Shown: piece after piece, positions 1-64,000 of the stretch
Numbering within the stretch: the first letter of the stretch is position 1
Layout of the letters: each line of letters opens with the position of its first letter
Source of the DNA: Sinorhizobium meliloti 4H41
Lineage (GTDB): Bacteria > Pseudomonadota > Alphaproteobacteria > Rhizobiales > Rhizobiaceae
Direction: 5' to 3'
Assembly (NCBI RefSeq): GCF_000375585.1
Contig: NZ_AQWP01000004.1
Coordinates: 62,001 to 126,000, forward strand
Length of the DNA: 64,000 nucleotides
Notes under the pieces: model-generated
Told to the model about the DNA's origin: nothing
The model's input: the letters and a program-made list of their open reading frames with translations, nothing else
Databases searched by the model: none
Translations under genes and position numbers: made by a program

Positions 1-256
1 CCTTGCCGCGAAGCACGAAGATCACGCTTTCAAGCGGCCCGTGATGATGCACCCCGGTCTTGGCATTGGGCTCGATCGCAACGGTCCCGGCCCAGATCTT
101 CTGGGCGCCGACGCGGGCATGGTTGATTGCCGCCTGCCGATACATGCCTGGCGTCTGAGCCGTGTTGGCGTCGAGTTGGTCACCCTTGATGACGCGAACG
201 CCGTTGTTCCTCCAGTGGTCCTCTCCGTGATGATCGTGATCGTGCTTCTCGGGCAT
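1..256 (-). CDS. Cupin-domain protein, 3' end outside window
   Basis: Only the first 85 codons are present; the frame is still open at the left edge, so the C-terminal part of the barrel is missing. The start has a good AGGAGACGGAG ribosome-binding site directly upstream. The N-terminus is His/Asp rich (EKHDHDHHGEDHW). Near the edge is a metal-binding cupin motif 1, with GVHHHGPLES followed by a β-strand (VIFVLRGK). These residues are seen. That small single-domain cupins of this type bind a divalent metal is family knowledge; the substrate is unknown. The gene points away from the VapBC module and has no visible operon partner inside the window. Function beyond the cupin fold is not assignable. 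Confidence 0.75.
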   Translation of the reverse strand, partial: MPEKHDHDHHGEDHWRNNGVRVIKGDQLDANTAQTPGMYRQAAINHARVGAQKIWAGTVAIEPNAKTGVHHHGPLESVIFVLRGK

Positions 257-633
257 TCTCCGTCTCCTGCTTTAGGCACAGTTCCGCACTAGATCACGAT
301 GAGTTAGGTCGGGTCGACCGAAAAACATGAAGGTGATCGATATCGACACCGCGCCGCCACTTATGGTAGGTTCGCGCCAACAAAAGCCATCGCATGCCAA
401 GCGACATGCCGGAAGCGACGGCGATACAACGAAATTCCGCCGAAGGCCCCAGGAAGCATAGTAGCAGAGATCACCCGGAGCTTCGTCGGAGAGCGAGTCG
501 CTGCCTTCCTGGAAACTGTGTCCGGCATGCCACGCGCGGGTCCCGGTCGGTTACAAGCCAGCCCCTACCGTTTCTCTTCTGCCCTGAGCAAAAGCCGTCT
601 GGAGAGGCGGATGCGCCCTGACCCTTGCGATTG
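257..633. other. Intergenic stretch, no convincing gene
   Basis: This gap separates the cupin and vapB starts. Open frames here are short, and none has a ribosome-binding site with recognisable protein content. One plus-strand frame across about 430-620 reads like coding sequence without a start (…EIPPKAPGSIVAEITRS…) and could be a gene remnant. I could not assign it. Confidence 0.4.
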
Positions 634-681
634 ATGTATATTCCAGCTAATATATCCGTATATTCCATGCTGGATATACAT
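634..681 (+). promoter_or_regulatory. Inverted-repeat operator before vapB
   Basis: ATGTATATTCCAGC (634-647) and GCTGGATATACAT (669-681) are reverse complements apart from one missing base. They flank an AT-rich stretch that contains further TATAT(T)CC copies. The repeat ends 12 bases before the vapB start. VapB antitoxins normally repress their own operon by binding palindromes at this position, so I read this as the autoregulatory operator overlapping the promoter. The repeat is seen; the function is inferred. Confidence 0.6.
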
Positions 682-693
682 GAGGAAACGGTC

Positions 694-939
694 ATGTCTC
701 TCTACATTCGCGACGACGATGTTGATGCCCTGGCAAAGAAGGTGCAGCAGGTCACCAAAGCCCCGACGAAGACCGAGGCGGTTAGACGCGCTCTGGAAAA
801 TGAGTTGGCGCGAGTGGAACAAGCTGTGCCGCTAAAAGAGCGAGTCGAAAAGATTCAGAACAGTGTTCGAGCCAAGATGGGACCAAACAAGCCGGAGTTC
901 GACATGAAGAAATTTACTGACGAAATGTGGGAGATCTAA
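694..939 (+). CDS. vapB: VapB-type antitoxin (Rv0623-like)
   Basis: This 81-residue protein has an N-terminal β-strand followed by helices (MSLYIRDDDVDALAKKVQQ… TKTEAVRRALENELARVE). That is the pattern of ribbon-helix-helix/PSK antitoxins that pair with PIN-domain toxins. The ATG at 694 follows an AGGAAACG ribosome-binding site. An in-frame upstream ATG at 625 would put the operator inside the gene and is rejected. The stop codon overlaps the toxin start by one base (TAATG), which indicates translational coupling. The expected role is to bind and block VapC and, with it, to repress the operon at the upstream palindrome. The C-terminal tail (FDMKKFTDEMWEI) is the likely toxin-binding segment. 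Confidence 0.85.
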   Translation: MSLYIRDDDVDALAKKVQQVTKAPTKTEAVRRALENELARVEQAVPLKERVEKIQNSVRAKMGPNKPEFDMKKFTDEMWEI

Positions 940-1376
940 TGTTCTTGGATGCGTCGGCGATCGTCGCCATCTTGGCTGGTGAAGAGGATGCAGGTTACCT
1001 TCTGGCCAAGATCGAGATGTCGGAAGGTCTTAAGATCTACTCGCCGATCTCGCTGTTCGAGGCCGTGATCAGTTTAGCCCGTATAGTCTCGATCTCGCAG
1101 TTCGGCGATCAGGTCCCTACTCCGCCCGAGTTGATCGATGAGGTGCAAGAGGATGTAGCGAAGTTCCTGGAGACGATCCGCGCGCGCGAAGTGTCCGTGA
1201 GCGGCTCGCTACACCGCAATGCAATCGAAGCGGCTCGCAACTATGGCCGTGTTGTCGGGCACCCGGCGAGGCTGAATTTTGGTGACTGCTTCTCCTATGC
1301 CTGCGCCAAGGAATATCGCCTTCCCCTTCTGTTCAAAGGCGACGATTTCTCAAAAACGGATATCGACGCTGCTTAA
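939..1376 (+). CDS. vapC: VapC-type PIN-domain ribonuclease toxin
   Basis: This 145-residue protein starts with MFLDASAIVAIL, which supplies the first PIN acidic residue (Asp4). A helix with a conserved Glu follows (SLFEAVISL). The C-terminal acidic cluster NFGDCFSYACAKE…LPLLFKGDDFSKTDI is the signature of VapC toxins, which are Mg-dependent endoribonucleases that usually cut tRNA or rRNA. All acidic residues needed for activity appear intact, so the toxin should be functional. It is coupled to vapB by a one-base overlap. An alternative in-frame start 12 bases upstream lies inside vapB and lacks a better ribosome-binding site. Such modules are typical of rhizobial plasmids, where they stabilise the replicon or a segment. 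Confidence 0.88.
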   Translation: MFLDASAIVAILAGEEDAGYLLAKIEMSEGLKIYSPISLFEAVISLARIVSISQFGDQVPTPPELIDEVQEDVAKFLETIRAREVSVSGSLHRNAIEAARNYGRVVGHPARLNFGDCFSYACAKEYRLPLLFKGDDFSKTDIDAA

Positions 1377-1701
1377 AAGTGCGCACCTTCGCAGGTTTGC
1401 GGGCAATCGCTTGCTCGCGGCAAGGCAGCCGGGTGGCAATGATCGCGGCATGTGGATCACAGGTGGAGCATTTTCTCGAGGGCGGCGAGATCGATGCGCC
1501 GGACGCCGCGTCCCAACCACTGCCGCAGCGCCCGCGCCGGGGGCGCCAAGTCGGACACAACGCAGGCGGCCACCTGCAATGCATAGGTAAATTATTCTTA
1601 TCGAACTCCTAAACAAACTAAACTTTACTTATCGCCCCCTGTGCCTGCATCGTGCTCTCGGGAACAAACGCGCCGGGGACCGCCGGCAGAGGAATGCTCG
1701 A
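1377..1701. other. Intergenic region upstream of the aminotransferase gene
   Basis: Frames here are short and mutually inconsistent on both strands, and none has a credible start. The last 130 bases before the aminotransferase gene are AT-richer (around 1583-1630) and are the likely place of its promoter. I see no clear inverted repeat or terminator. Confidence 0.4.
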
Positions 1702-2814
1702 ATGAATGCTTTTTCGCCGCCGCCCCGCCTGCTGATGGGCCCCGGTCCGTCCAACGTCGCGCCGGAAGTGCTCGCGGCACAGGCGCGACCGACGATCGGT
1801 CATCTGGACCCCAGCTTCGTCGGATTGATGGACCGCATCAAGGACCAACTCCGCCTCGCGTTCCGAACAGATAACCGTGTGACTTTCCCCCTATCAGCCC
1901 CGGCCTCGCTCGCCATGGAGATGGCGTTGGTGACGCTGCTCGAGCCAGGCGACACCGCCATCATCGCGCAAAACGGCGTGTTCGGCGGACGCATGGCCGA
2001 AATTGCCCGGCGCGCGGGCGCGGAGGTACGGCTGGTTTCCGTCGAATGGGGCAAGCCTGTCGATCCCGAGGCGGTCCGCGCGTCGATTCTGGAGGCACCG
2101 CAGGCCAAGCTGCTCGCTTTCGTGCACGCGGAGACGTCGACCGGCGTACGGTCGGATGCGGCCGCGCTCTGCGCCCTGGCGCTCGAAGCGGGGTTGCTGT
2201 CGGTTGTGGATACCGTGACGGGCCTCGGCGGAATTCCGGTGTTGGTCGACGAATGGCAGGCGGACGCCGTCTATGCCGGCACGCAGAAATGTCTGTCCGC
2301 GCCGCCAGGCCTTGCGCCGATCACCTTTTCCGATCGCGCCGTCGCGGCAGTCAAGGCGCGCAAGGCGCCGATCCAGAGCTGGTTCCTCGATCTCGGTCTT
2401 ATGCTTGGGTACTGGGATGGGGAGGGTGCCCGCTCCTATCACCACACCGCGCCGGTGAATGCGCTTTACGGCCTGCACGAGAGCCTTACCCGCCTGCTTG
2501 GCGAAGGCTTGGAGACCGCCTGGGCGCGCCACCGCTCCGCCCATGATCGGCTGGTCGAACGGTTAGAAGGGCTGGGCGTCGGCTTCGTCGTCGACAAGGA
2601 GCACCGGCTGCCGCAGCTGAATACGGTTTGGCTCCCGGAAGGCGTGGAGGACGCGCCCGCCCGCAGACGCCTGCTTGACGAGTTCGGGATAGAGATCGGC
2701 GGAGGACTCGGGCCGCTCGCCGGCCGTATCTGGCGCATCGGACTGATGGGCGAGACTTGTCGGATCGAGAATGTCGACCGTCTGGCCGAGGCGATCGCGG
2801 CAGTTCTGCCGTAG
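1702..2814 (+). CDS. Class V PLP aminotransferase (alanine/serine/ureidoglycine-glyoxylate type)
   Basis: This 370-residue protein has the fold-type I class V layout of the glyoxylate aminotransferase group: an N-terminal MGPGPSNV substrate loop, a VDTVTGLGG motif with the PLP-contacting Asp, the Schiff-base lysine Lys196 in AGTQKCLSAPPG, a YHHTAPVNALYGL segment, and a C-terminal IGLMGE arginine/glycine region. The family transfers amino groups from alanine, serine or ureidoglycine to glyoxylate. The sequence alone does not separate these. Because the neighbouring genes look like methylpurine uptake and demethylation, (S)-ureidoglycine-glyoxylate aminotransferase, a purine-ring catabolic enzyme, is an attractive reading, but it is inference. 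The gene converges on the GST-like gene with a gap of about 77 bases. Confidence 0.85.
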   Translation: MNAFSPPPRLLMGPGPSNVAPEVLAAQARPTIGHLDPSFVGLMDRIKDQLRLAFRTDNRVTFPLSAPASLAMEMALVTLLEPGDTAIIAQNGVFGGRMAEIARRAGAEVRLVSVEWGKPVDPEAVRASILEAPQAKLLAFVHAETSTGVRSDAAALCALALEAGLLSVVDTVTGLGGIPVLVDEWQADAVYAGTQKCLSAPPGLAPITFSDRAVAAVKARKAPIQSWFLDLGLMLGYWDGEGARSYHHTAPVNALYGLHESLTRLLGEGLETAWARHRSAHDRLVERLEGLGVGFVVDKEHRLPQLNTVWLPEGVEDAPARRRLLDEFGIEIGGGLGPLAGRIWRIGLMGETCRIENVDRLAEAIAAVLP

Positions 2815-2891
2815 CCTCCTGGCCCTGAGTTCCCACTCCGCCAAGAAGAGCGCCGTAAGAGTGTCGACTGCTGTGATCCGGTCGCTTGCCC

Positions 2892-3539
2892 CTAGGCGGC
2901 ACGCGCCGGCCCGGCCGGGAACACACCCGACATGACCGTGAAGCCCTTGATCCGCTTGAGGCGATCGCACCAACGACGGATTGCCGGATAATCCTGCCGG
3001 GGAATGCCCCCCTCTTCCGAAAGCATGATGTAGGGGAAACAGGCGATATCGGCCACGGTCGGGTGCGGCGCCGAGCATATCCAGTCACGCCCTTCCTGCT
3101 CGCCGAACCAGAGATGCTCGTCGAGGATGCGAAACAGCCTGTGAGCGCCGGCCCGAGCCGCCTCGACGTCCAGATCGTAGAACAGGCCGTCATGCAGACG
3201 CGCGGCTGAAGCCGTGCCGGTGATGCCGTCCGCAAAGGCGAGCCACTGGCCGATTTCGCCGAGAAGCGCCGGATCGCTGCGGGGGTACCAGGTGCCGGAG
3301 CGATCATATTTGGAGGCGAGATAGACGAGGATCGCCTGCGCGTCGCGCAGCACCAGTCCGTCATCCTCGATCACCGGCAACTGTCCAAGCGGATTGAGCT
3401 TCAGGAACCAATCCGACTTGTGTTCGCGGCCGGGATAGAAATCGACCGGTACCGTCTTGTACTCGATGGCGAGCATGCTCATCAGAAGTCTGAGCTTGTA
3501 GCAATTGCCCGAGAGTTCGTAATCGTAGAGGGTGATCAT
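2892..3539 (-). CDS. Glutathione-S-transferase-like protein (NdmE-like)
   Basis: This 215-residue two-domain GST has an N-terminal thioredoxin fold (MITLYDYELSGNCYKLR with Ser/Cys at the active-site turn, cis-Pro in GQLPVIEDDG, then LRDAQAIL) and an all-helical C-terminal domain with the usual PTVADIACFPY capping motif. It is the third gene of a tight operon, starting 10 bases after the reductase, with an AGGAG site. In P. putida CBB5 a GST-like protein (NdmE) is a required structural partner of the NdmC oxygenase and NdmD reductase in 7-methylxanthine demethylation. The same three-gene arrangement here suggests the same role rather than ordinary detoxification. The GST call is firm; the NdmE role is inferred from context. 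Confidence 0.82.
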   Translation of the reverse strand: MITLYDYELSGNCYKLRLLMSMLAIEYKTVPVDFYPGREHKSDWFLKLNPLGQLPVIEDDGLVLRDAQAILVYLASKYDRSGTWYPRSDPALLGEIGQWLAFADGITGTASAARLHDGLFYDLDVEAARAGAHRLFRILDEHLWFGEQEGRDWICSAPHPTVADIACFPYIMLSEEGGIPRQDYPAIRRWCDRLKRIKGFTVMSGVFPAGPARAA

Positions 3540-3549
3540 CCGGCAGCTC

Positions 3550-5316
3550 CTAGAGATCGAGGACGAGGCGCGCGGATTTGGCGCGCGACACGCAGGTCAT
3601 GATCTTGGTGCCGGACCTGCGCTCGGCATCGTTGAGGTAGACGTCCTGGTGATCGGGCTCACCCTCGATCACGGTCGCAAGACAGGTGCCGCAGGCGCCC
3701 TGCTCGCAGGATGACGGCATGTCGATGCCGGCTTCGCGCATCACCTCCAGGATCGTCCTGCCGGCTGGGACCTTCAACGTCACGCAGGAGCGCGCAAGCG
3801 CTACCTCGAAGCTCGAACTGTCGTCGATCGTGTTGGTGTTCTTGAAATATTCGAAATGCACCGCCGTTTCCGGCCAGCCGCGATCCGCCGCGATCCGGCG
3901 GGCCGCCTCGAGCATTGGCCCCGGACCGCAGAGATAGAGGTGCATGCCGGGCCGATACCCGGAAAGAATGCCCTCGAGCTCGGCGGCAGTCGCGTCAGGG
4001 CGGAGTCCGAGGTGAGGCTTCAGCGCCTCGCCGAGGAGAGCGGTCTTTTCCGGAAAGGCGAGCTGTTCCTGGTTCTGGGCGAAGTAGTGGAAGGCGAAGT
4101 CCAGGTTCTGGTTCTTAAGGGCCTGTGCCATGGCAATCAGCGGCGTGACGCCGATGCCGCCGGCGACGAAAATCGTCTTCTCGGCATCGCGGCGCAGCGG
4201 GAAATTGTTGCGCGGCTCCGAAATCGCCAGGACGTCGCCCTCGCGAAGCGTCTCGTGCATGCAGAGCGAGCCGCCCTTCGAATCCCGCTCCAGCTTAACG
4301 CCGATGACGTAGCTGTCGCTTTCGCCCGGGCCATTGGTGATCGAATATTGCCGGATGAAGCCATTCGGCAAGTGAACGTCGATATGGGCGCCGGGCTGGA
4401 AAGTCGGCAGCAGGCCCTTGACCGGGCGAAGCTCGAACGCCGCGATGCCCTCGGCAGCCATCCACTTCCGCGCGACCGTTACGCGGACCGTCGCCTTGCG
4501 GCCGTGAGCGGTCAGTTCCGGCATCTCCGCAAGTTCCGGCGAGACGCGCTCGATCACCGGCTCGAGCGGCGCCGGCTGCGGTGCGGCGGCCGCCTCGCGC
4601 TCGACGATCTCACGCAGCTTCGAAAGCCGCTCGTTGTGGTGGCGCAGAACGGCGATCCGTTCGGCGCCGCGCGGCGAGCCGTCGAGTACGCCGCGGATGA
4701 CCGAACGGTTGGAGTCGACCGGCTGGACGAAGAAGACGGCCAGCGTCTCGGCGCCGTCTTCGCGGGCCGTGATCGCCACCGAGAAGCCGTCGCTCGCCTT
4801 AAGCGACATATCTGCCGCTGTGCCTTCGAGGCAGCCGTTCGGCTGAAAGCGATAGCCCGTCAGCGCCGCCACCACGACATCGGCCGGCGCATTGACCGGA
4901 ATGCCGCGAAGGGTGAGAAGATCGCCTTCGGCGAGGCCTGCGACGTCCGGCACGTCCCCTTGAGGCTCCTCCGCCGACCAGACGAGGCCATAGCGCTCGA
5001 CGCCCGCAAAGGTACGGTTGGTAATGGTGCGGGCCGGAGCGTCGGCCGGGTGTGCCGGAATATAGGTACAGCCGGCGGTGCGGTTGGAATAGCGCCAGCC
5101 GTGATACTGACACTTCAACTCGCGGCCATCGTTGATGCCGATAGAGAGGCGGACGCCGCGGTGCAGGCATCGGTTCTCCCAGATATTGACGTAGCCGTCG
5201 TCGGCACGCCAGACGGCGAACTCGCGGCCGAGCAACTGGGCGTGGAAGACGTGGCGGAACGGCAGATCATAGGACGCGGCAACGGGATGCCATCTGGTCT
5301 TGGCGGTATCGAGCAT
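3550..5316 (-). CDS. Rieske-reductase fusion (NdmD-like) feeding an oxygenase
   Basis: This 588-residue protein has four cofactor modules in one chain. Residues 1-110 are a Rieske [2Fe-2S] domain with C50-x-H52 and C69-x2-H72. From about 275 comes a phthalate-dioxygenase-reductase-like flavin domain (RQYSITNGP), then an NAD-binding domain (FVAGGIGVTPLIAM, LYLCGPGPML). The C-terminal plant-type ferredoxin has Cys537, Cys542, Cys545 and Cys575. Ordinary class IA reductases lack the Rieske domain. The extra one is the hallmark of NdmD, where it replaces the Rieske centre missing from NdmC. Its partner here, the upstream gene, indeed lacks one. Expected flow: NADH to flavin to ferredoxin to Rieske to mononuclear iron of the partner. 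The length matches my memory of NdmD. The ATG follows a GGAGAG site, and the gene starts 24 bases after the oxygenase. Confidence 0.88.
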   Translation of the reverse strand: MLDTAKTRWHPVAASYDLPFRHVFHAQLLGREFAVWRADDGYVNIWENRCLHRGVRLSIGINDGRELKCQYHGWRYSNRTAGCTYIPAHPADAPARTITNRTFAGVERYGLVWSAEEPQGDVPDVAGLAEGDLLTLRGIPVNAPADVVVAALTGYRFQPNGCLEGTAADMSLKASDGFSVAITAREDGAETLAVFFVQPVDSNRSVIRGVLDGSPRGAERIAVLRHHNERLSKLREIVEREAAAAPQPAPLEPVIERVSPELAEMPELTAHGRKATVRVTVARKWMAAEGIAAFELRPVKGLLPTFQPGAHIDVHLPNGFIRQYSITNGPGESDSYVIGVKLERDSKGGSLCMHETLREGDVLAISEPRNNFPLRRDAEKTIFVAGGIGVTPLIAMAQALKNQNLDFAFHYFAQNQEQLAFPEKTALLGEALKPHLGLRPDATAAELEGILSGYRPGMHLYLCGPGPMLEAARRIAADRGWPETAVHFEYFKNTNTIDDSSSFEVALARSCVTLKVPAGRTILEVMREAGIDMPSSCEQGACGTCLATVIEGEPDHQDVYLNDAERRSGTKIMTCVSRAKSARLVLDL

Positions 5317-5340
5317 CGTTCTCTCCAGAATTCTGAAACG

Positions 5341-6246
5341 TCAGGTGGCGGCCGGGATGACCCCGTAGGTCACGCCCTTCTGGCTGAGCCAACGGCGGTA
5401 GGCGATCGCCGACTTGTCGGCGCGGATCGGCGTCTCGGCCCGCGGGTCGAGCGGCAAACGCTTCGGAAACTGGTTCTCCAGGATCGGCTTGTCCTGGCCG
5501 AAAATCGTTTGCTGGAAGCGCTTGATCACCTTGTCTTCGTTCTCTTCGTCGAGGACACAGAGCATCATATGCGCGCGGACATGCTCCTGATCGACCGGCT
5601 GAAGGAAAACGGCAATGACGTCGAGGCGGCTTTCGTCGATGGGGCTGGATTTGTACAGCACCGAACAATAGGGATGCGGCACCCGATAGATATATTCCAC
5701 ATCGGCTCCGCCGGTGGATGCGGTCGAGGCCATCGGTTGGAAGAAGCGACAGCGCGTGGCGACGATCTCGTCGCGCTCGACCGAAAGCTCGACGTCGTAT
5801 TCCTTGACCTCCGTATGGGGTTCGGCTCCCAGAATATCGGTATGGACATAAGGAAAGTGGCCCATGTCGAGGAAGTTCTCGATAGCGCGGGGTGCCGAAA
5901 CATTGACTCCGATGGTGGCGGCATTGAGCCTGCGCCGATCGGCTTCCGCATATTCGGGAATGGGAAACAGCTCGGCGGGCGGCGTCCCCAGCGAGGTCCA
6001 GATATAGCCATAGGCAAGCTTGATCGGCAGACAGCCGCCGAGCGTACCGATATCGACCGGACTGCCGGCAGGGAGCTCCGGGCGCGAACGCCAGACGGCC
6101 GCGTTGCCCTCGCCATCCGAAACATAGCTGATGCGCTCTTCGAGCAGCACGGTTTCCTGAACCGTCCCCGCCGGCACCTCGTCCACCGCCGCCAGCGGGT
6201 GCCACAGATCGAGAACCACCTGGTCCTGGCATTTGGTCGGGCTCAT
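5341..6246 (-). CDS. Rieske-less catalytic oxygenase subunit (NdmC-like)
   Basis: This protein of about 301 residues is homologous to Rieske oxygenase α-subunits but has no CxH/CxxH cluster motif in its N-terminal region, which is only about 100 residues before the catalytic domain. The mononuclear-iron facial triad is intact: NFLDMGHFPYVH provides Asp127, His130 and His135 (numbering from the chosen start), and GQDKPILENQ carries the third Asp and the conserved Glu-x-Gln. This combination is how NdmC, the 7-methylxanthine N7-demethylase, is built. It depends on a Rieske centre in its partner reductase, encoded immediately downstream. The chosen ATG has GGAG nine bases upstream; an ATG nine bases earlier (6255) abuts that site. 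Likely reaction: oxidative removal of an N-methyl group as formaldehyde. The exact substrate is unknown. Confidence 0.82.
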   Translation of the reverse strand: MSPTKCQDQVVLDLWHPLAAVDEVPAGTVQETVLLEERISYVSDGEGNAAVWRSRPELPAGSPVDIGTLGGCLPIKLAYGYIWTSLGTPPAELFPIPEYAEADRRRLNAATIGVNVSAPRAIENFLDMGHFPYVHTDILGAEPHTEVKEYDVELSVERDEIVATRCRFFQPMASTASTGGADVEYIYRVPHPYCSVLYKSSPIDESRLDVIAVFLQPVDQEHVRAHMMLCVLDEENEDKVIKRFQQTIFGQDKPILENQFPKRLPLDPRAETPIRADKSAIAYRRWLSQKGVTYGVIPAAT

Positions 6247-6344
6247 GTCGTTCATCTCCGTGAATGGCGTCTGGTCACCAACCGTAACGGCTGTCGGAAT
6301 TCACCGGCTCGCCGCTACTGCCGCGAACCACCTGATGGCGATAG

Positions 6345-6476
6345 CTACCCACGACACTGGGCGGCGAGGTCAGCGATCAGGCGCGGGTAAAGGGGCGCGG
6401 CCGACGACGTCAGGTCCGCGTGGACATGGCAATCATTAAGAAGAACTCGATCGCTACAAAGGGCAGTTCTGCTCAT
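6345..6476 (-). CDS. Possible 43-residue small protein or gene remnant
   Basis: ATG at 6476 is preceded by a strong GGGAGGATGCG ribosome-binding site and opens a 43-codon frame (MSRTALCSDRVLLNDCHVHA…) ending 98 bases before the oxygenase start. It lies in the presumed leader of the demethylase operon and downstream of the operator pair. I do not recognise the product. It could be a real small protein, a leader peptide, or the truncated 5' end of a lost gene (NDCHVHADL faintly recalls an amidohydrolase metal motif). The ribosome-binding site is the main support. Confidence 0.35.
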   Translation of the reverse strand: MSRTALCSDRVLLNDCHVHADLTSSAAPLYPRLIADLAAQCRG

Positions 6477-6542
6477 CGCATCCTCCCTGGCTAGCACTTC
6501 CCTATGAACCTAGCTCCGTGATGGACTCATTGGAACCACAAG

Positions 6543-6619
6543 ATTGGATACCAATCAACAAAAAATTGCATGGCAAAATGCGTTTTTTGATTGACAGCTT
6601 GATTTGATTGAATACCGAT
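6543..6619. promoter_or_regulatory. Divergent promoter region with paired GntR/FCD-type operators
   Basis: ATTGGATACCAAT (6543-6555) is a perfect odd-centred palindrome. ATTGAATACCGAT (6607-6619) matches it at 11 of 13 positions, 64 bases away, about six helical turns. The motif resembles the ATTGGATCCAAT operator I recall for VanR, a GntR/FCD-family repressor. Between the copies is a long imperfect inverted repeat, CAATCAACA…(6552) to …TTTTTTGATTG (6593), and a TTGACA hexamer (6591-6596) pointing at the regulator gene. The region is AT-rich against its surroundings and separates the demethylase operon from the GntR/importer operon, so it probably controls both. The regulator at 6709 is the obvious ligand. 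Confidence 0.6.
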
Positions 6620-6670
6620 ATGGAATTCGTAACGCCGGATATGCGGCCGTGCAATGCTCCGGTGCGACCG

Positions 6671-6692
6671 TCCCGCAGATTTTTCTGCGGGA
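6671..6692 (+). promoter_or_regulatory. Perfect 9-bp hairpin in the gntR 5' leader
   Basis: TCCCGCAGA (6671-6679), a TTTT loop and TCTGCGGGA (6684-6692) form a perfect stem. It ends 16 bases before the regulator's ATG, and its 3' arm runs into the GGGAGATGGAGA ribosome-binding region. It has no downstream T-run, so a terminator is unlikely. It may affect mRNA stability or translation start. Confidence 0.45.
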
Positions 6693-6708
6693 GATGGAGA
6701 GACCTGTC

Positions 6709-7479
6709 ATGAGCAGCCGTTCGCAGGCGATTGCCGACATCCTGACCCGGGCGATCATCGATCACCGGCTCGTACCCGGATGCAAGCTCGGTGAGCGCGA
6801 ACTGGCCGAAATCTTCGAGGTCAGCCGCATCGTCATCCGCCAGGCGCTGATCAGGCTTGCCGACGACGGGCTGGCGCAGATCGAGCGCAATCGCGGCGCC
6901 TTCGTCGCACGCCCGAGCATGCAAGAAGCGATGGAGATCTACGACGCGCTGACGCTCGTGGAACAGGGCGTCGCCGCCCAGCTCTGCGACCGGCTGGGGC
7001 CGGCCGGCTTCGCCGAGTTGCGCCAGCACGTCGAGCGGCAGCGCCAGGCCGTCGCATCCGGCAACGACGCGCTTGCCGACGTTCTCGGCCAGGAATTTCA
7101 TACTCTCTTCGTCCGCCTCAGCCGTAACAAGGTCATGCAGGAAATTCACGCGCAGCTCGTGCGGCGCACCACGCTCCTGCGCTCGTTGATCTCCGCCGAT
7201 TTCGACTATTGCAATCTGCTGGACGACCACCAGCGGGTGATCGACCTGCTCGAAAAGGGCCGGCTGAAGCCTGTCATGGAGTTGATCGACACCCATCACC
7301 GCAGCGTCGTGCGCGGCTATATCATGGATCGGCAGGTCTTTCCGGAGCTGACGCCGCGGGAGGCGCTTCAGCCCTATCTCGACGGCAAAGCCGATGAGGC
7401 GTCCAAGCCGGCGCCACGCAAGAAAACGGGAGAAAGCGGGGGGGCCGTCGCGAGCCGCCACGTCCACGCCACGAAATAG
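6709..7479 (+). CDS. GntR-family regulator (FadR/FCD subfamily)
   Basis: This 256-residue protein has an N-terminal winged helix (ILTRAIIDHRLVPGCKLGERELAEIFEVSRIVIRQAL…GLAQIERNRGAFVA) and a helical FCD ligand-binding domain. The FCD metal/ligand residues are plausible in EFHTLFVRLSRN and DDHQRVIDLLEKG…HHRSV. The start at 6709 was chosen for GGAGA at the right distance; an ATG 15 bases earlier is possible. The gene lies between the demethylase operon (divergent) and the ABC importer (54 bases downstream, same strand), next to the ATTGRATACCRAT palindromes. It is probably the local repressor, released by the transported compound or a breakdown product. Regulators of this family usually act this way. 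A GntR-type regulator in caffeine-degradation loci is recalled but not verified. Confidence 0.88.
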   Translation: MSSRSQAIADILTRAIIDHRLVPGCKLGERELAEIFEVSRIVIRQALIRLADDGLAQIERNRGAFVARPSMQEAMEIYDALTLVEQGVAAQLCDRLGPAGFAELRQHVERQRQAVASGNDALADVLGQEFHTLFVRLSRNKVMQEIHAQLVRRTTLLRSLISADFDYCNLLDDHQRVIDLLEKGRLKPVMELIDTHHRSVVRGYIMDRQVFPELTPREALQPYLDGKADEASKPAPRKKTGESGGAVASRHVHATK

Positions 7480-7533
7480 ATCCGGCGGCCACAAGCCGGA
7501 GAAACGACACGAACCGACAAAGGGGTTACTGCC

Positions 7534-8628
7534 ATGTTCAACCTGACCAGACGACAATTCCTTCGATATTCCGGCGCGACCGGTGTGGCACTCGGAACCG
7601 GAAGCCTTGCCAGCTTCGCGAGCGCAGAGGAGCCGTTAAAGATCGGCGTCGTCTACGTCTCGCCGATCGCCGAGATCGGCTGGACCAAACAGCACAGCCT
7701 GGGCGTCGACGCGATCAAGAAGGAATTCGGCGACAAGGTCGCCATAACGGTCATTGACAACATCTTCATGCCCCAGGATGCCGAACGCGTGTTCCGCGAG
7801 CTCGCCGCCTCCGGAAATCAGCTGATTTTCGGGACCAGCTTCTCGCACGGCACGCCGATGCAGAAGGTGGCGCCGCGCTTCCCCAAGACGGCGTTCGAGC
7901 ACTGTTCGGGCATCGTGCACCGCGCAAACCTCGGCACCTTCGAGGCCAAATATTACGAGGGCACCTTCGTCGCCGGCGCGGCCGGCGGGCATATGAGCAA
8001 GTCCGGCAAGATCGGCTTCATCGGCGGGTTCCCGATCCCCGACATTGTCGGGCCGGCGAACGCGCTTCTTCTCGGCGCGCAGAGCGTCAATCCGGAGGTC
8101 ACCTGCAACGCCATCTTCCTCAACTCCTGGTTCGATCCGGGCAAGGAGAAGGAAGCGGCCAACACGCTCCTGTCGCAAGGCTGCGACGTCATCTGTTCGA
8201 TGACGGATACGGCAACCGGCGTACAGGTGGCCGGTGAAGGCGGCGCCTGGTCGATCGGCTACGCCAGCGACATGGCCAAGTTCGGCTCGGGCAAGCAACT
8301 CACGGCCTTTACCCTCGACTGGTCCAGTGAGTATCTGCGCGCCGCAAGGGGCGTAGCGGAAGGCAACTGGAAGGCTGAGGCGCGTTGGGACGGGCTTGCC
8401 GCCGGGGTCGTCAAGATGGCCCCCTATAATGAGGCGATCCCTGCCGACATCCAGGCCAAATTGAAGCAGCTCGAAGCCGATATCGCAGCGGGCAAGATCC
8501 ATCCCTATGCCGGCGAGCTCAAGGACCAGGACGGCAACGTCAAGGTCGCTGCCGGGTCGGTTCTTTCGGACAGCGACATCCGCGGGATGAACTGGTTCGT
8601 CAGGGGGATGATCGGCAAGCTCAGCTGA
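7534..8628 (+). CDS. BMP-family ABC transporter substrate-binding protein
   Basis: This 364-residue periplasmic binding protein has a twin-arginine signal (TRRQFLRYSGATGVALG, Arg6-Arg7) and then the mature BMP/PnrA domain, with VVYVSPIAEIGWTKQHSLG, IFGTSFSHGTPM, KIGFIGGFPIPD and CDVICSMTDTATGV motifs. BMP-family proteins with this kind of transporter typically bind nucleosides or purine-type compounds (family knowledge). It heads a four-gene importer operon and lies 54 bases after the GntR gene. With the demethylase genes divergent, a methylated purine is a reasonable ligand guess. Tat export is less common than Sec for such proteins but is recurrent in rhizobial BMP proteins. Confidence 0.9.
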   Translation: MFNLTRRQFLRYSGATGVALGTGSLASFASAEEPLKIGVVYVSPIAEIGWTKQHSLGVDAIKKEFGDKVAITVIDNIFMPQDAERVFRELAASGNQLIFGTSFSHGTPMQKVAPRFPKTAFEHCSGIVHRANLGTFEAKYYEGTFVAGAAGGHMSKSGKIGFIGGFPIPDIVGPANALLLGAQSVNPEVTCNAIFLNSWFDPGKEKEAANTLLSQGCDVICSMTDTATGVQVAGEGGAWSIGYASDMAKFGSGKQLTAFTLDWSSEYLRAARGVAEGNWKAEARWDGLAAGVVKMAPYNEAIPADIQAKLKQLEADIAAGKIHPYAGELKDQDGNVKVAAGSVLSDSDIRGMNWFVRGMIGKLS

Positions 8629-8713
8629 GCCGCGTCCTGAAATCGGCGTGACCGCGGCGAAATCCGCGTCGCGGCCACGTCGTCGCCAACGCACAACCAC
8701 GGCAGGAGCGGCC

Positions 8714-10249
8714 ATGATCCCCCGCCTCGAACTGCGCAGCATCACCAAGTGCTATCCCGGTACCGTCGCGAACGACGCCGTCTCGCTGTCGATCCTGCCG
8801 GGAGAGATACACGCCGTCCTCGGAGAGAACGGCGCCGGCAAATCGACGCTGATGAAGATCATCTATGGCGCAGCTCAAGCCGACTCGGGCGAGATCTATT
8901 GCGACGGCAGACGGATCGAGGCGCACAATCCCGCAATCTCGCGCTCGCTCGGGATCGAGATGGTCTACCAGCATTTCGCGCTCTTCGAATCCGTCTCGGT
9001 GGTCGAGAATATCGCCCTGGCGGTCAAAGGCACTTTCGATCTCGACCGGCTCGCGGCTGAGATCAAGGCCTTGTCGGCGCGCTACGGCATGCCCATCGAT
9101 CCGCACCGCAGGGTGCACGATCTCTCCGTCGGCGAGCGGCAACGCGTGGAGATCGTACGTTGCCTCCTGCAGTCACCCAAGCTTCTGATCCTGGACGAGC
9201 CGACCTCGGTGCTTACGCCGCAAGCCGTGGTGAAGCTCTTCGAAACGCTTCGCCAACTGGCAAGCGAAGGCTGCAGCATCGTCTATATCAGCCACAAGCT
9301 CGATGAAGTGCAGGAACTTTGCGACACCGCCACGGTGCTGCGCAACGGCAAGGTGACCGGCACGGCAAAACCCAAGGAATCGACGTCGCTGGAGCTCGCC
9401 CGGATGATGGTCGGCTCGCAGCTTCCGCAAATGCATGTGAGCCCTTCAGCCCCCAGCGCCAAGCCGCTGCTGGAAGTCCGCGGGCTGTCCGCTCCCGCCC
9501 GGGACAAGTACGGCACCGAGCTGACGGATGTATCCCTCGAAGTGCATGGCGGCGAGATCGTCGGACTGGCCGGTGTGTCGGGCAATGGCCAGGCTGAGTT
9601 GATCGCGCTGTTGAGCGGCGAGCGGACCCATCCGCGCGCGGAGACGATCCTCATCGGCGGGAGACCGTCCGGCCACCTCAGCGCCGGCGAACGGCGCAAG
9701 CTCGGCATGGCTTTCGTCCCGGAGGAACGCCTCGGCCGTGGCGCGGTGCCGCCCCACGCCCTGTGGGAGAACGCCGTGCTGACGGCCCACCGGGCTGGCC
9801 TCGTACGCAACGCCCTCGTCGACCGCAGGAGGGCCGGCGATTTTGCGAGGCGCGTTATCGAGCGCTTCAAGGTAAAGGCGAATGGACCGCAAGCGAGCGC
9901 GCAAAGCCTCTCCGGCGGCAACCTGCAGAAATTCATCGTCGGGCGCGAGCTCACCCTGGAGCCGAGGGTTCTTCTCGTGTCCCAGCCGACCTGGGGCGTG
10001 GATGTCGGTGCAGCCGCCTTCATCCGCCAGACGCTCGTCGATCTCAGCCGCGCCGGCGCAGCGGTGCTGGTCGTATCGGAAGAGCTCGATGAGCTGTTCG
10101 AGATCTGCGACAGGTTGCTGGTCATTTCCAACGGCCGCATTTCGCCGCCATTGATCAGAAAGCAAACCAATCGCGAAGAGATCGGCCTCTTGATGACCCG
10201 GGTCGGCCATGGCGAAACGAGGAGAACCGAAGTTGCCCTTGAGGATTGA
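8714..10249 (+). CDS. Duplicated ABC ATPase of the purine/nucleoside-type importer
   Basis: This 511-residue ATPase has two nucleotide-binding domains. The first has Walker A GENGAGKST, signature LSVGERQRVEI and Walker B LLILDEPTS. The second is degenerate at Walker A (GVSGNGQAE), with signature LSGGNLQKFIVGREL and QPTWGVDVGA, as in RbsA/YufO-type sugar and nucleoside importers. The start at 8714 has AGGAG six bases upstream. The longer frame from 8648 lacks a site and gives a low-complexity extension. The 3' end overlaps the next permease gene. It powers uptake through the two permeases downstream. Confidence 0.92.
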   Translation: MIPRLELRSITKCYPGTVANDAVSLSILPGEIHAVLGENGAGKSTLMKIIYGAAQADSGEIYCDGRRIEAHNPAISRSLGIEMVYQHFALFESVSVVENIALAVKGTFDLDRLAAEIKALSARYGMPIDPHRRVHDLSVGERQRVEIVRCLLQSPKLLILDEPTSVLTPQAVVKLFETLRQLASEGCSIVYISHKLDEVQELCDTATVLRNGKVTGTAKPKESTSLELARMMVGSQLPQMHVSPSAPSAKPLLEVRGLSAPARDKYGTELTDVSLEVHGGEIVGLAGVSGNGQAELIALLSGERTHPRAETILIGGRPSGHLSAGERRKLGMAFVPEERLGRGAVPPHALWENAVLTAHRAGLVRNALVDRRRAGDFARRVIERFKVKANGPQASAQSLSGGNLQKFIVGRELTLEPRVLLVSQPTWGVDVGAAAFIRQTLVDLSRAGAAVLVVSEELDELFEICDRLLVISNGRISPPLIRKQTNREEIGLLMTRVGHGETRRTEVALED

Positions 10250-11297
10250 ACAAAGGCAGGAGCCATCCGCGCAGATGCGGATCGCCGCTCCGGTGATCGC
10301 CACGGTGCTGACCTTCCTTGCGGGGTCCGTACTGTTTGCCGCGCTCGGCTATGATCCGCTGGCGACGCTGCACGCCTTCTTCGTCGCGCCCATCAATTCC
10401 ATCAACGGCCTTTCCGAGTGGCTGCTCAAGGCCTCGCCTCTGATTCTGATCGCCTGCGGACTGGCCGTCGGATTCCGTGCCAACATCTGGAACATCGGCG
10501 CCGAGGGGCAACTCATTGTCGGCGCTGTCGCAGCCTGTGGCGTCGGCCTCTTCTATCCCGATCCCGAGAGCCCGCTCCTCATTCCCCTGATGTTTCTCGC
10601 AGGCGCAGGCGCCGGCATGGCATGGGCAGCGATCCCGGCATTTCTCAGAGCCCGCATGAACACCAACGAGATCCTCGTCACGCTCATGCTGACCTATATC
10701 GCGACGCTGTTGCTGTCCTTTCTGGTCCACGGCCCGTGGCGCGATCCGGCCGGGTTCAACTATCCGCAAACGGCGCTCCTGCCGGCGGCGGCGATGTTCG
10801 AACCTTTCGATTATGCCTACCGGCTCAATCCGTCGATCTTCATCACGGTCGTGGCAGTCGTCATGATGTGGCTCTTCACCGATCGCAGCTTCCTCGGCTA
10901 CAAGATGTCGGTGAGCGGCGCCGCCCCCCTTGCGGCGCGCTATGCGGGCTTTCGCGAGTCCTCCGCAGTCTGGACAGGGCTGCTTGCGGGCGGCGCGGCG
11001 GCAGGCATCGCCGGTATGGCGGAAGTGGCCGGTCCGCTCGGACAATTGTCGCCCCAGATCTCGCCCGGTTACGGCTTTGCCGCCATCATCGTCGCCTTCA
11101 TCGGACGGCTGAACGCCTTCGGCATCGTGCTCGGGGGACTGCTGATGTCGCTCCTCTTCCTCGGCGGCGAGACCGTCCAGATGACCCTCGGCCTGCCGGC
11201 GGCGCTCACCCGCATCTTCCAGGGCATCCTCCTGTTCTTCCTGCTGGCCGCCGATTTCTTCATCTACTACCGTCTTCGCCTTCCGGAGCACGCCTGA
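10209..11297 (+). CDS. ABC importer permease 1 (BMP/nucleoside type)
   Basis: This protein of about 362 residues belongs to the BPD_transp_2/YufP-type permeases. It has about eight hydrophobic segments and the family's NIWNIGAEGQLIVGA and MNTNEILVTLMLTYIA motifs. Two starts are possible. ATG 10209 has no ribosome-binding site and overlaps the ATPase gene by 41 bases. TTG 10233 follows AGGAGAA with six bases spacing and is probably the true start. It ends in a TGATG overlap with the second permease. Together the two permeases form the membrane channel of the importer. Confidence 0.9.
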   Translation: MAKRGEPKLPLRIEQRQEPSAQMRIAAPVIATVLTFLAGSVLFAALGYDPLATLHAFFVAPINSINGLSEWLLKASPLILIACGLAVGFRANIWNIGAEGQLIVGAVAACGVGLFYPDPESPLLIPLMFLAGAGAGMAWAAIPAFLRARMNTNEILVTLMLTYIATLLLSFLVHGPWRDPAGFNYPQTALLPAAAMFEPFDYAYRLNPSIFITVVAVVMMWLFTDRSFLGYKMSVSGAAPLAARYAGFRESSAVWTGLLAGGAAAGIAGMAEVAGPLGQLSPQISPGYGFAAIIVAFIGRLNAFGIVLGGLLMSLLFLGGETVQMTLGLPAALTRIFQGILLFFLLAADFFIYYRLRLPEHA

Positions 11298-12217
11298 TGG
11301 ATCTTTTCATTGCCATTTTCACCGGAACCATTATCGCGGCGACGCCACTGATATTCGCAGCCCTTGGCGAGCTCGTCGTCGAGAAGTCCGGCGTGCTCAA
11401 CCTGGGCATCGAGGGCATGATGCTGATGGGGGCGGCCTTCGCCTTCTGGGCGGTGATCGCCGGCCTGCCGATGCCCGCGGCCATCGCAGCCGGCGCACTC
11501 GCCGGTGCCGCCACCTCGCTTCTCTTCGGGGTGCTGGCGCTGACCTTCCTGACCAACCAATATGCTGCCGGCCTGGCGCTCGCCATATTCGGGTCGGGGG
11601 TTTCGGCCTTTCTCGGGCGCGGTTTCGGCAGTGCGCCGATCGATGCGCTGAAGCGCGTCCATGTCCCCTTTCTCTCCGATATCCCGGTGATCGGGCCGAT
11701 GTTCTTCCGCTTCGATCCGATGGTCTATCTGGCGATCGCGATGTTCGGCCTCATCACCTGGTTCCTGTACCGCACCAAGGGCGGCCTCATCTTGCGCACC
11801 ATCGGCGAGTCGCCCGAAACGTCGCACGCGATCGGCTATCCCGTCATCAGGATCAGATATCTGGCGGTGCTGTTCGGTGGTCTGATGGCTGGCCTTGCCG
11901 GGGCATATCTCTCGGTCGCCTACACGCCGCTCTGGGTCGAAAACATGACCGCCGGCAAGGGCTGGATCTCGCTGGCACTGGTCGTCTTTGCGACATGGCG
12001 GCCGCTGCGCGTCCTGATCGGCGCCTGGCTGTTCGGCGGCATGACGATCCTGCAGCTGCAGGGACAGGCCCTCGGCATCGCGGTCCCTTCGGAGCTGCTC
12101 TCGGCGCTTCCCTATCTCGCGACTATCATAGTCCTCGTGATCATCTCGCAAAATCGCCAATTGCTGACGCTGCACTTCCCGGCGTCGCTGGCAAAGCCAT
12201 TCCGGGCGGCGAGCTAG
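11297..12217 (+). CDS. ABC importer permease 2 (BMP/nucleoside type)
   Basis: This 306-residue permease of the YufQ type has multiple transmembrane helices and the conserved VEKSGVLNLGIEGMMLMGA, TFLTNQYAAGLALAIFGSG and GKGWISLALVVFATWRP segments. The ATG overlaps the stop of permease 1 by one base, so the two are translationally coupled. A much longer frame open upstream in the same phase is out-of-frame reading of permease 1 and is not part of the protein. This is the last gene of the importer operon. Confidence 0.92.
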   Translation: MDLFIAIFTGTIIAATPLIFAALGELVVEKSGVLNLGIEGMMLMGAAFAFWAVIAGLPMPAAIAAGALAGAATSLLFGVLALTFLTNQYAAGLALAIFGSGVSAFLGRGFGSAPIDALKRVHVPFLSDIPVIGPMFFRFDPMVYLAIAMFGLITWFLYRTKGGLILRTIGESPETSHAIGYPVIRIRYLAVLFGGLMAGLAGAYLSVAYTPLWVENMTAGKGWISLALVVFATWRPLRVLIGAWLFGGMTILQLQGQALGIAVPSELLSALPYLATIIVLVIISQNRQLLTLHFPASLAKPFRAAS

Positions 12218-12262
12218 CGTTCAAGGCAAAGTGGCGGGGACACCGGGCTTCCCGTTTTCGAG

Positions 12263-12454
12263 TTATGGCGGCTCGATCTCACCCGCCACTACATGATTGA
12301 GGCCGGTGCCTTCCGCCGTCAGCGTCATGCGGACTTTCAAGGTCTTGCCTGCGATCTGCCCCTTGCGCACCGTCTCCTCGATCTCTCGCTGCGAGGTGAC
12401 TCCGACCTCCTTCAGGAACTTGCGGATCGACATATTAAAGGCATCTTCGCTCAT
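12263..12454 (-). CDS. Small DUF6494-like protein
   Basis: This 63-residue soluble protein (MSEDAFNMSIRKFLKEVGVTS…) resembles the conserved alphaproteobacterial DUF6494 proteins as I remember them, which have no known function. The start at 12454 has GAGGAG upstream; a longer frame to 12514 begins in sequence without a site. It stands alone between the importer operon (converging) and nuoH (diverging), and no partner is obvious. Confidence 0.8.
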   Translation of the reverse strand: MSEDAFNMSIRKFLKEVGVTSQREIEETVRKGQIAGKTLKVRMTLTAEGTGLNHVVAGEIEPP

Positions 12455-12728
12455 GGCAGGACTCCTCTGTGTGTGGAAGTGGTTGTAGGAGAATGGGAGT
12501 GAACAAGGAAGCAAGCGACCGCGCGGATGCTGTCGGCGCCGGTTCCTGCCGCCTCATTGCAAGTGGAGCGTGACGGCTGTACCGTGAGGCTGACAGGTGC
12601 GCAAAGCGCGCTGCTGCATGCTGCCTTAGGGACCTAACCGCCAAGGATGATGTCATGCAGCGATCCAAGGTGCCACGTGCTTTGCGCGTCCGACAGCACG
12701 CGCGGGGCTGGGCAACGGACGCAAAGTC

Positions 12729-13715
12729 ATGGAACTTATCGTCGCCCTCGGCGTGATAGTCTTCAAGGTCGCCTTGCTGATCGCGATCCTGCTGTTGCTG
12801 CCCCTGCCGCTGACTTGGTTGGAACGCAAGATCGCCGGGCACATGCAGCAGAGGATGGGACCGATGCGCGTGGGCTGGCACGGATTGCTGCAGCCGGTCG
12901 CGGACGGGATCAAGCTCCTGACCAAGGAGGATCACATCCCGGCCGAAGCCGACCGCTTCCTGTTCAAACTGGCTCCGATCCTGGCGCTTGCCCCGCCCTT
13001 CGTGGTGTTTGCCGCGATCCCCTTCGGCGAAACCGTTTCGGTCCTCGGCAACGAGATCACGCTCTACATTTCCAACCTGAACGTAGCGCTGCTTTTCGTC
13101 TTCGCGGTGATCGGGCTGGAGGTCTATGGCGTCATCTTCGGCGGCTGGGCGGCCAACAGCAAATATGCCGTGCTTGGTTCTCTGCGGACCTGCGCGCAAA
13201 TGATCAGCTACGAAATTCCGATGGGTTTCGCGGTGATCGGCGTCGTCATGCTGGCGCAATCCATGAGCCTGCTCGACATCGTGCGGGCGCAAACCGACGT
13301 CTGGAATATCGTTTATCAGCCGATCGGATTTTTCGTGTTCTTCGTCGCAGGACTTGCAGAAGCGCAGCGAATTCCTTTCGACCTGGCGGAAGCCGAAGGC
13401 GATCTGGGAGCCGGCTTCCACACCGAATATAGCGGCATCCGCTTCGCCTTGTTCATGGTCAGCGAATATGTCGTGATGGTGCTGGTGTCGGTCCTTACCG
13501 TGATCCTGTTCTTCGGCGGGTGGAACGGCGTGCTCATCCCGCTGCCGCCGCTCCTCTGGTTTTTGCTGAAGGTTGCCTTCTTCGTCTATTTGTTCATGTG
13601 GTTCCGCTTTACCTTCCCCCGCTACCGTTATGACCAACTGATGGCGATCGGCTGGAAGGTCTTGCTTCCACTGTCTTTGGCGAACATAATCATCAGCGGT
13701 GTTGTTTTCTCTTGA
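12729..13715 (+). CDS. nuoH: NADH-quinone oxidoreductase subunit H
   Basis: This 328-residue membrane subunit of complex I has about eight transmembrane helices and the strongly conserved loops that line the quinone chamber and link the peripheral arm: ERKIAGHMQQRMGPMRVGWHG, KLLTKEDHIPAEAD, LRTCAQMISYEIPMG, EAQRIPFDLAEAEGDLGAG and HTEYSGIRF. All are intact. It is on the plus strand with nuoI and a CBS gene, away from the other subunits, which lie on the minus strand and converge towards it. In most bacteria nuoH sits between nuoG and nuoI, so this split is a rearranged form of the operon. Confidence 0.97.
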   Translation: MELIVALGVIVFKVALLIAILLLLPLPLTWLERKIAGHMQQRMGPMRVGWHGLLQPVADGIKLLTKEDHIPAEADRFLFKLAPILALAPPFVVFAAIPFGETVSVLGNEITLYISNLNVALLFVFAVIGLEVYGVIFGGWAANSKYAVLGSLRTCAQMISYEIPMGFAVIGVVMLAQSMSLLDIVRAQTDVWNIVYQPIGFFVFFVAGLAEAQRIPFDLAEAEGDLGAGFHTEYSGIRFALFMVSEYVVMVLVSVLTVILFFGGWNGVLIPLPPLLWFLLKVAFFVYLFMWFRFTFPRYRYDQLMAIGWKVLLPLSLANIIISGVVFS

Positions 13716-13782
13716 TGCATGCCGCCCGGAAACTCGGGGCGCGGACATGCAGACGACTCTCAGGAGCCGCAGCGAGGCGGCC

Positions 13783-14349
13783 ATGTCGCACGCACTGGAC
13801 AAAGCTGGAAGATGGATCGGCTGGGCCTTCTTCGCCGATCTGGCGAATGGTTTGGCTTTGACCTTCGGCTACATGTTCTCCAGACCCGTCACCATGCAAT
13901 ATCCGGACAAGGAGAAGTGGCTGCCCTATTCGCGTTATCGCGGGCACCATTTCCTCAAACGTGACGCCGAGGGAGAGATCAAATGCGTCGCTTGCGAGCT
14001 GTGCGCGCGGATCTGTCCCTGCGACTGCATCGAAGTGGTCCCCTACGAGGATGAAAAGGGCAACCGGCGCCCGGCCAAATTCGAGATCGACACGGCCCGC
14101 TGTCTCTTCTGTGGGCTCTGCGAGGACGCCTGCCCGGCGGACGCGATCGCTCTTGGCCAACAATATGAATTTTCGAGTTTCTCATCGCGCGACTTGGTGA
14201 TCGGCCGTGACGATCTGCTCGCCAAGCCGGGCAAGGCGATGACCGGCGGCGGTGTCGTCGCTGCGCGCCTGAACACCGAACGGGATGTTCTGGTCCAGGC
14301 CAGCGAGCCGCGCGGGTACAATTGGTGGCGGAATATTCGACGAAAGTGA
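13783..14349 (+). CDS. nuoI: NADH-quinone oxidoreductase subunit I
   Basis: This 188-residue ferredoxin-like subunit holds clusters N6a and N6b. Two CxxCxxCxxxC motifs are present: CVACELCARICPCDC and CLFCGLCEDACPADAI. The start at 13783 has a GAGG site and gives the usual family length. In-frame ATG 13747 and an earlier frame start (13699) would add up to 28 poorly conserved residues. It follows nuoH by 67 bases and passes electrons from NuoG towards NuoB. Confidence 0.95.
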   Translation: MSHALDKAGRWIGWAFFADLANGLALTFGYMFSRPVTMQYPDKEKWLPYSRYRGHHFLKRDAEGEIKCVACELCARICPCDCIEVVPYEDEKGNRRPAKFEIDTARCLFCGLCEDACPADAIALGQQYEFSSFSSRDLVIGRDDLLAKPGKAMTGGGVVAARLNTERDVLVQASEPRGYNWWRNIRRK

Positions 14350-14391
14350 AGGCGCGCCGGGGTCGCGCCGAAGCAGGAACTGGAGGCTCAG

Positions 14392-14832
14392 ATGCACATC
14401 TGCCAAATCCTGGGAAGCAAGTCTCCCGAAATCGTCTCGGTCACGCCGGACCACACGATGGTCGAAGTATTGCGGCTGTTTCGCGACAGGAATATCGGCT
14501 TCGTCGTCGTCGGCCGTTCGCCAGGAGAATGCCTGGGCACGCTCTCGGAGCGGGACTGCTGCCATGCCGTGGCCGAGTACGGCACCGAAGCACCGCTGAT
14601 GCGGGTGGGAGAAATCATGAACCGCACTGTCGCGACCTGCTCGACGGAGGATTTCCTGCCCTTCGTGATGTCGATCATGACCGAGCGGCGCACGCGCCAT
14701 GTGCTGGTCATGGACGGCAACGATGCCGTCGGCGTGGTCAGCATCGGCGACGTGGTCAAACACCGGCTCGAAGAGGCATTGCAAGCGGAGCGGGACATGC
14801 ACGATTACATTTGCGGAGCCAACTATCGCTGA
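14392..14832 (+). CDS. CBS-domain-pair protein linked to nuoHI
   Basis: This 146-residue protein consists of two CBS motifs (about residues 10-65 and 75-130; EVLRLFRDRNIGFVVV, LGTLSERDCCHAV, FVMSIMTERRTRHVLVMD, GVVSIGDVVKHRLEE). Stand-alone CBS pairs bind adenine nucleotides or NAD(H) and act as energy sensors (family knowledge). It lies 42 bases after nuoI on the same strand, so it is probably co-transcribed with two complex I subunits. A role in sensing adenylates or NADH for complex I is plausible but inferred. Confidence 0.88.
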   Translation: MHICQILGSKSPEIVSVTPDHTMVEVLRLFRDRNIGFVVVGRSPGECLGTLSERDCCHAVAEYGTEAPLMRVGEIMNRTVATCSTEDFLPFVMSIMTERRTRHVLVMDGNDAVGVVSIGDVVKHRLEEALQAERDMHDYICGANYR

Positions 14833-14924
14833 CGAAAACGCCTGCCGCAGATTGCCTTTGAGTTGACCCGATCAACAGCAAGGCTGCAGCAAATACCCCC
14901 TCTGCCCCGCAGATCCGGATGCAA

Positions 14925-17486
14925 TCAGACCCGGTCTTCCTCCAGAGCGGATTCTGCGCGCCTCGCGCAGGCGCGGATCTCCACCGGACATGGATACTCT
15001 CCCCGCCGCATCAGACTGTTGAGCCGCAGGGCGCGGTAGTTTTCGGGAACGAACGCGAGCCCGTCCGGAAAGCGCCTGTTGACCTTGAGCTTCGCTGTCA
15101 GTTCGCCCCGGGCGGACCGCACGAGCACCTGATCCCGGTCCGAAAGGCCGAGTCGCGCGGCATCCTGAGCGCTCATTTCGATAAACGGGTCGTCTGCAAC
15201 CGAATTCAGGGTTTCCGAGCGCTCGGAAACATAGCCATTGTGGAACAGGCAGTTGCCGGTGATCAGCTGGAGCACGTCCGTCACCCCAGGAGCAGACGGA
15301 GGAGCGAAGAACCCGCTTGCCCATGGCTGCGGGGCTGACGTGGTGAAGGCACCGTCGGCACCAAGCCCTTCCCGCGTCAAGCCGTCATAGGCGGGAACCA
15401 ACCGGGTCATCTCGTCGAAGATGGCGGTCTCGGTCGATGGCTGCAGCGGCTGCTCCCGAAGTGCTGCGATAAAGTCGAAGATCGCCAGATTGCTCCTGGC
15501 GTCAAAAGCCGGTTCGCGGAATTTTCGAAGCGCCTGGGTCCGGCCCTCATTGTTGGTGAAGGTGCCGGATTCTTCGCCGTAACCGGCTGCGGGCAGCACG
15601 ACGTCGGCCAGTCCCGCCGTATCGGTCAGAAACGCGTCCTGCACGATCAGAAGATTGGCGGTACCGAGTGCGCGCTCGACGAACTCCCGGTCGGGATAGG
15701 ACATCAGCGGGTCGCTTCCGACCACATAGAGGACGCCCATCCGCCCGTTTACGCAGAGTTCCAGCATCGCATCGAAATCGGCGCCCGGTTCGCGGGGGAT
15801 CTCCGCGCCCCAGCTCCGTGCGAACTCCGTGCGCGTCGCCTCATCGGCGACAGGGCCAAGGCCCGGCAAAACTCCGGGCAGAACACCCATGTCCCAGGCG
15901 CCCATCTGATTGGCACGATCGAAGAGAAACTGCAGAGAGGGTTCCTTGCCGGCCAGGCGCAGGAGTTGGAGAAGATTGCCCAGCTGCTGCAGCGTCTCCC
16001 GTGCCAGCGGTGATCTCAGCAGATCGACGCTTACCAGGAGGGTGACGCTCCGACCTTCCTTGAGCGTTGAAACCAGACGGCCCAACGCGTCATTGGCGTC
16101 GGACCCGGTGATCGTCCCGCTGGTCATCGCAAGCATATCGCCCGGCAAGCCCTGATCGGTCACGGCCACGAGAGCAGCCACCACCGCGGCAAGGCTCCGA
16201 GCCTCGCCGCCGGGATAAGCGCGAAGGACCGCCGCCGCATCGGCATCGAGCCGCGATGGCCGCGCCGAAAGCATGAGCAAGCGGGTATGCTGCCGGCGCG
16301 CGGCATCGCGCAGGAGGTATTCGGTGACCGGGTTCTCCTCGGTCACGTTGCCGCCGATGATGACCACACAGTCCTTGCCGATCACCTGTTCGAGAGGGCC
16401 GCGGCTGTAAAAGCTTGCCACCAGCGGCGCCAGGATGTCGAGGGGTGTGGACCAACGCGACGAGCAGTCGACGTTATTGGTGCGGAACACCGTCCGCATC
16501 AGTTTCTGGAACTGGTAGAGCACCTCATTCGGCAGACGCGGCGAGATGAGCCCGCCGGCGGCCTTGCCCTCCATTACACCGATGCGCTGGCGGACAAAAT
16601 CGCCCGCCTCCTCCCATGACACCCCCGTCAGCGCGCCGTCGCGGCGGATCATCGGCCGCTTGATGCGATCCCGGCTTTCGATGAAGTCGAGGCCGAAGCG
16701 GCCGCGCACGCAGAGCGTTTCGCGATTGACGCCATGTTCCCAGTCAGAGCGGACCCGCATGAACTCGCCTTTGCGCGCTGCGACGGTGAGCTGGCATCCG
16801 GTGCCGCAATGCGGGCAGATCGTGTCGGTCTCGGCGAGATCCCAGGGCCGTGCCCGGTAGCGATAGGGGAAACTCATCAGCGCGCCGACCGGGCAGACCT
16901 CGACGCAATTGCCGCACTGGTCGCAGCTCGCAAGACTCCCCTCGAAGCCGGTGACGGCGGTGTCCATGCCCTTTTCCACCGTGCCTAGCGCCACCGCGCC
17001 CACGACCTCCTCGCACATTCGCACGCAGCGCTGGCACTGGATGCACCGGTTGACATTCATGATGATGACCGGGCTCAGACGGATGTCCTTCGAATGGAAC
17101 ACGCGTTTTGGGTCGCGGAACCGGCTTTCACCGGGCCCATACGCCATGACCATGTCCTGAAGTTCGCACTCGCCGCCCTTGTCGCAGATCGGGCAATCGA
17201 GCGGGTGATTGGCGAGCAGCATGTCGAGCATCGACGAGCGCGTTTCCTCGATCAGCGGCGTATTTGTCCGAACCACCATGCCGTCCGATGCCACGGTCGC
17301 GCAGGCCGGCTGCAGCCGCCGCAGTCCCTCGATCTCCACCAGACACATGCGGCATGAGGCGAGTGGCGGCAGGCGCTTCCAATAGCAGAAGGTGGGAATG
17401 TCGATGCCCAGGCGTTCGGCGGCGGCGAGCACCGTGGAGCCAGCCTCGACCTCCAGCATTTGTTCGTCGATCGTGACCTTGACCAT
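14925..17486 (-). CDS. nuoG: NADH-quinone oxidoreductase subunit G
   Basis: This 853-residue iron-sulfur subunit has an N-terminal [2Fe-2S] ferredoxin domain (CYWKRL…CRMCLVE), the NuoG His-Cys motif (HPLDCPICDKGGECELQD), a 4Fe-4S pair (CIQCQRCVRMCEE, CDQCGNCVEVCPVG), the extra CPHCGTGC motif for cluster N7, and a large molybdopterin-oxidoreductase-like domain that has lost its cofactor role in this family. Start and strong GGGAGG site are clear. It is the last gene of the minus-strand array and ends 92 bases from the converging CBS gene. Confidence 0.97.
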   Translation of the reverse strand: MVKVTIDEQMLEVEAGSTVLAAAERLGIDIPTFCYWKRLPPLASCRMCLVEIEGLRRLQPACATVASDGMVVRTNTPLIEETRSSMLDMLLANHPLDCPICDKGGECELQDMVMAYGPGESRFRDPKRVFHSKDIRLSPVIIMNVNRCIQCQRCVRMCEEVVGAVALGTVEKGMDTAVTGFEGSLASCDQCGNCVEVCPVGALMSFPYRYRARPWDLAETDTICPHCGTGCQLTVAARKGEFMRVRSDWEHGVNRETLCVRGRFGLDFIESRDRIKRPMIRRDGALTGVSWEEAGDFVRQRIGVMEGKAAGGLISPRLPNEVLYQFQKLMRTVFRTNNVDCSSRWSTPLDILAPLVASFYSRGPLEQVIGKDCVVIIGGNVTEENPVTEYLLRDAARRQHTRLLMLSARPSRLDADAAAVLRAYPGGEARSLAAVVAALVAVTDQGLPGDMLAMTSGTITGSDANDALGRLVSTLKEGRSVTLLVSVDLLRSPLARETLQQLGNLLQLLRLAGKEPSLQFLFDRANQMGAWDMGVLPGVLPGLGPVADEATRTEFARSWGAEIPREPGADFDAMLELCVNGRMGVLYVVGSDPLMSYPDREFVERALGTANLLIVQDAFLTDTAGLADVVLPAAGYGEESGTFTNNEGRTQALRKFREPAFDARSNLAIFDFIAALREQPLQPSTETAIFDEMTRLVPAYDGLTREGLGADGAFTTSAPQPWASGFFAPPSAPGVTDVLQLITGNCLFHNGYVSERSETLNSVADDPFIEMSAQDAARLGLSDRDQVLVRSARGELTAKLKVNRRFPDGLAFVPENYRALRLNSLMRRGEYPCPVEIRACARRAESALEEDRV

Positions 17487-17516
17487 ACTTCCTCCCGGAC
17501 CGGCCGGGTGCCCGTT

Positions 17517-18782
17517 TCAGTGGAAAGGGCACCTCCGCTCTTCGATATGGACGACGAATTCCTCGCGGAAATGCTTGAGCGCGGCCCGCAAGCCCATGGC
17601 CGCACCGTCGCCCAGGGCACAAAACGTGTTGCCGAAAATACCCTTGCAGAGCATCTCCAACTGCTCCAGGTCGCCGGTTTCACCCTCGCCTGCCTCGATG
17701 CGGCGCAGAACTTTCACGGCCCAGTCCAAACCTTCCCGGCATGGCGTGCACTTGCCGCAGGACTCATGGTGGAAGAACTCGATGATCCGCGTGGCGAGCT
17801 TGACCATGCAGGTGGAGTCGTCGATCACGACCACGCCTGCCGAGCCGAGCATCGAGCCGGCGGCAGCAAGCGAGTCGAAATCCATGCCCACCTCGAGCTC
17901 GCTCGCCGGGATAACCGGTGCCGATACCCCACCGGGAATCACCGCCTTGACCTTTCGCCCCGGCAGGGGTCCGCCGGCGTGCTCCTCGACGAGTTCATGC
18001 AGCGATATGCCCATCGGCAGCTCGTAGAGGCCGGGTTTGCGAACCTGACCGCTGAGGCAGTAGAGCTTCGGGCCGGGGCTCCTGTCCGGCCCTATACCGC
18101 GAAACCACCCCGGTCCGCGCATCACGATATGCGGCACGCAGGCAAGCGTCTCGACATTGTTGATGACGGTGGGGCTGGCGTAGAGCCCGGCCACGGCGGG
18201 AAACGGCGGCTTCAGTCGCGGCTGCGCCCGCTTGCCCTCGAGTGACTCGAGCATTGCGGTCTCCTCGCCGCAGATATAGGCGCCGGCACCGCGATGGATG
18301 TAGACCATGAAATTGAAGTTCGAGCCGAGAATGCCGGTGCCCAGACAGCCGTTTTCATGTGCCTCGGCGATCGCCTGTTCCATACGGCGAATAGCCGTCA
18401 CATATTCTCCGCGAATGTAGACGTAAGCCGTCTCGGCCCCGATTGCATAGGCGCTGACCGTCAGTCCCTCGATGAGCTGATGCGGGTCGCGCTCCATGAT
18501 GATGCGGTCCTTGAAGGTGCCGGGTTCCCCTTCATCGGCGTTACAGCAGAGATATTTCGGCTTGCCGGCCGCTTTCGGCACGAAGCTCCACTTCATGCCC
18601 GTCGGGAACCCGGCACCCCCGCGGCCGCGCAGGTTGGATTCCTTGACGAGGTCGACGATCTCGTCCGGCGTATATTCGCCGAGCGCTTTCCGGAGCGCCC
18701 GATAGCCGCCGCCGGCCTCATAGGTTGACAGCAGATGACCGTCCGGCACATCGACATTCCTGAGCAGGACCGGCTCGAACAT
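17517..18782 (-). CDS. nuoF: NADH-quinone oxidoreductase subunit F
   Basis: This 421-residue NADH- and FMN-binding subunit shows the glycine-rich GRGGAGFPTGMKW NADH loop, the FMN-site segment NADEGEPGTFKDR, and the N3 cluster ligands ESCGKCTPCREG plus a later Cys. It starts two bases after nuoE with GGGGAG upstream. It is the entry point for electrons from NADH, so this complex uses NADH and not F420 or ferredoxin. Confidence 0.97.
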   Translation of the reverse strand: MFEPVLLRNVDVPDGHLLSTYEAGGGYRALRKALGEYTPDEIVDLVKESNLRGRGGAGFPTGMKWSFVPKAAGKPKYLCCNADEGEPGTFKDRIIMERDPHQLIEGLTVSAYAIGAETAYVYIRGEYVTAIRRMEQAIAEAHENGCLGTGILGSNFNFMVYIHRGAGAYICGEETAMLESLEGKRAQPRLKPPFPAVAGLYASPTVINNVETLACVPHIVMRGPGWFRGIGPDRSPGPKLYCLSGQVRKPGLYELPMGISLHELVEEHAGGPLPGRKVKAVIPGGVSAPVIPASELEVGMDFDSLAAAGSMLGSAGVVVIDDSTCMVKLATRIIEFFHHESCGKCTPCREGLDWAVKVLRRIEAGEGETGDLEQLEMLCKGIFGNTFCALGDGAAMGLRAALKHFREEFVVHIEERRCPFH

Positions 18783-18784
18783 GG

Positions 18785-19264
18785 CTACTCCCCTGGCGCC
18801 GGCGCAGCAGCGCGGAAGCTCTCCAGCAGCGCATCGAGCCGCGCGGTATCAAGGTTGCCGTGGTAATCGTCGCCGACCTGCATCACCGGAGCCATTTCGC
18901 AGGCCCCGAGACATTCGACGGTCGAAAGCGTGAACGCACCGTCCGGGGTGGTTTCGCCCTTCCTGATCCCCAGTGTCGTTTCCAGATGCTTCAGCAGCGC
19001 CTCGGATCCGCACAGCATGCAGGAGACATTGTCACAGAGTTGCAGGTGGAACCTGCCGATCGGCTCGGTATGGAAGAGCGTGTAGAAGGTCGCCAGTTCA
19101 TAGACCCAGACGCGTTCGACGCCGAGGATCTCGGCGACGTCTTCGAGCACCGGCCCGGGCAGATGACCATGCTCCTTCTGCGCGATCATGAGCGCGGGCA
19201 TGATCGCCGACCGCCGTTCGGGGTATCGCGCCGCCGCCGCCTCGATCTCTTCGCGCATGGTCAT
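18785..19264 (-). CDS. nuoE: NADH-quinone oxidoreductase subunit E
   Basis: This 159-residue thioredoxin-like [2Fe-2S] subunit (cluster N1a) has ligands in CDNVSCMLCGS and CLGACEMAP. A second ATG two codons in (19258) is possible; the annotated start has GGGAGG upstream. It lies between nuoD and nuoF with short spacers and forms the NADH-dehydrogenase module with NuoF and NuoG. Confidence 0.96.
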   Translation of the reverse strand: MTMREEIEAAAARYPERRSAIMPALMIAQKEHGHLPGPVLEDVAEILGVERVWVYELATFYTLFHTEPIGRFHLQLCDNVSCMLCGSEALLKHLETTLGIRKGETTPDGAFTLSTVECLGACEMAPVMQVGDDYHGNLDTARLDALLESFRAAAPAPGE

Positions 19265-19282
19265 CGCGTCCGATCCTCCCTG

Positions 19283-20497
19283 CTACTTGTCCACCTCCGC
19301 CATCACCGGGTCGAGACTGCCGAGCACGGCGATCATGTCGGCGAGGTAGCGTGCGTTGGTGACGCCGAAGAGCGCCTGAAGATTGACGAAGGAAGGCGCC
19401 CTCACCTTCATGCGGAACGGCTTCGGCGATCCGTCGCTGATGATGTAGAAGCCGAGTTCTCCTTTAGGCGCCTCGATGGCCGCATAGACCTCGCCTTTCG
19501 GTACGTCGAAGCCATAGGCGGAGAGATCGAAATGCTGGATCAGGGCCTCCATCGAGCAATGCACGCGCTCTTTGTCGACGGGGAAGGCGATCGTCGGAAT
19601 ATCGACCTGAAACGGCCCCTCCGGCATCTGCTCCATGCATTGTTCGATAAGGCGGATGCTCTCGCGCATCTCGTCGACGCGGCAAAGCCAGCGCGCATAG
19701 CAATCGCCCTCCTCGCGCGTGATGACGTTGAAATCGAGCCGATCGTAGATTTCATAGGGTTCGTCGCGCCGGATATCCCAGTCGACGCCGGAGGCACGCA
19801 GGTTCGGCCCGCTCAAGCCGAGGTCGATCGCGTCCTTTGCGGAGATCACGCCTATCCCCTGCGTGCGGCTGAGAAACACCCGATTGTTCTCTATCAGGCG
19901 CTCGTAGTCGCGGATCCTGTTCGGGAAGATCTCGCAGAACTCCCTGATCTTCGGAATAAACCCGTCGGGCAGGTCCTCGCGTACTCCGCCGACGCGGCAG
20001 TAGGAGGTGTGCATGCGCGCGCCGGTGATCATCTCCAATAGGTCCATGATCATTTCGCGCTCGCGCATGGCGTAAAGCAGCGCCGTCATGGCACCCAGGT
20101 CCATCGGCAGCGCGCCGGTGATCAGAAGATGGCCGGAAATCCGTGCGAGTTCGGCCATCATCACGCGGATATATTGCGCTCGGATCGGGGCCTCTATGCC
20201 GAGCAGCTTCTCCACGGCGAGCGCGAAGGCCAGGTTGTTCGAAGGCGGACAGAGATAGTCGAGCCGGTCGGTCAGCGGGAAGATCTGGGTATAGGTGAAG
20301 CTCTCCGCCAGTTTTTCGGTGCCGCGGTGCAGATATCCGATATGCGGGTCGACGCGTTCGACATATTCGCCGTCGAGTTGGAGCACGAGCCGCAGAACCC
20401 CATGGGTGCTCGGGTGTTGCGGACCGAGATTGAGAAGCACCTCCTTGGTATTGAGCGCTTCGCCTTCCGGCCTCATGAGCTCGGTGACTTCGGTCAT
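19283..20497 (-). CDS. nuoD: NADH-quinone oxidoreductase subunit D
   Basis: This 404-residue 49-kDa-type subunit forms the quinone site with NuoB. The N-terminal LGPQHPSTHGVLRLVLQLDGE loop with its quinone-pocket His, the DPHIGYLHRGTEKL motif and the GPNLRASGVDWDIRRDEPY region are intact. The open frame extends upstream to 20581, but ATG 20497, just after the nuoC stop, gives the expected N-terminus. nuoC and nuoD are separate here, not fused as in enterobacteria. Confidence 0.96.
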   Translation of the reverse strand: MTEVTELMRPEGEALNTKEVLLNLGPQHPSTHGVLRLVLQLDGEYVERVDPHIGYLHRGTEKLAESFTYTQIFPLTDRLDYLCPPSNNLAFALAVEKLLGIEAPIRAQYIRVMMAELARISGHLLITGALPMDLGAMTALLYAMREREMIMDLLEMITGARMHTSYCRVGGVREDLPDGFIPKIREFCEIFPNRIRDYERLIENNRVFLSRTQGIGVISAKDAIDLGLSGPNLRASGVDWDIRRDEPYEIYDRLDFNVITREEGDCYARWLCRVDEMRESIRLIEQCMEQMPEGPFQVDIPTIAFPVDKERVHCSMEALIQHFDLSAYGFDVPKGEVYAAIEAPKGELGFYIISDGSPKPFRMKVRAPSFVNLQALFGVTNARYLADMIAVLGSLDPVMAEVDK

Positions 20498-20498
20498 C

Positions 20499-21062
20499 TC
20501 AACTCTCCGGCGTCTGACGGCCTCCTTGCGGTATATCTCTGGTGGCGAGGTCCGGCTGCGTCGGCGGCGGCCCCTCGGCACCGAAGGGGTTCAGTTTGTC
20601 CTTGTAGCCCCTCAAGGGAAAATCCTTGCGCTGCGGAAAGCCCTCGAAGCCTTCCCACATATAGATGCGGCGCAGATCGGGATGCCCCTCGAAACGGATG
20701 CCGTACATGTCCCAGGCCTCGCGTTCATGCCAGTTGGCGGTGCGCCAGACTCCTGCAACAGAGGGAACATGCGGTGGATCGCCGAGCCGGCACTTGATGC
20801 GCACGCGCCATTTGTTCTTCAGCGAATAGAGGTGGTAAACCGTCTCGAAACGCGGCGTTTCGGGGTAGTGATCGACGCCGCATATGTCGGAGAGGAAATC
20901 GAACTCAAGCGCCGGGTGTTCTTTCAGGAATCGACAGAAGTCGACGATCTGCTCCGGTTGGACGGCAAAGGCGCAGATACCATGCGCGGCGCCGAGATTC
21001 TCGACTGCTCCCGCGAAGCTCCCGATGATCGCCTCGAGATCGACACGCCACTCCCCGGTCAT
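20499..21062 (-). CDS. nuoC: NADH-quinone oxidoreductase subunit C
   Basis: This 187-residue 30-kDa-type subunit has the conserved [46 protein letters not shown] and DFPLRGY blocks. The ATG overlaps the nuoB stop by four bases, and the stop is one base before the nuoD start, so B-C-D are translationally coupled. Confidence 0.96.
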
Positions 21063-21562
21063 GATGCTACAACCCGTCCCAGTGGCGACCCGGTGATGGC
21101 GCGGGACCTCCTAATCTTCTCCTGAAGGAGGAGAAAGCCGTGCATCAGCGCCTCCGGCCGCGGCGGACAGCCCGGCACATGCACGTCGACGGGGACGAAG
21201 GTTTCCGATCCCTGCACCACGGCATAGGTGTTGTAGACCCCGCCCGAAATCGCGCAGGTCCCCATCGCAATCACCCAGCGCGGTTCCGGCATCTGGTCGT
21301 AAAGCCGCCGCACGACGGGCGCGAATTTCCGCGTGACCGTGCCGGCGATGATCATCACGTCGGATTGCCGCGGAGAAGGCCGGAACACCACGCCGAACCG
21401 GTCGAGGTCGTAGCGCGCGCAGCCGGCCGAGATCATTTCGATGGCGCAGCAGGCAATGCCGAAGGTTTCGGGCCACAAGGCCGACCTCCGGCTCCAACCG
21501 ATGATGCTGTCGGCCGTGGTGAACAGTACGCTGTCGCGGATCGCGTCGTTTATTCCTGCCAT
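21059..21562 (-). CDS. nuoB: NADH-quinone oxidoreductase subunit B
   Basis: This 167-residue subunit carries cluster N2. It has the tandem cysteines in GIACCAIEM, then [14 protein letters not shown] and the final [11 protein letters not shown]. The start at 21562 overlaps the end of nuoA by 13 bases; the longer frame to 21784 is antisense-like noise through nuoA. It transfers electrons to quinone with NuoD. Confidence 0.96.
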
Positions 21563-21915
21563 TCCAGCGCCCCCTTCAGCCAGGCATAGGCGAAGCCCAC
21601 AAGCAGCAGCAGCATGAAGACGAACATCTCGATATAGCCGACGATGCCGATCTCCTTCAGGACCACCGCCCAGGGAAAGAGGAACATCGCTTCGACATCG
21701 AAGACCACGAGGAGTATGGCGAGGATAAAGAAAGGAACCCGGAAGCGGCCGCCCGCGGCCTCGCCCGCCGCTTCCATACCGCATTCATAAGGGGCGTTCT
21801 TTTCGGGATAGGGATTGGACGGACGCAGCAGCGAGGAGACGAAAAGCGTCGCCGTCGCCACCAGGACTATCCCGGTAACCATGAACAGAACCGGCAGGAA
21901 CTCCATTGCCGTCAT
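21550..21915 (-). CDS. nuoA: NADH-quinone oxidoreductase subunit A
   Basis: This 121-residue subunit has three transmembrane helices and the conserved loop [24 protein letters not shown], with the quinone-gate Cys and Glu, and [13 protein letters not shown]. The ribosome-binding site is weak; a second ATG three codons in is also possible. It opens the A-G half of the array after a gap of about 216 bases from nuoN. Confidence 0.95.
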
Positions 21916-22131
21916 AGCGTTTGGCCTTGGCCAATCAGCGGCTTTTCTCAGCCGCGATCGGTCCCTTCGGAACCGGGGATGCCGGCGCCTCGAGAGGCGG
22001 TCTGGGCAATCCTTTTCCTCCGGGGCGAGTCTATGCCGTCGGGCTGATCAATGCAAATCCAATTGATTAGTAATGTATGATCCGAATTGGCCCGCCTGCA
22101 ACAATCGGCGATACAGCGGCGAAGACCCGCC
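21916..22131 (-). promoter_or_regulatory. nuoN-nuoA gap with inverted repeat, possible second promoter
   Basis: This is the only sizeable gap in the minus-strand nuo array. It is AT-rich near its middle and contains ATCAAT (22047-22052), nine bases, then ATTGAT (22062-22067) as an inverted repeat. I read it as a possible regulated promoter for nuoA-G; no consensus promoter is clear. Confidence 0.3.
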
Positions 22132-23571
22132 TTACCCACCGAAAGCCGACTGTTGAGCAAGCCTCAGGAACCACGCCGGAAACAGGCCGATGCCGATGGT
22201 GCCGGCTGCTGTGAAGGCGAGCGTGGCACGGACGAGCGGCGTCAGCGCAGGTTCGAACGTCCTTTCCGGCTCGCGCATGTAGATCACCATCACGATGCGG
22301 ATATAGAAATAGGCGGCGACGACGCTGAGCAGGACTGCGATCACCGCCAGCACGACGAAACCTCGCTCCACCAGCGCGACCAGCACGTAGAACTTGGCGA
22401 AGAAACCTGCCGTCGGCGGGATGCCGGCGAGCGAGAAGAGATAAAGGAGCATCAGAAGCGCGAGCCCGGGATGGAACTTGGCGAAACCTGCGTAGTCTTC
22501 GATGACCTCGCCGGATAGATCGCCGTTCCGCATCATGATCACGGCGCCGAAAATGCCGAGATTCATGAAAGTGTAGATAAGCAGATAGAGCATCACGCTG
22601 GCGATCCCGTCCTGGCCGCCGGCCACCACACCGAAAATAGCAAAACCCGCATGGGCGATGCTGGAATAGGCGAGCAGGCGCTTGAAATTATCCTGCACCA
22701 GCGCCACGAAACTGCCGAGCGCCATCGTTGCCACCGCGATGGCCGCGACGATGATCCAGGCGTTCGAGACCTCGACAAGCGGATTGAGGAACACCCGGAG
22801 AATCACCGCGAAGCCGGCCGCCTTGGGCGCGACCGACATGAAGGCAGTGATCGTCGTCGGCGCCCCTTCATAGACGTCCGGCACCCACATATGGAACGGC
22901 ACGGCCCCGATCTTGAAGACGAGCCCCGCAACGATGAAAACGACCGCCAGCAGCAGGGCGGGATCGAGCGGACCGCCGCTCACCGCCTCAGCCATCCGGT
23001 CCAGTTGGGTCGTACCGGTGAGCCCGTAGATGAGCGAAACGCCATAAAGGAAAATCGCCGTCGAGACTGCGCCGAGGATCACATATTTCAACGCCGCCTC
23101 GTTCGACCGCCGTTCTTTGCGCAGGAAGCCTGTCAGCACATAGGTGCAGAGCACCATCAGCTCGAGGCCCACATAGATCGACAGAAGATCGATCGACGAG
23201 GCCATGATCATCATCCCCGCAAGGGCGAAGAGCAGCAGGACATAATATTCGCTCCTGCCGATCCCCTCGATCTCGGCGTATTTCCGCGACAGGAAGAAGG
23301 TCAGGATGGTCGCCAGATAAAACAACAACTTGAAAAAGACGGCGAAGCGGTCGGAAATGAACATGCCCGCATAGGCCGGCCGCATTTCGCCTGCCAGCAT
23401 GAGCGTGGCCACCGCGGCAAGGAGCACGATCGCGACCGAGGCCCACAGGAGCAGTTCGTCCCGCCCGTTGCGCACAAGCTCTCCGACAATCAGCAGGATG
23501 CAGGCACCGGTGACCACGATGATCTCGGGGACGCTCGCCAGGGCCCATTGGAGAAGCGCGGCAGCAGTCAT
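22132..23571 (-). CDS. nuoN: NADH-quinone oxidoreductase subunit N
   Basis: This 479-residue antiporter-like proton-pumping subunit has about 14 transmembrane helices. The helix-5 Glu (IYVGLELMVLCTYVLTGF), the central Lys (LVFKIGAVPFHMWVPDVYEGAPT) and the later channel Lys/His region (VQDNFKRLLAYSSIAHAGF) are present. The start overlaps the nuoM stop by four bases. It pumps protons in the membrane arm next to NuoK/J. Confidence 0.96.
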   Translation of the reverse strand: MTAAALLQWALASVPEIIVVTGACILLIVGELVRNGRDELLLWASVAIVLLAAVATLMLAGEMRPAYAGMFISDRFAVFFKLLFYLATILTFFLSRKYAEIEGIGRSEYYVLLLFALAGMMIMASSIDLLSIYVGLELMVLCTYVLTGFLRKERRSNEAALKYVILGAVSTAIFLYGVSLIYGLTGTTQLDRMAEAVSGGPLDPALLLAVVFIVAGLVFKIGAVPFHMWVPDVYEGAPTTITAFMSVAPKAAGFAVILRVFLNPLVEVSNAWIIVAAIAVATMALGSFVALVQDNFKRLLAYSSIAHAGFAIFGVVAGGQDGIASVMLYLLIYTFMNLGIFGAVIMMRNGDLSGEVIEDYAGFAKFHPGLALLMLLYLFSLAGIPPTAGFFAKFYVLVALVERGFVVLAVIAVLLSVVAAYFYIRIVMVIYMREPERTFEPALTPLVRATLAFTAAGTIGIGLFPAWFLRLAQQSAFGG

Positions 23572-25043
23572 TGACCGCTCCCTTCACCGTGTACCTGCAC
23601 CAGCAGATTTCGCACCGACGCGTCGATGATCCCGAGGAAGGGTCGCGGATAGAGCCCGACCCAGAGCACAAAGACGGCGAGCGGCAGAATGGCAGCCAGC
23701 TCGCGGCCGTTCACGTCGTTTATCTTGTACCTGGCACTCACATTCGGCGGACCAAGCGCCACTTTCCCGTACATGCCGAGCAGGTAGGCGGCACTCAGCA
23801 ACGCACCCACTACGGCCGCGGCGCCCGCGGCGAGGTTTGCCGCAAACCCGCCTGACAGCACCAGCAGTTCGCCGACGAAAGCGTTCGTCCCCGGCAGCGC
23901 CATCGAAGACAGGGTGAAGAGCGCAAGAAAGGCGGTATAGACGGGCGCCGCCTTCATCAGCCCGCCGTAATTCGCGATGCTGCGGGTATGGGTGCGCTCG
24001 TAGATCAGGCCCACGAACAGGAACAATGCGCCAGTCGTTATCCCGTGGTTGAACATCTGCAGGATGCTGCCCTCGAGCCCGCGCAGATTCAGCGCGAAAA
24101 TCCCGAGCGTCACAAATCCCATATGGCTGATGCTGGAATAGGCCACCAGCTTTTTCAGGTCGTCCTGAGCCAAGGCCAGCAAGCCGCCATAAACGATCGC
24201 AAGAGCCGAAAGCACGAGCATAAGCGTCGAATAATAGAGCGATGCTTCCGGCAGCATCGGCAGCGAGAAGCGCAGGAACCCGTAAGCGCCCATCTTCAGG
24301 AGCACGCCGGCGAGAATAATGCTGCCCGCCGTCGGCGCCTGGACATGTGCGTCCGGCAGCCAGGTGTGCACCGGCACCATCGGCACCTTGACGGCGAAGG
24401 CCACCAGGAAGGCGAAGAACAGCCAGGACTGAATGCCGAAGGGCAGATCCTGCGCCGTCAGGGCGATTATGTCGAAGGTCTCGCCCCCCTGGAAATAGAG
24501 CACGATGACGCCGATCAGGAAGAGGATGCTGCCGGCCAGCGTGTAGAGGAAGAACTTGAACGCCGCATAGACCCGGCCTTCCCCGCCCCAGACGCCGATG
24601 ATCAGATACATCGGAATCAGCATCGCCTCCCAGAAGACGTAGAACAGGAACAGGTCGAGCGCGCAGAAGACACCGAGCATCAGCGCCTGCATGATCAGCA
24701 GGCTGATCATGAACTCCTTCACCTTGCGGTCGACCGCCACCCAGGAAGCGAGCACGGAGATCAAGCTCAACAGCGCCGTCAGGAACAGGAAGAGCGCGCT
24801 GATGCCGTCGACGCCGAGCGCATAAGTGATCCCGAGCGCGGGCACCCAGGGACGGCTCTCGGTGAACTGCATTTCGTGCGTCGTCGTGTCGAAACCGGCC
24901 AGCATCACGATGCAGAGAGCGAGATCGACAAGGCCGAAACCGAGCGCTGTCCACCGCACCGCATCGTCGCTGCGCATGAACATCACCACCGCCGCCCCGG
25001 CGACGGGCAGGAAGACGATGAGGCTCAGCAGCGGGATCGACAT
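23568..25043 (-). CDS. nuoM: NADH-quinone oxidoreductase subunit M
   Basis: This protein of about 491 residues is an antiporter-like subunit of the NuoM type: LFYVFWEAMLIPMYLIIGVWGG with the key Glu, VPMVPVHTWLPDAHVQAPTAGS with the conserved Lys nearby, and SSISHMGFVTLG. ATG 25043 was chosen because GGAGG lies eight bases upstream; a start at 25058 would fall inside the nuoL stop region. It pumps protons in the middle of the membrane arm. Confidence 0.95.
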   Translation of the reverse strand: MSIPLLSLIVFLPVAGAAVVMFMRSDDAVRWTALGFGLVDLALCIVMLAGFDTTTHEMQFTESRPWVPALGITYALGVDGISALFLFLTALLSLISVLASWVAVDRKVKEFMISLLIMQALMLGVFCALDLFLFYVFWEAMLIPMYLIIGVWGGEGRVYAAFKFFLYTLAGSILFLIGVIVLYFQGGETFDIIALTAQDLPFGIQSWLFFAFLVAFAVKVPMVPVHTWLPDAHVQAPTAGSIILAGVLLKMGAYGFLRFSLPMLPEASLYYSTLMLVLSALAIVYGGLLALAQDDLKKLVAYSSISHMGFVTLGIFALNLRGLEGSILQMFNHGITTGALFLFVGLIYERTHTRSIANYGGLMKAAPVYTAFLALFTLSSMALPGTNAFVGELLVLSGGFAANLAAGAAAVVGALLSAAYLLGMYGKVALGPPNVSARYKINDVNGRELAAILPLAVFVLWVGLYPRPFLGIIDASVRNLLVQVHGEGSGQ

Positions 25044-25048
25044 CGTGC

Positions 25049-26809
25049 CTACCTCCACACCACTGCAAACACGAGGATGGCCGCGATCAGACCGGCGATC
25101 ATCGCCAGCACGTAATGGGTGACGACGCCGCTCTGCCAGCGTCGCAAGACGCTGCCGCCGCCAAGGATCGATCGGGCGAAACCATTCACGACGCCGTCCA
25201 CGCCATTGAGATCGAGCCGCACCCCCATGCGCGCCGAGCCGTGCAGGAAGGGCAGTACCGCGGTCTCCGACACGTCGCTGACCGCCTTCTCATACCGCGC
25301 CAACGGTCTTTCTGCGAACCACATGAAGGCGCGGGCGCCCTTGCGATAGAACCAGTCGGTATCGAGGCTGATCGTGTTCTCGGGATCGAGCGCCCGAAGG
25401 AAGATCACGAAGCCCAAAGCCGTGAACATCAGGATCCCGAGGCTCTCGGTCACGTGGACGCCGGTATAGGGTTCGAAATCGACAGGATAGGGCAGAAGCG
25501 CGTAGAGCGGGCCGGGGAATACGCCGATGGCAATGCAGAGCGCCGCCGCCATGCCCATCGCGACCAGCATGTTGCCGGGTGGCTCCCGTGCCTGCAGCCC
25601 CCGGTCGGTACCGAAAAACATGTAATAGGGGAGCTTGAGCCCGGTGTGCAGGAATGTCCCGGACGACGCCATCGTCAGCGCCAGCATCACCAGCGCGCGA
25701 TGATCCTGCCCTGCCGCGGCTATCACCATCGATTTGCTGACAAAACCCGAGAAGAACGGAAATGCCGAGATCGCAAAGGCGCCGATCATATAGAGCGCTA
25801 CCGTCAGCGGCATTGCCTTGTAGAGCCCGCCAAGCTCGGTGAGCTTGCGCCGGCCGGTGACGTAGATCACCGCCCCGGCACCCATGAACAAAAGCCCCTT
25901 GTAAAGGATGTGCGCGAAGGCGTGACTGGTGGCCCCGTTCACCGCCAGCTCGGTGCCGATGCCGATGCCCGCGACCATGTAGCCCACCTGACTGACGATA
26001 TGATAGGCAAGAAGGCGGCGGCAGTCGTTTTCCAGCACCGCATAAATGACGCCGTAGAGCGCCATCACCGTGCCGAGCCAGACCAGCAGTTCGATACCCG
26101 GAAACGCCCGCGCCAGCACGTAGACGGCGGTCTTGGTCGTGAACGCGCTCATGAACACCGCGCCGGTGACCGTCGCCTCCGGGTAGGCATCGGTCAGCCA
26201 GGCATTGAGCGGCGGCACCGCCGCGTTGAGCAGGAAGCCGGCAAGAATGAGATAGGTACCCGCGTCCAAAGCGCCCTCGACCGGACCGAAGAGCAGCGAG
26301 CCTGCGGCTGCCCCATGGAGCAGAATTCCACCGAGCAGGATGACGCCGCCGGTGACGTGGAACATGAGATACCGAAAGGCAGCGCGGATCGCCTGTCCCC
26401 CTCCTTGAGCGAAGACGAGATAAGCCGACGCGAATGCCATGCCCTCCCAGAACAGATAGAGGGTCAGGTAGTCGCCTGCGAACACCACGCCCAGCGCGCT
26501 GCCGACATAGACGAAGGCGGCTACATGCTGGCCGGCGCCGGAAAGGTGCATTGCATAGACCGTCCCGATCAGCGCCATGATGGTGAAGACGGTAGCGAAG
26601 ACGGTGCTGAGCTGGTCGACCTTTGCAATCAGAATTTCCTGGCCGAGGAACTGCGTCTCGCCATAACTGCCGGGCTCTATCGCCAGGACGACGACGACCG
26701 CCAGTACCGGGATCAGCACGAGATAGGCTTTACGCACCGGTCCCGTGAAGAACGGGATCGGTAGAGCGCCCAGAATGAAGATGAAGGCCGGATGGACGAA
26801 ATCAGTCAT
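25049..26809 (-). CDS. nuoL: NuoL/MrpD-like antiporter subunit of complex I
   Basis: This 586-residue membrane protein has the proton_antipo_M core: LYLFWEGMAFASAYLVF (Glu in helix 5), AAVPPLNAWLTDAYPEATVTGAVFMSAFTTKTA, DCRRLLAYHIVSQVGYM and HAFAHILYKGLLFMGAGAV. A C-terminal extension of about 130 residues (ENTISLDTDWFYRKG…) ends in a last helix. The extension is more like MrpD-type proteins than standard NuoL, whose lateral helix is longer. It occupies the nuoL position before nuoM and is the best NuoL candidate in the locus, but the plain family boundary is not sharp. Confidence 0.85.
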   Translation of the reverse strand: MTDFVHPAFIFILGALPIPFFTGPVRKAYLVLIPVLAVVVVLAIEPGSYGETQFLGQEILIAKVDQLSTVFATVFTIMALIGTVYAMHLSGAGQHVAAFVYVGSALGVVFAGDYLTLYLFWEGMAFASAYLVFAQGGGQAIRAAFRYLMFHVTGGVILLGGILLHGAAAGSLLFGPVEGALDAGTYLILAGFLLNAAVPPLNAWLTDAYPEATVTGAVFMSAFTTKTAVYVLARAFPGIELLVWLGTVMALYGVIYAVLENDCRRLLAYHIVSQVGYMVAGIGIGTELAVNGATSHAFAHILYKGLLFMGAGAVIYVTGRRKLTELGGLYKAMPLTVALYMIGAFAISAFPFFSGFVSKSMVIAAAGQDHRALVMLALTMASSGTFLHTGLKLPYYMFFGTDRGLQAREPPGNMLVAMGMAAALCIAIGVFPGPLYALLPYPVDFEPYTGVHVTESLGILMFTALGFVIFLRALDPENTISLDTDWFYRKGARAFMWFAERPLARYEKAVSDVSETAVLPFLHGSARMGVRLDLNGVDGVVNGFARSILGGGSVLRRWQSGVVTHYVLAMIAGLIAAILVFAVVWR

Positions 26810-27056
26810 AATAGTCCTCGCGCCGCATCAGCCCGGCGCGGTGGCCGAGAAACTTGGAAACGAAGATGAGCAGCACGCAGGAGCCGAAGCCGTACGCCGC
26901 CGACCAGCCCGGCAGGCGCTCCCACAGGTATTCGGCGTGGTCGCGGCGAACCAGGAAATCGGCGACGACGATCAGGACGAGCACCAGATAGAACAGCCGC
27001 CGGCGCAGCCTCGCATATTGCGCATCACCAAAGAAATCGACGACAGGCTTGATCAT
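26802..27056 (-). CDS. Small two-helix membrane protein inside the nuo array
   Basis: This 84-residue protein (MIKPVVDFFGDAQYARLRRR…) has two hydrophobic segments (LFYLVLVLIVVADFL and AYGFGSCVLLIFVSKFLG). Both ends are translationally coupled: its ATG overlaps the stop of the upstream antiporter-like gene by four bases, and its end overlaps the next gene's start by eight. That coupling makes it a genuine gene. It is not one of the 14 standard subunits. I infer an accessory membrane subunit that goes with the additional antiporter module. Confidence 0.8.
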   Translation of the reverse strand: MIKPVVDFFGDAQYARLRRRLFYLVLVLIVVADFLVRRDHAEYLWERLPGWSAAYGFGSCVLLIFVSKFLGHRAGLMRREDYYD

Positions 27057-28516
27057 CGGATCACTCCGTCCGCGAGGGTGAGGAAATAGTAGGGGAAGAT
27101 GCCCATCAGCACTGAGAGGATCGCGGTCGCGACCAGCGGGATCGTGACCAGCGGGATTTCGCGAACCGGCGCCCGGCTCTCCTTGGTCTCCGACTCGAAA
27201 AAGGCAGTGTAGCTGACCGGCAGAAAATAGGCGGCGTTGAGGACCGAACTTGCGAGCAGCACGGCCAGGAACGCCATCTGCCCGGCCTCTACCGAGCCCT
27301 CCGCCAGATACCACTTGCTGACGAACCCTGCCGTCGGCGGGATCCCGATCATGCTCAGCGACGCGACGAAGAATGCCCCCATCGTCCAGGGAAGCCTGCG
27401 GCCGATGCCGGCCATGTCGCTGATATTGCGTTTTCCGGACGCACAATAGATCGATCCCGCGCAGAAAAAGAGCGTGATCTTGGAGAATGCATGCGCCGCG
27501 ATGTGGATGATGCCGCCGACCATCGCCAGCGGCGATAGCAGTACCGCGCCCAAGACGATGTAGGAGAGCTGGCTGACGGTCGAATAGGCGAGCCTCGCCT
27601 TCAGGTCGTCCCGCGTCAGCGCGTAGACCGACGCCATCAGGATGGTGAACGAGACCAGATAGGCCGTGGCGATGCCGAGGCCCAGTTCCCCGACCATGCC
27701 GACGCCAAAGACATGAAAGATCACCCGCAGTACGCAGAAGACGCCCATTTTCACGACCGCCACGGCATGCAGGAGCGCGCTGACCGGCGTCGGTGCCACC
27801 ATTGCGGCAGGCAGCCAGGCATGCATCGGCATTACGGCCGCCTTGGCGAAGCCGAAAAGATAGCAGAAATAGACGACCGCGAGCAGCGTCGCCGAGGCAT
27901 TGGCGCCGGCCAGCAGCCCGCCCGCCACGAAGTCGAGCGACCCGGCGATGTGGTAGGTCAGCGCCAAGGCAGCGAGAAGCACGCTCTTCGAAGCGCCCAT
28001 CAGATAGACGAGATACTTTCTGCTGCCCCGCCATCCGTCTTCGTCCTCGTGGTGGTAGACGAGCGGATAGGTGACGAGGCTCAACACCTCGTAGAAGATA
28101 ACCAGCGTGAACAGATTCGCGGCGAAGGCGCCGCCCACCGCGGCCGCGAGGCTGGTGGCGAAGCATGCGAAAAAGCGGGTCTGCGCATGCTCGTGCAAGT
28201 GACGCATGTAGCCGATGGAATAGACCGCGGCCACGATCCACAAAAGCGACGAGACCGTGGCGAACACCATGCCGAGCGCATCGGCGCGGAACGCGAAGTC
28301 GATCCCCGGCAGGATCTCGAACAGGCGCAGTTCGACGGTGCCGCCGGCCAGCACCGTGGGCGCCATGGAGACGACGATTGCAAACATGGCGACCGCCGCG
28401 ACCGGCGATACCGCGTCGCGGAGTTTCTCGCGCTTGTTGAGAAAGAGGATGGCGAGGGCCGCCAGTCCGGCGACGGCGACGGCGAGCAGCGGCCGGGTCG
28501 ATATCACCGGGTCCAA
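27053..28516 (-). CDS. Additional MrpD/NuoM-like antiporter subunit
   Basis: This 487-residue protein of about 14 helices has the antiporter core: LVIFYEVLSLVTYPLVYH with the helix-5 Glu, AAVMPMHAWLPAAMVAPTPVSALLHAVAVVKMG, DDLKARLAYSTVSQLSYI and HIAAHAFSKITLFFCAGSI. It is fourth in type beside NuoL, NuoM and NuoN, so the operon encodes one antiporter-like subunit more than normal complex I. It resembles cation/H+ antiporter subunit D proteins. It starts four bases after nuoK and is coupled to the small membrane protein. Either it is built into an elongated membrane arm or it forms part of an Mrp-like side module. Confidence 0.88.
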   Translation of the reverse strand: MDPVISTRPLLAVAVAGLAALAILFLNKREKLRDAVSPVAAVAMFAIVVSMAPTVLAGGTVELRLFEILPGIDFAFRADALGMVFATVSSLLWIVAAVYSIGYMRHLHEHAQTRFFACFATSLAAAVGGAFAANLFTLVIFYEVLSLVTYPLVYHHEDEDGWRGSRKYLVYLMGASKSVLLAALALTYHIAGSLDFVAGGLLAGANASATLLAVVYFCYLFGFAKAAVMPMHAWLPAAMVAPTPVSALLHAVAVVKMGVFCVLRVIFHVFGVGMVGELGLGIATAYLVSFTILMASVYALTRDDLKARLAYSTVSQLSYIVLGAVLLSPLAMVGGIIHIAAHAFSKITLFFCAGSIYCASGKRNISDMAGIGRRLPWTMGAFFVASLSMIGIPPTAGFVSKWYLAEGSVEAGQMAFLAVLLASSVLNAAYFLPVSYTAFFESETKESRAPVREIPLVTIPLVATAILSVLMGIFPYYFLTLADGVIR

Positions 28517-28520
28517 GCCG

Positions 28521-28823
28521 CTATCCTTTCATAATGGTGATGTCGTCTACCTTGAGGGTGGACTTGTTCCTCACCAGCGCGACGAATATACCGAGGGCCA
28601 CGGCAACCTCCGCCGCGGTGATCGCGATGACGAAGATCGCGAAGATCTGTCCGCGGAAGTCGTCGTAGTACTGAGCGAAGGCGATGAAATTGATGTTGAC
28701 CGAATTGAGCAGGAGCTCCAGCGACATCAGCACGATCAGGATATTGCGCCTCAACAGGACGCCCCCCGCCCCGATCACGAACAGGGCCACTCCGAGCAGG
28801 ATCGACCACCAGAGCGGGACCAT
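28521..28823 (-). CDS. nuoK: NADH-quinone oxidoreductase subunit K
   Basis: This 100-residue subunit has three transmembrane helices and the conserved [19 protein letters not shown] (helix-2 Glu) and [18 protein letters not shown] (helix-3 Glu), the two acidic residues of the proton path. The start overlaps the nuoJ stop by one base (TGATG). Confidence 0.96.
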
Positions 28824-29323
28824 CAGCCAGGTTCCTTCCGCGCCAGCACGATCGCGCCGACGAGGGCCGCGAGCAGGATGACCGAGGCGACTTCGAACGG
28901 CAGGAGATAGTCGGAGAAGAGCGTCTTGCTGAGATCCCTGATCGCATCGCCGCCGCGCTCGGCAATGGGCGGCGTTGCGGTGAAGCGATCGCTCCAGAGC
29001 ACCAGCACGACCATCTCGGCACCGAGCAGGACGAGCAGCGCGAGCGCCGGCAGGTTGCCGCCCGGCATGAAGCGCTGCAGCACCGCTTCGCGCACGTCGA
29101 CCATCATGATCACGAACAGGAACAGGACCATGATCGCGCCGACATAGACGAAGATCTGGATGACCGCGAGCAGCGGCGCACCGAGTATGACGAAGATTGC
29201 CGAAATCTGCAGGAAGCACGCCATCAGCGCCAATGCGCTGTGAACCGGATTGCGCGCCAGAACCAGTGTCAGGGCTGTGACCACGGACACCGTAGCGAAC
29301 AGAAGAAAGAACCCCTGATGCAT
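28823..29323 (-). CDS. nuoJ: NADH-quinone oxidoreductase subunit J
   Basis: This 166-residue subunit has five transmembrane helices. The conserved helix-3 segment [20 protein letters not shown], with the π-bulge and Tyr/Gly, and the [12 protein letters not shown] loop are clear. ATG 29323 gives the normal N-terminus (MHQGFFLLF); the frame open to 29386 lacks homology. It is the first gene of the long minus-strand array, so the main promoter should lie just upstream. Confidence 0.95.
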
Positions 29324-29387
29324 CGACGCCGACCTTTCGCCACGAACTCTCGGCGCAAGACGGCCGGAGTCGAGATAGCGCCGCACT

Positions 29388-29441
29388 CACAAATTGTGCC
29401 CTAGTATCGGGTCTTTCACAAGATTATTGTCGCTTTGACAA
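29388..29441 (-). promoter_or_regulatory. Palindromes upstream of nuoJ
   Basis: Two short palindromes lie 65-118 bases before the nuoJ start: CACAAATTGTG (29388-29398) and TTGTC-N5-GACAA (29427-29441). They sit in the divergent region shared with pcm, where the nuo promoter must be. Neither matches the FNR/FixK consensus exactly. They are candidate binding sites for an unknown regulator. Confidence 0.35.
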
Positions 29442-29618
29442 ATCCCCGATGCTCTGTCCGCGCTTGCGCGACCGTCGGCTTACACCTTCTGAGATTGCCT
29501 ACGACGCGCCGGATCGCTCAGCCCATTGTTGCCATTTGATCTTGCTATTGCATGTCGGTCACCCTTTAATGTCGAGAGGCCCATTTGCCGGCCGACTGGC
29601 TGAGGAGAGCCCGCCCTC

Positions 29619-30290
29619 ATGAAGCCAATGAACGAAGAGCATCTCGCGGTTCTGCGCAGGCACATGGTCGAGGTTGTCGCAATCTATGCCGACCTCGCAA
29701 GCGAAGAACTCGGCAAGGCGGCGCTCGACGAACGGGTGATGGCAGCGATGCTGCGGGTGCCCCGGCATCTTTTCGTGCCTGTCCCGGCTGCGCCCTTTGC
29801 CTACCAGGACATGCCGCTTCCGATCGGCTTCGATAAGACCGTGTCGCAGCCCTTCATGGTCGCTCTCATGACCGATCTCCTTGCTCCCCAACCGCATGAG
29901 GCCGTGCTCGAGATCGGCACCGGGCTGGGCTACCAAACCGCAATCCTCGCGCAACTCGCCGGCCAAGTTTGGAGCGTCGAGATCATCGAGGAATTCGCAG
30001 GTCAGGCCGAAGCTCTCCTGCACGGCCTCGGCATGTCGAATGTCGGCATTCGTATCGGCGACGGTTCTCGCGGCTGGCCCGAGCACGCTCCGTTCGACAA
30101 GATTCTCGTCACGGCGGCGGCTGAGCAGCCGCCCCCGGCTTTGCTCGAGCAGCTCAAGCCAATGGGCCGCCTCGTTCTTCCTGTCGGCTCGGAAGAACAG
30201 GTGCTGACCGTCATCGACAAGGATTCGGCCGGGCGATTCGCGGCACGGCAACTTATCCCGGTTCGGTTCAGCCGGCTCGAAGCGGCCTGA
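29619..30290 (+). CDS. pcm: Protein-L-isoaspartate O-methyltransferase
   Basis: This 223-residue SAM-dependent repair enzyme methylates L-isoaspartyl residues in aged proteins. The seen motifs are PFAYQDMPLPIGFDKTVSQPFM (substrate loop), VLEIGTGLGYQTAILAQLAG (SAM motif I), VWSVEIIEE (acidic motif after it) and FDKILVTAAAEQPPPAL. The ATG follows GAGGAGAG. It appears to be monocistronic, divergent from nuoJ. A second, plasmid-type copy would be unremarkable in rhizobia. Confidence 0.93.
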   Translation: MKPMNEEHLAVLRRHMVEVVAIYADLASEELGKAALDERVMAAMLRVPRHLFVPVPAAPFAYQDMPLPIGFDKTVSQPFMVALMTDLLAPQPHEAVLEIGTGLGYQTAILAQLAGQVWSVEIIEEFAGQAEALLHGLGMSNVGIRIGDGSRGWPEHAPFDKILVTAAAEQPPPALLEQLKPMGRLVLPVGSEEQVLTVIDKDSAGRFAARQLIPVRFSRLEAA

Positions 30291-30434
30291 GCGCGCGCCT
30301 ATCCTTGAAGCACGGGAGGCTCGTGTCTTTCTCCGGGAACAATTTACGGTCGCGAGCAGTTGAGCCAGGTTGCACAACCTAGCGGGGCTTTCTTCCAATG
30401 CGATACAGCGCCTCACCAATCTGAGTGTCGTGTC

Positions 30435-33400
30435 ATGAACGCACCGACGCCCGAACCGCCCTCCCATAGGCCCCATGATCTCTTTCACCGGCTTATGGAT
30501 GGCATTGCCGAAGCGGTGATCGTCAAGGACGATGCGTCACGGTTCGTCTTCATCAACGACGCGGCTTGCGAGCTTCTGGGCAAAGACCGGAACCAGCTCA
30601 TCGGACGGACCGACCACGACATATTGCCGGGGGAGCAGGCAGACAGGATCGTCTCGCTCGACAGGGTCGTGCTTTCGACGGGCGAAGGCCACGAGCTCGA
30701 AGAGCAAATCACGACGCCAGATGGGACACAGCGCACGCTCCTGACAAAAAAGCGGTGCGTGAGCATTCCCTCCGGTCCGTCCGAGAAGAGGTTCGTGGTC
30801 GTGACGATCGTGGATATCACCGACCTGCGCAGGACCGAAGAGACTCTCCGGGCGAGCGAGGAGCACTATCGCTCTCTGGTTGACCTTCACCCGCAAGTCC
30901 CCTGGACCGCAAACACGGCGGGAGAGGTCCTGGAGGTTGGCCCGCGATGGAGCGACCTGACTGGCCTGGGCGAAAAAGAAACGCTCGGCAGTGGATGGGC
31001 CAAAGCCGTTCATCCGCAGGACGCGCAATCTTTGGAAGTGAAATGGCACCGCTCCCTGGCAAGCGGCGCACCATTCGACTGCGAATACAGGCTTTTGACC
31101 CGGACCGGCCATTATCGCTGGTTCCGCGCTCGCGCAGCCGCAAAGCGAGACGCGGATGGAAAAATCGTGCGCTGGTACGGCCTCCTGGAAGATATCGACG
31201 AAAGGCGACGCGCCGCCGACGCCTTGCGCGAAAGCGAGGCCCGCTTTCGAGCCATCGCTGACAACGCGCCCGTGATGATCTGGGTTGCCGACCCCACAGG
31301 CGACACGAGCTTCTTCAATCGCTTGTGGTTGGAAACGACGGGGCAAACAGAGGCCGAGGCGCTCGGTTTCGGTTGGGTCGACGTCATCCATCCCGATGAT
31401 CGGCAGGCAGTCCAGGAAATATTCTTCAGGGCGACTGCGGGCAAGGAACCGGTGCACAGCGAGTACCGGTTGCGACGAGCCGATGGAAGCTGGGCATGGG
31501 TCATCGACGTCGGGCAACCGCGCTTCTCCGCCGACGGAACGTTCCTCGGATATGTCGGGTCCGTTCTCGACATCACCGAACGGCGAGCCGCGGAGGTAGC
31601 TCAGCAGGAAGCTCAGGCGTTTATCAGAAGCATTTTTGACAGCAGTCCCGACTGTGTGCGCGTGCTCGACATGGAGGGACGGCCGCTGCTCATGAACGAG
31701 GCCGGGCGGCGTATCTTCGGACTGGATGAGGGTGCTCCGGTGACGGGGCAGACATGGGACTCCATCGGGCGAGCTTCCGACGCCGACAAGGTCGAGGCGG
31801 CCTGGGAAAGCGTCAGACGCGGGGAGACAGCGCGTTTCGAGATTTCCGTTCGGGATGCCGGCGGTGAAGAAAGATGCATGGACGTGATTTCGGCCCCGAT
31901 CACGGACCATCGAGGAAAACCGTTCAGAATCCTGTCGATCTGGCGCGACATTACCGATGCGAAGCGAGCAAGCGACGAAATCAGTCGTGCGCAAAGGCAT
32001 GCTGAAGCCGCTGCCGACCAACTTTCTTCGGTACTCGAGAGCACCATGGACAGCGTCATGCTGCTCGACGCCGACTGGCGCGTGCGCTATCTCAACGAGA
32101 ACGCCCGGAAGCTCCTGCAGGTCGGAGACGAGGCGCTCGGAAGAGTGTTCTGGAAGCTCTTCCCCGAAGAGGAAAAGGGGAGCTTCGCCAAGCATTGCCG
32201 CGAAGTGATGGACCGACGGGTCCGCTCCTTTTTCGAGGATCATTTGTCGTCGCTCGGCCGGTGGGTCGAAGCGAATGCCTCCCCGACGCAAGACGGCATT
32301 TCCATTTTCTGCCGAGACATAACCGAGCGGCGTCGCGCGGAAGAGGACACGCTGCTGGCCCAAAAGCAGATCGCCCATATGGCCAGGCACGACATGCTTA
32401 CCGGGCTCGCGAACCGGATGTTCTTCCGCGAATGCTTCGAGCAGGCGCTGAACGAGAGCAGCCATGCCCGTATGGCAGTGCTGTGCCTCGACCTTGACGG
32501 CTTCAAAGCCGTCAACGACACGCTCGGCCATCCCGCCGGCGACGCTTTACTGCGTCAGGTCTCTCAAAGGCTGATCCAATCCGTCAGAACCACGGAGACT
32601 GTCGCGCGACTTGGGGGCGACGAATTCGCCATAATACAACCTTTGACGAAGTCACGTGACGAAGCGTTCCGCCTCGCACAGCGGATGATCGATACCCTTT
32701 CCGAACCCTTCAGCATCGAGGGCGTCGCCGCAACTGTGGGGACGAGCATCGGAATTGCCTTTGCGCCGGAAGACGGAACCTCTGCAGATGAGCTGATCAA
32801 GGCAGCCGACATCGCGCTCTACAGTGCGAAATCCAGCGGACGCGGCACCTACAAGCTCTTCGACGTTGCGATGCATGCGCAGCTGCAGGCACACCAGCAG
32901 ATGAAGATCGCAATGCGGGATGCGCTGGGGAAGGGAGAGTTCGAGCTGCATTATCAGCCGCTGGTGAGCCTGGAGTCGCGCTGCGTGAGCTGCTGCGAGG
33001 CGTTGCTGCGGTGGCGACACCCTCAGCGGGGAATGATCGCACCGGCCGAATTCATTCCGATTGCCGAAGAGACCGGCTTGATCGTTCCGATCGGCGAATG
33101 GATTCTGGGTGAGGCATGTGGACAAGCCGCGCGCTGGCCGGAACATGTGAGCGTCGCCGTAAACCTCTCCCCTGTCCAGTTCAAGCATCGCAACCTGGTG
33201 AGGGCCGTCGCCAACGCCCTTTCCGCCACCAGCCTTGATCCCGCTCGTCTGCAATTGGAGATCACCGAGACGGTTCTCTTGGATGAGAGCGAGCATAATC
33301 TCGAGTTGCTACAGGACCTGCGAAGGCTCGGCGTCAAGATCGCGATGGACGATTTCGGAACGGGCTATTCGTCGCTCGGCTACCTGCGCAGCTTTCCCTT

Positions 33401-33650
33401 CGACAAGATCAAGGTCGATCAGGCCTTCGTCCGCGACCTGCCGCACGGTAAGGAGTCGCTTGCGATCGTCAAGGCCGTCGCCGGCCTTGGGCAGAGCCTT
33501 GGCATGACGACAACGGTTGAGGGCGTCGAAACGGAGGATCAGCTGGCGGTGGTGAATTCGGAAGGCTTCAATGAGGTGCAGGGCTACCTCTTTTCGCGCC
33601 CCCTGCCCGCCGCGGAAATCTCCAAGCTGATCGCAGCCGGTTCCCTCTAA
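30435..33650 (+). CDS. PAS-GGDEF-EAL protein for cyclic di-GMP turnover
   Basis: This protein of about 1071 residues has four or five N-terminal PAS/PAC repeats (roughly residues 10-620; several end in the typical …DITERRRAE linkers). A diguanylate cyclase domain with an intact active site (RLGGDEFAII, near 727) and a phosphodiesterase domain with EALLRWRHP (near 855) and DDFGTGYSSLGYL follow. No transmembrane segment is seen, so it should be a cytosolic sensor. Both catalytic motifs are canonical; which activity dominates cannot be read from sequence. ATG 30435 is preferred; an in-frame TTG at 30360 is possible. It directly precedes the Wsp-like chemosensory genes on the same strand and may be their output or partner. 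Confidence 0.9.
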   Translation: MNAPTPEPPSHRPHDLFHRLMDGIAEAVIVKDDASRFVFINDAACELLGKDRNQLIGRTDHDILPGEQADRIVSLDRVVLSTGEGHELEEQITTPDGTQRTLLTKKRCVSIPSGPSEKRFVVVTIVDITDLRRTEETLRASEEHYRSLVDLHPQVPWTANTAGEVLEVGPRWSDLTGLGEKETLGSGWAKAVHPQDAQSLEVKWHRSLASGAPFDCEYRLLTRTGHYRWFRARAAAKRDADGKIVRWYGLLEDIDERRRAADALRESEARFRAIADNAPVMIWVADPTGDTSFFNRLWLETTGQTEAEALGFGWVDVIHPDDRQAVQEIFFRATAGKEPVHSEYRLRRADGSWAWVIDVGQPRFSADGTFLGYVGSVLDITERRAAEVAQQEAQAFIRSIFDSSPDCVRVLDMEGRPLLMNEAGRRIFGLDEGAPVTGQTWDSIGRASDADKVEAAWESVRRGETARFEISVRDAGGEERCMDVISAPITDHRGKPFRILSIWRDITDAKRASDEISRAQRHAEAAADQLSSVLESTMDSVMLLDADWRVRYLNENARKLLQVGDEALGRVFWKLFPEEEKGSFAKHCREVMDRRVRSFFEDHLSSLGRWVEANASPTQDGISIFCRDITERRRAEEDTLLAQKQIAHMARHDMLTGLANRMFFRECFEQALNESSHARMAVLCLDLDGFKAVNDTLGHPAGDALLRQVSQRLIQSVRTTETVARLGGDEFAIIQPLTKSRDEAFRLAQRMIDTLSEPFSIEGVAATVGTSIGIAFAPEDGTSADELIKAADIALYSAKSSGRGTYKLFDVAMHAQLQAHQQMKIAMRDALGKGEFELHYQPLVSLESRCVSCCEALLRWRHPQRGMIAPAEFIPIAEETGLIVPIGEWILGEACGQAARWPEHVSVAVNLSPVQFKHRNLVRAVANALSATSLDPARLQLEITETVLLDESEHNLELLQDLRRLGVKIAMDDFGTGYSSLGYLRSFPFDKIKVDQAFVRDLPHGKESLAIVKAVAGLGQSLGMTTTVEGVETEDQLAVVNSEGFNEVQGYLFSRPLPAAEISKLIAAGSL

Positions 33651-33838
33651 CTCGAATGCCGCAGTTTCCACGCAGGGCAGGAATTAGCCCTACACGTCGC
33701 GCGGCGTGTGTGGCACAATCCAATTACTACCGCTCATTGATCGAAATGACGGGAACTCATTCGCCGAGACGATCGTTAGTTGCAAGTCGAGCCGGGTTCG
33801 GAAACCCGTGGCGTGAGCCAGCGAGCGGGGATAGCGTA

Positions 33839-34522
33839 ATGAATGCCTCAGGCGTCGCACTTATTGCCGATGACGATGAATTCTTCAGGATTGCGCTTGG
33901 CTTCATTTTGAAGAGCAAATTGCGCTTTACCGAGATTATCGAGACCGGGTCACTCGACGAGGCGATCGAGAGGCTTTCCGAGCGCGAAGACGTCTCGCTG
34001 GCATTGTTCGATCTGGCGATGCCGGGCATGCAAAGCGTCGCCAGCCTTGCTGCCGTGCGCGACGTCCACCCGGATTTGAAAGTCGCGGTCGTTTCGGCAT
34101 CGTCGCGCCGATCGGATATCCTCTCCGCCCTGACGGCAGGCATAAACGGTTATGTCCCCAAGGGCCTTGGCGCCACCGACCTCGCCGAAGCGGTTCGCGC
34201 CATTCTCAACGGAGCCGTCTATGTCCCTCCCTCCATTGCAGGCCGCGCCTCCCCTTCCGAAGCAGAGACGCCAGCGCCTGGCGCGGGAGACCAGAACGAA
34301 CGCCGCCGTACCATCGAATTCCTTACGCCGAGGCAGCGCGAAGTCTTGCAGCTCCTTGTACAGGGGTTCTCGAACAAGGAAATCGCCCGCAAGCTGAAAC
34401 TCGGCGAAGGCACCGTGAAAATCCACATGGCAGCACTATTCCGAAGCCTGCGGGTCAGGAACCGCCAGGAGGCGGCCGCGGCCGGGGCGCGCCTTTTGCC
34501 GATGACCGAAAACCGACAATAG
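33839..34522 (+). CDS. NarL/LuxR-type response regulator
   Basis: This 227-residue protein has an N-terminal receiver domain (acidic Asp11-Asp13, phospho-accepting Asp58 in LFDLAMPGM, conserved Lys near YVPKG) and a C-terminal LuxR helix-turn-helix (LTPRQREVLQLLVQGFSNKEIARKL…GTVKIHMAALF). The frame is open to 33656, but ATG 33839 starts exactly at the receiver. It is the only stand-alone receiver in the chemosensory cluster; there is no CheY. It is therefore the natural phosphorylation target of the CheA downstream, making gene expression the likely output of the pathway. Confidence 0.9.
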   Translation: MNASGVALIADDDEFFRIALGFILKSKLRFTEIIETGSLDEAIERLSEREDVSLALFDLAMPGMQSVASLAAVRDVHPDLKVAVVSASSRRSDILSALTAGINGYVPKGLGATDLAEAVRAILNGAVYVPPSIAGRASPSEAETPAPGAGDQNERRRTIEFLTPRQREVLQLLVQGFSNKEIARKLKLGEGTVKIHMAALFRSLRVRNRQEAAAAGARLLPMTENRQ

Positions 34523-34697
34523 TCCGCTTGGATAGGCCGCCCTAGGTCATCCGGACGAATAGCGCAAATACACGCCAGGACGTAGTGACGACAGCAGTCA
34601 ATGTATGTGGAACGATAATGCGCCAGCCGGTTTCGACAGAGAGTTTCATCCCGACGCCGCTTCGCGCCTGTCCGGCACACGGGCAACGAGGTGTCCA

Positions 34698-36059
34698 GTG
34701 AACAGGCGCCGCGCCTCGTTGGAGCTCGCTGAACAGGTTGCAGGCAAGATCGGCCTGAGCTTCTCGGCATCACGGAAAGAAGCGGTCGCCACGGCGATAG
34801 AGCGGGTGATGGTGCGGCGCTGCATTGGCGAGGGCCGCTCGCTTCTCGACCGGCTGGGATCGGACGAGAATTTGACGGACGACGTGATCTCCGCGGTCAC
34901 GGTCGCCGAGACGCATTTCTTCCGGGGGCCCGAGCAATTCGAACTGATACGGCAGACAATTCTCCCGGAACTGCTGCGACGGCGGTCCGGCGGGCCTCCT
35001 CTGCGGTTCTGGAGCCTCGGCTGCGCGACGGGTGAGGAACCCTATTCCCTTGCTATTCTCTGCGAAGAGGAGGGCCTCCTGAACGATGTCCGGATCGATG
35101 CAGCCGACATTTCGAGGAGGGCACTCGCAGCGGCCAAGGCTGCCGAATACGGCGAGTGGGCCTTGAGGAATACGGCCCCGAGGCTGAGGCAACGTTACTT
35201 CACTTCGGGCGAGGGGCGTTTTCGACTGAACGAGCGATTGCGCCGGCAGGTCGACTTCGCTCATCTGAACCTCGGCACCGACGCGCTTCCGGCTTCGGAA
35301 AAGCGATCGGCCGATTTCGACTTGATCCTTTGCCGCAACGTGCTCGTCTATCTCGAGGCGAGCGCGGTGCGCCGCATCGCCCGTCAGCTTCTGGCCTGCC
35401 TTTCCGATGGCGGCTGGCTGCTGACGGCCCCGACCGACCCGCCCCTGTGGAAATACGCTCCCTTCGAGACGTCGATCACGCCCGCGGGCATTGTCTACCG
35501 CCGGATCATGGCTCCGGACGCACGTAAGAGCCCGACCGCGTGCGTCGCTCCCGTTCGGCGCCAGACCGGCAACCCGGCCGCGTGCGTTCCGCCCGCCCGG
35601 GCTCGCTCCGCGGCCTCGCGAAAAACGACCGGCGACGATACCGCCGAGGCCATCGCGCGGCAAATCCGATCGCGTTTCGACCTGGGTGAGCCCCTTGAGG
35701 CAGCGCGCCTTGCCGCCCGAGCGATCGAGAGGCATCCGCTATCAGCGGAACTGCACTTCCTCGAAGGTGTCTCCCGGATGGCCAGCGGCGAGACCGACGC
35801 GGCGACGGCGGCACTCCGGCGGGTGGCCTATCTCGACGGCAAACTGGCGGCTGCACAGTTCTTCCTCGGTGTCTGCCTCAAGGACAGCGATCCGCAGGCG
35901 GCCCTGCGCGCCCTCGAAAATGCGCTCTCGTCCTGCCTCTCTCGTTCGCCGCGCGAACACGTTGCGTTGATGCCCGAGGCGACGGCCGGACATCTGGCGC
36001 AGCGCGCACGGCGAGAGATCGCCACGATACGCCAACATCTCGGGAGCGAAGCCGGATGA
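34698..36059 (+). CDS. cheR: CheR methyltransferase with TPR tail (WspC-like)
   Basis: This protein of about 453 residues has a CheR catalytic domain. ETHFFRGPEQFELI, WSLGCATGEEPYSLAI (SAM site), DAADISRRALAAAKAAEYGEW and FDLILCRNVLVYL are all typical. A Pro/Arg-rich linker and a C-terminal region with TPR-like helices follow (from about residue 320; AARLAARAIERHPLSAELHFLEGV…). It methylates glutamates of the cognate MCP. The TPR tail is the WspC/FrzF type. GTG 34698 has a GAGGTG site; ATG 34605 has none but is possible. The 3' end overlaps cheW by four bases. Confidence 0.88.
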   Translation: MNRRRASLELAEQVAGKIGLSFSASRKEAVATAIERVMVRRCIGEGRSLLDRLGSDENLTDDVISAVTVAETHFFRGPEQFELIRQTILPELLRRRSGGPPLRFWSLGCATGEEPYSLAILCEEEGLLNDVRIDAADISRRALAAAKAAEYGEWALRNTAPRLRQRYFTSGEGRFRLNERLRRQVDFAHLNLGTDALPASEKRSADFDLILCRNVLVYLEASAVRRIARQLLACLSDGGWLLTAPTDPPLWKYAPFETSITPAGIVYRRIMAPDARKSPTACVAPVRRQTGNPAACVPPARARSAASRKTTGDDTAEAIARQIRSRFDLGEPLEAARLAARAIERHPLSAELHFLEGVSRMASGETDAATAALRRVAYLDGKLAAAQFFLGVCLKDSDPQAALRALENALSSCLSRSPREHVALMPEATAGHLAQRARREIATIRQHLGSEAG

Positions 36060-36724
36060 AGACACCTTCCCGCCCCGCCGCCCGTCCGCTCGACTGGACC
36101 GCCGTCAGAAGCCGTATGGCAGCCGCGATAGAACAGACGGAGGCGCTTCTGGAAGCGGCACAACAGGATTCGGAAGCGCAATACGTGCAACGATCACACC
36201 GCGTGGCCGTTGACGTATCCGCCGGGCAAAGCGAAGAACAGGCCGTCGATCTCGTGATCTTCGTACTGGGGGATCGCCAGTTTGCCTTGGAGATCGGCTT
36301 CGTTTGCGAAATCGTTTCGAGGGCACGCGTCAGCCCGCTCCCCGGAATGCCCCCGCATGCCTGTGGCGTTTACGACCTGCGCGGTCAGCTGCTTCCCGTA
36401 TTCGATCTGCGCGGGCCGCTGGATCTCCCGCAACTGGCCGGCATCGCCAATGACTGGGCGATCGTGTGCGGGCGGGAACGGCCCGAATTCCTGATCCTTT
36501 CCGAAGCCGCCCCACAAATATCGACGCTCCCGCTGGAGGAAATCCGCGCAGCGGAGCCCGCTGCGGGCATAGCTTGGCATTGGGCGACGACGAAAGCCGG
36601 GGCGGTCATTCTCGACGGCCACCTGCTTTTGGAGGACCGCCGCTTCTTTCTTGATGATGGGCAGATCACCGCCAGCGACGAGACGGAAAGGACCGAGTTC
36701 CATGAGTCCCCGACCAGCAAATAG
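36056..36724 (+). CDS. cheW: CheW-like coupling protein
   Basis: This 222-residue protein has an N-terminal extension of about 65 residues and then a CheW domain ([24 protein letters not shown]…[26 protein letters not shown]). It links the MCP to CheA. The extension makes it more like WspD than a minimal CheW. It overlaps cheR by four bases and the MCP gene by 23, so the operon is tightly coupled. Confidence 0.87.
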
Positions 36725-38342
36725 CCTCTATGGCGCATTGGGGTTGGCAATGCTCCTATTCTTAGCAGCATCGGCGCTGCTCGTCGGGTCCAGCTTCATT
36801 GCACTGGAACGTGTGCGGGCGGATCTTGCGGCGACGTCCTCGCTTGGCAAGGAACGGCTGGCCTACCAGATGATCTACACGGCCAGTCACCTGGAACGAG
36901 CGGAGGGTCCGGCTCGGGCCGCTGTTGCCGCCGAACTGCGCCGCTTGATGGATCGCAATGAGCGGCTTCTTGCAAGTCTGGCGAATAGCGAAGAAGGGAT
37001 CGGACTGGCGGCAGCGAACGAACCTGCTGCCCTCACGCAGCTCGAACAAGCCCACCAACTATGGCGGGATGAAGTCAAGCCCGCTCTGGAAAGCGCTATG
37101 GCCAGCGCACCGCTCAGCCGCGGCGCGCTGGACGACCTGGATCCGGAGATCAGAGCGTTTGCGGCGCGTCTGGACGGATTGATCAGCCGCATCGAACAGG
37201 CCGGAGCCACCCGGCTCCAGCGCTCCCAATTGCTGCAGTTCGGTTTTTCGGCTCTAGCCCTGCTGGTGCTCCTTCAGGTGCTGAGGGTCGGGCGCCGTCT
37301 GGCCCGCCGCACGCGCGCGCTCGCGGTGCTGGCGGAAAAGGTCAGCGCCGGTGACCTGGCGCAGAAGGCGTCGGTCGAAGGCAGCGACGAACTCGCAGTT
37401 CTCGGCGCCTCCTTTAATGCGATGACGGAGAGGCTCGCCGGTATGATCGACAACGAGCGGGGCAGCAGGGAGAGGCTCGAGAAGTTGCTCGCCACGATTT
37501 CGGAAACGGCGCAACACCTCTCATCGTCAGCTGCCGAGATTCTCGCCGGCACCACGCAACAGGTCGAAGGCATGCGCGAGCAGTCCTCGGCCGTTGCCCA
37601 GACGGTCACGAGCGTCGATGAGGTATTGCAGACTTCAGAACAGGCGGCGCAGCGCGCGCAGCAGGTTGCCGCCTCCTACGACAACGCCGTCAAGATCAGC
37701 AATGAGGGCCGCAGAGCGCTGGACGACACGGTGCAGGTGATGAATGCCGTCAGCGCGCGGACGGAAACGATCGCGGCAGATATTCTCTCGCTTGCGGAAA
37801 ACAGCCTCGAGATCGGCGAAATCGTGTCGGTTGTTGCCGAGATCGCGGACCAGACGAACCTCCTGGCATTGAATGCTGCGATCGAGGCATCGCGCGCCGG
37901 CGAACACGGGAGGGGCTTCAATGTCGTCGCCAGCGAGATCCGGACGCTAGCCGACCAGTCGAAAGCTGCGACCACCAGGGTCCGCCGCATCCTCATGGAA
38001 ATCCAGAAATCGACAAACTCCGCGGTCATCGGCGCCGAGGATGGATCCAAGAGCGTCAGCCGTGCGCTCGAGACGGTCAGCGAAGCGGGCGAAACCATCC
38101 GGCAATTGGAGGCGATCGTCGACGATTCCGCGCGATCGGTAGCTCAGATCGCCGCGTCGGCGGGTCAGCAGCGCGCCGGCATGAAGCAGATTCACGAAGC
38201 CATGCATTACATCGAACAGACCAGCAGCCAGAACCTCTCGGCGATACGGCAGGCCGAGGAGGCCGCGAAGGACTTGAACGAACTCGGCTCAAGGCTGAAG
38301 GAAATGCTCACCGACCACGGCAACGAACATGATAACACCTGA
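36702..38342 (+). CDS. Methyl-accepting chemotaxis protein (WspA-like)
   Basis: This 546-residue membrane receptor has TM1 at about residues 12-34, a periplasmic helical domain of about 140 residues, TM2 at about 176-197, HAMP to about 250, and a long signalling domain with the hairpin tip [27 protein letters not shown] near 380-405. No NWETF-type CheR docking peptide is present at the C-terminus. ATG 36702 was chosen over the frame start at 36651. It is the sensor of the chemosensory operon; the ligand is unknown, and WspA-like receptors respond to surface contact in pseudomonads (established for Wsp, inferred here). Confidence 0.9.
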
Positions 38343-40455
38343 AGAACTCGACCCCGGCTTATTGACCATGTTCACTCAGGAAGTGCGGGAACGTGCGTCG
38401 GAGATGGAGAACGCCGTGCTGGCAATTGAGGCGTCCGGCGATGCGGATCGGAAACGGCATCTGCAGGAACAGCTTCTAAGGGTGGCGCATAGCCTCAAGG
38501 GGGCCGCCGGCCTGCTTCAGGTGCGCGGCGTGGAAACGATTTGTCACTGGATGGAGGAAATTCTCTCGATCGCTGCGAATGAACGGCTTGTGCTCGAAAG
38601 ATCGAGGCTGGACCTGCTGCTGTTGGCTGCGGACGCAATCAGGAACGCGGCCGATCTGCTTGAGGGCGGCGAGATCCCCTCTCCCGCGCATGGCGAGCAC
38701 GTGGTCGAAAAGCTGAAGTCCGTCGCAAGCGCGGCTTCCGATGACGGCTTGAACGAAGCGCACCATCATCCGCCCTTACCTCAGCCGGAGATCGCCATTC
38801 GCACCACCGACACCGACGGTTCCATGCGCGTCTCCGCCACGCGCCTGGATGCACTCCTTTATAGGAGCGGTGAGATGCTCACCTTCAATGGTGTCATGCG
38901 GCGTCATGCCGAGCAGGCCTCTTCGCTGCGCGAGGAAGCAAGGAAAATGCGGGCACCGGGCTTTGATCCCACCGGGCAGGTGGCGCGTGTCGAAAGCGGC
39001 CTGCGTCAGCTCGCGGCATACCTTCGCCAGGATGTTCGCCTGATGCAAAGTGCGGTGACCGCACTCGACGAAGAGATCAGGCTAGCACGCACGCAGCCTT
39101 TTGCGGAGGCATGCAAGGGCCTTGGCCGAATCGTCCGGGACGTGGCGGCGGCATCGGGAAAACGGGCAGAACTGGAGATCAGGGGCGGAGAGATCGAAGT
39201 CGATCGCTCCGTCATTTCAGCGCTGCAGGATTCGCTGCGCCATCTCGTCCGCAACGCCGTCGCCCATGGAATCCAGACGCCGGAGGAGCGTCGGGCGGCA
39301 GGACAGCCGGAAACGGGCAGCATCCTGATTTCGGCCGCCATGCGCGGAAACCGGATGGAGGTTCGTGTCGAAGACGACGGCCGCGGCCTGAATTTGGCTT
39401 TGCTGAGTGCGGCGACAGGCGAAAGCCCTCGAAGCAATCAACCCGAAGCGGATCTCCTGCGGCGTGTCTTCGAGCCGGGCGTCTCCACCTCGGCGACCGT
39501 CACCAGCCTCTCAGGGCGCGGCATAGGTCTCGACATCGTGAAAAGCAATGTGGAAAAGCTACGCGGCGCGGTCGACGTTTCGCAGGTACCGACCGGCGGT
39601 GCTGCCTTCACCCTCACCCTGCCTCTGACCCTTGCAACGGTTCGTGTTCTGGAAGTCCTTGCAGGAGGACATGTGTTCACGATCGACACCACGTCCGTCC
39701 AGCGCGTCATCCGGATCGCCCGGGGGGACTTCACGCTGGTAGAGGACAGGGATTTCGTCCGTACCCCCGCCGGTCCGATGCCCTTCGTCGATCTTTCGCT
39801 TTGGCTCCGCCTCCAGCCGAACCGGAGCGACGCGACCGAAACCATCCCGGCAGTGGTCGTCGACTCGCCGGGCGGCCCCACGGCAGTGCTCGTCGACGAA
39901 ATCACCGGGGAACAGGAACTGCTCACACGATCGCTCGGCCCGCGCCTGGCAAATGTCCGACGTTACAACGGTGGAATGGTGCTCCCCGACGGGCGCATCG
40001 CCCTCCTCCTGAACGTCGCAGCCCTCGCCGAAGCTGCAGCCGAGGTGCGGCCTCGCAAGAGCGTCGTCGGGCGCCGGCCCGTTGCGGCCGCTCGTCGGAA
40101 GGTCCTTGTCGTCGACGATTCGAAATATGTTCGAACATTGGTGAAGCTCATACTGGAAGGCGCGGGATACGATGTGACCATGGCGACCGACGGCACGGAA
40201 GCGTTGAAGCAGCTTCGCGACCATGGAGCCGACGTGGTCGTAGCCGACGTCGATATGCCGTTCATGAATGGCTTCGAACTGACCCGGGCCATTCGCCAGT
40301 CGGACCGTCTTACCGGCACGCCCGTCGTACTCGTCACCGGGCGGGAGTCCCTTGAAGACAAGTTGAAGGGACTGCGCGCCGGCGCAAACGCCTACCTGAG
40401 GAAGGATCAGTTCGATGCGCACGACTTCCTGGAAACAATGCGGCAGGTCGTTTGA
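38329..40455 (+). CDS. cheA: CheA-REC hybrid histidine kinase (WspE-like)
   Basis: This 708-residue kinase has an N-terminal HPt with His54 in [11 protein letters not shown], a dimerisation helix, a HATPase domain ([36 protein letters not shown]), a CheW-like regulatory domain, and a C-terminal receiver ([12 protein letters not shown], phospho-Asp640 in [11 protein letters not shown]). The hybrid form is typical of Wsp and Frz type pathways, where the receiver tunes or competes for phosphate. It overlaps the MCP gene by 14 bases. Expected targets are the NarL-type regulator, its own receiver and possibly CheB. Confidence 0.93.
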
Positions 40456-40463
40456 GGAAGAGG

Positions 40464-41504
40464 ATGGTACGCATTCTTCTCGCGACATCCACGCACGAGC
40501 TTGAAGATCTCGTAAAGAGGGCGATCGACGGGGACGCCTCTGCGGAGCTCGTCCTGATCGCAAGAAGCGGAAGAGACGCCGTTAGAATGACCGGCGAACT
40601 CCTGCCGGACATTGTCGCCCTGGAACTTAGCCCTTCCGGGGATGACAGCGCGGAAACGGTCAGGGAGATAATGATCGCGGCACCGACGCCGGTCGTTTTG
40701 CTCTCACATCAGGACGGCTCGCAGCTCGGGACCGTTTCGGCGCGGGCGCTCGAAGCGGGCGCTCTCGCGGTCATCCCGGCGCCGGCCGCCCACGGCATGC
40801 CGCTCGAACAGCCGGCAATCGAAAAGTTTCTTTCGACGATCAAGGCCATGTCGCAGGTAAAGGTCGTCCGGCAATGGCGCCAGAAAGCCCGCGGAGATCG
40901 CGCGGCCAAAGACCAACCGCCAGCGGCAGGGACGTCGATCGGAATCGTGGCAATCGCGGCCTCGACCGGTGGGCCGGCGGCGATCCGTGCGATACTCAGA
41001 GATCTCTCAGCCGATTTCCCGGTGCCGATCCTCATCGTCCAGCACATGTCGAGCGGCTTCATCGACGGCGTTGCCGCCTCTCTCGACGCGACCGTGCCGC
41101 TCACGGTGAAGGTCGCCAGGAACGGAGAGCTTATCAAACCCGGCACCGTCTACCTCGCACCGGACAATTATCAGCTCGGCGTCTCGGGCAGATCGCGCCT
41201 ACGCGTCTCGGACGATGCACCGGTCAACGGCTTCAAGCCGTCCGGATCCTACCTCTTCGGCTCGATCGCGCGCGCCTTCAAGGGGGAGTCGCTCGCGGTC
41301 ATCCTGACCGGAATGGGCGATGACGGGACGGAGGGGCTTCGGGCGCTGCGCATGGCGGGCGGCAAGGCGATCGCGCAGGACGAGAAGAGTTCGGTGGTCT
41401 TCGGCATGCCGAAGTCGGCGATCGGTGCCGGCCTCGTGGACCTGGTGTTGCCGCTGGAAAGCATAGCCGAGAACATCGCCGCCATCGCCCGGGGACGGAA
41501 CTAG
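40464..41504 (+). CDS. cheB: CheB methylesterase with degenerate receiver
   Basis: This protein of about 346 residues has an N-terminal receiver-like domain and a C-terminal methylesterase domain with intact catalytic residues: Ser in IAASTGGP, His in QHMSSGF and Asp in GMGDDGTEGL. The receiver lacks the usual acidic pair in β1 (ILLATST replaces xxVDDS) and has Glu54 (VALELSPSG) where the phosphorylated Asp should be. Activation by CheA phosphorylation therefore looks impossible, and a Glu could mimic the active state. ATG 40464 has GAGGAAGAGG; a TTG at 40452 overlaps the cheA stop. It demethylates or deamidates the MCP. Confidence 0.9.
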   Translation: MVRILLATSTHELEDLVKRAIDGDASAELVLIARSGRDAVRMTGELLPDIVALELSPSGDDSAETVREIMIAAPTPVVLLSHQDGSQLGTVSARALEAGALAVIPAPAAHGMPLEQPAIEKFLSTIKAMSQVKVVRQWRQKARGDRAAKDQPPAAGTSIGIVAIAASTGGPAAIRAILRDLSADFPVPILIVQHMSSGFIDGVAASLDATVPLTVKVARNGELIKPGTVYLAPDNYQLGVSGRSRLRVSDDAPVNGFKPSGSYLFGSIARAFKGESLAVILTGMGDDGTEGLRALRMAGGKAIAQDEKSSVVFGMPKSAIGAGLVDLVLPLESIAENIAAIARGRN

Positions 41505-41544
41505 ATCCGGATGAGTAAACAAGGACATGAACGTTGTGGGGCCC

Positions 41545-41564
41545 GCGCGTCGGACTTGACGCGC
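41545..41564. terminator. GC-rich hairpin between cheB and tadC
   Basis: GCGCGTC (41545-41551), loop GGACTT, and GACGCGC (41558-41564) form a perfect 7-bp stem in the 80-base gap between two converging operons. There is no clear T-run on either side. The position suggests a bidirectional terminator. Confidence 0.5.
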
Positions 41565-41584
41565 ACGCGCCACATCGCCCCCCT

Positions 41585-42550
41585 CTAGGTGTTCATTATC
41601 TGAATAACCGCCGGTGTGATGATCACCGCAAAGAGCACGGGCAGAAAGAACAGGATCATCGGCACGGTGAGCTTGGGCGGGAGAGCGGCCGCTCTTTTCT
41701 CGGCCTCGCTCATGCGCATGTCCCGGTTCTCCTGTGCCATAACGCGCAACGCCTGACCAAGCGGCGTGCCGTATTTTTCCGCCTGGATGAGGCTGGTGAC
41801 GACGGCGCGCACGCCCTCCACTCCGGTTCTCTGCCCTAGGTTTTCGAAGGCCTGTCGCCGGTCCTGTAGGTAGGAAAGCTCCGCAGTCGTCAGCAGGATC
41901 TCCTCCGCAGTTTCCGGCGATTGCGTGCCGACCTCCTCGCCAACCTTGCGGAAGGCGCTTTCGATTCCCATGCCGGCTTCAACGGTGATCAACAGCAGGT
42001 CCAGCGCCTCCGGCCAGGAACGCCGGATCGACTGCTGCCGCTTGGTGATCCTGTTCCTGATGAAGATCGCGGGAGCGAAATATCCGAACGCGCCCATGGC
42101 GGCGGCCATCGCCACCACCAGAAGCAGCGGCGCCTCCGGGCGGACCACCAACAGGATGTAAAGCAAGCAGGCCGTGAAGATGGCAACCGGCGCGATCAGC
42201 CGGAAGGCAAGAAAGGCCGTCACCGCGGCATGGCCGCGATAGCCTGCCATGCTCAACTTGCGGACGATCTCGCCGTCCTCGGCCTGCTTGGCAAGGCGGA
42301 AGCGGTCGACGATCGCCTGAAAGAGCCGCTTCGGCTCCACACGCAAGGATACCTTGCTCTTCTCTTCCAGCCGGGCGCGTTCGCGCTGGCGGATACGTTC
42401 GCGTTCGCCCTCCACCTTCCGCATACGCTCCGACAGCGTGTTCCGGAAGACGTAAGGCCAGGAAACGACGACGACCGCTGAAAAGGCGGAGAAGCCGGCC
42501 ATCATGGCCGCCAACTGTTCCGGGTCTGGGATATGGACGCCAAGGTTCAT
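41585..42550 (-). CDS. tadC: Tad pilus inner-membrane platform protein TadC
   Basis: This 321-residue type II secretion F-domain protein has N-terminal membrane helices, a cytoplasmic domain with the T2SSF pattern (RSWPEALDLLLITVEAGMGIESAFRKV, LTTAELSYLQDRRQAFENLGQRTGVEGVRAVVTSLIQAEKYGTPLG), and C-terminal helices (VPMILFFLPVLFAVIITPAVI). With TadB it forms the membrane platform on which the CpaF ATPase acts. It starts nine bases after tadB and is the last gene of the pilus operon. Confidence 0.92.
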   Translation of the reverse strand: MNLGVHIPDPEQLAAMMAGFSAFSAVVVVSWPYVFRNTLSERMRKVEGERERIRQRERARLEEKSKVSLRVEPKRLFQAIVDRFRLAKQAEDGEIVRKLSMAGYRGHAAVTAFLAFRLIAPVAIFTACLLYILLVVRPEAPLLLVVAMAAAMGAFGYFAPAIFIRNRITKRQQSIRRSWPEALDLLLITVEAGMGIESAFRKVGEEVGTQSPETAEEILLTTAELSYLQDRRQAFENLGQRTGVEGVRAVVTSLIQAEKYGTPLGQALRVMAQENRDMRMSEAEKRAAALPPKLTVPMILFFLPVLFAVIITPAVIQIMNT

Positions 42551-42559
42551 CTCAAGTTC

Positions 42560-43561
42560 TCAGAAGTCGAAGTTGATCATCTTGCGCATGACGAGGATGC
42601 CGATGCCCATCCACAGGCCGCAGCCAACGAGGACGACCTTGCCGATGATCGTCGTGAACAGGAGCGCCATGTAGTCGGGACTCATGAAATAAACGGCGCT
42701 CGCAACGAGAAACGGCAAGGCACCTATGATGCCTGCAGAAGACTTGGCCTCCGAACTCATCGCCTTGATCTTGCCCTTCACCTTCTTGCGCTCCCGCAGC
42801 ACCTTGGAGAGGTTACCGAGCGCTTCAGAAAGGCTGCCGCCGGTGCGGCTCTGAATGGCGATGACGATGGCGAAGAAGTTGGCTTCGGCAAGCGGCATGC
42901 GTTCGCTCATGCGCTTCACGGCCTCGTCCACCGGGATTCCCAGCGTCTGGTCCTGAACGATCGCGAGGAACTCGCCCTTGACCGGCTCCTGCGCTTCCAT
43001 GGCAATCACCCTCAGGCAATCCGGCATCGGCAGACCTGCCTTGAGTCCTCTGACGATCACGTCTACGGCGTTCGGAAACTCGGCAGCGAACCGCGCAAAG
43101 CGCGCATTGCGCTTGATGTTCACATAGAGGTGCGGCAGGAGCAGACCGCCGGCGATTGCGAAACCGACCGACACCAGCGGGCCGAGGCCAAGCAGCAGCA
43201 GCATCGCGGCCCAGGTGGCCAGCGCGGTGCCGGCACAGACGAGAAGATAGGCCCTGCGGGACCAATGAAGGCCGGACTGACGGAGCCTGGCCGAGAGCGT
43301 CACCTTGCCTTTGCGCGCATTCGCCTGGCGCTTCTCCTCAATCTCGCGCAGTGTCTTTTCCACCGAGCGACGCCGGTCGCGGCCCTCCGTCTCGGCTGGC
43401 TCGCTTCGCTTGTCTTCCGTCCGCGCCGAAATGCGCTCGAACCTCTGGCGATAGGCGCTTGCCTTCGAGACACGCGGATAGAAAGCAGCCACCATAACGC
43501 CGCCGATGCTGGTGGACGCCAGGAGGAAGACGAAGGCGGGAAACAGCAAAGAAGTCGCCAT
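42560..43561 (-). CDS. tadB: Tad pilus inner-membrane platform protein TadB
   Basis: This 333-residue T2SSF-domain membrane protein has a hydrophobic N-terminus, a charged cytoplasmic segment (…ARTEDKRSEPAE…), and the conserved FPNAVDVIVRGLKAGLPMPDCLRVIAMEA and FAIVIAIQSRTGGSLSEALGNLSKVLRERKK blocks. It is the partner of TadC, with 28 bases between cpaF and tadB. Confidence 0.92.
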   Translation of the reverse strand: MATSLLFPAFVFLLASTSIGGVMVAAFYPRVSKASAYRQRFERISARTEDKRSEPAETEGRDRRRSVEKTLREIEEKRQANARKGKVTLSARLRQSGLHWSRRAYLLVCAGTALATWAAMLLLLGLGPLVSVGFAIAGGLLLPHLYVNIKRNARFARFAAEFPNAVDVIVRGLKAGLPMPDCLRVIAMEAQEPVKGEFLAIVQDQTLGIPVDEAVKRMSERMPLAEANFFAIVIAIQSRTGGSLSEALGNLSKVLRERKKVKGKIKAMSSEAKSSAGIIGALPFLVASAVYFMSPDYMALLFTTIIGKVVLVGCGLWMGIGILVMRKMINFDF

Positions 43562-43589
43562 CTGTTTTTGGCCCTGTGTCAGCGTTTCG

Positions 43590-45020
43590 TCAGGCGGCGG
43601 CCTTCATCTCCGCCGCGTCGAGGGCCGCGGCAAGCCGGGCCTCTTCGCCGTAGTAGCGAGCGCGATCCCAGAATGCCGGGCGACCTATGCCGGTCGAACG
43701 GTGCCTTCCGACGATTTTTCCCTTCTCGTCTTCGCCGAGGATGTCGTAGACGAAGAGATCCTGTGTCGTGACCACGTCGCCCTCCATGCCGAGCACTTCG
43801 GTGATGTGGGTGATCCGGCGCGAACCATCGCGAAGGCGCGCTGCCTGCACGATCACGTCGACCGACGAGACGAGCATCTCCCGGATCGTCTTGGCAGGCA
43901 GGGAGCTCCCGCCCATGGTGATCATCGCCTCGACGCGCGCCATCGCTTCGCGCGGAGAGTTGGCGTGGAGCGTTCCCATCGAACCGTCGTGACCCGTGTT
44001 CATCGCCTGCAGCAGGTCGAAGGCCTCGGGCCCGCGGACCTCGCCGACGATGATCCGCTCGGGCCGCATGCGCAGGCAGTTCTTCACGAGGTTGCGCATG
44101 GTGATCTCGCCCTGCCCCTCGATGTTCGGCGGCCGCGTTTCGAGGCGCACGACGTGCGGTTGCTGCAGTTGAAGCTCCGCCGCATCCTCGCAGGTGATGA
44201 CGCGCTCGCCGTGCTCTATATAACCGGTCAGGCAGTTCAGCAGCGTTGTCTTGCCTGAGCCGGTACCGCCGGAAATGAGGACGTTGCAGCGCACGCGTCC
44301 GATGATCTTGAGAACCTCGGCGCCCTCCGGCGAGATCGAGCCGAACCGGACCAGCTGGTCGAGGGTCAGCTTTTCCTTCTTGAACTTGCGGATCGTCAGC
44401 GTGGGGCCGTCGATTGCCAGGGGAGGCGCGATCACGTTGACACGGGAACCGTCGCCCAGACGCGCGTCGCAGATCGGGCTCGATTCGTCGACGCGCCGGC
44501 CAACCTGGCTGACGATGCGCTGGCAGATATTGAGTAGCTGCTCGTTGTCGCGAAAACGGATTCCCGTCTCCTGCACGCGGCCATTCACCTCGATGAAGAC
44601 CTGGTTTGCACCATTGACCATGATGTCGGCGATGTCGTCGCGTGCGAGCAGGGGCTCGAGCGGGCCGTACCCCAGGATGTCGTTGCAGATGTCGCTGAGA
44701 AGCTCGTTCTGCTCGGCCATCGAAATGCCGGCCTTCTTGGCCGCGACGATGTCGTTGATAATCGCGCCAATCTCCTTGCGCGCCTGCTCGCCATCCATAT
44801 TGGAGAGTGCTGCAACGTCGATCGTCGCGATGAGGGCGCTGAAGATTTCCTTCTTCAGGCTGTAATATTGTTCGGCCTTCTCGGGTTTTGCGGTTGCCGG
44901 AACCTGGGTCGGCTTTCCAACTTGGACAGGGGCGTGCGCGGTCTCCAGTTCGTTTTCGACCACGGGCTGGACCGCTGCTTCGAGTGTCCGTTCTTCCGAA
45001 ATGGATTTCTTGCCGAACAT
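43590..45020 (-). CDS. cpaF: Tad pilus secretion ATPase CpaF/TadA
   Basis: This 476-residue hexameric traffic ATPase has Walker A ([14 protein letters not shown]), the Asp box ([12 protein letters not shown]), Walker B ([34 protein letters not shown], including the His box), and the N-terminal helical region typical of CpaF. It provides energy for pilin assembly and, in Tad systems, retraction. All motifs are intact. It is separated from the pilin gene by a strong hairpin. Confidence 0.95.
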
Positions 45021-45070
45021 CGTTGTCGCTCTGTTCCCGAGATTGAGAAGTTTGAGATCGTTGAATGCGA

Positions 45071-45095
45071 AAGCGGAAGGCTATGCCTTCCGCTT
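45071..45095 (-). terminator. 11-bp perfect hairpin after the pilin gene
   Basis: AAGCGGAAGGC (45071-45081), loop TAT, GCCTTCCGCTT (45085-45095); the stem can be extended with one bulge. It lies about 30 bases after the flp stop and before cpaF. As there is only a weak T-run, partial termination or mRNA 3'-end protection, giving excess pilin mRNA over cpaF, is the likely role. Confidence 0.6.
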
Positions 45096-45124
45096 CGCTG
45101 GCCACCGGTGCGTTGCCGAGAGCG

Positions 45125-45301
45125 TCAGCCTGCCACACCAGTGAGCGCCGTACCGATGGCGTTGAATCTGGTGGTCAACCCCGTGCCTACGGTCCCCATA
45201 ACGGTGATGAGCACGACAGAGATCAGGCCAGCGATCAGGCCGTATTCGATTGCCGTGGCTCCGGATTCGTTGCGAGCAAAACGGGCGAGAAGATTCTTCA
45301 T
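45125..45301 (-). CDS. flp: Flp-type pilin (major Tad pilus subunit)
   Basis: This 58-residue prepilin has a short basic leader (MKNLLARFARNESG), the Flp cleavage and Glu/Tyr motif G-ATAIEYGLIAGL with Glu at +5 and Tyr at +6, one hydrophobic helix and a short tail. ATG 45301 has AAGGA upstream; a TTG five codons earlier is unlikely. After processing by CpaA it polymerises into the pilus. In many rhizobia several pilin copies exist; only one is in this window. Confidence 0.93.
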   Translation of the reverse strand: MKNLLARFARNESGATAIEYGLIAGLISVVLITVMGTVGTGLTTRFNAIGTALTGVAG

Positions 45302-45636
45302 GGTTCGGTCCTTCAATGGGTTGGAGAAAGTGCCGAAACCAGGTTCGGCGTCACAGGGTTGGGCCAGGTTCTGCCTCGTGTCCCGCTTGCTGTGTGGCTC
45401 TTATATAGACTTTGTTAACCCTATTGATCCATTCAGCCTGATGGCCGAGCCGGCGGAGCAAATGGCTCGTCCGGTTGGTCTAGTCCGATCGCCGAAACTT
45501 CAATCTGCTTCAGCTTTTCACTGCGGCACGCGGCGGTTCACGGGTTGTTCGGAGACCGATGCACCCGTATCCGAATAGCGATGGCCGCAGCCAATCGGGT
45601 CGTTGCAAACGCCCCGGGCCGCGCATGGAAATCCGA
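45302..45636 (-). promoter_or_regulatory. Upstream region of the flp pilin gene
   Basis: These 335 bases between the TadE gene and flp have no credible frame. On the minus strand a TATATA hexamer (45402-45407) within GTCTATATAAGAG, about 100 bases before the pilin ATG, is the best -10 candidate, preceded by AT-rich sequence. This fits a separate strong pilin promoter. Confidence 0.35.
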
Positions 45637-46062
45637 TCAACCGATCGGGATGCGCCGCGACAGGTTGAGGCTGACGGGGCTTTGGGCGAGACCGGGGACG
45701 ATGAAGGTAAAGGGATAGCGGATCGACAGCACGCGGAAGGCTATGCCGTCCACCGTCTCCTTGCTGACGGCGATAGTGAGCAGCCTCGGGTCGCCGCTGT
45801 GAAAGCTCTCGCGCACCGCCCCAGCCAGCTTGGTCAGTGCTTCGCTGTCCGAAGCATCGCGCGCGATCTGCCCGATCAGCACCCGGCGGGCAGCAACATC
45901 GACGGCGTGCGACAGCTCGTTGCGCATGTAGAAGGCGCGGCCGAACTCGAGGATGCCGAAGACGAGCAGCAGCAAAGGCAGGCAGACGAGCGCGAATTCC
46001 ACCGCCGTAGCGCCCGACTGACTGCGCAACAGGCGGCGAAGGATGGCGGGCGGAGCCCTCAT
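45637..46062 (-). CDS. TadE-like minor pseudopilin
   Basis: This 141-residue protein has an N-terminal basic segment and the prepilin-type motif SG-ATAVEFALVCLPLLLLVFGILEFG (Glu at +5), followed by a periplasmic domain. It fits TadE/TadF minor pseudopilins of Tad loci. ATG 46062 overlaps the upstream cpaE-fusion stop by four bases, so it is translationally coupled to it. A longer frame to 46203 runs antiparallel to no homology and is rejected. Confidence 0.85.
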   Translation of the reverse strand: MRAPPAILRRLLRSQSGATAVEFALVCLPLLLLVFGILEFGRAFYMRNELSHAVDVAARRVLIGQIARDASDSEALTKLAGAVRESFHSGDPRLLTIAVSKETVDGIAFRVLSIRYPFTFIVPGLAQSPVSLNLSRRIPIG

Positions 46063-47801
46063 TGGACCTGCACCTGCATGGAGGACCCGAGCTCGAATAC
46101 GGGAAGTACCGCCGGCAGGGACATCGGCCGATAGGACTTTGCAGCCGCGAGCCGATAATACACGAATTGCGGTTTCGCGTTCGCGCAGGTCACCGTTCCG
46201 CATTGCGGCGCGGCCTCAGGTGCGACATCGGCATTTTCCGGGCAGGCGCAGTAGCGCTTCACTGCGGGCAGCGTGGCACTCGCCAGACGCGGGCTCTGGG
46301 CCAGGGTGGAAACGAGCACCTTTTGGACCTGCGCCGCGCCGGGATCGGCCAGGGCTGCCTGCGCACCGGCGCGCAGGACATGGTCGATCGTCATCCGCTC
46401 GTTGATCGCAAGACCGAGATCGGCCGTCGCCACGAGACCGAGAGCGAGGACCGGCGCGATCAGCGCGAATTCGACCGCCGAAGCACCGGCCTCGGAGGTC
46501 TTCAATTCGCCGGCCTTCTTGCTCAGCAAGGATGATGCCTTCGGTTTGCTGGGCTTGAACACTTTTTGCAGCAACGCCTTTAGCCCTTTTTGGCGGATTC
46601 GTCGCTCACGCGTCCCGCCGACCCGCCAGGCAAGCGCAACGATGGCCTTCCCGGCCTTGGAATCGGGCGCCGACTCGATGATCAGCCGGCCATTATTGGC
46701 CGCAGCGCCGAAGAGGGACGGGTCGAATGTCAGCGAGACGCTTTCGTCAAGGCCTACGGCCGCCAGAAAATCCTTCTGTTTGATTTCCTGCAGCTTCGGG
46801 GTGCCGACCTTGTTGAGCACCAGACGGGGCGGCGGATCGTTGGGTCGCGCCTTCTTCAGGAAATCGATCAGGTTCTTGGCGTTGCGCATGCAGGCAAGAT
46901 CCGGCGTCGCGGTCACGACGATTTCGTCGGCCTCGAGCAGAACCTTCCGGGTCCACTGCGTGAGGATATGCGGCAGGTCGACGACGACATGCCAGGAGCT
47001 CGAACGAGCGACGTCGAGGAGATGATCGACATCCTCCTCCCGCAGATTGATGAACTTGTCGAGATCCGTGGTTGCCGGAAGCAGGTGCAGGCGATCCGTG
47101 TAGCTCACCGTCAGGCGTCGCAGCAGCACATCGTCGAGGCGTTCGGGACTCTGGAGCACATCCACCATGCCGTATTTTGCTTCGATATCGAAGTTGAGGC
47201 CGAGCGTACCGGACTGAAGGTCGAGATCCGCCAAAAGAACATCGGCATCCACCCGCTTGGACATGGCGTAGGCAACATTGTGCGCGAGCGTAGAGGAGCC
47301 GGTCCCCCCCTTGACACCAACGAATGCCACGATGCGCCCCAGCTTTTCCGCCATGGAATCGCGAAAGCAGCGGTGTACCGCCGCAACGAAATCCATCGGC
47401 TCGAGCGGCATGACGATGTAGTCGCTGACACCCGCGTCCAGAAGCTTCTTGTAGAGTCCCACATCGTTGGAGCGGCCGATGACGATGACCTTGGTGCCGG
47501 TGACGCACTCCATTGCCAGCGTTTCCAGGGCCTGCATCAGGCAGGCTTCGCTTTCCTCGCTCTCCACCACGACCAGATTCGGCGATGTGACGCCGCCATA
47601 AAGCGCAGTCGCCTCTTTCATGCCTCCGGCCTTCACCGTCACGGTGGCGCGGGCCATCCGACGATCGATCGCCGCCGTGGCGACGGCATCTCTTACCGAT
47701 TCCGACTGGCAGAAGACTGCGATGTCCACCTTCGGAATGGGCAGCAGCGGGGGAGCCGTGGCTGGCAGCGGCGATCCTTTGATTTCGTCAGGCTGTTTCA
47801 T
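46059..47801 (-). CDS. cpaE: CpaE ATPase fused to a TadE-like pseudopilin domain
   Basis: This 580-residue protein has two unrelated parts. Residues 1 to about 425 are CpaE/TadZ: a receiver-like N-domain without a canonical phospho-Asp, then a MinD/ParA-type ATPase with KGGTGSST Walker A and LLADLDLQSGTLGLNFD. Residues from about 430 carry a complete TadE pattern: a basic stretch, EAG-ASAVEFALIAPVLALGLV (possible cleavage Gly439/Ala440, Glu at +5), one membrane helix and a periplasmic domain with Cys pairs. There is no stop, no Met and no ribosome-binding site between them. CpaE is normally a cytoplasmic pole-localising protein of about 420 residues, and TadE is normally separate. ATG 47801 lies 22 bases after cpaB. 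Confidence 0.85.
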   Translation of the reverse strand: MKQPDEIKGSPLPATAPPLLPIPKVDIAVFCQSESVRDAVATAAIDRRMARATVTVKAGGMKEATALYGGVTSPNLVVVESEESEACLMQALETLAMECVTGTKVIVIGRSNDVGLYKKLLDAGVSDYIVMPLEPMDFVAAVHRCFRDSMAEKLGRIVAFVGVKGGTGSSTLAHNVAYAMSKRVDADVLLADLDLQSGTLGLNFDIEAKYGMVDVLQSPERLDDVLLRRLTVSYTDRLHLLPATTDLDKFINLREEDVDHLLDVARSSSWHVVVDLPHILTQWTRKVLLEADEIVVTATPDLACMRNAKNLIDFLKKARPNDPPPRLVLNKVGTPKLQEIKQKDFLAAVGLDESVSLTFDPSLFGAAANNGRLIIESAPDSKAGKAIVALAWRVGGTRERRIRQKGLKALLQKVFKPSKPKASSLLSKKAGELKTSEAGASAVEFALIAPVLALGLVATADLGLAINERMTIDHVLRAGAQAALADPGAAQVQKVLVSTLAQSPRLASATLPAVKRYCACPENADVAPEAAPQCGTVTCANAKPQFVYYRLAAAKSYRPMSLPAVLPVFELGSSMQVQVQ

Positions 47802-47823
47802 CGTCAAGGGTTCCGTAAATGGA

Positions 47824-48615
47824 TCAGCTGCCGTCGGAACGGGAGGGAACCTCCACCATCGACATGCGTCCGCCGTTGAAGAAGCGCACCACGCCGCGTC
47901 TCGTTCCCTCGGACTCGGCGACGGAGGCCTCGTGGTTGTCGGTGATCGCACGAAGTGCGAGCGAGACGGTGCCGGAAGCCTCGGCGGCCGCGACGGCTGC
48001 GATCTGTTCCGGATCCACTTCCAGCGTCGCAGTCTTGCCGATGACCGAGGTTCCATCGGCTGCCTGCGAGACGGTCTGATCGACTGCAAGGACGCGAATA
48101 TTGGACAGGATCGCGCGGCTGACGACCTTGCCGGCGTCGCCGGAGGCGTCCGGGCGGGCGGCGGTGTGAACCACGTCGACGTGATCGTTCGGCAGGATAA
48201 ATCCGCCGGCCGTGCTTTCGGCCGTGACGCGAACCGCGATCGCCCGCTTTCCCGAAGGCAGCAGACTCGACAGGTAGCCCGTGCCGCGCTGCGCCAGCTT
48301 GTCTTCGCGAATGGGCTCACCCGCAACGAAGTCGCTCAGGGCCAGAGAACCTTTTAGCGCTGTCGTCGCGTCCGGGCGGGAGCTGCGGCTTATGAAGACA
48401 GGGGGAATTTCGCCCTCCCAGGGCTGCCAGCGCAGGTGGCTCTCGTCGATCGCCGCACCGCGCTTGAACTCTGCGGCGGCCACGAGCACCTCCTGCGAAG
48501 GCGCTTCCCGAACCTCAGCAACCTCGACTGCGGGCTCGTCGCCGACGCCGAGCGCCAGCCAGGAGGCGGCTCCACCGGATGCCAGTGCGAGCAGGAGAAT
48601 GACGATACGGATCAT
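47824..48615 (-). CDS. cpaB: Tad pilus assembly protein CpaB/RcpC
   Basis: This 263-residue protein has an N-terminal signal/anchor helix (MIRIVILLLALASGGAASWLALG), an SAF domain (VLVAAAEFKRGAAIDESHLRW) and the RcpC/CpaB fold (AIAVRVTAESTAGGFILPNDHVDVVHTA, AILSNIRVLAVDQ). In complete Tad systems it stabilises or gates the CpaC secretin in the periplasm. No full secretin gene is present nearby. Confidence 0.92.
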   Translation of the reverse strand: MIRIVILLLALASGGAASWLALGVGDEPAVEVAEVREAPSQEVLVAAAEFKRGAAIDESHLRWQPWEGEIPPVFISRSSRPDATTALKGSLALSDFVAGEPIREDKLAQRGTGYLSSLLPSGKRAIAVRVTAESTAGGFILPNDHVDVVHTAARPDASGDAGKVVSRAILSNIRVLAVDQTVSQAADGTSVIGKTATLEVDPEQIAAVAAAEASGTVSLALRAITDNHEASVAESEGTRRGVVRFFNGGRMSMVEVPSRSDGS

Positions 48616-48658
48616 GGATTAAACCTCGTCTTGCGCAGGCGGACCGTGGCGCGGTCGA

Positions 48659-49171
48659 TCAAAGAAGGGCGGAGCACCAGTGGCTTTCCGGCAGCAGCAA
48701 AAGGGCAGCCGGCGCCATTGCCGCGCCATAGGGAATGCCCGTCTCGCGGTCGAGAAGACGCTTCGCCCAGGCATTTTTTTTCAGGACGAGCGGCAGAGGC
48801 ACTCGTCGAAGCTGAAGAAGCCCAACCGTCAGGGCCGCGCCGATCACCGACGTGTAGAGGATGAAGGGGAGTGCAAGGTCGGCGCCGAGCCAGAGCACGG
48901 CGACAGGCAGGAGTTTCGCGTCACCGCCGCCGATCCAGCCGGCAGCAAAGAGGACGAAAGTGCAAGCGAGCACGGCGGAGGCAACGAGAACGCTTGACGT
49001 AACCGTCGCGAGGTCCAGGCCTGCAGCGGGCGCAAGAAGGGCGAAGGCGATCACCAGGAAGACGACCAGGCGGTTGGATATGGTCATCGTCACCACATCC
49101 CTGATGCCGGCGTAAGTCATCGCTCCGGCAAAGACAAAAAAGGCGAGCCAGGCTGCGGATGTCGAGATCAT
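48659..49171 (-). CDS. cpaA: Prepilin peptidase CpaA (A24 family)
   Basis: This protein of about 170 residues is a polytopic aspartic peptidase with the two catalytic aspartates in RDVVTMTISNRL and GGGDAKLL. It cleaves the leader of Flp and of the TadE-like proteins, and possibly the internal site of the CpaE fusion. ATG 49171 has a GAGG site; ATG 49189 is an alternative, and the frame open to 49279 is not homologous. It is the first gene of the minus-strand pilus operon. Confidence 0.88.
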   Translation of the reverse strand: MISTSAAWLAFFVFAGAMTYAGIRDVVTMTISNRLVVFLVIAFALLAPAAGLDLATVTSSVLVASAVLACTFVLFAAGWIGGGDAKLLPVAVLWLGADLALPFILYTSVIGAALTVGLLQLRRVPLPLVLKKNAWAKRLLDRETGIPYGAAMAPAALLLLPESHWCSALL

Positions 49172-49424
49172 CTTCGATGCCTCATGCATAAGGGCCGATG
49201 GGCCGGTTGGAATGTCCGGAATGTGCCTATTAAGCCAAGGAATATCCATTCGACCTGATGGACTAGGAACGCCAGGCAAGGGCTGCGATCCGGACTAGGC
49301 CGACTGGCCGAATCGCCGGCAGGCGGCGGGCGGGATATATCGTCCCATCGGAAAGCCCTGATGCATTTCGCCAAGATATGCAGCGGTTTCGGGTAACGGC
49401 ACGCAAAGGCTTCGGGAAACGTGG

Positions 49425-50720
49425 ATGAGCGAGAAAATTGACGCGATCGATGAAGCGAGCCGTTCGCCTCGGCGGCCAGGGGTCGCGCGGCGATTTCTGA
49501 AGGCGGAAGGCGGCGCCGTCGCCGTCATCGCTGCGGTGGCTTTTCCGGTCCTCGTCGGGGCGATGGGATTGGGGGCCGAAACGGGCTATTGGTATCTGGA
49601 AAAGCGTAAGCTGCAGCACGCTGCGGACGTATCGGCCTATGCCGCAGCCGTGCGCCATCGCGCAGGTGATCAACAATCCGCACTCGAGGCCGCCGCGCGC
49701 GGGGTCGCAGGCGGCTCTGGCTTTTCGCCGGGCGGCCTCGCCGTGTCCACGGCCCCGGGCTCTGCCAGTGGATCGAACAAGGTGACGGTCGAGTTGACCG
49801 AGACCCATCCCCGCTTGTTTTCTTCCGTGTTCGGTGCAGGAACCATTACGATGAAGGCACGCGCAGTCGCTCAGGTCACGGGCGGCTCGAAAGCCTGCGT
49901 GCTTGCCCTGTCGAACTCCGCATCGGGCGCGGTAACCGTATCCGGCTCGACGGATGTTCGATTGTCCGGCTGCAGCGTGGTCTCCAATTCAACTGCGGCC
50001 GACGCCTTTCTGATGAAGAACGGCAGCGCGCTCATGTCGACCGATTGCGTGTATACGGTCGGCGAAGCCGTAACCACGACAGGCCTCACGCTCACCGGCT
50101 GCAGCAAACCCGTCCAGCAGGTCCCGCCGACGCCTGATCCCTTTGCATCCGTCGTCGAGCCGGACAAGCTGCACATTCAGCAGCTTCCCTGCCGAGATCT
50201 GACCTATGTCTCGAACACCACCTATGTCTTCGACCGGCTTGCAAGCGGGGTCGCGGCAATCCGTTTCTGCGGGGGAGTGGACATCAAGGGAACGATCACG
50301 CTGAAGCCTGGCCTCTATATCATAGACGGCGGCGAACTGACGATAACGGCCGGGGCAAAACTCACCGGCGACGGCGTCACCTTTTTCTTCGTCAATTCGG
50401 CGGCCGCCAATCTGCTCGGCAACGGCGACATCGATTTGTCCGCTCCGACGACGGGACCTTTTGCCGGCCTGCTGTTTTTCTCAAGCCGCAAAAGTGTCGG
50501 CGTGGTCCACCGGATAACAGGTAATTCCGAGTCGACGCTGGTTGGAAACCTCTACGCGCCGACGGGCCAAATCGACTTCACCGGAAACTCGAGCGTTTCG
50601 GGAGGATGTACGCAGATCATTGCCGATCAGGTAACCTTCACGGGAAATTCGACGATGGAGACCTGCGCCTCGCCGACGAAGGAGATCCTGGTCGGTCGAA
50701 CCGTATCGCTCATCGAGTGA
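49425..50720 (+). CDS. TadG-like pilus-associated protein
   Basis: This 431-residue protein has a cytoplasmic N-terminus with RRFLKAEGGAVAVIAAVAFPVLVGAMGLGAETGYWYLEKRKLQHAADVSA-type architecture (positions 49490-49655): a Tad membrane helix followed by the conserved Q-x-A-A-D-x-A-A-like helix. The remaining region of about 330 residues is rich in short β repeats (…TITLKPGLYIIDGGELTIT…, …ITGNSESTLVGN…, …VTFTGNSTM…) that look like a β-solenoid. TadG proteins are secreted or envelope-anchored in Tad loci. It is divergent from cpaA, with about 250 bases between. Confidence 0.85.
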   Translation: MSEKIDAIDEASRSPRRPGVARRFLKAEGGAVAVIAAVAFPVLVGAMGLGAETGYWYLEKRKLQHAADVSAYAAAVRHRAGDQQSALEAAARGVAGGSGFSPGGLAVSTAPGSASGSNKVTVELTETHPRLFSSVFGAGTITMKARAVAQVTGGSKACVLALSNSASGAVTVSGSTDVRLSGCSVVSNSTAADAFLMKNGSALMSTDCVYTVGEAVTTTGLTLTGCSKPVQQVPPTPDPFASVVEPDKLHIQQLPCRDLTYVSNTTYVFDRLASGVAAIRFCGGVDIKGTITLKPGLYIIDGGELTITAGAKLTGDGVTFFFVNSAAANLLGNGDIDLSAPTTGPFAGLLFFSSRKSVGVVHRITGNSESTLVGNLYAPTGQIDFTGNSSVSGGCTQIIADQVTFTGNSTMETCASPTKEILVGRTVSLIE

Positions 50721-50808
50721 ACGAGCGGCCACTTCTTTGTAGCCGGCTGGAACGCAAGGGGACGTCCAGCCGTTGACTCCCACTGTCATCAAAAGCAGGA
50801 GTTTTCCC

Positions 50809-51321
50809 ATGTACAGGCGCTCAACAGGGGCCGTCTTGGTGCTGGCTATGTCAGCTCTGGTCAGGCCTGCCGCAGCGGACGAGCCAAAAACGGCGATCGT
50901 TCCCGTTCAGCAGCGAAGCATGGGAGCCGAAGGGGTGGAGCGGCTTGTCGTTGACTTTGCCAAGACCGTTGCGCTTCCTCGGCCTGCAAGCACAGTCATC
51001 ATCGGCAATACAGGAATAGCGCAGGCAAGCCTCAGCGACGACAGAACCGTGATCCTCACCGGCAAGACACCCGGCTCCACGAACCTGATCGTGATCGACG
51101 CCGACGGTGCCGAAGTGGCCAACCTCATTCTGGATGTCGTCGCGGGAAGCGGTCGTCTGGTGACGGTTCACCAGGGCCTGCGCCGGGCAACCTTTACATG
51201 CGGAAGGCGCTGCGACCCGGTCCTGCTCGTCGGAGACGACGCCGACCACTTCAACGCCACGGCCTCGCAAATTGCGGCCCGCAACGGCTTTTCCGCCCCT
51301 TCCCCGGACAATCAGCCGTAA
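50809..51321 (+). CDS. Secreted protein with only the CpaC-type pilus N-domain
   Basis: This 170-residue protein has a Sec signal peptide (MYRRSTGAVLVLAMSALVRPAAA) and one domain like the N-terminal domain of CpaC/RcpA secretins and flagellar assembly proteins (VERLVVDFAKTVALPRPASTVIIGNTGIAQASLSDDRTVILTGKTPGSTNLIVID, split by its own β strands, positions 50935-51100). The secretin domain is absent and the gene ends after a short Cys-containing tail. The start at 50809 has AGGAG. It follows the TadG-like gene by 88 bases. It could be a pilus accessory factor that docks to a secretin encoded elsewhere, or a remnant of cpaC. Confidence 0.82.
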   Translation: MYRRSTGAVLVLAMSALVRPAAADEPKTAIVPVQQRSMGAEGVERLVVDFAKTVALPRPASTVIIGNTGIAQASLSDDRTVILTGKTPGSTNLIVIDADGAEVANLILDVVAGSGRLVTVHQGLRRATFTCGRRCDPVLLVGDDADHFNATASQIAARNGFSAPSPDNQP

Positions 51322-51360
51322 CGGCATCCTGGAGCGCCTGTCCGCCGATCAGACCATAAT

Positions 51361-52659
51361 CTATGCTCGCGGTGGCCGCTGAATCTCCACCGGCGTCTTG
51401 ACGATGATTTCCCGATGGGGAAAGGGGATGGATATCCCCGCCTCTTTGAAGGCATCCCATAGTGCCATCAGAACTTGGCCGCGCACATTCGTCAGGCCGT
51501 TGGCCGGATCCGAGATCCAGAAGCGGAGGCGGAAATCCAGCGAGGAGGCACCAAAGGCGGTCATCCAGCAGACCGGCGCCTTGTAGGCATTGACGACGCG
51601 GGGAACGCTCGATGCCGTTCCGATGGCGATCCGTACCACCTCGTGGGGATCGCTGTCGTAGGACGTGCCGAAATCGACATCGATCCGGACGTAGTCGCTG
51701 GAAAACGACCAGTTCACCACCTGCTGCGAGATGAAGTCCTCATTGGGGATGAGATATTCCTTCCCATCGCGGGTAATGACCGACACGAAACGTGCGCGGA
51801 GGTCGCGGATGGACCCGAACGTGTCTCCAAGCGTGATTGTGTCGCCGGGCTTGATCGACTTGTCGAGCAGGATGATGATCCCGGAAATGAAATTGGACAC
51901 GACCTTCTGCAGTCCGAAGCCGACGCCGACACCGACAGCACCCGAAAAGACCGTCAACGCCGTGAGATCGATACCCGTCGCGGACAAGGCGACTGCACCG
52001 GCGATCATGATCAGAACGATCTTGATGACCTTGCTGATCAGCACTTTGAACGATGGCGAAAGGTCGCCGGAACGCTGAACCCAATGGGCAAGCACATTGC
52101 CGACTAGCACTGCGACCCAGATAAGGGCGACTGTCAGAACGACTGCCTTCAGAACGATCAGCAGTGAAAGACGCATCACGCCCAGATTGACTGCGGCAGC
52201 ATCGAGCGCCGCCAGGACAGGGCCGTCAAGGCCGGTGGCATATACGGCGAGGTATCCCCAGCTTACGATCGCCACCAGGCGCGACAAGGTCGGGTTGCGG
52301 ATGATCTTGGTCAGGACGGAAATTATGAACCAGGCGGCCGCGAGGGATAGCGCCGTAGAGACCAGCCATCGCTGCGACGGCCAGGTACCCTGTTTGAGAA
52401 TGACGTTCGCAAGCCACAGCCACAGGGCCAGAAAAAGCCATTTCAGGCGGCGCATGAAGGCGATGATAACGCGCAGCAGATCCGGGTTGCCCTTGATGCG
52501 CCGCGCCCTGGTTTCCATCGCTGGCTCGGTTCTGGATGCGACGAAGGAGGCGAAAACGTAACCGGCGCCGATAATCCCGAGCTGATAGAACGTCCATTCG
52601 CTGAGGACGAATGTCCTGAACCAGATTTCAAGCGGTCGAACCATCAGCATGAAATCCAC
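51361..52659 (-). CDS. MscS-family mechanosensitive channel
   Basis: This 432-residue membrane protein has about six predicted helices and then the MscS pore and β domain: GVGVGFGLQKVVSNFISGIIILLDKSIKPGDTI (residues about 240-275) is the canonical TM3 and following strand, with …GKEYLIPNEDFISQQVVNWSFSS after it. It opens on membrane tension to release solutes. The start is GTG 52659 (AAGGG seven bases upstream) or ATG 52650. It converges with the pilus accessory gene and appears unlinked to the pilus. Confidence 0.93.
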   Translation of the reverse strand: MDFMLMVRPLEIWFRTFVLSEWTFYQLGIIGAGYVFASFVASRTEPAMETRARRIKGNPDLLRVIIAFMRRLKWLFLALWLWLANVILKQGTWPSQRWLVSTALSLAAAWFIISVLTKIIRNPTLSRLVAIVSWGYLAVYATGLDGPVLAALDAAAVNLGVMRLSLLIVLKAVVLTVALIWVAVLVGNVLAHWVQRSGDLSPSFKVLISKVIKIVLIMIAGAVALSATGIDLTALTVFSGAVGVGVGFGLQKVVSNFISGIIILLDKSIKPGDTITLGDTFGSIRDLRARFVSVITRDGKEYLIPNEDFISQQVVNWSFSSDYVRIDVDFGTSYDSDPHEVVRIAIGTASSVPRVVNAYKAPVCWMTAFGASSLDFRLRFWISDPANGLTNVRGQVLMALWDAFKEAGISIPFPHREIIVKTPVEIQRPPRA

Positions 52660-52744
52660 GGCGGCGCCCTTTGAACTAGATCTGCAAACCCCCTGTTCCC
52701 AAAATGTTAGCAGGAAAACCGTTACACACTTTCCCGGAAGTGCT

Positions 52745-54514
52745 CTAGATGGAGACTCCCGCCTTGCGGAGTCCCTCCACCATCCGGTCCATCAGATGGG
52801 GATCTTGGTAGGGTAGAGATCGCCTCAGGTGATCGACGGAAAAGCTCGGATTGACCCCCAATACTTCCCGCCAATAGCCTCGCGCTTCTTCGTGCCGCCC
52901 GGTGCGACCATAGAGGCAGGCAAGATAGAAGCGCGTCATGTCCGATCGGGGCGCAAGCATCAGCCGACGTTTGAAGGCGACCTCGGCCTCGTCAAAACGC
53001 CCGAGATTCAACAAGGCCCTCCCTTGGAAATGCAGTGACAGGTCGAATTGCGGATCCAACCGGTGGGCTCGTGTGTACAGCGTCAGGGCCTCTTCGTGCC
53101 GGCCCTGGAAATCCCGTATGGTGCCGAGTGCCGTATAGGCGTTGGCGGAATTGGGATCGAGTTCGATCGCTCGCTCTGCAGCGTGCTCCGCCTCGTCCAG
53201 ACGCCGCATCCAGGAAAGGGCAAGCGCGAGTGTGTAATGGCCTTGCGGCTCGGTATCGTCGGTGTCGATGGCCTTTTGGGCCAGTTCGCGCGCCTGTGTG
53301 AGATTGTCAGGCGTCGCGCCGTTCCACTGATTGATGAAGTCGGTCAAGGCAATGATCGAAAGCGAAGCATGGGCAGCCGCCATCCCTGGATCGATCTCGA
53401 GGACGCGGTGCAGCATGCGGCGGGCCTCCATGGACGACAGCGCGCTGAACTGCAGGATCGCCTGACGGGAGCGCACGAGCAGGTCATAGGCCTGCGGGTC
53501 GACCTTGCCGCGGCTCTCGCGCCGCTCCTCTTCGCCGGCCGTCAGCTTCACGCGTAGCGCGTTGACGATGGTGCGCGTCACCTCGTCCTGTACGGCGAAG
53601 ATATCTTCAAGCCCGCGATCGTAGCGCTCGGCCCACAAATGGCCGCCGGTCGTACCGTCGATCATCTGGGCGTTGATGCGGATGCGATCGGCTGCCCTGC
53701 GTACGCTGCCTTCCAAGACGTAGCGTACACCGAGTTCCCGGCTCACCTTGCGGATGTCGGGCGTCTTGCCTTTGTAGGCGAAAGAGGAATTCCGGGCGAT
53801 TACGAAAAGGCCGGAAACCTTCGAGAGATCGGTGATGATGTCTTCGGTGATGCCATCGGCGAAATAACCTTGTTCCGGGTCGCCGGACATGTTGTCGAAT
53901 GGAAGGACGGCAATGGACGGCTTCGCCGGAAGCTGCGGGGGCGGTTCGGCAGCAATTTCATGGGGCTCGCTCGTGCGGTCGTTAGGCGACCAAGTCCAGA
54001 TGTGCACCGGCCGCTCGATGTTCTTGACTTCATGATAACCGCTGTCGACGAAGTCGATGTCGGTGCGACCATGCACATATTCATGAATTCCATCAGAAAT
54101 CGCCACGCCGCCGGGATCGGCAAGCGCTTCGATACGGGCAGCTACATTGACCCCGTCGCCGAAAAGATCGCTGTCCTCAACCATGATGTCGCCGAGGTTG
54201 ACACCGACGCGCAGTACGATGGCCCGGTCTTCCGGCAGGTCTCTGTTGGCAGCCGCCATCGCCTGCTGAAGTGCTGCAGCGCATTCGACGGCGTTGACCG
54301 CACTGCCGAATTCGACGAGCACGCCGTCGCCAGTCCTCTTGAAGACACGGCCCTGGTGAATGCCGACGAGCGGCTCCAGCACCTCTTTCCACCGAGCCAT
54401 AAGCAATGTGTGCGTGCTTTTTTCGTCCCGCTCCATGAGCCGGCTGTAACCGACCGCGTCAGCAGCCAGAATGGCTGCAAGCCGACGTCTGATGGGTTCT
54501 TTGGCCATAGGCAA
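52745..54514 (-). CDS. Class III nucleotide cyclase with TolB-like and TPR domains
   Basis: This protein of about 589 residues has a cyclase homology domain with metal-binding residues (LAADAVGYSRLMERDE; TGDGVLVEF) and transition-state Asn/Arg (DGVNVAARIEAL) at residues 10-175. A TolB/adenylyl-cyclase-associated middle domain follows (PSIAVLPFDNMSGDPEQGYFADGITEDIITDLSKV, from about 205), then C-terminal TPR repeats (LDEAEHAAERAIELDPNSANAY; HEEALTLYTRAHRLDP). Rhizobia carry many such paralogues. The catalytic residues are intact, so cAMP synthesis is expected. TTG 54514 has AGGAAGG at ideal spacing; ATG 54508 is the alternative. Confidence 0.92.
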   Translation of the reverse strand: MPMAKEPIRRRLAAILAADAVGYSRLMERDEKSTHTLLMARWKEVLEPLVGIHQGRVFKRTGDGVLVEFGSAVNAVECAAALQQAMAAANRDLPEDRAIVLRVGVNLGDIMVEDSDLFGDGVNVAARIEALADPGGVAISDGIHEYVHGRTDIDFVDSGYHEVKNIERPVHIWTWSPNDRTSEPHEIAAEPPPQLPAKPSIAVLPFDNMSGDPEQGYFADGITEDIITDLSKVSGLFVIARNSSFAYKGKTPDIRKVSRELGVRYVLEGSVRRAADRIRINAQMIDGTTGGHLWAERYDRGLEDIFAVQDEVTRTIVNALRVKLTAGEEERRESRGKVDPQAYDLLVRSRQAILQFSALSSMEARRMLHRVLEIDPGMAAAHASLSIIALTDFINQWNGATPDNLTQARELAQKAIDTDDTEPQGHYTLALALSWMRRLDEAEHAAERAIELDPNSANAYTALGTIRDFQGRHEEALTLYTRAHRLDPQFDLSLHFQGRALLNLGRFDEAEVAFKRRLMLAPRSDMTRFYLACLYGRTGRHEEARGYWREVLGVNPSFSVDHLRRSLPYQDPHLMDRMVEGLRKAGVSI

Positions 54515-54623
54515 TGGCGCCTTCCTAGTGCCCGCGGATCAAAAATACTGCCGTCAATTCGGGGTTCGCGCATTGATGCGCTCTCGCGTCAAACATGCAG
54601 AACCACTTCGCGAGGAGCAGAAC

Positions 54624-54926
54624 TCAGACTTGCTCCAAAAGTGCCCGTGCGAGCTCTTCCCACTCTTTATCGACCGTCAAGGTCGACGGTGCGGTACCGC
54701 ATCGGCGATACCAATATTCGGCGTTCGATTGATCACCTTCCTTGCGATGGAGATAGGCATGCACACGCATGCCCGCGCTATCCTCGTGCTCCTGCGCGCG
54801 TTCGTGCGCCTTGTCCCAATCGCCCTTTCCATCCCACCACAGCGCTTGCAGCGCATGGCTTAGACCGGCGGGCGGCTGTGGCTTGGCGAGCGAATCTCGG
54901 AAAACCTGCAAATCCAAATCGTCCAT
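54624..54926 (-). CDS. Small conserved soluble protein, function unknown
   Basis: This 100-residue protein has helical repeats and aromatic patches (QALWWDGKGDWDKAHERAQEH, HAYLHRKEGDQSNAEYWYRR). I recognise it as a widespread alphaproteobacterial conserved hypothetical; the pattern resembles one TPR/Sel1-like helical pair. No function is known to me. It is upstream of the cyclase gene on the same strand, with a gap of about 109 bases. Confidence 0.8.
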   Translation of the reverse strand: MDDLDLQVFRDSLAKPQPPAGLSHALQALWWDGKGDWDKAHERAQEHEDSAGMRVHAYLHRKEGDQSNAEYWYRRCGTAPSTLTVDKEWEELARALLEQV

Positions 54927-55713
54927 CCTCGTGAAACCGAACTCCGATAATACGCTCGCCCGGGCCTAAGCGGTAGCGTGCATCGGGCGATATTCGGAGT
55001 ACGCCTACCTTGCCGGGAAGGATCGAAATCGGGCGCCGCATGCAATCCCGCTATCCCGCATCAAACCGCGCAAGCATCTTCTTGAGAAGCAAGTTCTGTG
55101 CATGAAGCTGTTCCGCCAGCAGCCTCCTGAGCCGCTCGTTGTCTGCGTCAAGGGCAGCGAGCTCATCGAGGGAGATCCACGCCGTTCGGCGCCGCGGCAT
55201 TCCTGACGGCGCACCAATACAGTCCTTTCCGCGCGCTTCAACTCCTCCACGGCGCGAGGCGGCTCCATGCCTCACGCGCCAACTCGCTTGCCTTTCGCGA
55301 GGTGACGGCGTTCTGACGATCACCGCCATTGACGCAATGTATGTTCCGTTCCGTCATGTATGTCAGCAACTGGTCTGGACAGCATCCAGGCCTGAGCGTC
55401 AGAAAATGGCGTTGCGAGCTACCCGTTGCCAGCCGAGATGCCTGAATGCGTTCCGTCACCCTCGGCGCAGTTGGATTGCAGGCCAGGTTGAATCATCCGC
55501 TGGACCTGCCTAGCCTGCGGCCCGGACCAGCCTTAGAGTGTCCATCGCTTTGAGCGGATGCGAACCGCCCACGACGCCGACATGTGAGATCTTCGCACTT
55601 CTATGCCGGGCATCGGCGAACACGCCGTCGATCAGCAGCGGTAGCGTCGGAGAACACATTACAGATCGGCTGCGGCACTCCAGGCCCCACGTGGCAAGCT
55701 TTCCGTCAATATA
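54927..55713. other. Gene-poor, probably decayed segment
   Basis: These 787 bases lie between two well-packed gene groups. Frames are broken on both strands. On the minus strand there are pieces that look like former coding sequence: the SyrB-like tail at 55051-55200, and an open frame without a start at 55510 to about 55700 (…LPLLIDGVFADARHRSAKISH…). I see no inverted repeats or transposase motif. Confidence 0.45.
55051..55200 (-). pseudogene. SyrB-like C-terminal fragment
   Basis: This 49-codon frame ends in a leucine-zipper-like stretch (ISLDELAALDADNERLRRLL, then AEQLHAQNLLLKKML). It resembles the C-terminus of the rhizobial regulator SyrB as I remember it (…ENQRLRKLLAEKLRTENAEL…). The helix-turn-helix part of SyrB is absent upstream, and the ATG has no ribosome-binding site. 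I read it as a gene remnant; a small coiled-coil protein is the alternative. Confidence 0.35.
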
Positions 55714-56781
55714 TTATGCGATTTTCCCTCGTTCCCAGTACCAGGCGACATACATCTTCCTGCGATCATGTTGCCGCGCTTTGAGGAAGGTCCTGATGGC
55801 TCGTATGTCTCTTCTTTCGCACGCAACCCAAACAAACGTTTCGGCGTCGACGGCTTCTATCGCTGCTTTCGCCTCGGACACGAGAACGTCGGCAGCATCT
55901 TCCTTGTAGCTCCCCCTGTGCAACCAACGCACGTCGAGCACGCCATCGGTCGGAAGCGGTTGCTCTTCCGCCTTGTCCTCAACCTCGATGATAGCACATA
56001 TATGCGTTCCCGCCGGAGCCTCGGCCGCGATCCGTGCTATGGCCGGCAGGGCGCTCTCGTCGCCGATCAGCAAAATGGAGCGCTCCGCCGGCAGGCCGCC
56101 TGCGCCTGGCCCTAACAGGGCGGCCACGTCTCCGGGCTGCGCGTCGCGCGCAAAGTCTGCACCCGGAGTCGGTACGCCAGGAGCGGGATGCTGCAAGAAA
56201 TCGATCCACAATTCGCCCCGGTCCAAATCGACGGCACGGATGGTATAGACACGAACCAGAAGCGTGTTCTCGCCTTCCGGCCACGCTATGCGGCCGTCTT
56301 CCCGCGAGCCGGGCCATACCGGCGGTCGGCCCTTCGGCGGCACCAGCAGCCGGACATGCATGTCGCCGCCCACAAAAGGCGTCACATCGGCGCAGGAAAA
56401 TATCACGCGACGCATATGCGGAGTGACATTGTGCGCAGAGAGGACGGTCACCTCATGAAGGTTCGGCAGCACCGACAGGGACATCGATTCCGACCAGGTC
56501 AATTCGAACGGCTGGTCTTCGGCAAAATAGAAAAGATGCTCCGCCAGGATCGTGCGACTCATGTGCAGCATTTCACGCGTCGGGCAGTCGAGCTCGATCG
56601 ACAGGCCCGCATTTGCAATGCCGATGCGCGCGACGCCGAGCTCGCTCCGCAGCACCGCCAGGTCGTCTATGCGTTCAACCTCGGCATGTTCGACAAAGTG
56701 CTCGCAGATCTCGTCGAGCATGTCGGCAGCGCTGCCGCAGACCGCTACGCCGGAAAGTTTGAATGGATGAATTGCGTTCAT
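55714..56781 (-). CDS. Siderophore-interacting protein (ferric-siderophore reductase)
   Basis: This 355-residue protein has an N-terminal DUF2218-like domain (about residues 1-90) and a C-terminal SIP/ViuB flavin-dependent reductase: VRVYTIRAVDLDRGELWIDFLQH (flavin site), GPGAGGLPAERSILLIGDESALPAIARI, WVACERRDIRAIRTFLK and the final MYVAWYWERGKIA. It releases iron from the imported ferric siderophore by reduction in the cytoplasm. The ATG overlaps the stop of the ABC ATPase by four bases, so it is the last gene of the uptake operon. Confidence 0.93.
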   Translation of the reverse strand: MNAIHPFKLSGVAVCGSAADMLDEICEHFVEHAEVERIDDLAVLRSELGVARIGIANAGLSIELDCPTREMLHMSRTILAEHLFYFAEDQPFELTWSESMSLSVLPNLHEVTVLSAHNVTPHMRRVIFSCADVTPFVGGDMHVRLLVPPKGRPPVWPGSREDGRIAWPEGENTLLVRVYTIRAVDLDRGELWIDFLQHPAPGVPTPGADFARDAQPGDVAALLGPGAGGLPAERSILLIGDESALPAIARIAAEAPAGTHICAIIEVEDKAEEQPLPTDGVLDVRWLHRGSYKEDAADVLVSEAKAAIEAVDAETFVWVACERRDIRAIRTFLKARQHDRRKMYVAWYWERGKIA

Positions 56782-57620
56782 GCGCGGCTCTCCTTTTGTG
56801 GTGCATCGCCCGTGTCGTCGATGACGGCCATCCGGTGTCGCCCGATCGGCAGCATGATCGGCCGGCCCGAGGTGGGATCGCTGATGACGCGACTATCGAG
56901 GCCGAAAACATGCCGCACGGTCTCTTCGGTGAGCACCTCTTCCGGAGTGCCCGAAATGTGCACGCGCCCACCGGCAATCGCCACGAGATGGTCGGCATAG
57001 CGGGCAGCAAGGTTGAGATCGTGCAGCACCATGACCACCGTCGTTCCACGCGTGCTGTTTAGATCGGTCAGCAGATCGAGCACCTCGATCTGATGGTTGA
57101 TGTCGAGAAAGGTCGTCGGCTCGTCGAGCAGCAGGATCTCGGTCTGCTGCGCGAGTGCCATGGCGATCCAGACCCGCTGCCGTTGGCCGCCGGAGAGCTC
57201 GTCGATCGGCCGTTCGGCAAGGTCGAACGTCTTTGTCGCCTCAAGCGCGCGGTCGACCGCCTCGTCGTCTTGTCGCGTCCAGCGGGAAAACAGGCTTTGA
57301 TGCGGATGCCGTCCCCTGCTGACGAGGTCGGCCACGGTAATGCCTTCCGGCGCGATCGGCGATTGCGGCAGCAGACCCAGCGTCCGGGCGAGCTCTCGCG
57401 ACGGTGTCCGGTGAATGGACTTGCCGTCGAGGAGAACTTGTCCCTTGCTGGGCGCGATCAGCCGCGAGAGCGTACGAAGAAACGTGGACTTGCCACAGGC
57501 ATTTGCGCCGACGATCACCGTGATCTTGCCCGGGGGAATGGTGAGGTCGAGCGCATGCAGGATTTCAGTATTGTCGTAGCCGGCCGTCAATCCGCTGGCG
57601 ACGAGCAGATGATCGGTCAT
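56778..57620 (-). CDS. Ferric-siderophore ABC transporter ATPase (FecE/FhuC-like)
   Basis: This 280-residue protein has Walker A GANACGKST, Q-loop LLPQSPIAPEGITVADLVSRGRHPH, signature LSGGQRQRVWIAMALAQ and Walker B ILLLDEPTTFLD, the standard iron-siderophore ATPase pattern. ATG 57620 overlaps the permease stop by four bases. The longer frame upstream is out-of-frame reading of the permease. Confidence 0.95.
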   Translation of the reverse strand: MTDHLLVASGLTAGYDNTEILHALDLTIPPGKITVIVGANACGKSTFLRTLSRLIAPSKGQVLLDGKSIHRTPSRELARTLGLLPQSPIAPEGITVADLVSRGRHPHQSLFSRWTRQDDEAVDRALEATKTFDLAERPIDELSGGQRQRVWIAMALAQQTEILLLDEPTTFLDINHQIEVLDLLTDLNSTRGTTVVMVLHDLNLAARYADHLVAIAGGRVHISGTPEEVLTEETVRHVFGLDSRVISDPTSGRPIMLPIGRHRMAVIDDTGDAPQKESRA

Positions 57621-58657
57621 AAAGCGCCCCCGATCCGATTGATGCGAACGATGAGATAGATCAGGTAGGGTGCGCCAAGCGCCCCGGTTACGACGCCCAC
57701 AGGGTAGCGGCTCGGCAGAAGGTGCTGCCCGACATAATCGGCGACAAGCACGAGAAGGGCGCCCGTCAGTGCAGACGGGATGAGCACCGAGCCGGCGTTT
57801 CGTACGATCCGGCCGGCGATCGGGCCCGACAGGAAAGCGACGAAGGCGATCGGCCCCGTTGCCGCGGTCGCCGACGCGATCAGTCCGACCGCGGCGACAA
57901 TCACCAGCATCCTTGTATGCGAGACCCTCGTTCCAAGAGCGGCCGCCGTATCGTCGCCCAGCCGCAATGTCTCGAGATCGCGACTGCGAACGAGCAGCAG
58001 CGCCCCGAAGAACAGGAGGGCGAGCAGAAGCGGCAGCGCCTGGCCAAGCTGAGCGCCGTTGACGCTGCCGGTCAGCCAACGCATCGCTTCCTGCAAATTC
58101 CAGGCAGGCGCCGATTGAAGGATATAGGCGATGACACTTTGCAGCATGGCGGAAACGCCAATGCCGACAAGGATCAGCCTGGTGCCGGCGACCCCATTGC
58201 GGAAGGAAAGGCCATAGACGAGCAGCGCCACGCCAAGTCCCGCTACGACAGCGATAACCGAAACCATCGGCCCGTCCATGGACAGGACTACAATGGCGAA
58301 AACGGCAGCCGCCCCAGCGCCAGAGGTAATCCCGATGATATCGGGACTGGCGAGCGGATTGCGCAACATGACCTGAAACGCCACGCCGCCCAGTCCAAAG
58401 CATATTCCTGCAAGGACCGACAGCACAGCGCGCGGCAGCCTCAGTTGCCCCACCGTAAAGGATGCGCCCGAAACCGGTTCACCGGCGAGCACGCGCAGAA
58501 CATCGCTCGGCGGCGTGACGGATTGCCCAACCGACAAGGTGACGGCGAAGACCACTGCGACCAGGGTCAGCAACACCGCGAGAATGACAGCGTGCCTGCG
58601 CGCGCTTTTTCTGCGGTGTCCGATCACGACGCCAAGGGTGGATGAGGGAACTGTCAC
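57617..58657 (-). CDS. Ferric-siderophore ABC permease 2 (FecD-like)
   Basis: This 346-residue FecCD-family permease has about ten helices and the conserved LRLPRAVLSVLAGICFGLGGVAFQVMLRNPLASPDIIGITSGAGA (58340-58480) and GPIAFVAFLSGPIAGRIVRNAG segments. The start is GTG 58657, which overlaps the first permease's stop (GTGA) and has GAGGGAC upstream; no ATG fits. Confidence 0.93.
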   Translation of the reverse strand: MTVPSSTLGVVIGHRRKSARRHAVILAVLLTLVAVVFAVTLSVGQSVTPPSDVLRVLAGEPVSGASFTVGQLRLPRAVLSVLAGICFGLGGVAFQVMLRNPLASPDIIGITSGAGAAAVFAIVVLSMDGPMVSVIAVVAGLGVALLVYGLSFRNGVAGTRLILVGIGVSAMLQSVIAYILQSAPAWNLQEAMRWLTGSVNGAQLGQALPLLLALLFFGALLLVRSRDLETLRLGDDTAAALGTRVSHTRMLVIVAAVGLIASATAATGPIAFVAFLSGPIAGRIVRNAGSVLIPSALTGALLVLVADYVGQHLLPSRYPVGVVTGALGAPYLIYLIVRINRIGGAL

Positions 58658-59700
58658 AGGTCCCTCACGCGCTGTCGCCGGACGATCCAGATGAAGAATG
58701 GCGCACCGATCAGGGCGGTGACGATGCCGACGTCGATCTCCGCAGGGCGCGCGACGATGCGCCCGACAACGTCCGCGGCGAGCAGGAGGCACGCGCCTGC
58801 CAGCGTCGAAAAAGGTAGCAGCCACCGATAGTCCACGCCAATCAGCAGGCGGCAGAGATGCGGCACGACCAGCCCGAGAAAGCCGATCGGCCCGCATATG
58901 GCTGTCGTCGCACCGCAGAGAAGGATGGCGCCGAAGGAAGCAACGGCCCGCGCGGTTGCGACGCTCTCGCCGAGCCCGGTCGCAAGCTCGTCACCGAGTG
59001 CAAGAGAGTTGAGTTTTCTGGCCGACAGCAGGCTGATCACGAACCCGACAAGCAGAAAGGGCACCAAGGGAAGGATACGCTCGTATGTCGCGCCGCCAAC
59101 ACCACCGATCTGCCAGGAATGGATACCGCCTGCGATATCGCCACGCGGCAGCACGACGGCAGTGACCATGGACGCAAATGCGACCGACGTTGCCGCGCCC
59201 GCCAGCGCCAGTTTCAAAGGGGTCGCGCCGCCCCTGCCCAGCGAACCTATGGCATAGACGAAGATCGCGGCGCATCCGGCACCCAGGATGGCCACCCATA
59301 TATACGCATACAGCGACGACATCCCGAACCACGCGACGCCGATGACAACTGCGAGGGATGCCCCCATATTGACGCCGAGAATGCCGGGGTCTGCAAGCGG
59401 ATTGCGGGTCACGCCCTGCATGACCGCTCCGGCCAGCCCCAGAGCGCCCCCCGCAAGCAGGGCCAGCAACGTCCGCGGAATGCGCAACGCGACCGATGCG
59501 CGACCGATGTTATCCTGCGCACCGCCGAGCGCCGCGGCGACATCGCGCCACTCGACATAGCGGGTGCCGACGGTAACAGAGGCGACAAGCAAGACCACCA
59601 GAAACGCGAAAAGCGCTGCCAGCCAAAGACTTCGCATCCGGCTGGAACGGGACACGGGCGACCAACGCCCCTCCGATGTCTTGATGATCCCGGCGGTCAT
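58654..59700 (-). CDS. Ferric-siderophore ABC permease 1 (FecC-like)
   Basis: This 348-residue FecCD-family permease has LRIPRTLLALLAGGALGLAGAVMQGVTRNPLADPGILGVNMGAS (59355-59480) and GPIGFLGLVVPHLCRLLIG. ATG 59700 overlaps the binding-protein stop by four bases. All five genes of the operon overlap by four bases, a very regular translationally coupled array. Confidence 0.94.
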   Translation of the reverse strand: MTAGIIKTSEGRWSPVSRSSRMRSLWLAALFAFLVVLLVASVTVGTRYVEWRDVAAALGGAQDNIGRASVALRIPRTLLALLAGGALGLAGAVMQGVTRNPLADPGILGVNMGASLAVVIGVAWFGMSSLYAYIWVAILGAGCAAIFVYAIGSLGRGGATPLKLALAGAATSVAFASMVTAVVLPRGDIAGGIHSWQIGGVGGATYERILPLVPFLLVGFVISLLSARKLNSLALGDELATGLGESVATARAVASFGAILLCGATTAICGPIGFLGLVVPHLCRLLIGVDYRWLLPFSTLAGACLLLAADVVGRIVARPAEIDVGIVTALIGAPFFIWIVRRQRVRDL

Positions 59701-60692
59701 TTTGACTTCTTGACTGCCTCGCTGAGCAGCTCCACGTAGTCCTTCAGGACCCATCTGATGGACAGTGGCGTGGGATTGGCGGCATTGCCGACCGCGTTGT
59801 TGCCGAGCATGACGATCGATTCCCGTGCAACGGCGGGCATATGCTGCATCAGCGCGTTGGCTTTCAAGGCATCGAAAAGCATCCCGTCGCCGTAAGTAAC
59901 GAGAATATCGACATCGTCGAAAGCATCGATCTGTTCGGCGCTGACGGAGCCCGAGAACTTTCCGGCTTGTGAAGCCTGCACCACGCTTTTCGGCGATCTG
60001 AGCCCGAGATCGGCGAAAAACCTGACGCGCGTATCGTTGGTCGTGTAGAAATTGACGACACTGAGGTCCCATGAGCTGAGATGAGTAATGAACATTGCCG
60101 ATTTGCCCTTGAGCTCGGGATATCCTTCAAGCGTCAGGGCAATCTCAGCTTCGATGCCGGCTATCAGCGCTTCCCCTTCCGCAGCCATCCCGAGCCCCGC
60201 GCTGTTCATCCGGATCGTCTCGCGCCAGTCGGTCGACCAGGGAGCCTGCGGATAGGCGATGACAGGTGCAATCTCGCTCAACGTGTCGTAGTCCCCCTGA
60301 CTGAGGCCCGAATAGGCCGCAAGGATGACGTCCGGTCGCGTGGCGGCGACCGCCTCGAAATCGATGCCATCCCCCTCGTCGAAAAGCACCGGCGTTTCAG
60401 CCTCGAGTTCACCGAGACGTGCGGCGACCCACGGCAGAATGCCGTCATTGTCGTCATCGCCGAAGTTGGCGCGCGCCATTCCAACCGGAACGATGCCCAG
60501 AGCCAGCGGCACCTCATGGTTCGCCCAGGCGACGGTTGCGACACGTTCCGGCTTCTTTGCGATGATGGTGTTGCCGAAGGCATGCTCGATGGTGATGGGA
60601 TACGCAGCACTCTCGGCAGCGAACACAGTGCCGTGCCTGCCTGTCCAAAGAAGGGCTATGACTGCCAGTACAGCGAAACGGAACAGCCTCAT
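59697..60692 (-). CDS. Iron-siderophore ABC transporter binding protein
   Basis: This protein of about 331 residues has a Sec signal (MRLFRFAVLAVIALLWTG) and a FepB/FecB-type periplasmic binding fold (ERVATVAWANHEVPLALGI, FEAVAATRPDVILAAYSGLSQGDYDTLSEIAPVIAY, IRMNSAGLGMAAEGEALIAGIEAEI). ATG 60692 has GGAG seven bases upstream; a GTG two codons earlier is unlikely. It is the first gene of the importer operon, divergent from the TonB receptor gene. Confidence 0.93.
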   Translation of the reverse strand: MRLFRFAVLAVIALLWTGRHGTVFAAESAAYPITIEHAFGNTIIAKKPERVATVAWANHEVPLALGIVPVGMARANFGDDDNDGILPWVAARLGELEAETPVLFDEGDGIDFEAVAATRPDVILAAYSGLSQGDYDTLSEIAPVIAYPQAPWSTDWRETIRMNSAGLGMAAEGEALIAGIEAEIALTLEGYPELKGKSAMFITHLSSWDLSVVNFYTTNDTRVRFFADLGLRSPKSVVQASQAGKFSGSVSAEQIDAFDDVDILVTYGDGMLFDALKANALMQHMPAVARESIVMLGNNAVGNAANPTPLSIRWVLKDYVELLSEAVKKSK

Positions 60693-60719
60693 CGCCACAC
60701 TCCATCCAAGGTTTTAAGT

Positions 60720-60734
60720 TGACCCCCAGTCTCA
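60720..60734. promoter_or_regulatory. TGA-N9-TCA element, candidate iron-responsive box
   Basis: TGACCCCCAGTCTCA, 28 bases upstream of the binding-protein start, matches the TGA-N9-TCA core of the IRO box that RirA recognises in rhizobia. The motif is short and can occur by chance; its place in a siderophore promoter region is what makes it worth noting. Confidence 0.35.
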
Positions 60735-60823
60735 GCTTAATCAGGCGGCGTCAACGGCAAAGCCGCCGATATCCAGAAAGAGCGCGCAGATTTCCGGAGG
60801 ATCGTACAAATCCGGGGAAACAT

Positions 60824-60849
60824 ACAATACTGGACAATACTGCTCCAGT
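60824..60849. promoter_or_regulatory. Direct and inverted repeats between importer and receptor genes
   Basis: ACAATACTG occurs twice, at 60824-60832 and 60834-60842, ten bases apart (same helix face). ACTGGA (60829-60834) and TCCAGT (60844-60849) form an inverted repeat around the second copy. The site is central in the divergent promoter region of two iron-uptake units, and the AraC-family gene at 63180 encodes a plausible binder. Confidence 0.4.
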
Positions 60850-60997
60850 TAATAGCGGCTCGTGGGGGAACGGCTTCACGCCGGGGCCGGTTGAGCGCAG
60901 CTTTCCTGTGTAGCGGACGGCCGGACGCGATGCAGTTCGGAGACCTCAAAGGGCGTTGGTATTGGGGCCCGCTTTCAGCATTTACGTCAATTGGAAC

Positions 60998-63142
60998 ATG
61001 GACATGGATATCGATCAGACCGGCCGCTGGCCAACGAGGGTACCGTTTCGTTCACGAGACGCATTTCTGTTGGGCTGCACAGCACTTTTTGCTTTAACGC
61101 CTGTCCTCTCGTTCGCACAGGACGCAGGCACTGAAGGCGACGCAACGGTGCTGGAGACTATTGTGGCGCACGGCACCGGTGGCGGAAGCGTTCTCAATAC
61201 GGAGGACGATTCAAAGTCGATCGTCGCCACCGAAACGACCGGCGCCGGCAAGATGCCGACCGATATCCTGGTAGCCCCTGCCTCGGTATCCGTCATCACC
61301 TCCAAAGAAATCGAGGAACGCGCCGCCGACACCATCGAGCAAGTCGTACAATATACGGCGGGGGTCGTGACCGACTTTTATGGTTCGGACGACCGTTACG
61401 ACTACTTCGACATTCGCGGCTTCACTCCGTATACGTATCGCGACGGTTTGGCGATCGGCAGGACCTTTGCAGGGGTCCGGGAAGAGCCCTATGCCTTCGA
61501 GCGCATCGAGGTGTTGAAGGGCGCCAGCTCCTCAAGCTTTGGAGCGGCCGAACCCGGCGGATCGATAAACTACGTCACGAAAACGCCGAAGAGCGATCGT
61601 TTCGGTGAAGTCTATGGCACCGGCGGATCGTTATCGCATAAGGAACTCGGCTTCGATTTCGGTGACAATCTTACAGCGGACGACACCCTGTCCTACCGTT
61701 TTACCGGCAAATTTCAGCGCTCGGACGCGGAATACGATTATTCTCAGGATGACGAAAACTTCGTCATGGGCGGCCTGACGTGGCGCCCCACCGACGCGAC
61801 AAATCTGACATTCATCTTCGATCATCTCGACAGGGACGGAGTTCCCGGGAGCGGTGGCCACCCACTCGGGACCGATTTCGACAGGGATCAGTTTTTTGGG
61901 GAGCCGGACTATTACTTCTCCGAGACGAACCGCAATAGCTACAGCGTTCTTTTCGACCACGATTTCGGCAACGGCCTGAGTTTCAGCTCCAACGCCCGCT
62001 ACAGCAAGCTGAACGACGGGTTCGGCAGTGCCTATATCGGCAGCACGCCAACCGATGGCTCGACGGTGGCGGGTCGCTATTTCTTCGGAAACGAGAAATC
62101 GACTGAACAATTCGTCATCGATGCTCACCTGATTTACGAAGCAAGTCTCGACAATGTGGAAAGCCGCACGCTTCTCGGTGCCGACTACAATAAATACGAA
62201 TCGGACAGTGCCAACTTTTACACGTCTGCGCCTTCGATCGATTGGGAAAACCCGATCTATTCAGGCGGGCCCGGCGCGATGGCGCCTTATGCCAGCACGA
62301 ACAACGACCAGCAGACCAACGCGATCTATCTGCAGCAGGATCTGACCTTTTTCGACAAGCTCACCGTGAGTGTCGGCTTGCGCAATGACTGGCTCGATCT
62401 TACCGAGACGAACCTCCTTGCGGGTACCACAAGGGCTGGCAACCACAGTGAATTTACGACGCGGATCGGCGCGAGCTACAAGATAACCGAGGAGCTGGCG
62501 CCCTACATCAGCTACGCCGAGTCGGCCGCGCCGCCCGCCGCAGGTAGCGATCCTACGACGGGAAAGCAGTATGAAGTCGGGATCAAATATCGGCCGGATG
62601 CCTTTCCGGCCTTGTTCACCGCTTCCGTCTACGACCTGACGAAGGGCAACATTACGGTTTTCGACCAGGTCACCTATCTGCCGCAAACCGTCGAAAGGGT
62701 CAGACATCGTGGTTTCGAACTGGAAGCCAAGGCGGAGGTAACGAACAATATCAGCGTGATTGCCGCCTACAGCTACATCGATTCAAAAATTGAAGAACCT
62801 GGCGGTGCTAATGATGGCAACCGCCTGATGCGTGTCCCCAAGAATATCGCTTCGGTGTGGGGCACCTACACGCTGGAGGGCGACGGCGCGCGGGGCGACA
62901 TGATGTTCGGGCTCGGAGCTCGCTACGCAGACGCCTATTACACGGACATTACCAACAGCTCATCGTCGGAGAGTGCAGTCGTCTTCGATGCAGCCTTTAC
63001 TTACAAGGTTCAGGAAAACACCACGTTCCAGCTGAACGTCAACAATTTATTCGACGAAAAACACGTGGCGAGCAAGGATTCCGGGGCGGTCTACTACAAT
63101 CCGGGCCGCAGCATTCTCGCGACGCTGCGCCAGACTTGGTAG
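60998..63142 (+). CDS. TonB-dependent siderophore receptor
   Basis: This protein of about 714 residues is an outer-membrane receptor. It has an extended N-region and signal peptide (…FLLGCTALFALTPVLSFAQ), a TonB-box-like VLETIVAHG, a plug domain (ILVAPASVSVITSKEIEERAADTIEQVVQY, FDIRGFTPYTYRDGL, RIEVLKGASSSSFGAAEPGGSINYVTK) and a 22-strand barrel ending in a terminal Trp (…SILATLRQTW). It resembles FhuA/FoxA-type hydroxamate receptors; the ligand cannot be fixed from sequence. ATG 60998 or 61004 is the likely start; a TTG at 60956 gives an overlong leader. It is divergent from the importer operon it serves. Confidence 0.93.
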   Translation: MDMDIDQTGRWPTRVPFRSRDAFLLGCTALFALTPVLSFAQDAGTEGDATVLETIVAHGTGGGSVLNTEDDSKSIVATETTGAGKMPTDILVAPASVSVITSKEIEERAADTIEQVVQYTAGVVTDFYGSDDRYDYFDIRGFTPYTYRDGLAIGRTFAGVREEPYAFERIEVLKGASSSSFGAAEPGGSINYVTKTPKSDRFGEVYGTGGSLSHKELGFDFGDNLTADDTLSYRFTGKFQRSDAEYDYSQDDENFVMGGLTWRPTDATNLTFIFDHLDRDGVPGSGGHPLGTDFDRDQFFGEPDYYFSETNRNSYSVLFDHDFGNGLSFSSNARYSKLNDGFGSAYIGSTPTDGSTVAGRYFFGNEKSTEQFVIDAHLIYEASLDNVESRTLLGADYNKYESDSANFYTSAPSIDWENPIYSGGPGAMAPYASTNNDQQTNAIYLQQDLTFFDKLTVSVGLRNDWLDLTETNLLAGTTRAGNHSEFTTRIGASYKITEELAPYISYAESAAPPAAGSDPTTGKQYEVGIKYRPDAFPALFTASVYDLTKGNITVFDQVTYLPQTVERVRHRGFELEAKAEVTNNISVIAAYSYIDSKIEEPGGANDGNRLMRVPKNIASVWGTYTLEGDGARGDMMFGLGARYADAYYTDITNSSSSESAVVFDAAFTYKVQENTTFQLNVNNLFDEKHVASKDSGAVYYNPGRSILATLRQTW

Positions 63143-63179
63143 GGGCAAGCCGTCCACCCGCGACTTGCCGCCGGGATCT

Positions 63180-63998
63180 TCACGATTGCCGGAATTGCCG
63201 CATCCGCCGCCAGGCCGCGGGAGTTTCGCCAACGATCTGACGGAAGACCTTCGTCAGGTGTGCCTGATCGGAGAAGCCGAGCTGCGCGGCGATGCTGGCT
63301 ACCGGGAGGTCGCTTTCGCCGAGCAGCTTTTTCGAAAGCTCGACTCGCTTTGCAAGTTGCCATTGCAGCGGTGTCTTACCCATTGTCTGCTTGAAGACGT
63401 TTGCAAACCAGCTTTCGGACAGGCCGACGACGGCAGCCATATCGGCGACGGACATACGATAATCACCAAGCGCGTCGATATGCGAGATGAGCTTGTTCAT
63501 CTGTGCCTGCGTCAGCCTGCCGCCGGCCCTTTCCTCCCTCTCGGCCGGAATATCGAGAAGCCCCGCGACGATGCTGCCGATAAGGCTCTCCGCGTAGACT
63601 GCATGCTTGGTAGGGCTCTTTATTTCGTCGGCCAACAGCTTCGCCAACGCATCGATTGCCGCCACGTTTTGAAGCTCGACCGGACGGCGCAACGCCGTCA
63701 GCGCTGCGGAGCTCCCAACCGATGGAGCCAGAAACCGTAACACCCGATCCTTGTGGAGGTGCAGATTGAGGTGGCTGAAGCTATGTGTCTTCAGACTGCC
63801 CGTCCACAACGGCACACCGGCAGGAACATACACGGCACGCGCCATCGGGCGCGAATTCCTCGCCAGATCAGTGTCCTGGTTCGAAATGCGAACGTTCGAC
63901 GAGACGTCGTTGAAGAAAAACATGATGCGCGGATCGTCCGCGAGATAATAGCCACTGGCACCCGGTTGACTTTCCGCCTCCCAAAGGACGCTGACCAT
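63180..63998 (-). CDS. AraC-family regulator, N-terminus possibly outside window
   Basis: At least 272 residues. The C-terminal AraC/XylS double helix-turn-helix (MSVADMAAVVGLSESWFANVFKQTMGKTPLQWQLAKRVELSKKLLGESDLPVASIAAQLGFSDQAHLTKVFRQIVGETPAAWRR, positions about 63210-63470) is complete; the N-terminal part is an effector domain. The frame reaches the right edge, so the visible ATG at 63998 may be internal. Such regulators often activate adjacent siderophore receptors with the siderophore as co-inducer. It converges on the receptor gene with a 37-base gap. Confidence 0.88.
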   Translation of the reverse strand: MVSVLWEAESQPGASGYYLADDPRIMFFFNDVSSNVRISNQDTDLARNSRPMARAVYVPAGVPLWTGSLKTHSFSHLNLHLHKDRVLRFLAPSVGSSAALTALRRPVELQNVAAIDALAKLLADEIKSPTKHAVYAESLIGSIVAGLLDIPAEREERAGGRLTQAQMNKLISHIDALGDYRMSVADMAAVVGLSESWFANVFKQTMGKTPLQWQLAKRVELSKKLLGESDLPVASIAAQLGFSDQAHLTKVFRQIVGETPAAWRRMRQFRQS

Positions 63999-64000
63999 CC

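What the first reader, a model, noticed from the sequence alone, without database searches (positions are those of the whole stretch)
2892..6246. NdmC/NdmD/NdmE-like split Rieske N-demethylase in a rhizobial genome
Three adjacent genes show the very unusual division of labour known from 7-methylxanthine N7-demethylase of P. putida CBB5. The oxygenase subunit has an intact iron triad but no Rieske motif. The reductase carries an added N-terminal Rieske domain (C50/H52/C69/H72) ahead of flavin, NAD and ferredoxin domains. A GST-like protein is encoded in the same operon. The motifs are seen directly; the match of three separate peculiarities makes chance unlikely. The substrate in this organism is unknown and need not be a caffeine breakdown product; N7-methylated purines from nucleic-acid turnover or plant alkaloids are candidates.
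Basis: partly seen in the sequence, partly recalled or inferred. Interest (0 to 1): 0.85.

Follow-up and report, generated by a model that had tools for sequence, protein, structure and literature searches.

The report
Split oxygenase for methylated purines
Three neighbouring genes in a soil symbiont encode an oxygen-using enzyme whose two metal centres sit on two different, complementarily crippled proteins held with a glutathione-transferase-like partner; relatives suggest it strips methyl groups from purine bases such as methylated guanine, but that is untested.

Summary
In detail: oxygenase 5341-6255(-) without a Rieske motif but with an intact iron triad, reductase 3550-5316(-) with an added Rieske domain, GST-like gene 2892-3539(-). 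The resemblance to NdmC/NdmD/NdmE is real (49, 36, 66% identity; these genes are their best matches in the window's genome), and ndmCDE homologues in Sinorhizobium and Mesorhizobium are already in print (review, 2015), function unknown. New here: (1) the oxygenase belongs to a paralogous subfamily; NdmC groups with a second Rieske-less oxygenase present in 49 of 80 relatives, of which the window keeps a broken stub. (2) Predicted folds suggest that both proteins are whole Rieske-oxygenase alpha subunits that decayed in complementary ways. (3) In relatives a formaldehyde dehydrogenase gene lies right behind the GST gene in 24 of 76 loci, guanine deaminase within one gene in 4, once a whole guanine-xanthine operon; the neighbouring transporter's binding protein resembles guanine-binding AtzT. 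Best explanation: oxidative N-demethylation of a methylated purine base, methylguanine the best guess. Main doubt: the formaldehyde gene occurs only where the second oxygenase is present (20 of 39 against 0 of 27). New variant of a known kind.

The parts
5341..6255 (-). Catalytic oxygenase subunit, NdmC-like, 304 aa: iron triad H133/H138/D255, no Rieske ligands, remnant of the Rieske domain at about residues 11-90
3550..5316 (-). NdmD-like protein, 588 aa: Rieske domain (C50/H52/C69/H72), probable shrunken catalytic-domain remnant without triad (about 130-245), then PDR-type flavin, NAD and plant-type ferredoxin domains
2892..3539 (-). NdmE-like GST-fold protein, 215 aa, 66% identical to NdmE of pTmex-577K
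6203..6476 (-). Broken stub of the second NdmC-like oxygenase (ox1) that is intact in S. meliloti 1021; about 670 nt of that gene are absent here and the rest is out of frame (its end overlaps the start of the oxygenase gene)
6709..7479 (+). GntR/FCD regulator, divergent; likely regulator (inference)
   Evidence: a homologue within 8 kb of the oxygenase in 44 of 80 loci
7534..8628 (+). PnrA/BMP-type substrate-binding protein; closest solved structures AtzT (guanine bound, 321 bits) and 3s99 (purine modelled, 301 bits)
8648..10249 (+). ABC transporter ATPase (first start codon of the frame; the start annotated in LMB1 corresponds to 8714)
10209..11297 (+). ABC permease 1 (start annotated in LMB1 corresponds to 10233)
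11297..12217 (+). ABC permease 2 (length as annotated in LMB1)
1702..2814 (+). Class V aminotransferase, convergent with the trio; found near the trio in three S. meliloti loci (L090, L091, L096) but in none of the 80 genome-contig loci, so probably not part of the system

Best explanation
A three-part Rieske monooxygenase that oxidatively removes an N-methyl group from a purine base, most likely a methylated guanine such as 7-methylguanine, releasing formaldehyde and a plain purine for the guanine deaminase / xanthine dehydrogenase route. Electrons would run NADH -> flavin -> plant-type [2Fe-2S] -> added Rieske [2Fe-2S] (all on the 588-aa protein) -> mononuclear iron of the 304-aa oxygenase. 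Both proteins look like whole alpha subunits decayed in complementary ways: the oxygenase kept the iron site and lost the cluster-binding part of its Rieske domain, the other kept the Rieske cluster and lost the iron site. The normal head-to-tail Rieske-to-iron contact would thus be made between two different proteins, with the GST-like protein as scaffold. Shown: domains, motifs, kinship, neighbours. Inferred: complex, decay history, electron path, chemistry. Guessed: the substrate.
For: Division of labour as in NdmCDE, for which 7-methylxanthine N7-demethylation is reported (PMC4408171 passages). The oxygenase model matches complete SxtT/GxtA chains (TM by target 0.72-0.76 over 326-335 columns). 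The 588-aa model, besides PDR, also matches SxtT/GxtA chains (TM by target 0.56-0.61 over 270-307 columns, gaps included; a Rieske domain of about 120 residues alone could hardly give that). A profile of its first 262 residues aligns to Rieske-bearing oxygenases up to position 257 of 302, with both triad histidines in gaps. The stretch spanning the Rieske ligands, with 8 alignment columns either side, holds 8-14 residues in 144 Rieske-less proteins and 38-42 in 9 with the motif. S-(hydroxymethyl)glutathione dehydrogenase lies within 400 nt behind the GST gene in 24 of 76 loci (20 of 66 with at least 700 nt of room); S-formylglutathione hydrolase follows in 8 of 17 with room. The ndm cluster itself carries both genes. 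Guanine deaminase lies within one gene of the trio in 4 of 76 loci: L018, L050, L053 and L064. In L064 the trio ends a same-strand run of xanthine permease/OHCU decarboxylase, xdhA, xdhB, xdhC and guanine deaminase. L053 has ox1, the trio, the formaldehyde dehydrogenase, guanine deaminase and an oxygenase 38% identical to NdmB together. The transporter's binding protein resembles AtzT, which held guanine with KD about 110 nM (PMC6834077 passages); the aromatic walls (Tyr45 is Trp) and the Ser97 and Phe98 positions are kept, and the pocket is uniform in 49-50 of 50 close copies. The own genome has two guanine deaminases and two xdhA over cut-off.
Against: The formaldehyde genes adjoin only loci that also carry ox1 (dehydrogenase: 20 of 39) and none of 27 without it, and the window has lost ox1; so demethylation is best supported for ox1-bearing clusters. 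The window's oxygenase is not the NdmC orthologue. Guanine deaminase adjoins only 4 of 76 loci; loci are related, so counts are not independent. Of 21 loci in the Devosia branch none has the formaldehyde gene and only 2 have a (distant) binding protein within 8 kb. The remnant part of the 588-aa protein is weak by sequence alone (25 columns, probability 42, and 1.3 against motif-bearing oxygenases); for the gamma-proteobacterial NdmD the profile match to oxygenases stopped after the Rieske domain. The binding-protein pocket differs from AtzT at Glu165 (Asp), Asn169 (Pro), Asn218 (Met) and Asn220 (Asp).
Confidence: 0.55

Rival explanations
1. A molybdenum-free purine hydroxylase: like HpxD it adds oxygen to an unmethylated purine ring (for example guanine to 8-oxoguanine), and a neighbouring deaminase completes the step to urate.
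For: HpxDE-type Rieske enzymes oxidise hypoxanthine and xanthine (PMC7373994 passages). In the Rhizobium split type the neighbouring amidohydrolase is closest to 8-oxoguanine deaminase (371.6 bits, under the cut-off of 532). Loci without ox1, like the window, have no formaldehyde gene behind the GST gene (0 of 27).
Against: The oxygenases lie outside the three HpxD-type rows. The specificity pair is Gln/Phe as in NdmC (83 of 83), Asn/Phe in the three HpxD-type rows (NdmA has Asn/Phe too). L064 and the own genome already have xanthine dehydrogenase.
Confidence: 0.2
2. An N-demethylase for plant methylxanthines or other N-methyl alkaloids taken from the rhizosphere, doing in rhizobia what NdmCDE does in caffeine degraders.
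For: Kinship with NdmCDE; often plasmid-borne in plant symbionts; same Gln/Phe pair as NdmC. Six of the 80 loci carry a full Rieske-bearing oxygenase related to NdmA/NdmB in their flanks: L053 (38% to NdmB) and L010, L023, L041, L062, L076 (29-31% to NdmA).
Against: 74 of the 80 loci show no such full NdmA/NdmB-like oxygenase in the DNA held, and five of the six are distant; the oxygenase is not the NdmC orthologue; guanine deaminase and an AtzT-like binding protein are the purine-related neighbours seen, though L064 also has a xanthine permease.
Confidence: 0.15
3. A leftover that no longer has a function in the window strain after loss of ox1.
For: ox1 is a broken stub here, and the conspecific LMB1 has the same arrangement (97% identical DNA over the stretch).
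Against: All three genes are open with every metal ligand kept; 27 of the 66 loci with room behind the GST gene also lack ox1 directly upstream and keep the trio.
Confidence: 0.05

Closest known systems
NdmC/NdmD/NdmE, 7-methylxanthine N7-demethylase of Pseudomonas putida CBB5 (here read from the related ndm cluster on pTmex-577K)
   Same: Gene order, Rieske-less oxygenase with triad, reductase with added Rieske domain, GST-like partner; Gln/Phe at the two positions that set N1/N3 specificity in NdmA/NdmB
   Different: Oxygenase is a paralogous subfamily, not the orthologue; no NdmA/NdmB gene beside it in the window; divergent nucleobase-type ABC transporter instead of a purine symporter; NdmD counterpart only 36% identical
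ndmCDE homologues of Sinorhizobium/Mesorhizobium mentioned in Summers et al. 2015 (PMC4408171)
   Same: Very probably the same genes; the S. meliloti pSymA copy is 94% identical (oxygenase)
   Different: Only listed there as homologues of unknown function in the passages seen; no paralogue, neighbourhood or fold analysis in those passages
HpxD/HpxE, molybdenum-free (hypo)xanthine hydroxylase
   Same: Rieske oxygenase with a separate reductase in purine breakdown
   Different: HpxD has its own Rieske domain; separate branch in the tree; no GST gene beside it in the two records seen
SxtT/GxtA Rieske hydroxylases (closest solved structures)
   Same: Fold of the oxygenase and, by Foldseek, of the front half of the 588-aa protein
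   Different: One protein carries both metal centres; different substrate; 20-23% identity
AtzT, periplasmic purine-binding protein
   Same: The transporter's binding protein is its closest match in the PDB by sequence (321 bits)
   Different: Glu165, Asn169, Asn218 and Asn220 are Asp, Pro, Met and Asp; Tyr45 is Trp

Membership tests
NdmCDE-type split Rieske N-demethylase | Oxygenase without Rieske cluster but with mononuclear iron triad | tested here: met
   (sequence only)
NdmCDE-type split Rieske N-demethylase | Reductase with an extra N-terminal Rieske domain ahead of flavin, NAD and plant-type ferredoxin domains | tested here: met
NdmCDE-type split Rieske N-demethylase | NdmE-like GST in the same gene run | tested here: met
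   66% to NdmE; own-genome best match 65%, next GST 40%; trio complete in 76 of 80 loci
NdmCDE-type split Rieske N-demethylase | Oxygenase in the clade of NdmC, apart from NdmA, NdmB and HpxD | tested here: met
   support 100, 100/99
NdmC orthologues | Groups with NdmC more closely than the other Rieske-less subfamilies do | tested here: not met
   NdmC groups with ox1, the third type and the Rhizobium split type at 98/99, apart from the window's group; unresolved in the quick tree; the root inside the clade is uncertain because the outgroup branch is long
NdmCDE-type split Rieske N-demethylase | Formaldehyde-handling genes in the cluster | tested here: inconclusive
   none of the window genes 1702-12217 is one; dehydrogenase behind the GST gene in 24 of 76 relatives, only together with ox1
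NdmCDE-type split Rieske N-demethylase | Stable three-protein complex and N7-demethylation of 7-methylxanthine | not testable with these tools
   no multimer prediction or assay available
HpxDE xanthine hydroxylase | Oxygenase with its own Rieske cluster | tested here: not met
PDR-type reductases | Flavin - NAD - plant-type ferredoxin order with PDR sequence similarity | tested here: met
   2pia, 233.8 bits over residues 277-588; Foldseek rank 1
AtzT-like purine-binding proteins | Aromatic sandwich and Ser/Phe carbonyl contact of the guanine site | tested here: met
   W50, S102, F103, W199 at the Tyr45, Ser97, Phe98, Trp194 positions; Trp for Tyr45 keeps the aromatic ring
AtzT-like purine-binding proteins | Glu165, Asn218, Asn220 contacts to guanine | tested here: not met
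   Asp, Met, Asp in the window and in 49-50 of 50 close copies, window included

The most novel reading that the evidence does not exclude
A widespread bacterial route that takes up methylated guanine bases from RNA turnover and erases the methyl group oxidatively, run by a Rieske oxygenase built from two complementarily decayed alpha subunits, one of them welded to the reductase, in which several Rieske-less oxygenases of different methyl-position specificity share one Rieske-reductase and one GST scaffold.
Probability: 0.33. Interest if true: 0.78.

Novelty: new variant of a known kind. Interest (0 to 1): 0.55.

Why it matters
How bacteria recycle methylated purine bases from RNA and DNA turnover is, as far as I know, poorly mapped. 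If the reading holds, S. meliloti 1021, a genetically tractable strain with a 94% identical oxygenase and an intact second one, would make such a route testable with simple deletions. The complementary decay of two whole alpha subunits would explain how an oxygenase can work without its own Rieske cluster and turns the NdmCDE complex, called unsolved in a 2026 paper (PMC13237722 passages), into a concrete structural prediction. It also shows that the family, which the papers listed here discuss in connection with caffeine, is wider: 63 of 397 sampled genomes of the order carry a relative at E <= 1e-60.

Tried and rejected
Rfam search of the window, to look for a purine riboswitch: no match at gathering scores. 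Truncated ordinary Rieske gene: rejected. The class V aminotransferase 1702-2814 as a pathway enzyme: near the trio only in three S. meliloti loci, no NCBIfam model over its cut-off. The long plus-strand frame 3856-6390 (844 aa) runs antisense to the trio and was treated as chance, not tested further. First automatic gene calls were confused by antisense frames and replaced by codon-composition calls, which still put some NdmD-like genes on the wrong strand; counts therefore rest on homology placement. NdmE as a glutathione enzyme that traps formaldehyde: Ser10 and Cys13 are invariant in 84 copies, but an actinobacterium (L064), a group that by general knowledge uses mycothiol instead of glutathione, keeps the protein, so a scaffold role is preferred. 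Literature: ten searches. Among the papers listed I saw none on 7-methylguanine demethylation by these enzymes or on a catalytic remnant in NdmD; but several listings were cut (15 of 320, 8 of 300, 20 of 51, 10 of 18), most subscription papers are not held, and the primary NdmCDE paper (PMC3754594) and the NdmCDE promiscuity paper are not held, so either may be described elsewhere. Of the papers cited I saw passages only.

Rows dropped: of 150 oxygenase hits the 153-row tree left out 3 short fragments and the near-duplicate L091, and added the window and 6 outgroup rows; the 61-row tree is a hand-picked subset without four long rows (L099, L100, L101, L104). The genome-contig scan kept the best 80 of 312 confirmed relatives, so distant types are under-represented. 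The structure alignments held 51 and 65 chosen sequences.

Full report
OBSERVATION. The window carries, on the minus strand, a GST-like gene (2892-3539), a 588-aa Rieske-reductase (3550-5316) and a 304-aa oxygenase (5341-6255). The reductase has a Rieske domain at residues 9-90 with C50, H52, C69, H72, and from 277 to its end matches phthalate dioxygenase reductase. The oxygenase matches only the catalytic-domain families VanA_C and KshA_C; its triad H133, H138, D255 is invariant among 65 aligned.

IS IT NDMCDE-LIKE? A true ndm cluster was found on P. putida plasmid pTmex-577K (L092): two of its oxygenases match the solved NdmA and NdmB at 765 and 785 bits and its reductase matches the NdmD ferredoxin fragment at 164 bits over 87 residues. 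Against it the window proteins show 48.6% (NdmC, 290 columns), 36.3% (NdmD, 593 columns) and 66.0% (NdmE, 212 columns) identity. The three ndm proteins hit exactly these genes first in the window's genome (51, 37, 65%); the reverse search over a whole ndm-bearing genome was not made. A review already states that ndmCDE homologues of unknown function occur mainly in Sinorhizobium and Mesorhizobium (PMC4408171, passages). The resemblance itself is thus not new.

SUBFAMILIES. Of 80 loci kept from 312 confirmed relatives, 78 have the Rieske-reductase next door, 76 the GST-like gene, and 49 a second Rieske-less oxygenase (ox1, 43-56% identical to the window's) directly upstream. In a 153-row tree the 144 Rieske-less oxygenases form one clade (support 100), apart from 9 rows with the Rieske motif. 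In a careful 61-row tree NdmC groups with ox1, a third type and the Rhizobium split type (98/99), while the window's oxygenase lies outside that group; the quick tree left this unresolved. I take it as a paralogue, not an orthologue, of NdmC. At the two positions changed in the NdmA 'QL' mutant (seen by comparing the PDB chains; a passage in PMC8055839, says two mutations switch N1 to N3 specificity) the window's group has Gln/Phe in 83 of 83, NdmC Gln/Phe in 3 of 3, the split type Gln/Phe in 4 of 4, ox1 Met/Phe in 48 of 49 at each position, the third type His/Leu in 5 of 5. Some subfamilies thus differ where specificity is set, and the window's group agrees with NdmC.

WHAT THE WINDOW HAS LOST. 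In S. meliloti 1021 the second oxygenase is intact (L090). The window, and its conspecific LMB1 (97% identical over the stretch), lack about 670 nt of it; the window keeps an out-of-frame stub at 6203-6476. The strain is a natural single-oxygenase version. In the genus, 4 of 33 genomes carry the window's type and 9 others a 44-49% identical relative; in a sample of the order, 63 of 397 carry some relative at E <= 1e-60. The gene is accessory, and 269 plasmid records hold a match at E <= 1e-5.

FOLD. The oxygenase model (mean pLDDT 85.9) aligns with SxtT/GxtA chains, TM by target 0.72-0.76 over 326-335 columns. Its residues 11-90 are confidently folded: a Rieske domain from which the cluster-binding part is cut out (8-14 residues where Rieske-bearing relatives have 38-42, counted with 8 columns either side). 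The 588-aa model (82.8) aligns, besides PDR, with SxtT/GxtA chains, TM by target 0.56-0.61 over 270-307 columns, gaps included; a Rieske domain of about 120 residues alone could hardly reach that. Residues 133-244 form strands and a long helix, and a profile alignment carries on to position 257 of 302 of Rieske-bearing oxygenases with both triad histidines in gaps. By sequence alone this middle part is weak (25 columns, probability 42 against the Rieske-less set, 1.3 against the Rieske-bearing set). For the gamma-proteobacterial NdmD the profile match to oxygenases stops after the Rieske domain, although NdmD and the window protein match each other over 232 columns. My reading, an inference: two whole alpha subunits that decayed in complementary ways, so that one supplies the Rieske cluster and the other the iron. 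In Rhizobium johnstonii, R. phaseoli and Shinella the Rieske part is a free 213-216 aa protein with no fused reductase, a third arrangement of the same parts.

CHEMISTRY AND SUBSTRATE. S-(hydroxymethyl)glutathione dehydrogenase (over the curated cut-off for the one representative scanned; 59-68% identical to that of the ndm cluster) lies within 400 nt behind the GST gene in 24 of 76 loci, 20 of the 66 with at least 700 nt of room, followed by S-formylglutathione hydrolase in 8 of 17 with room; two more loci (L017, L072) have the hydrolase without the dehydrogenase directly behind the GST gene. These are enzymes that clear formaldehyde, the by-product of demethylation. Guanine deaminase lies within one gene of the trio in 4 of 76 loci: directly behind it in L018 and L050, behind the formaldehyde dehydrogenase in L053, upstream in L064. 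In Nocardioides L064 the trio (67.9, 60.6 and 59.3% identical) closes a same-strand run of xanthine permease/OHCU decarboxylase, xdhA (429 bits, under the cut-off of 467), xdhB and xdhC (over), and guanine deaminase (NF006679 over its cut-off, TIGR02967 374.5 against 375.4). L053 also has an oxygenase 38% identical to NdmB; five other loci have full Rieske oxygenases 29-31% identical to NdmA. A close copy (55% or more) of the transporter's binding protein lies within 8 kb in 45 of 80 loci, a distant one in 9. It is closest to AtzT, which retained guanine through purification (KD about 110 nM; PMC6834077, passages). Both aromatic walls and the Ser/Phe contact are kept, while Glu165, Asn169, Asn218 and Asn220 are Asp, Pro, Met, Asp in 49-50 of 50 close copies. 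The window's genome has two guanine deaminases and two xdhA genes over cut-off. Together this points to a methylated purine base, a methylguanine above all; 7-methyl is preferred because NdmC is an N7 enzyme with the same specificity pair. This last step is a guess.

EVIDENCE AGAINST. The formaldehyde dehydrogenase adjoins only clusters with ox1 (20 of 39 with room) and none of 27 without it, and the window lost ox1. The window's oxygenase could therefore do different chemistry, for example hydroxylate guanine; the Rhizobium split type has a neighbour closest to 8-oxoguanine deaminase, under cut-off. Of 21 loci in the Devosia branch none has the formaldehyde gene and only 2 a distant binding protein nearby. 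Loci share ancestry, so counts are not independent events.

ROLE OF THE GST-LIKE PROTEIN. It is the most similar of the three to its ndm counterpart. Ser10, Cys13 and Pro55 are invariant in 84 copies, so thiol binding is possible, but its presence in an actinobacterium, a group generally lacking glutathione (general knowledge), favours the scaffold role proposed for NdmE.

VERDICT. Observation confirmed; interpretation partly supported. A new variant of a known kind: a paralogous subfamily of the NdmCDE-type split Rieske oxygenases, in a guanine-centred context, with a testable structural explanation of the split.

Noticed in passing
window 6203-6476 (-): Out-of-frame stub of a second Rieske-less oxygenase that is intact in S. 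meliloti 1021; LMB1 lacks the same stretch.
   Followed up: partly
L095:7922-10493, L102:7922-10490, L103:7959-10523: Rhizobium/Shinella plasmids carry a free-standing Rieske protein (213-216 aa), an NdmC-like oxygenase, a GST, an amidohydrolase (closest to 8-oxoguanine deaminase in L095, the one scanned) and a BMP-type transporter, preceded by a small gene annotated acylphosphatase or hypothetical; no fused reductase.
   Followed up: partly
L064:762-12254: Nocardioides immobilis: xanthine permease/OHCU decarboxylase fusion, xdhABC-type genes, guanine deaminase and the NdmCDE-like trio in one same-strand run.
   Followed up: yes
L056:9969-11091: Pseudonocardia dioxanivorans: the Rieske plus remnant part is not followed by a detectable reductase; an overlapping frame holds part of an OHCU decarboxylase; no GST found.
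   Followed up: partly
L053:2550-13190: ox1, the trio, formaldehyde dehydrogenase, guanine deaminase and an oxygenase 38% identical to NdmB lie together: the fullest cluster seen.
   Followed up: partly
L044:1955-2848 and equivalents in L045, L047-L049: A third Rieske-less oxygenase type with its own BMP-type transporter, an AraC-type regulator and a serine hydroxymethyltransferase reading, upstream of the main cluster.
   Followed up: no
L085:9952-11693: Rieske-reductase split by a frame change after residue 81 (Paenalcaligenes); real or assembly error unknown.
   Followed up: no
window 625-1376 (+): VapBC-type toxin-antitoxin pair beside the aminotransferase gene (named from the annotation of the corresponding genes in LMB1).
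   Followed up: no
own genome G000: C9, C10, C3, C31: Class III alcohol (formaldehyde) dehydrogenase matches are partial (two N-terminal and two C-terminal pieces), which suggests copies broken at contig ends; the genome's own formaldehyde route could not be read in one piece.
   Followed up: no
S. meliloti 1021 SMa1505 (GntR) and SMa1507: SMa1505 is listed among GntR factors found only in a bacteroid network (PMC11387232 passages) and SMa1507 in a Clr transcriptome table with negative values and as a proteome spot seen at pH 7.0 only (PMC5498481, PMC4941405 passages); that these tags are the regulator and binding protein of this locus is inferred from names and families.
   Followed up: no
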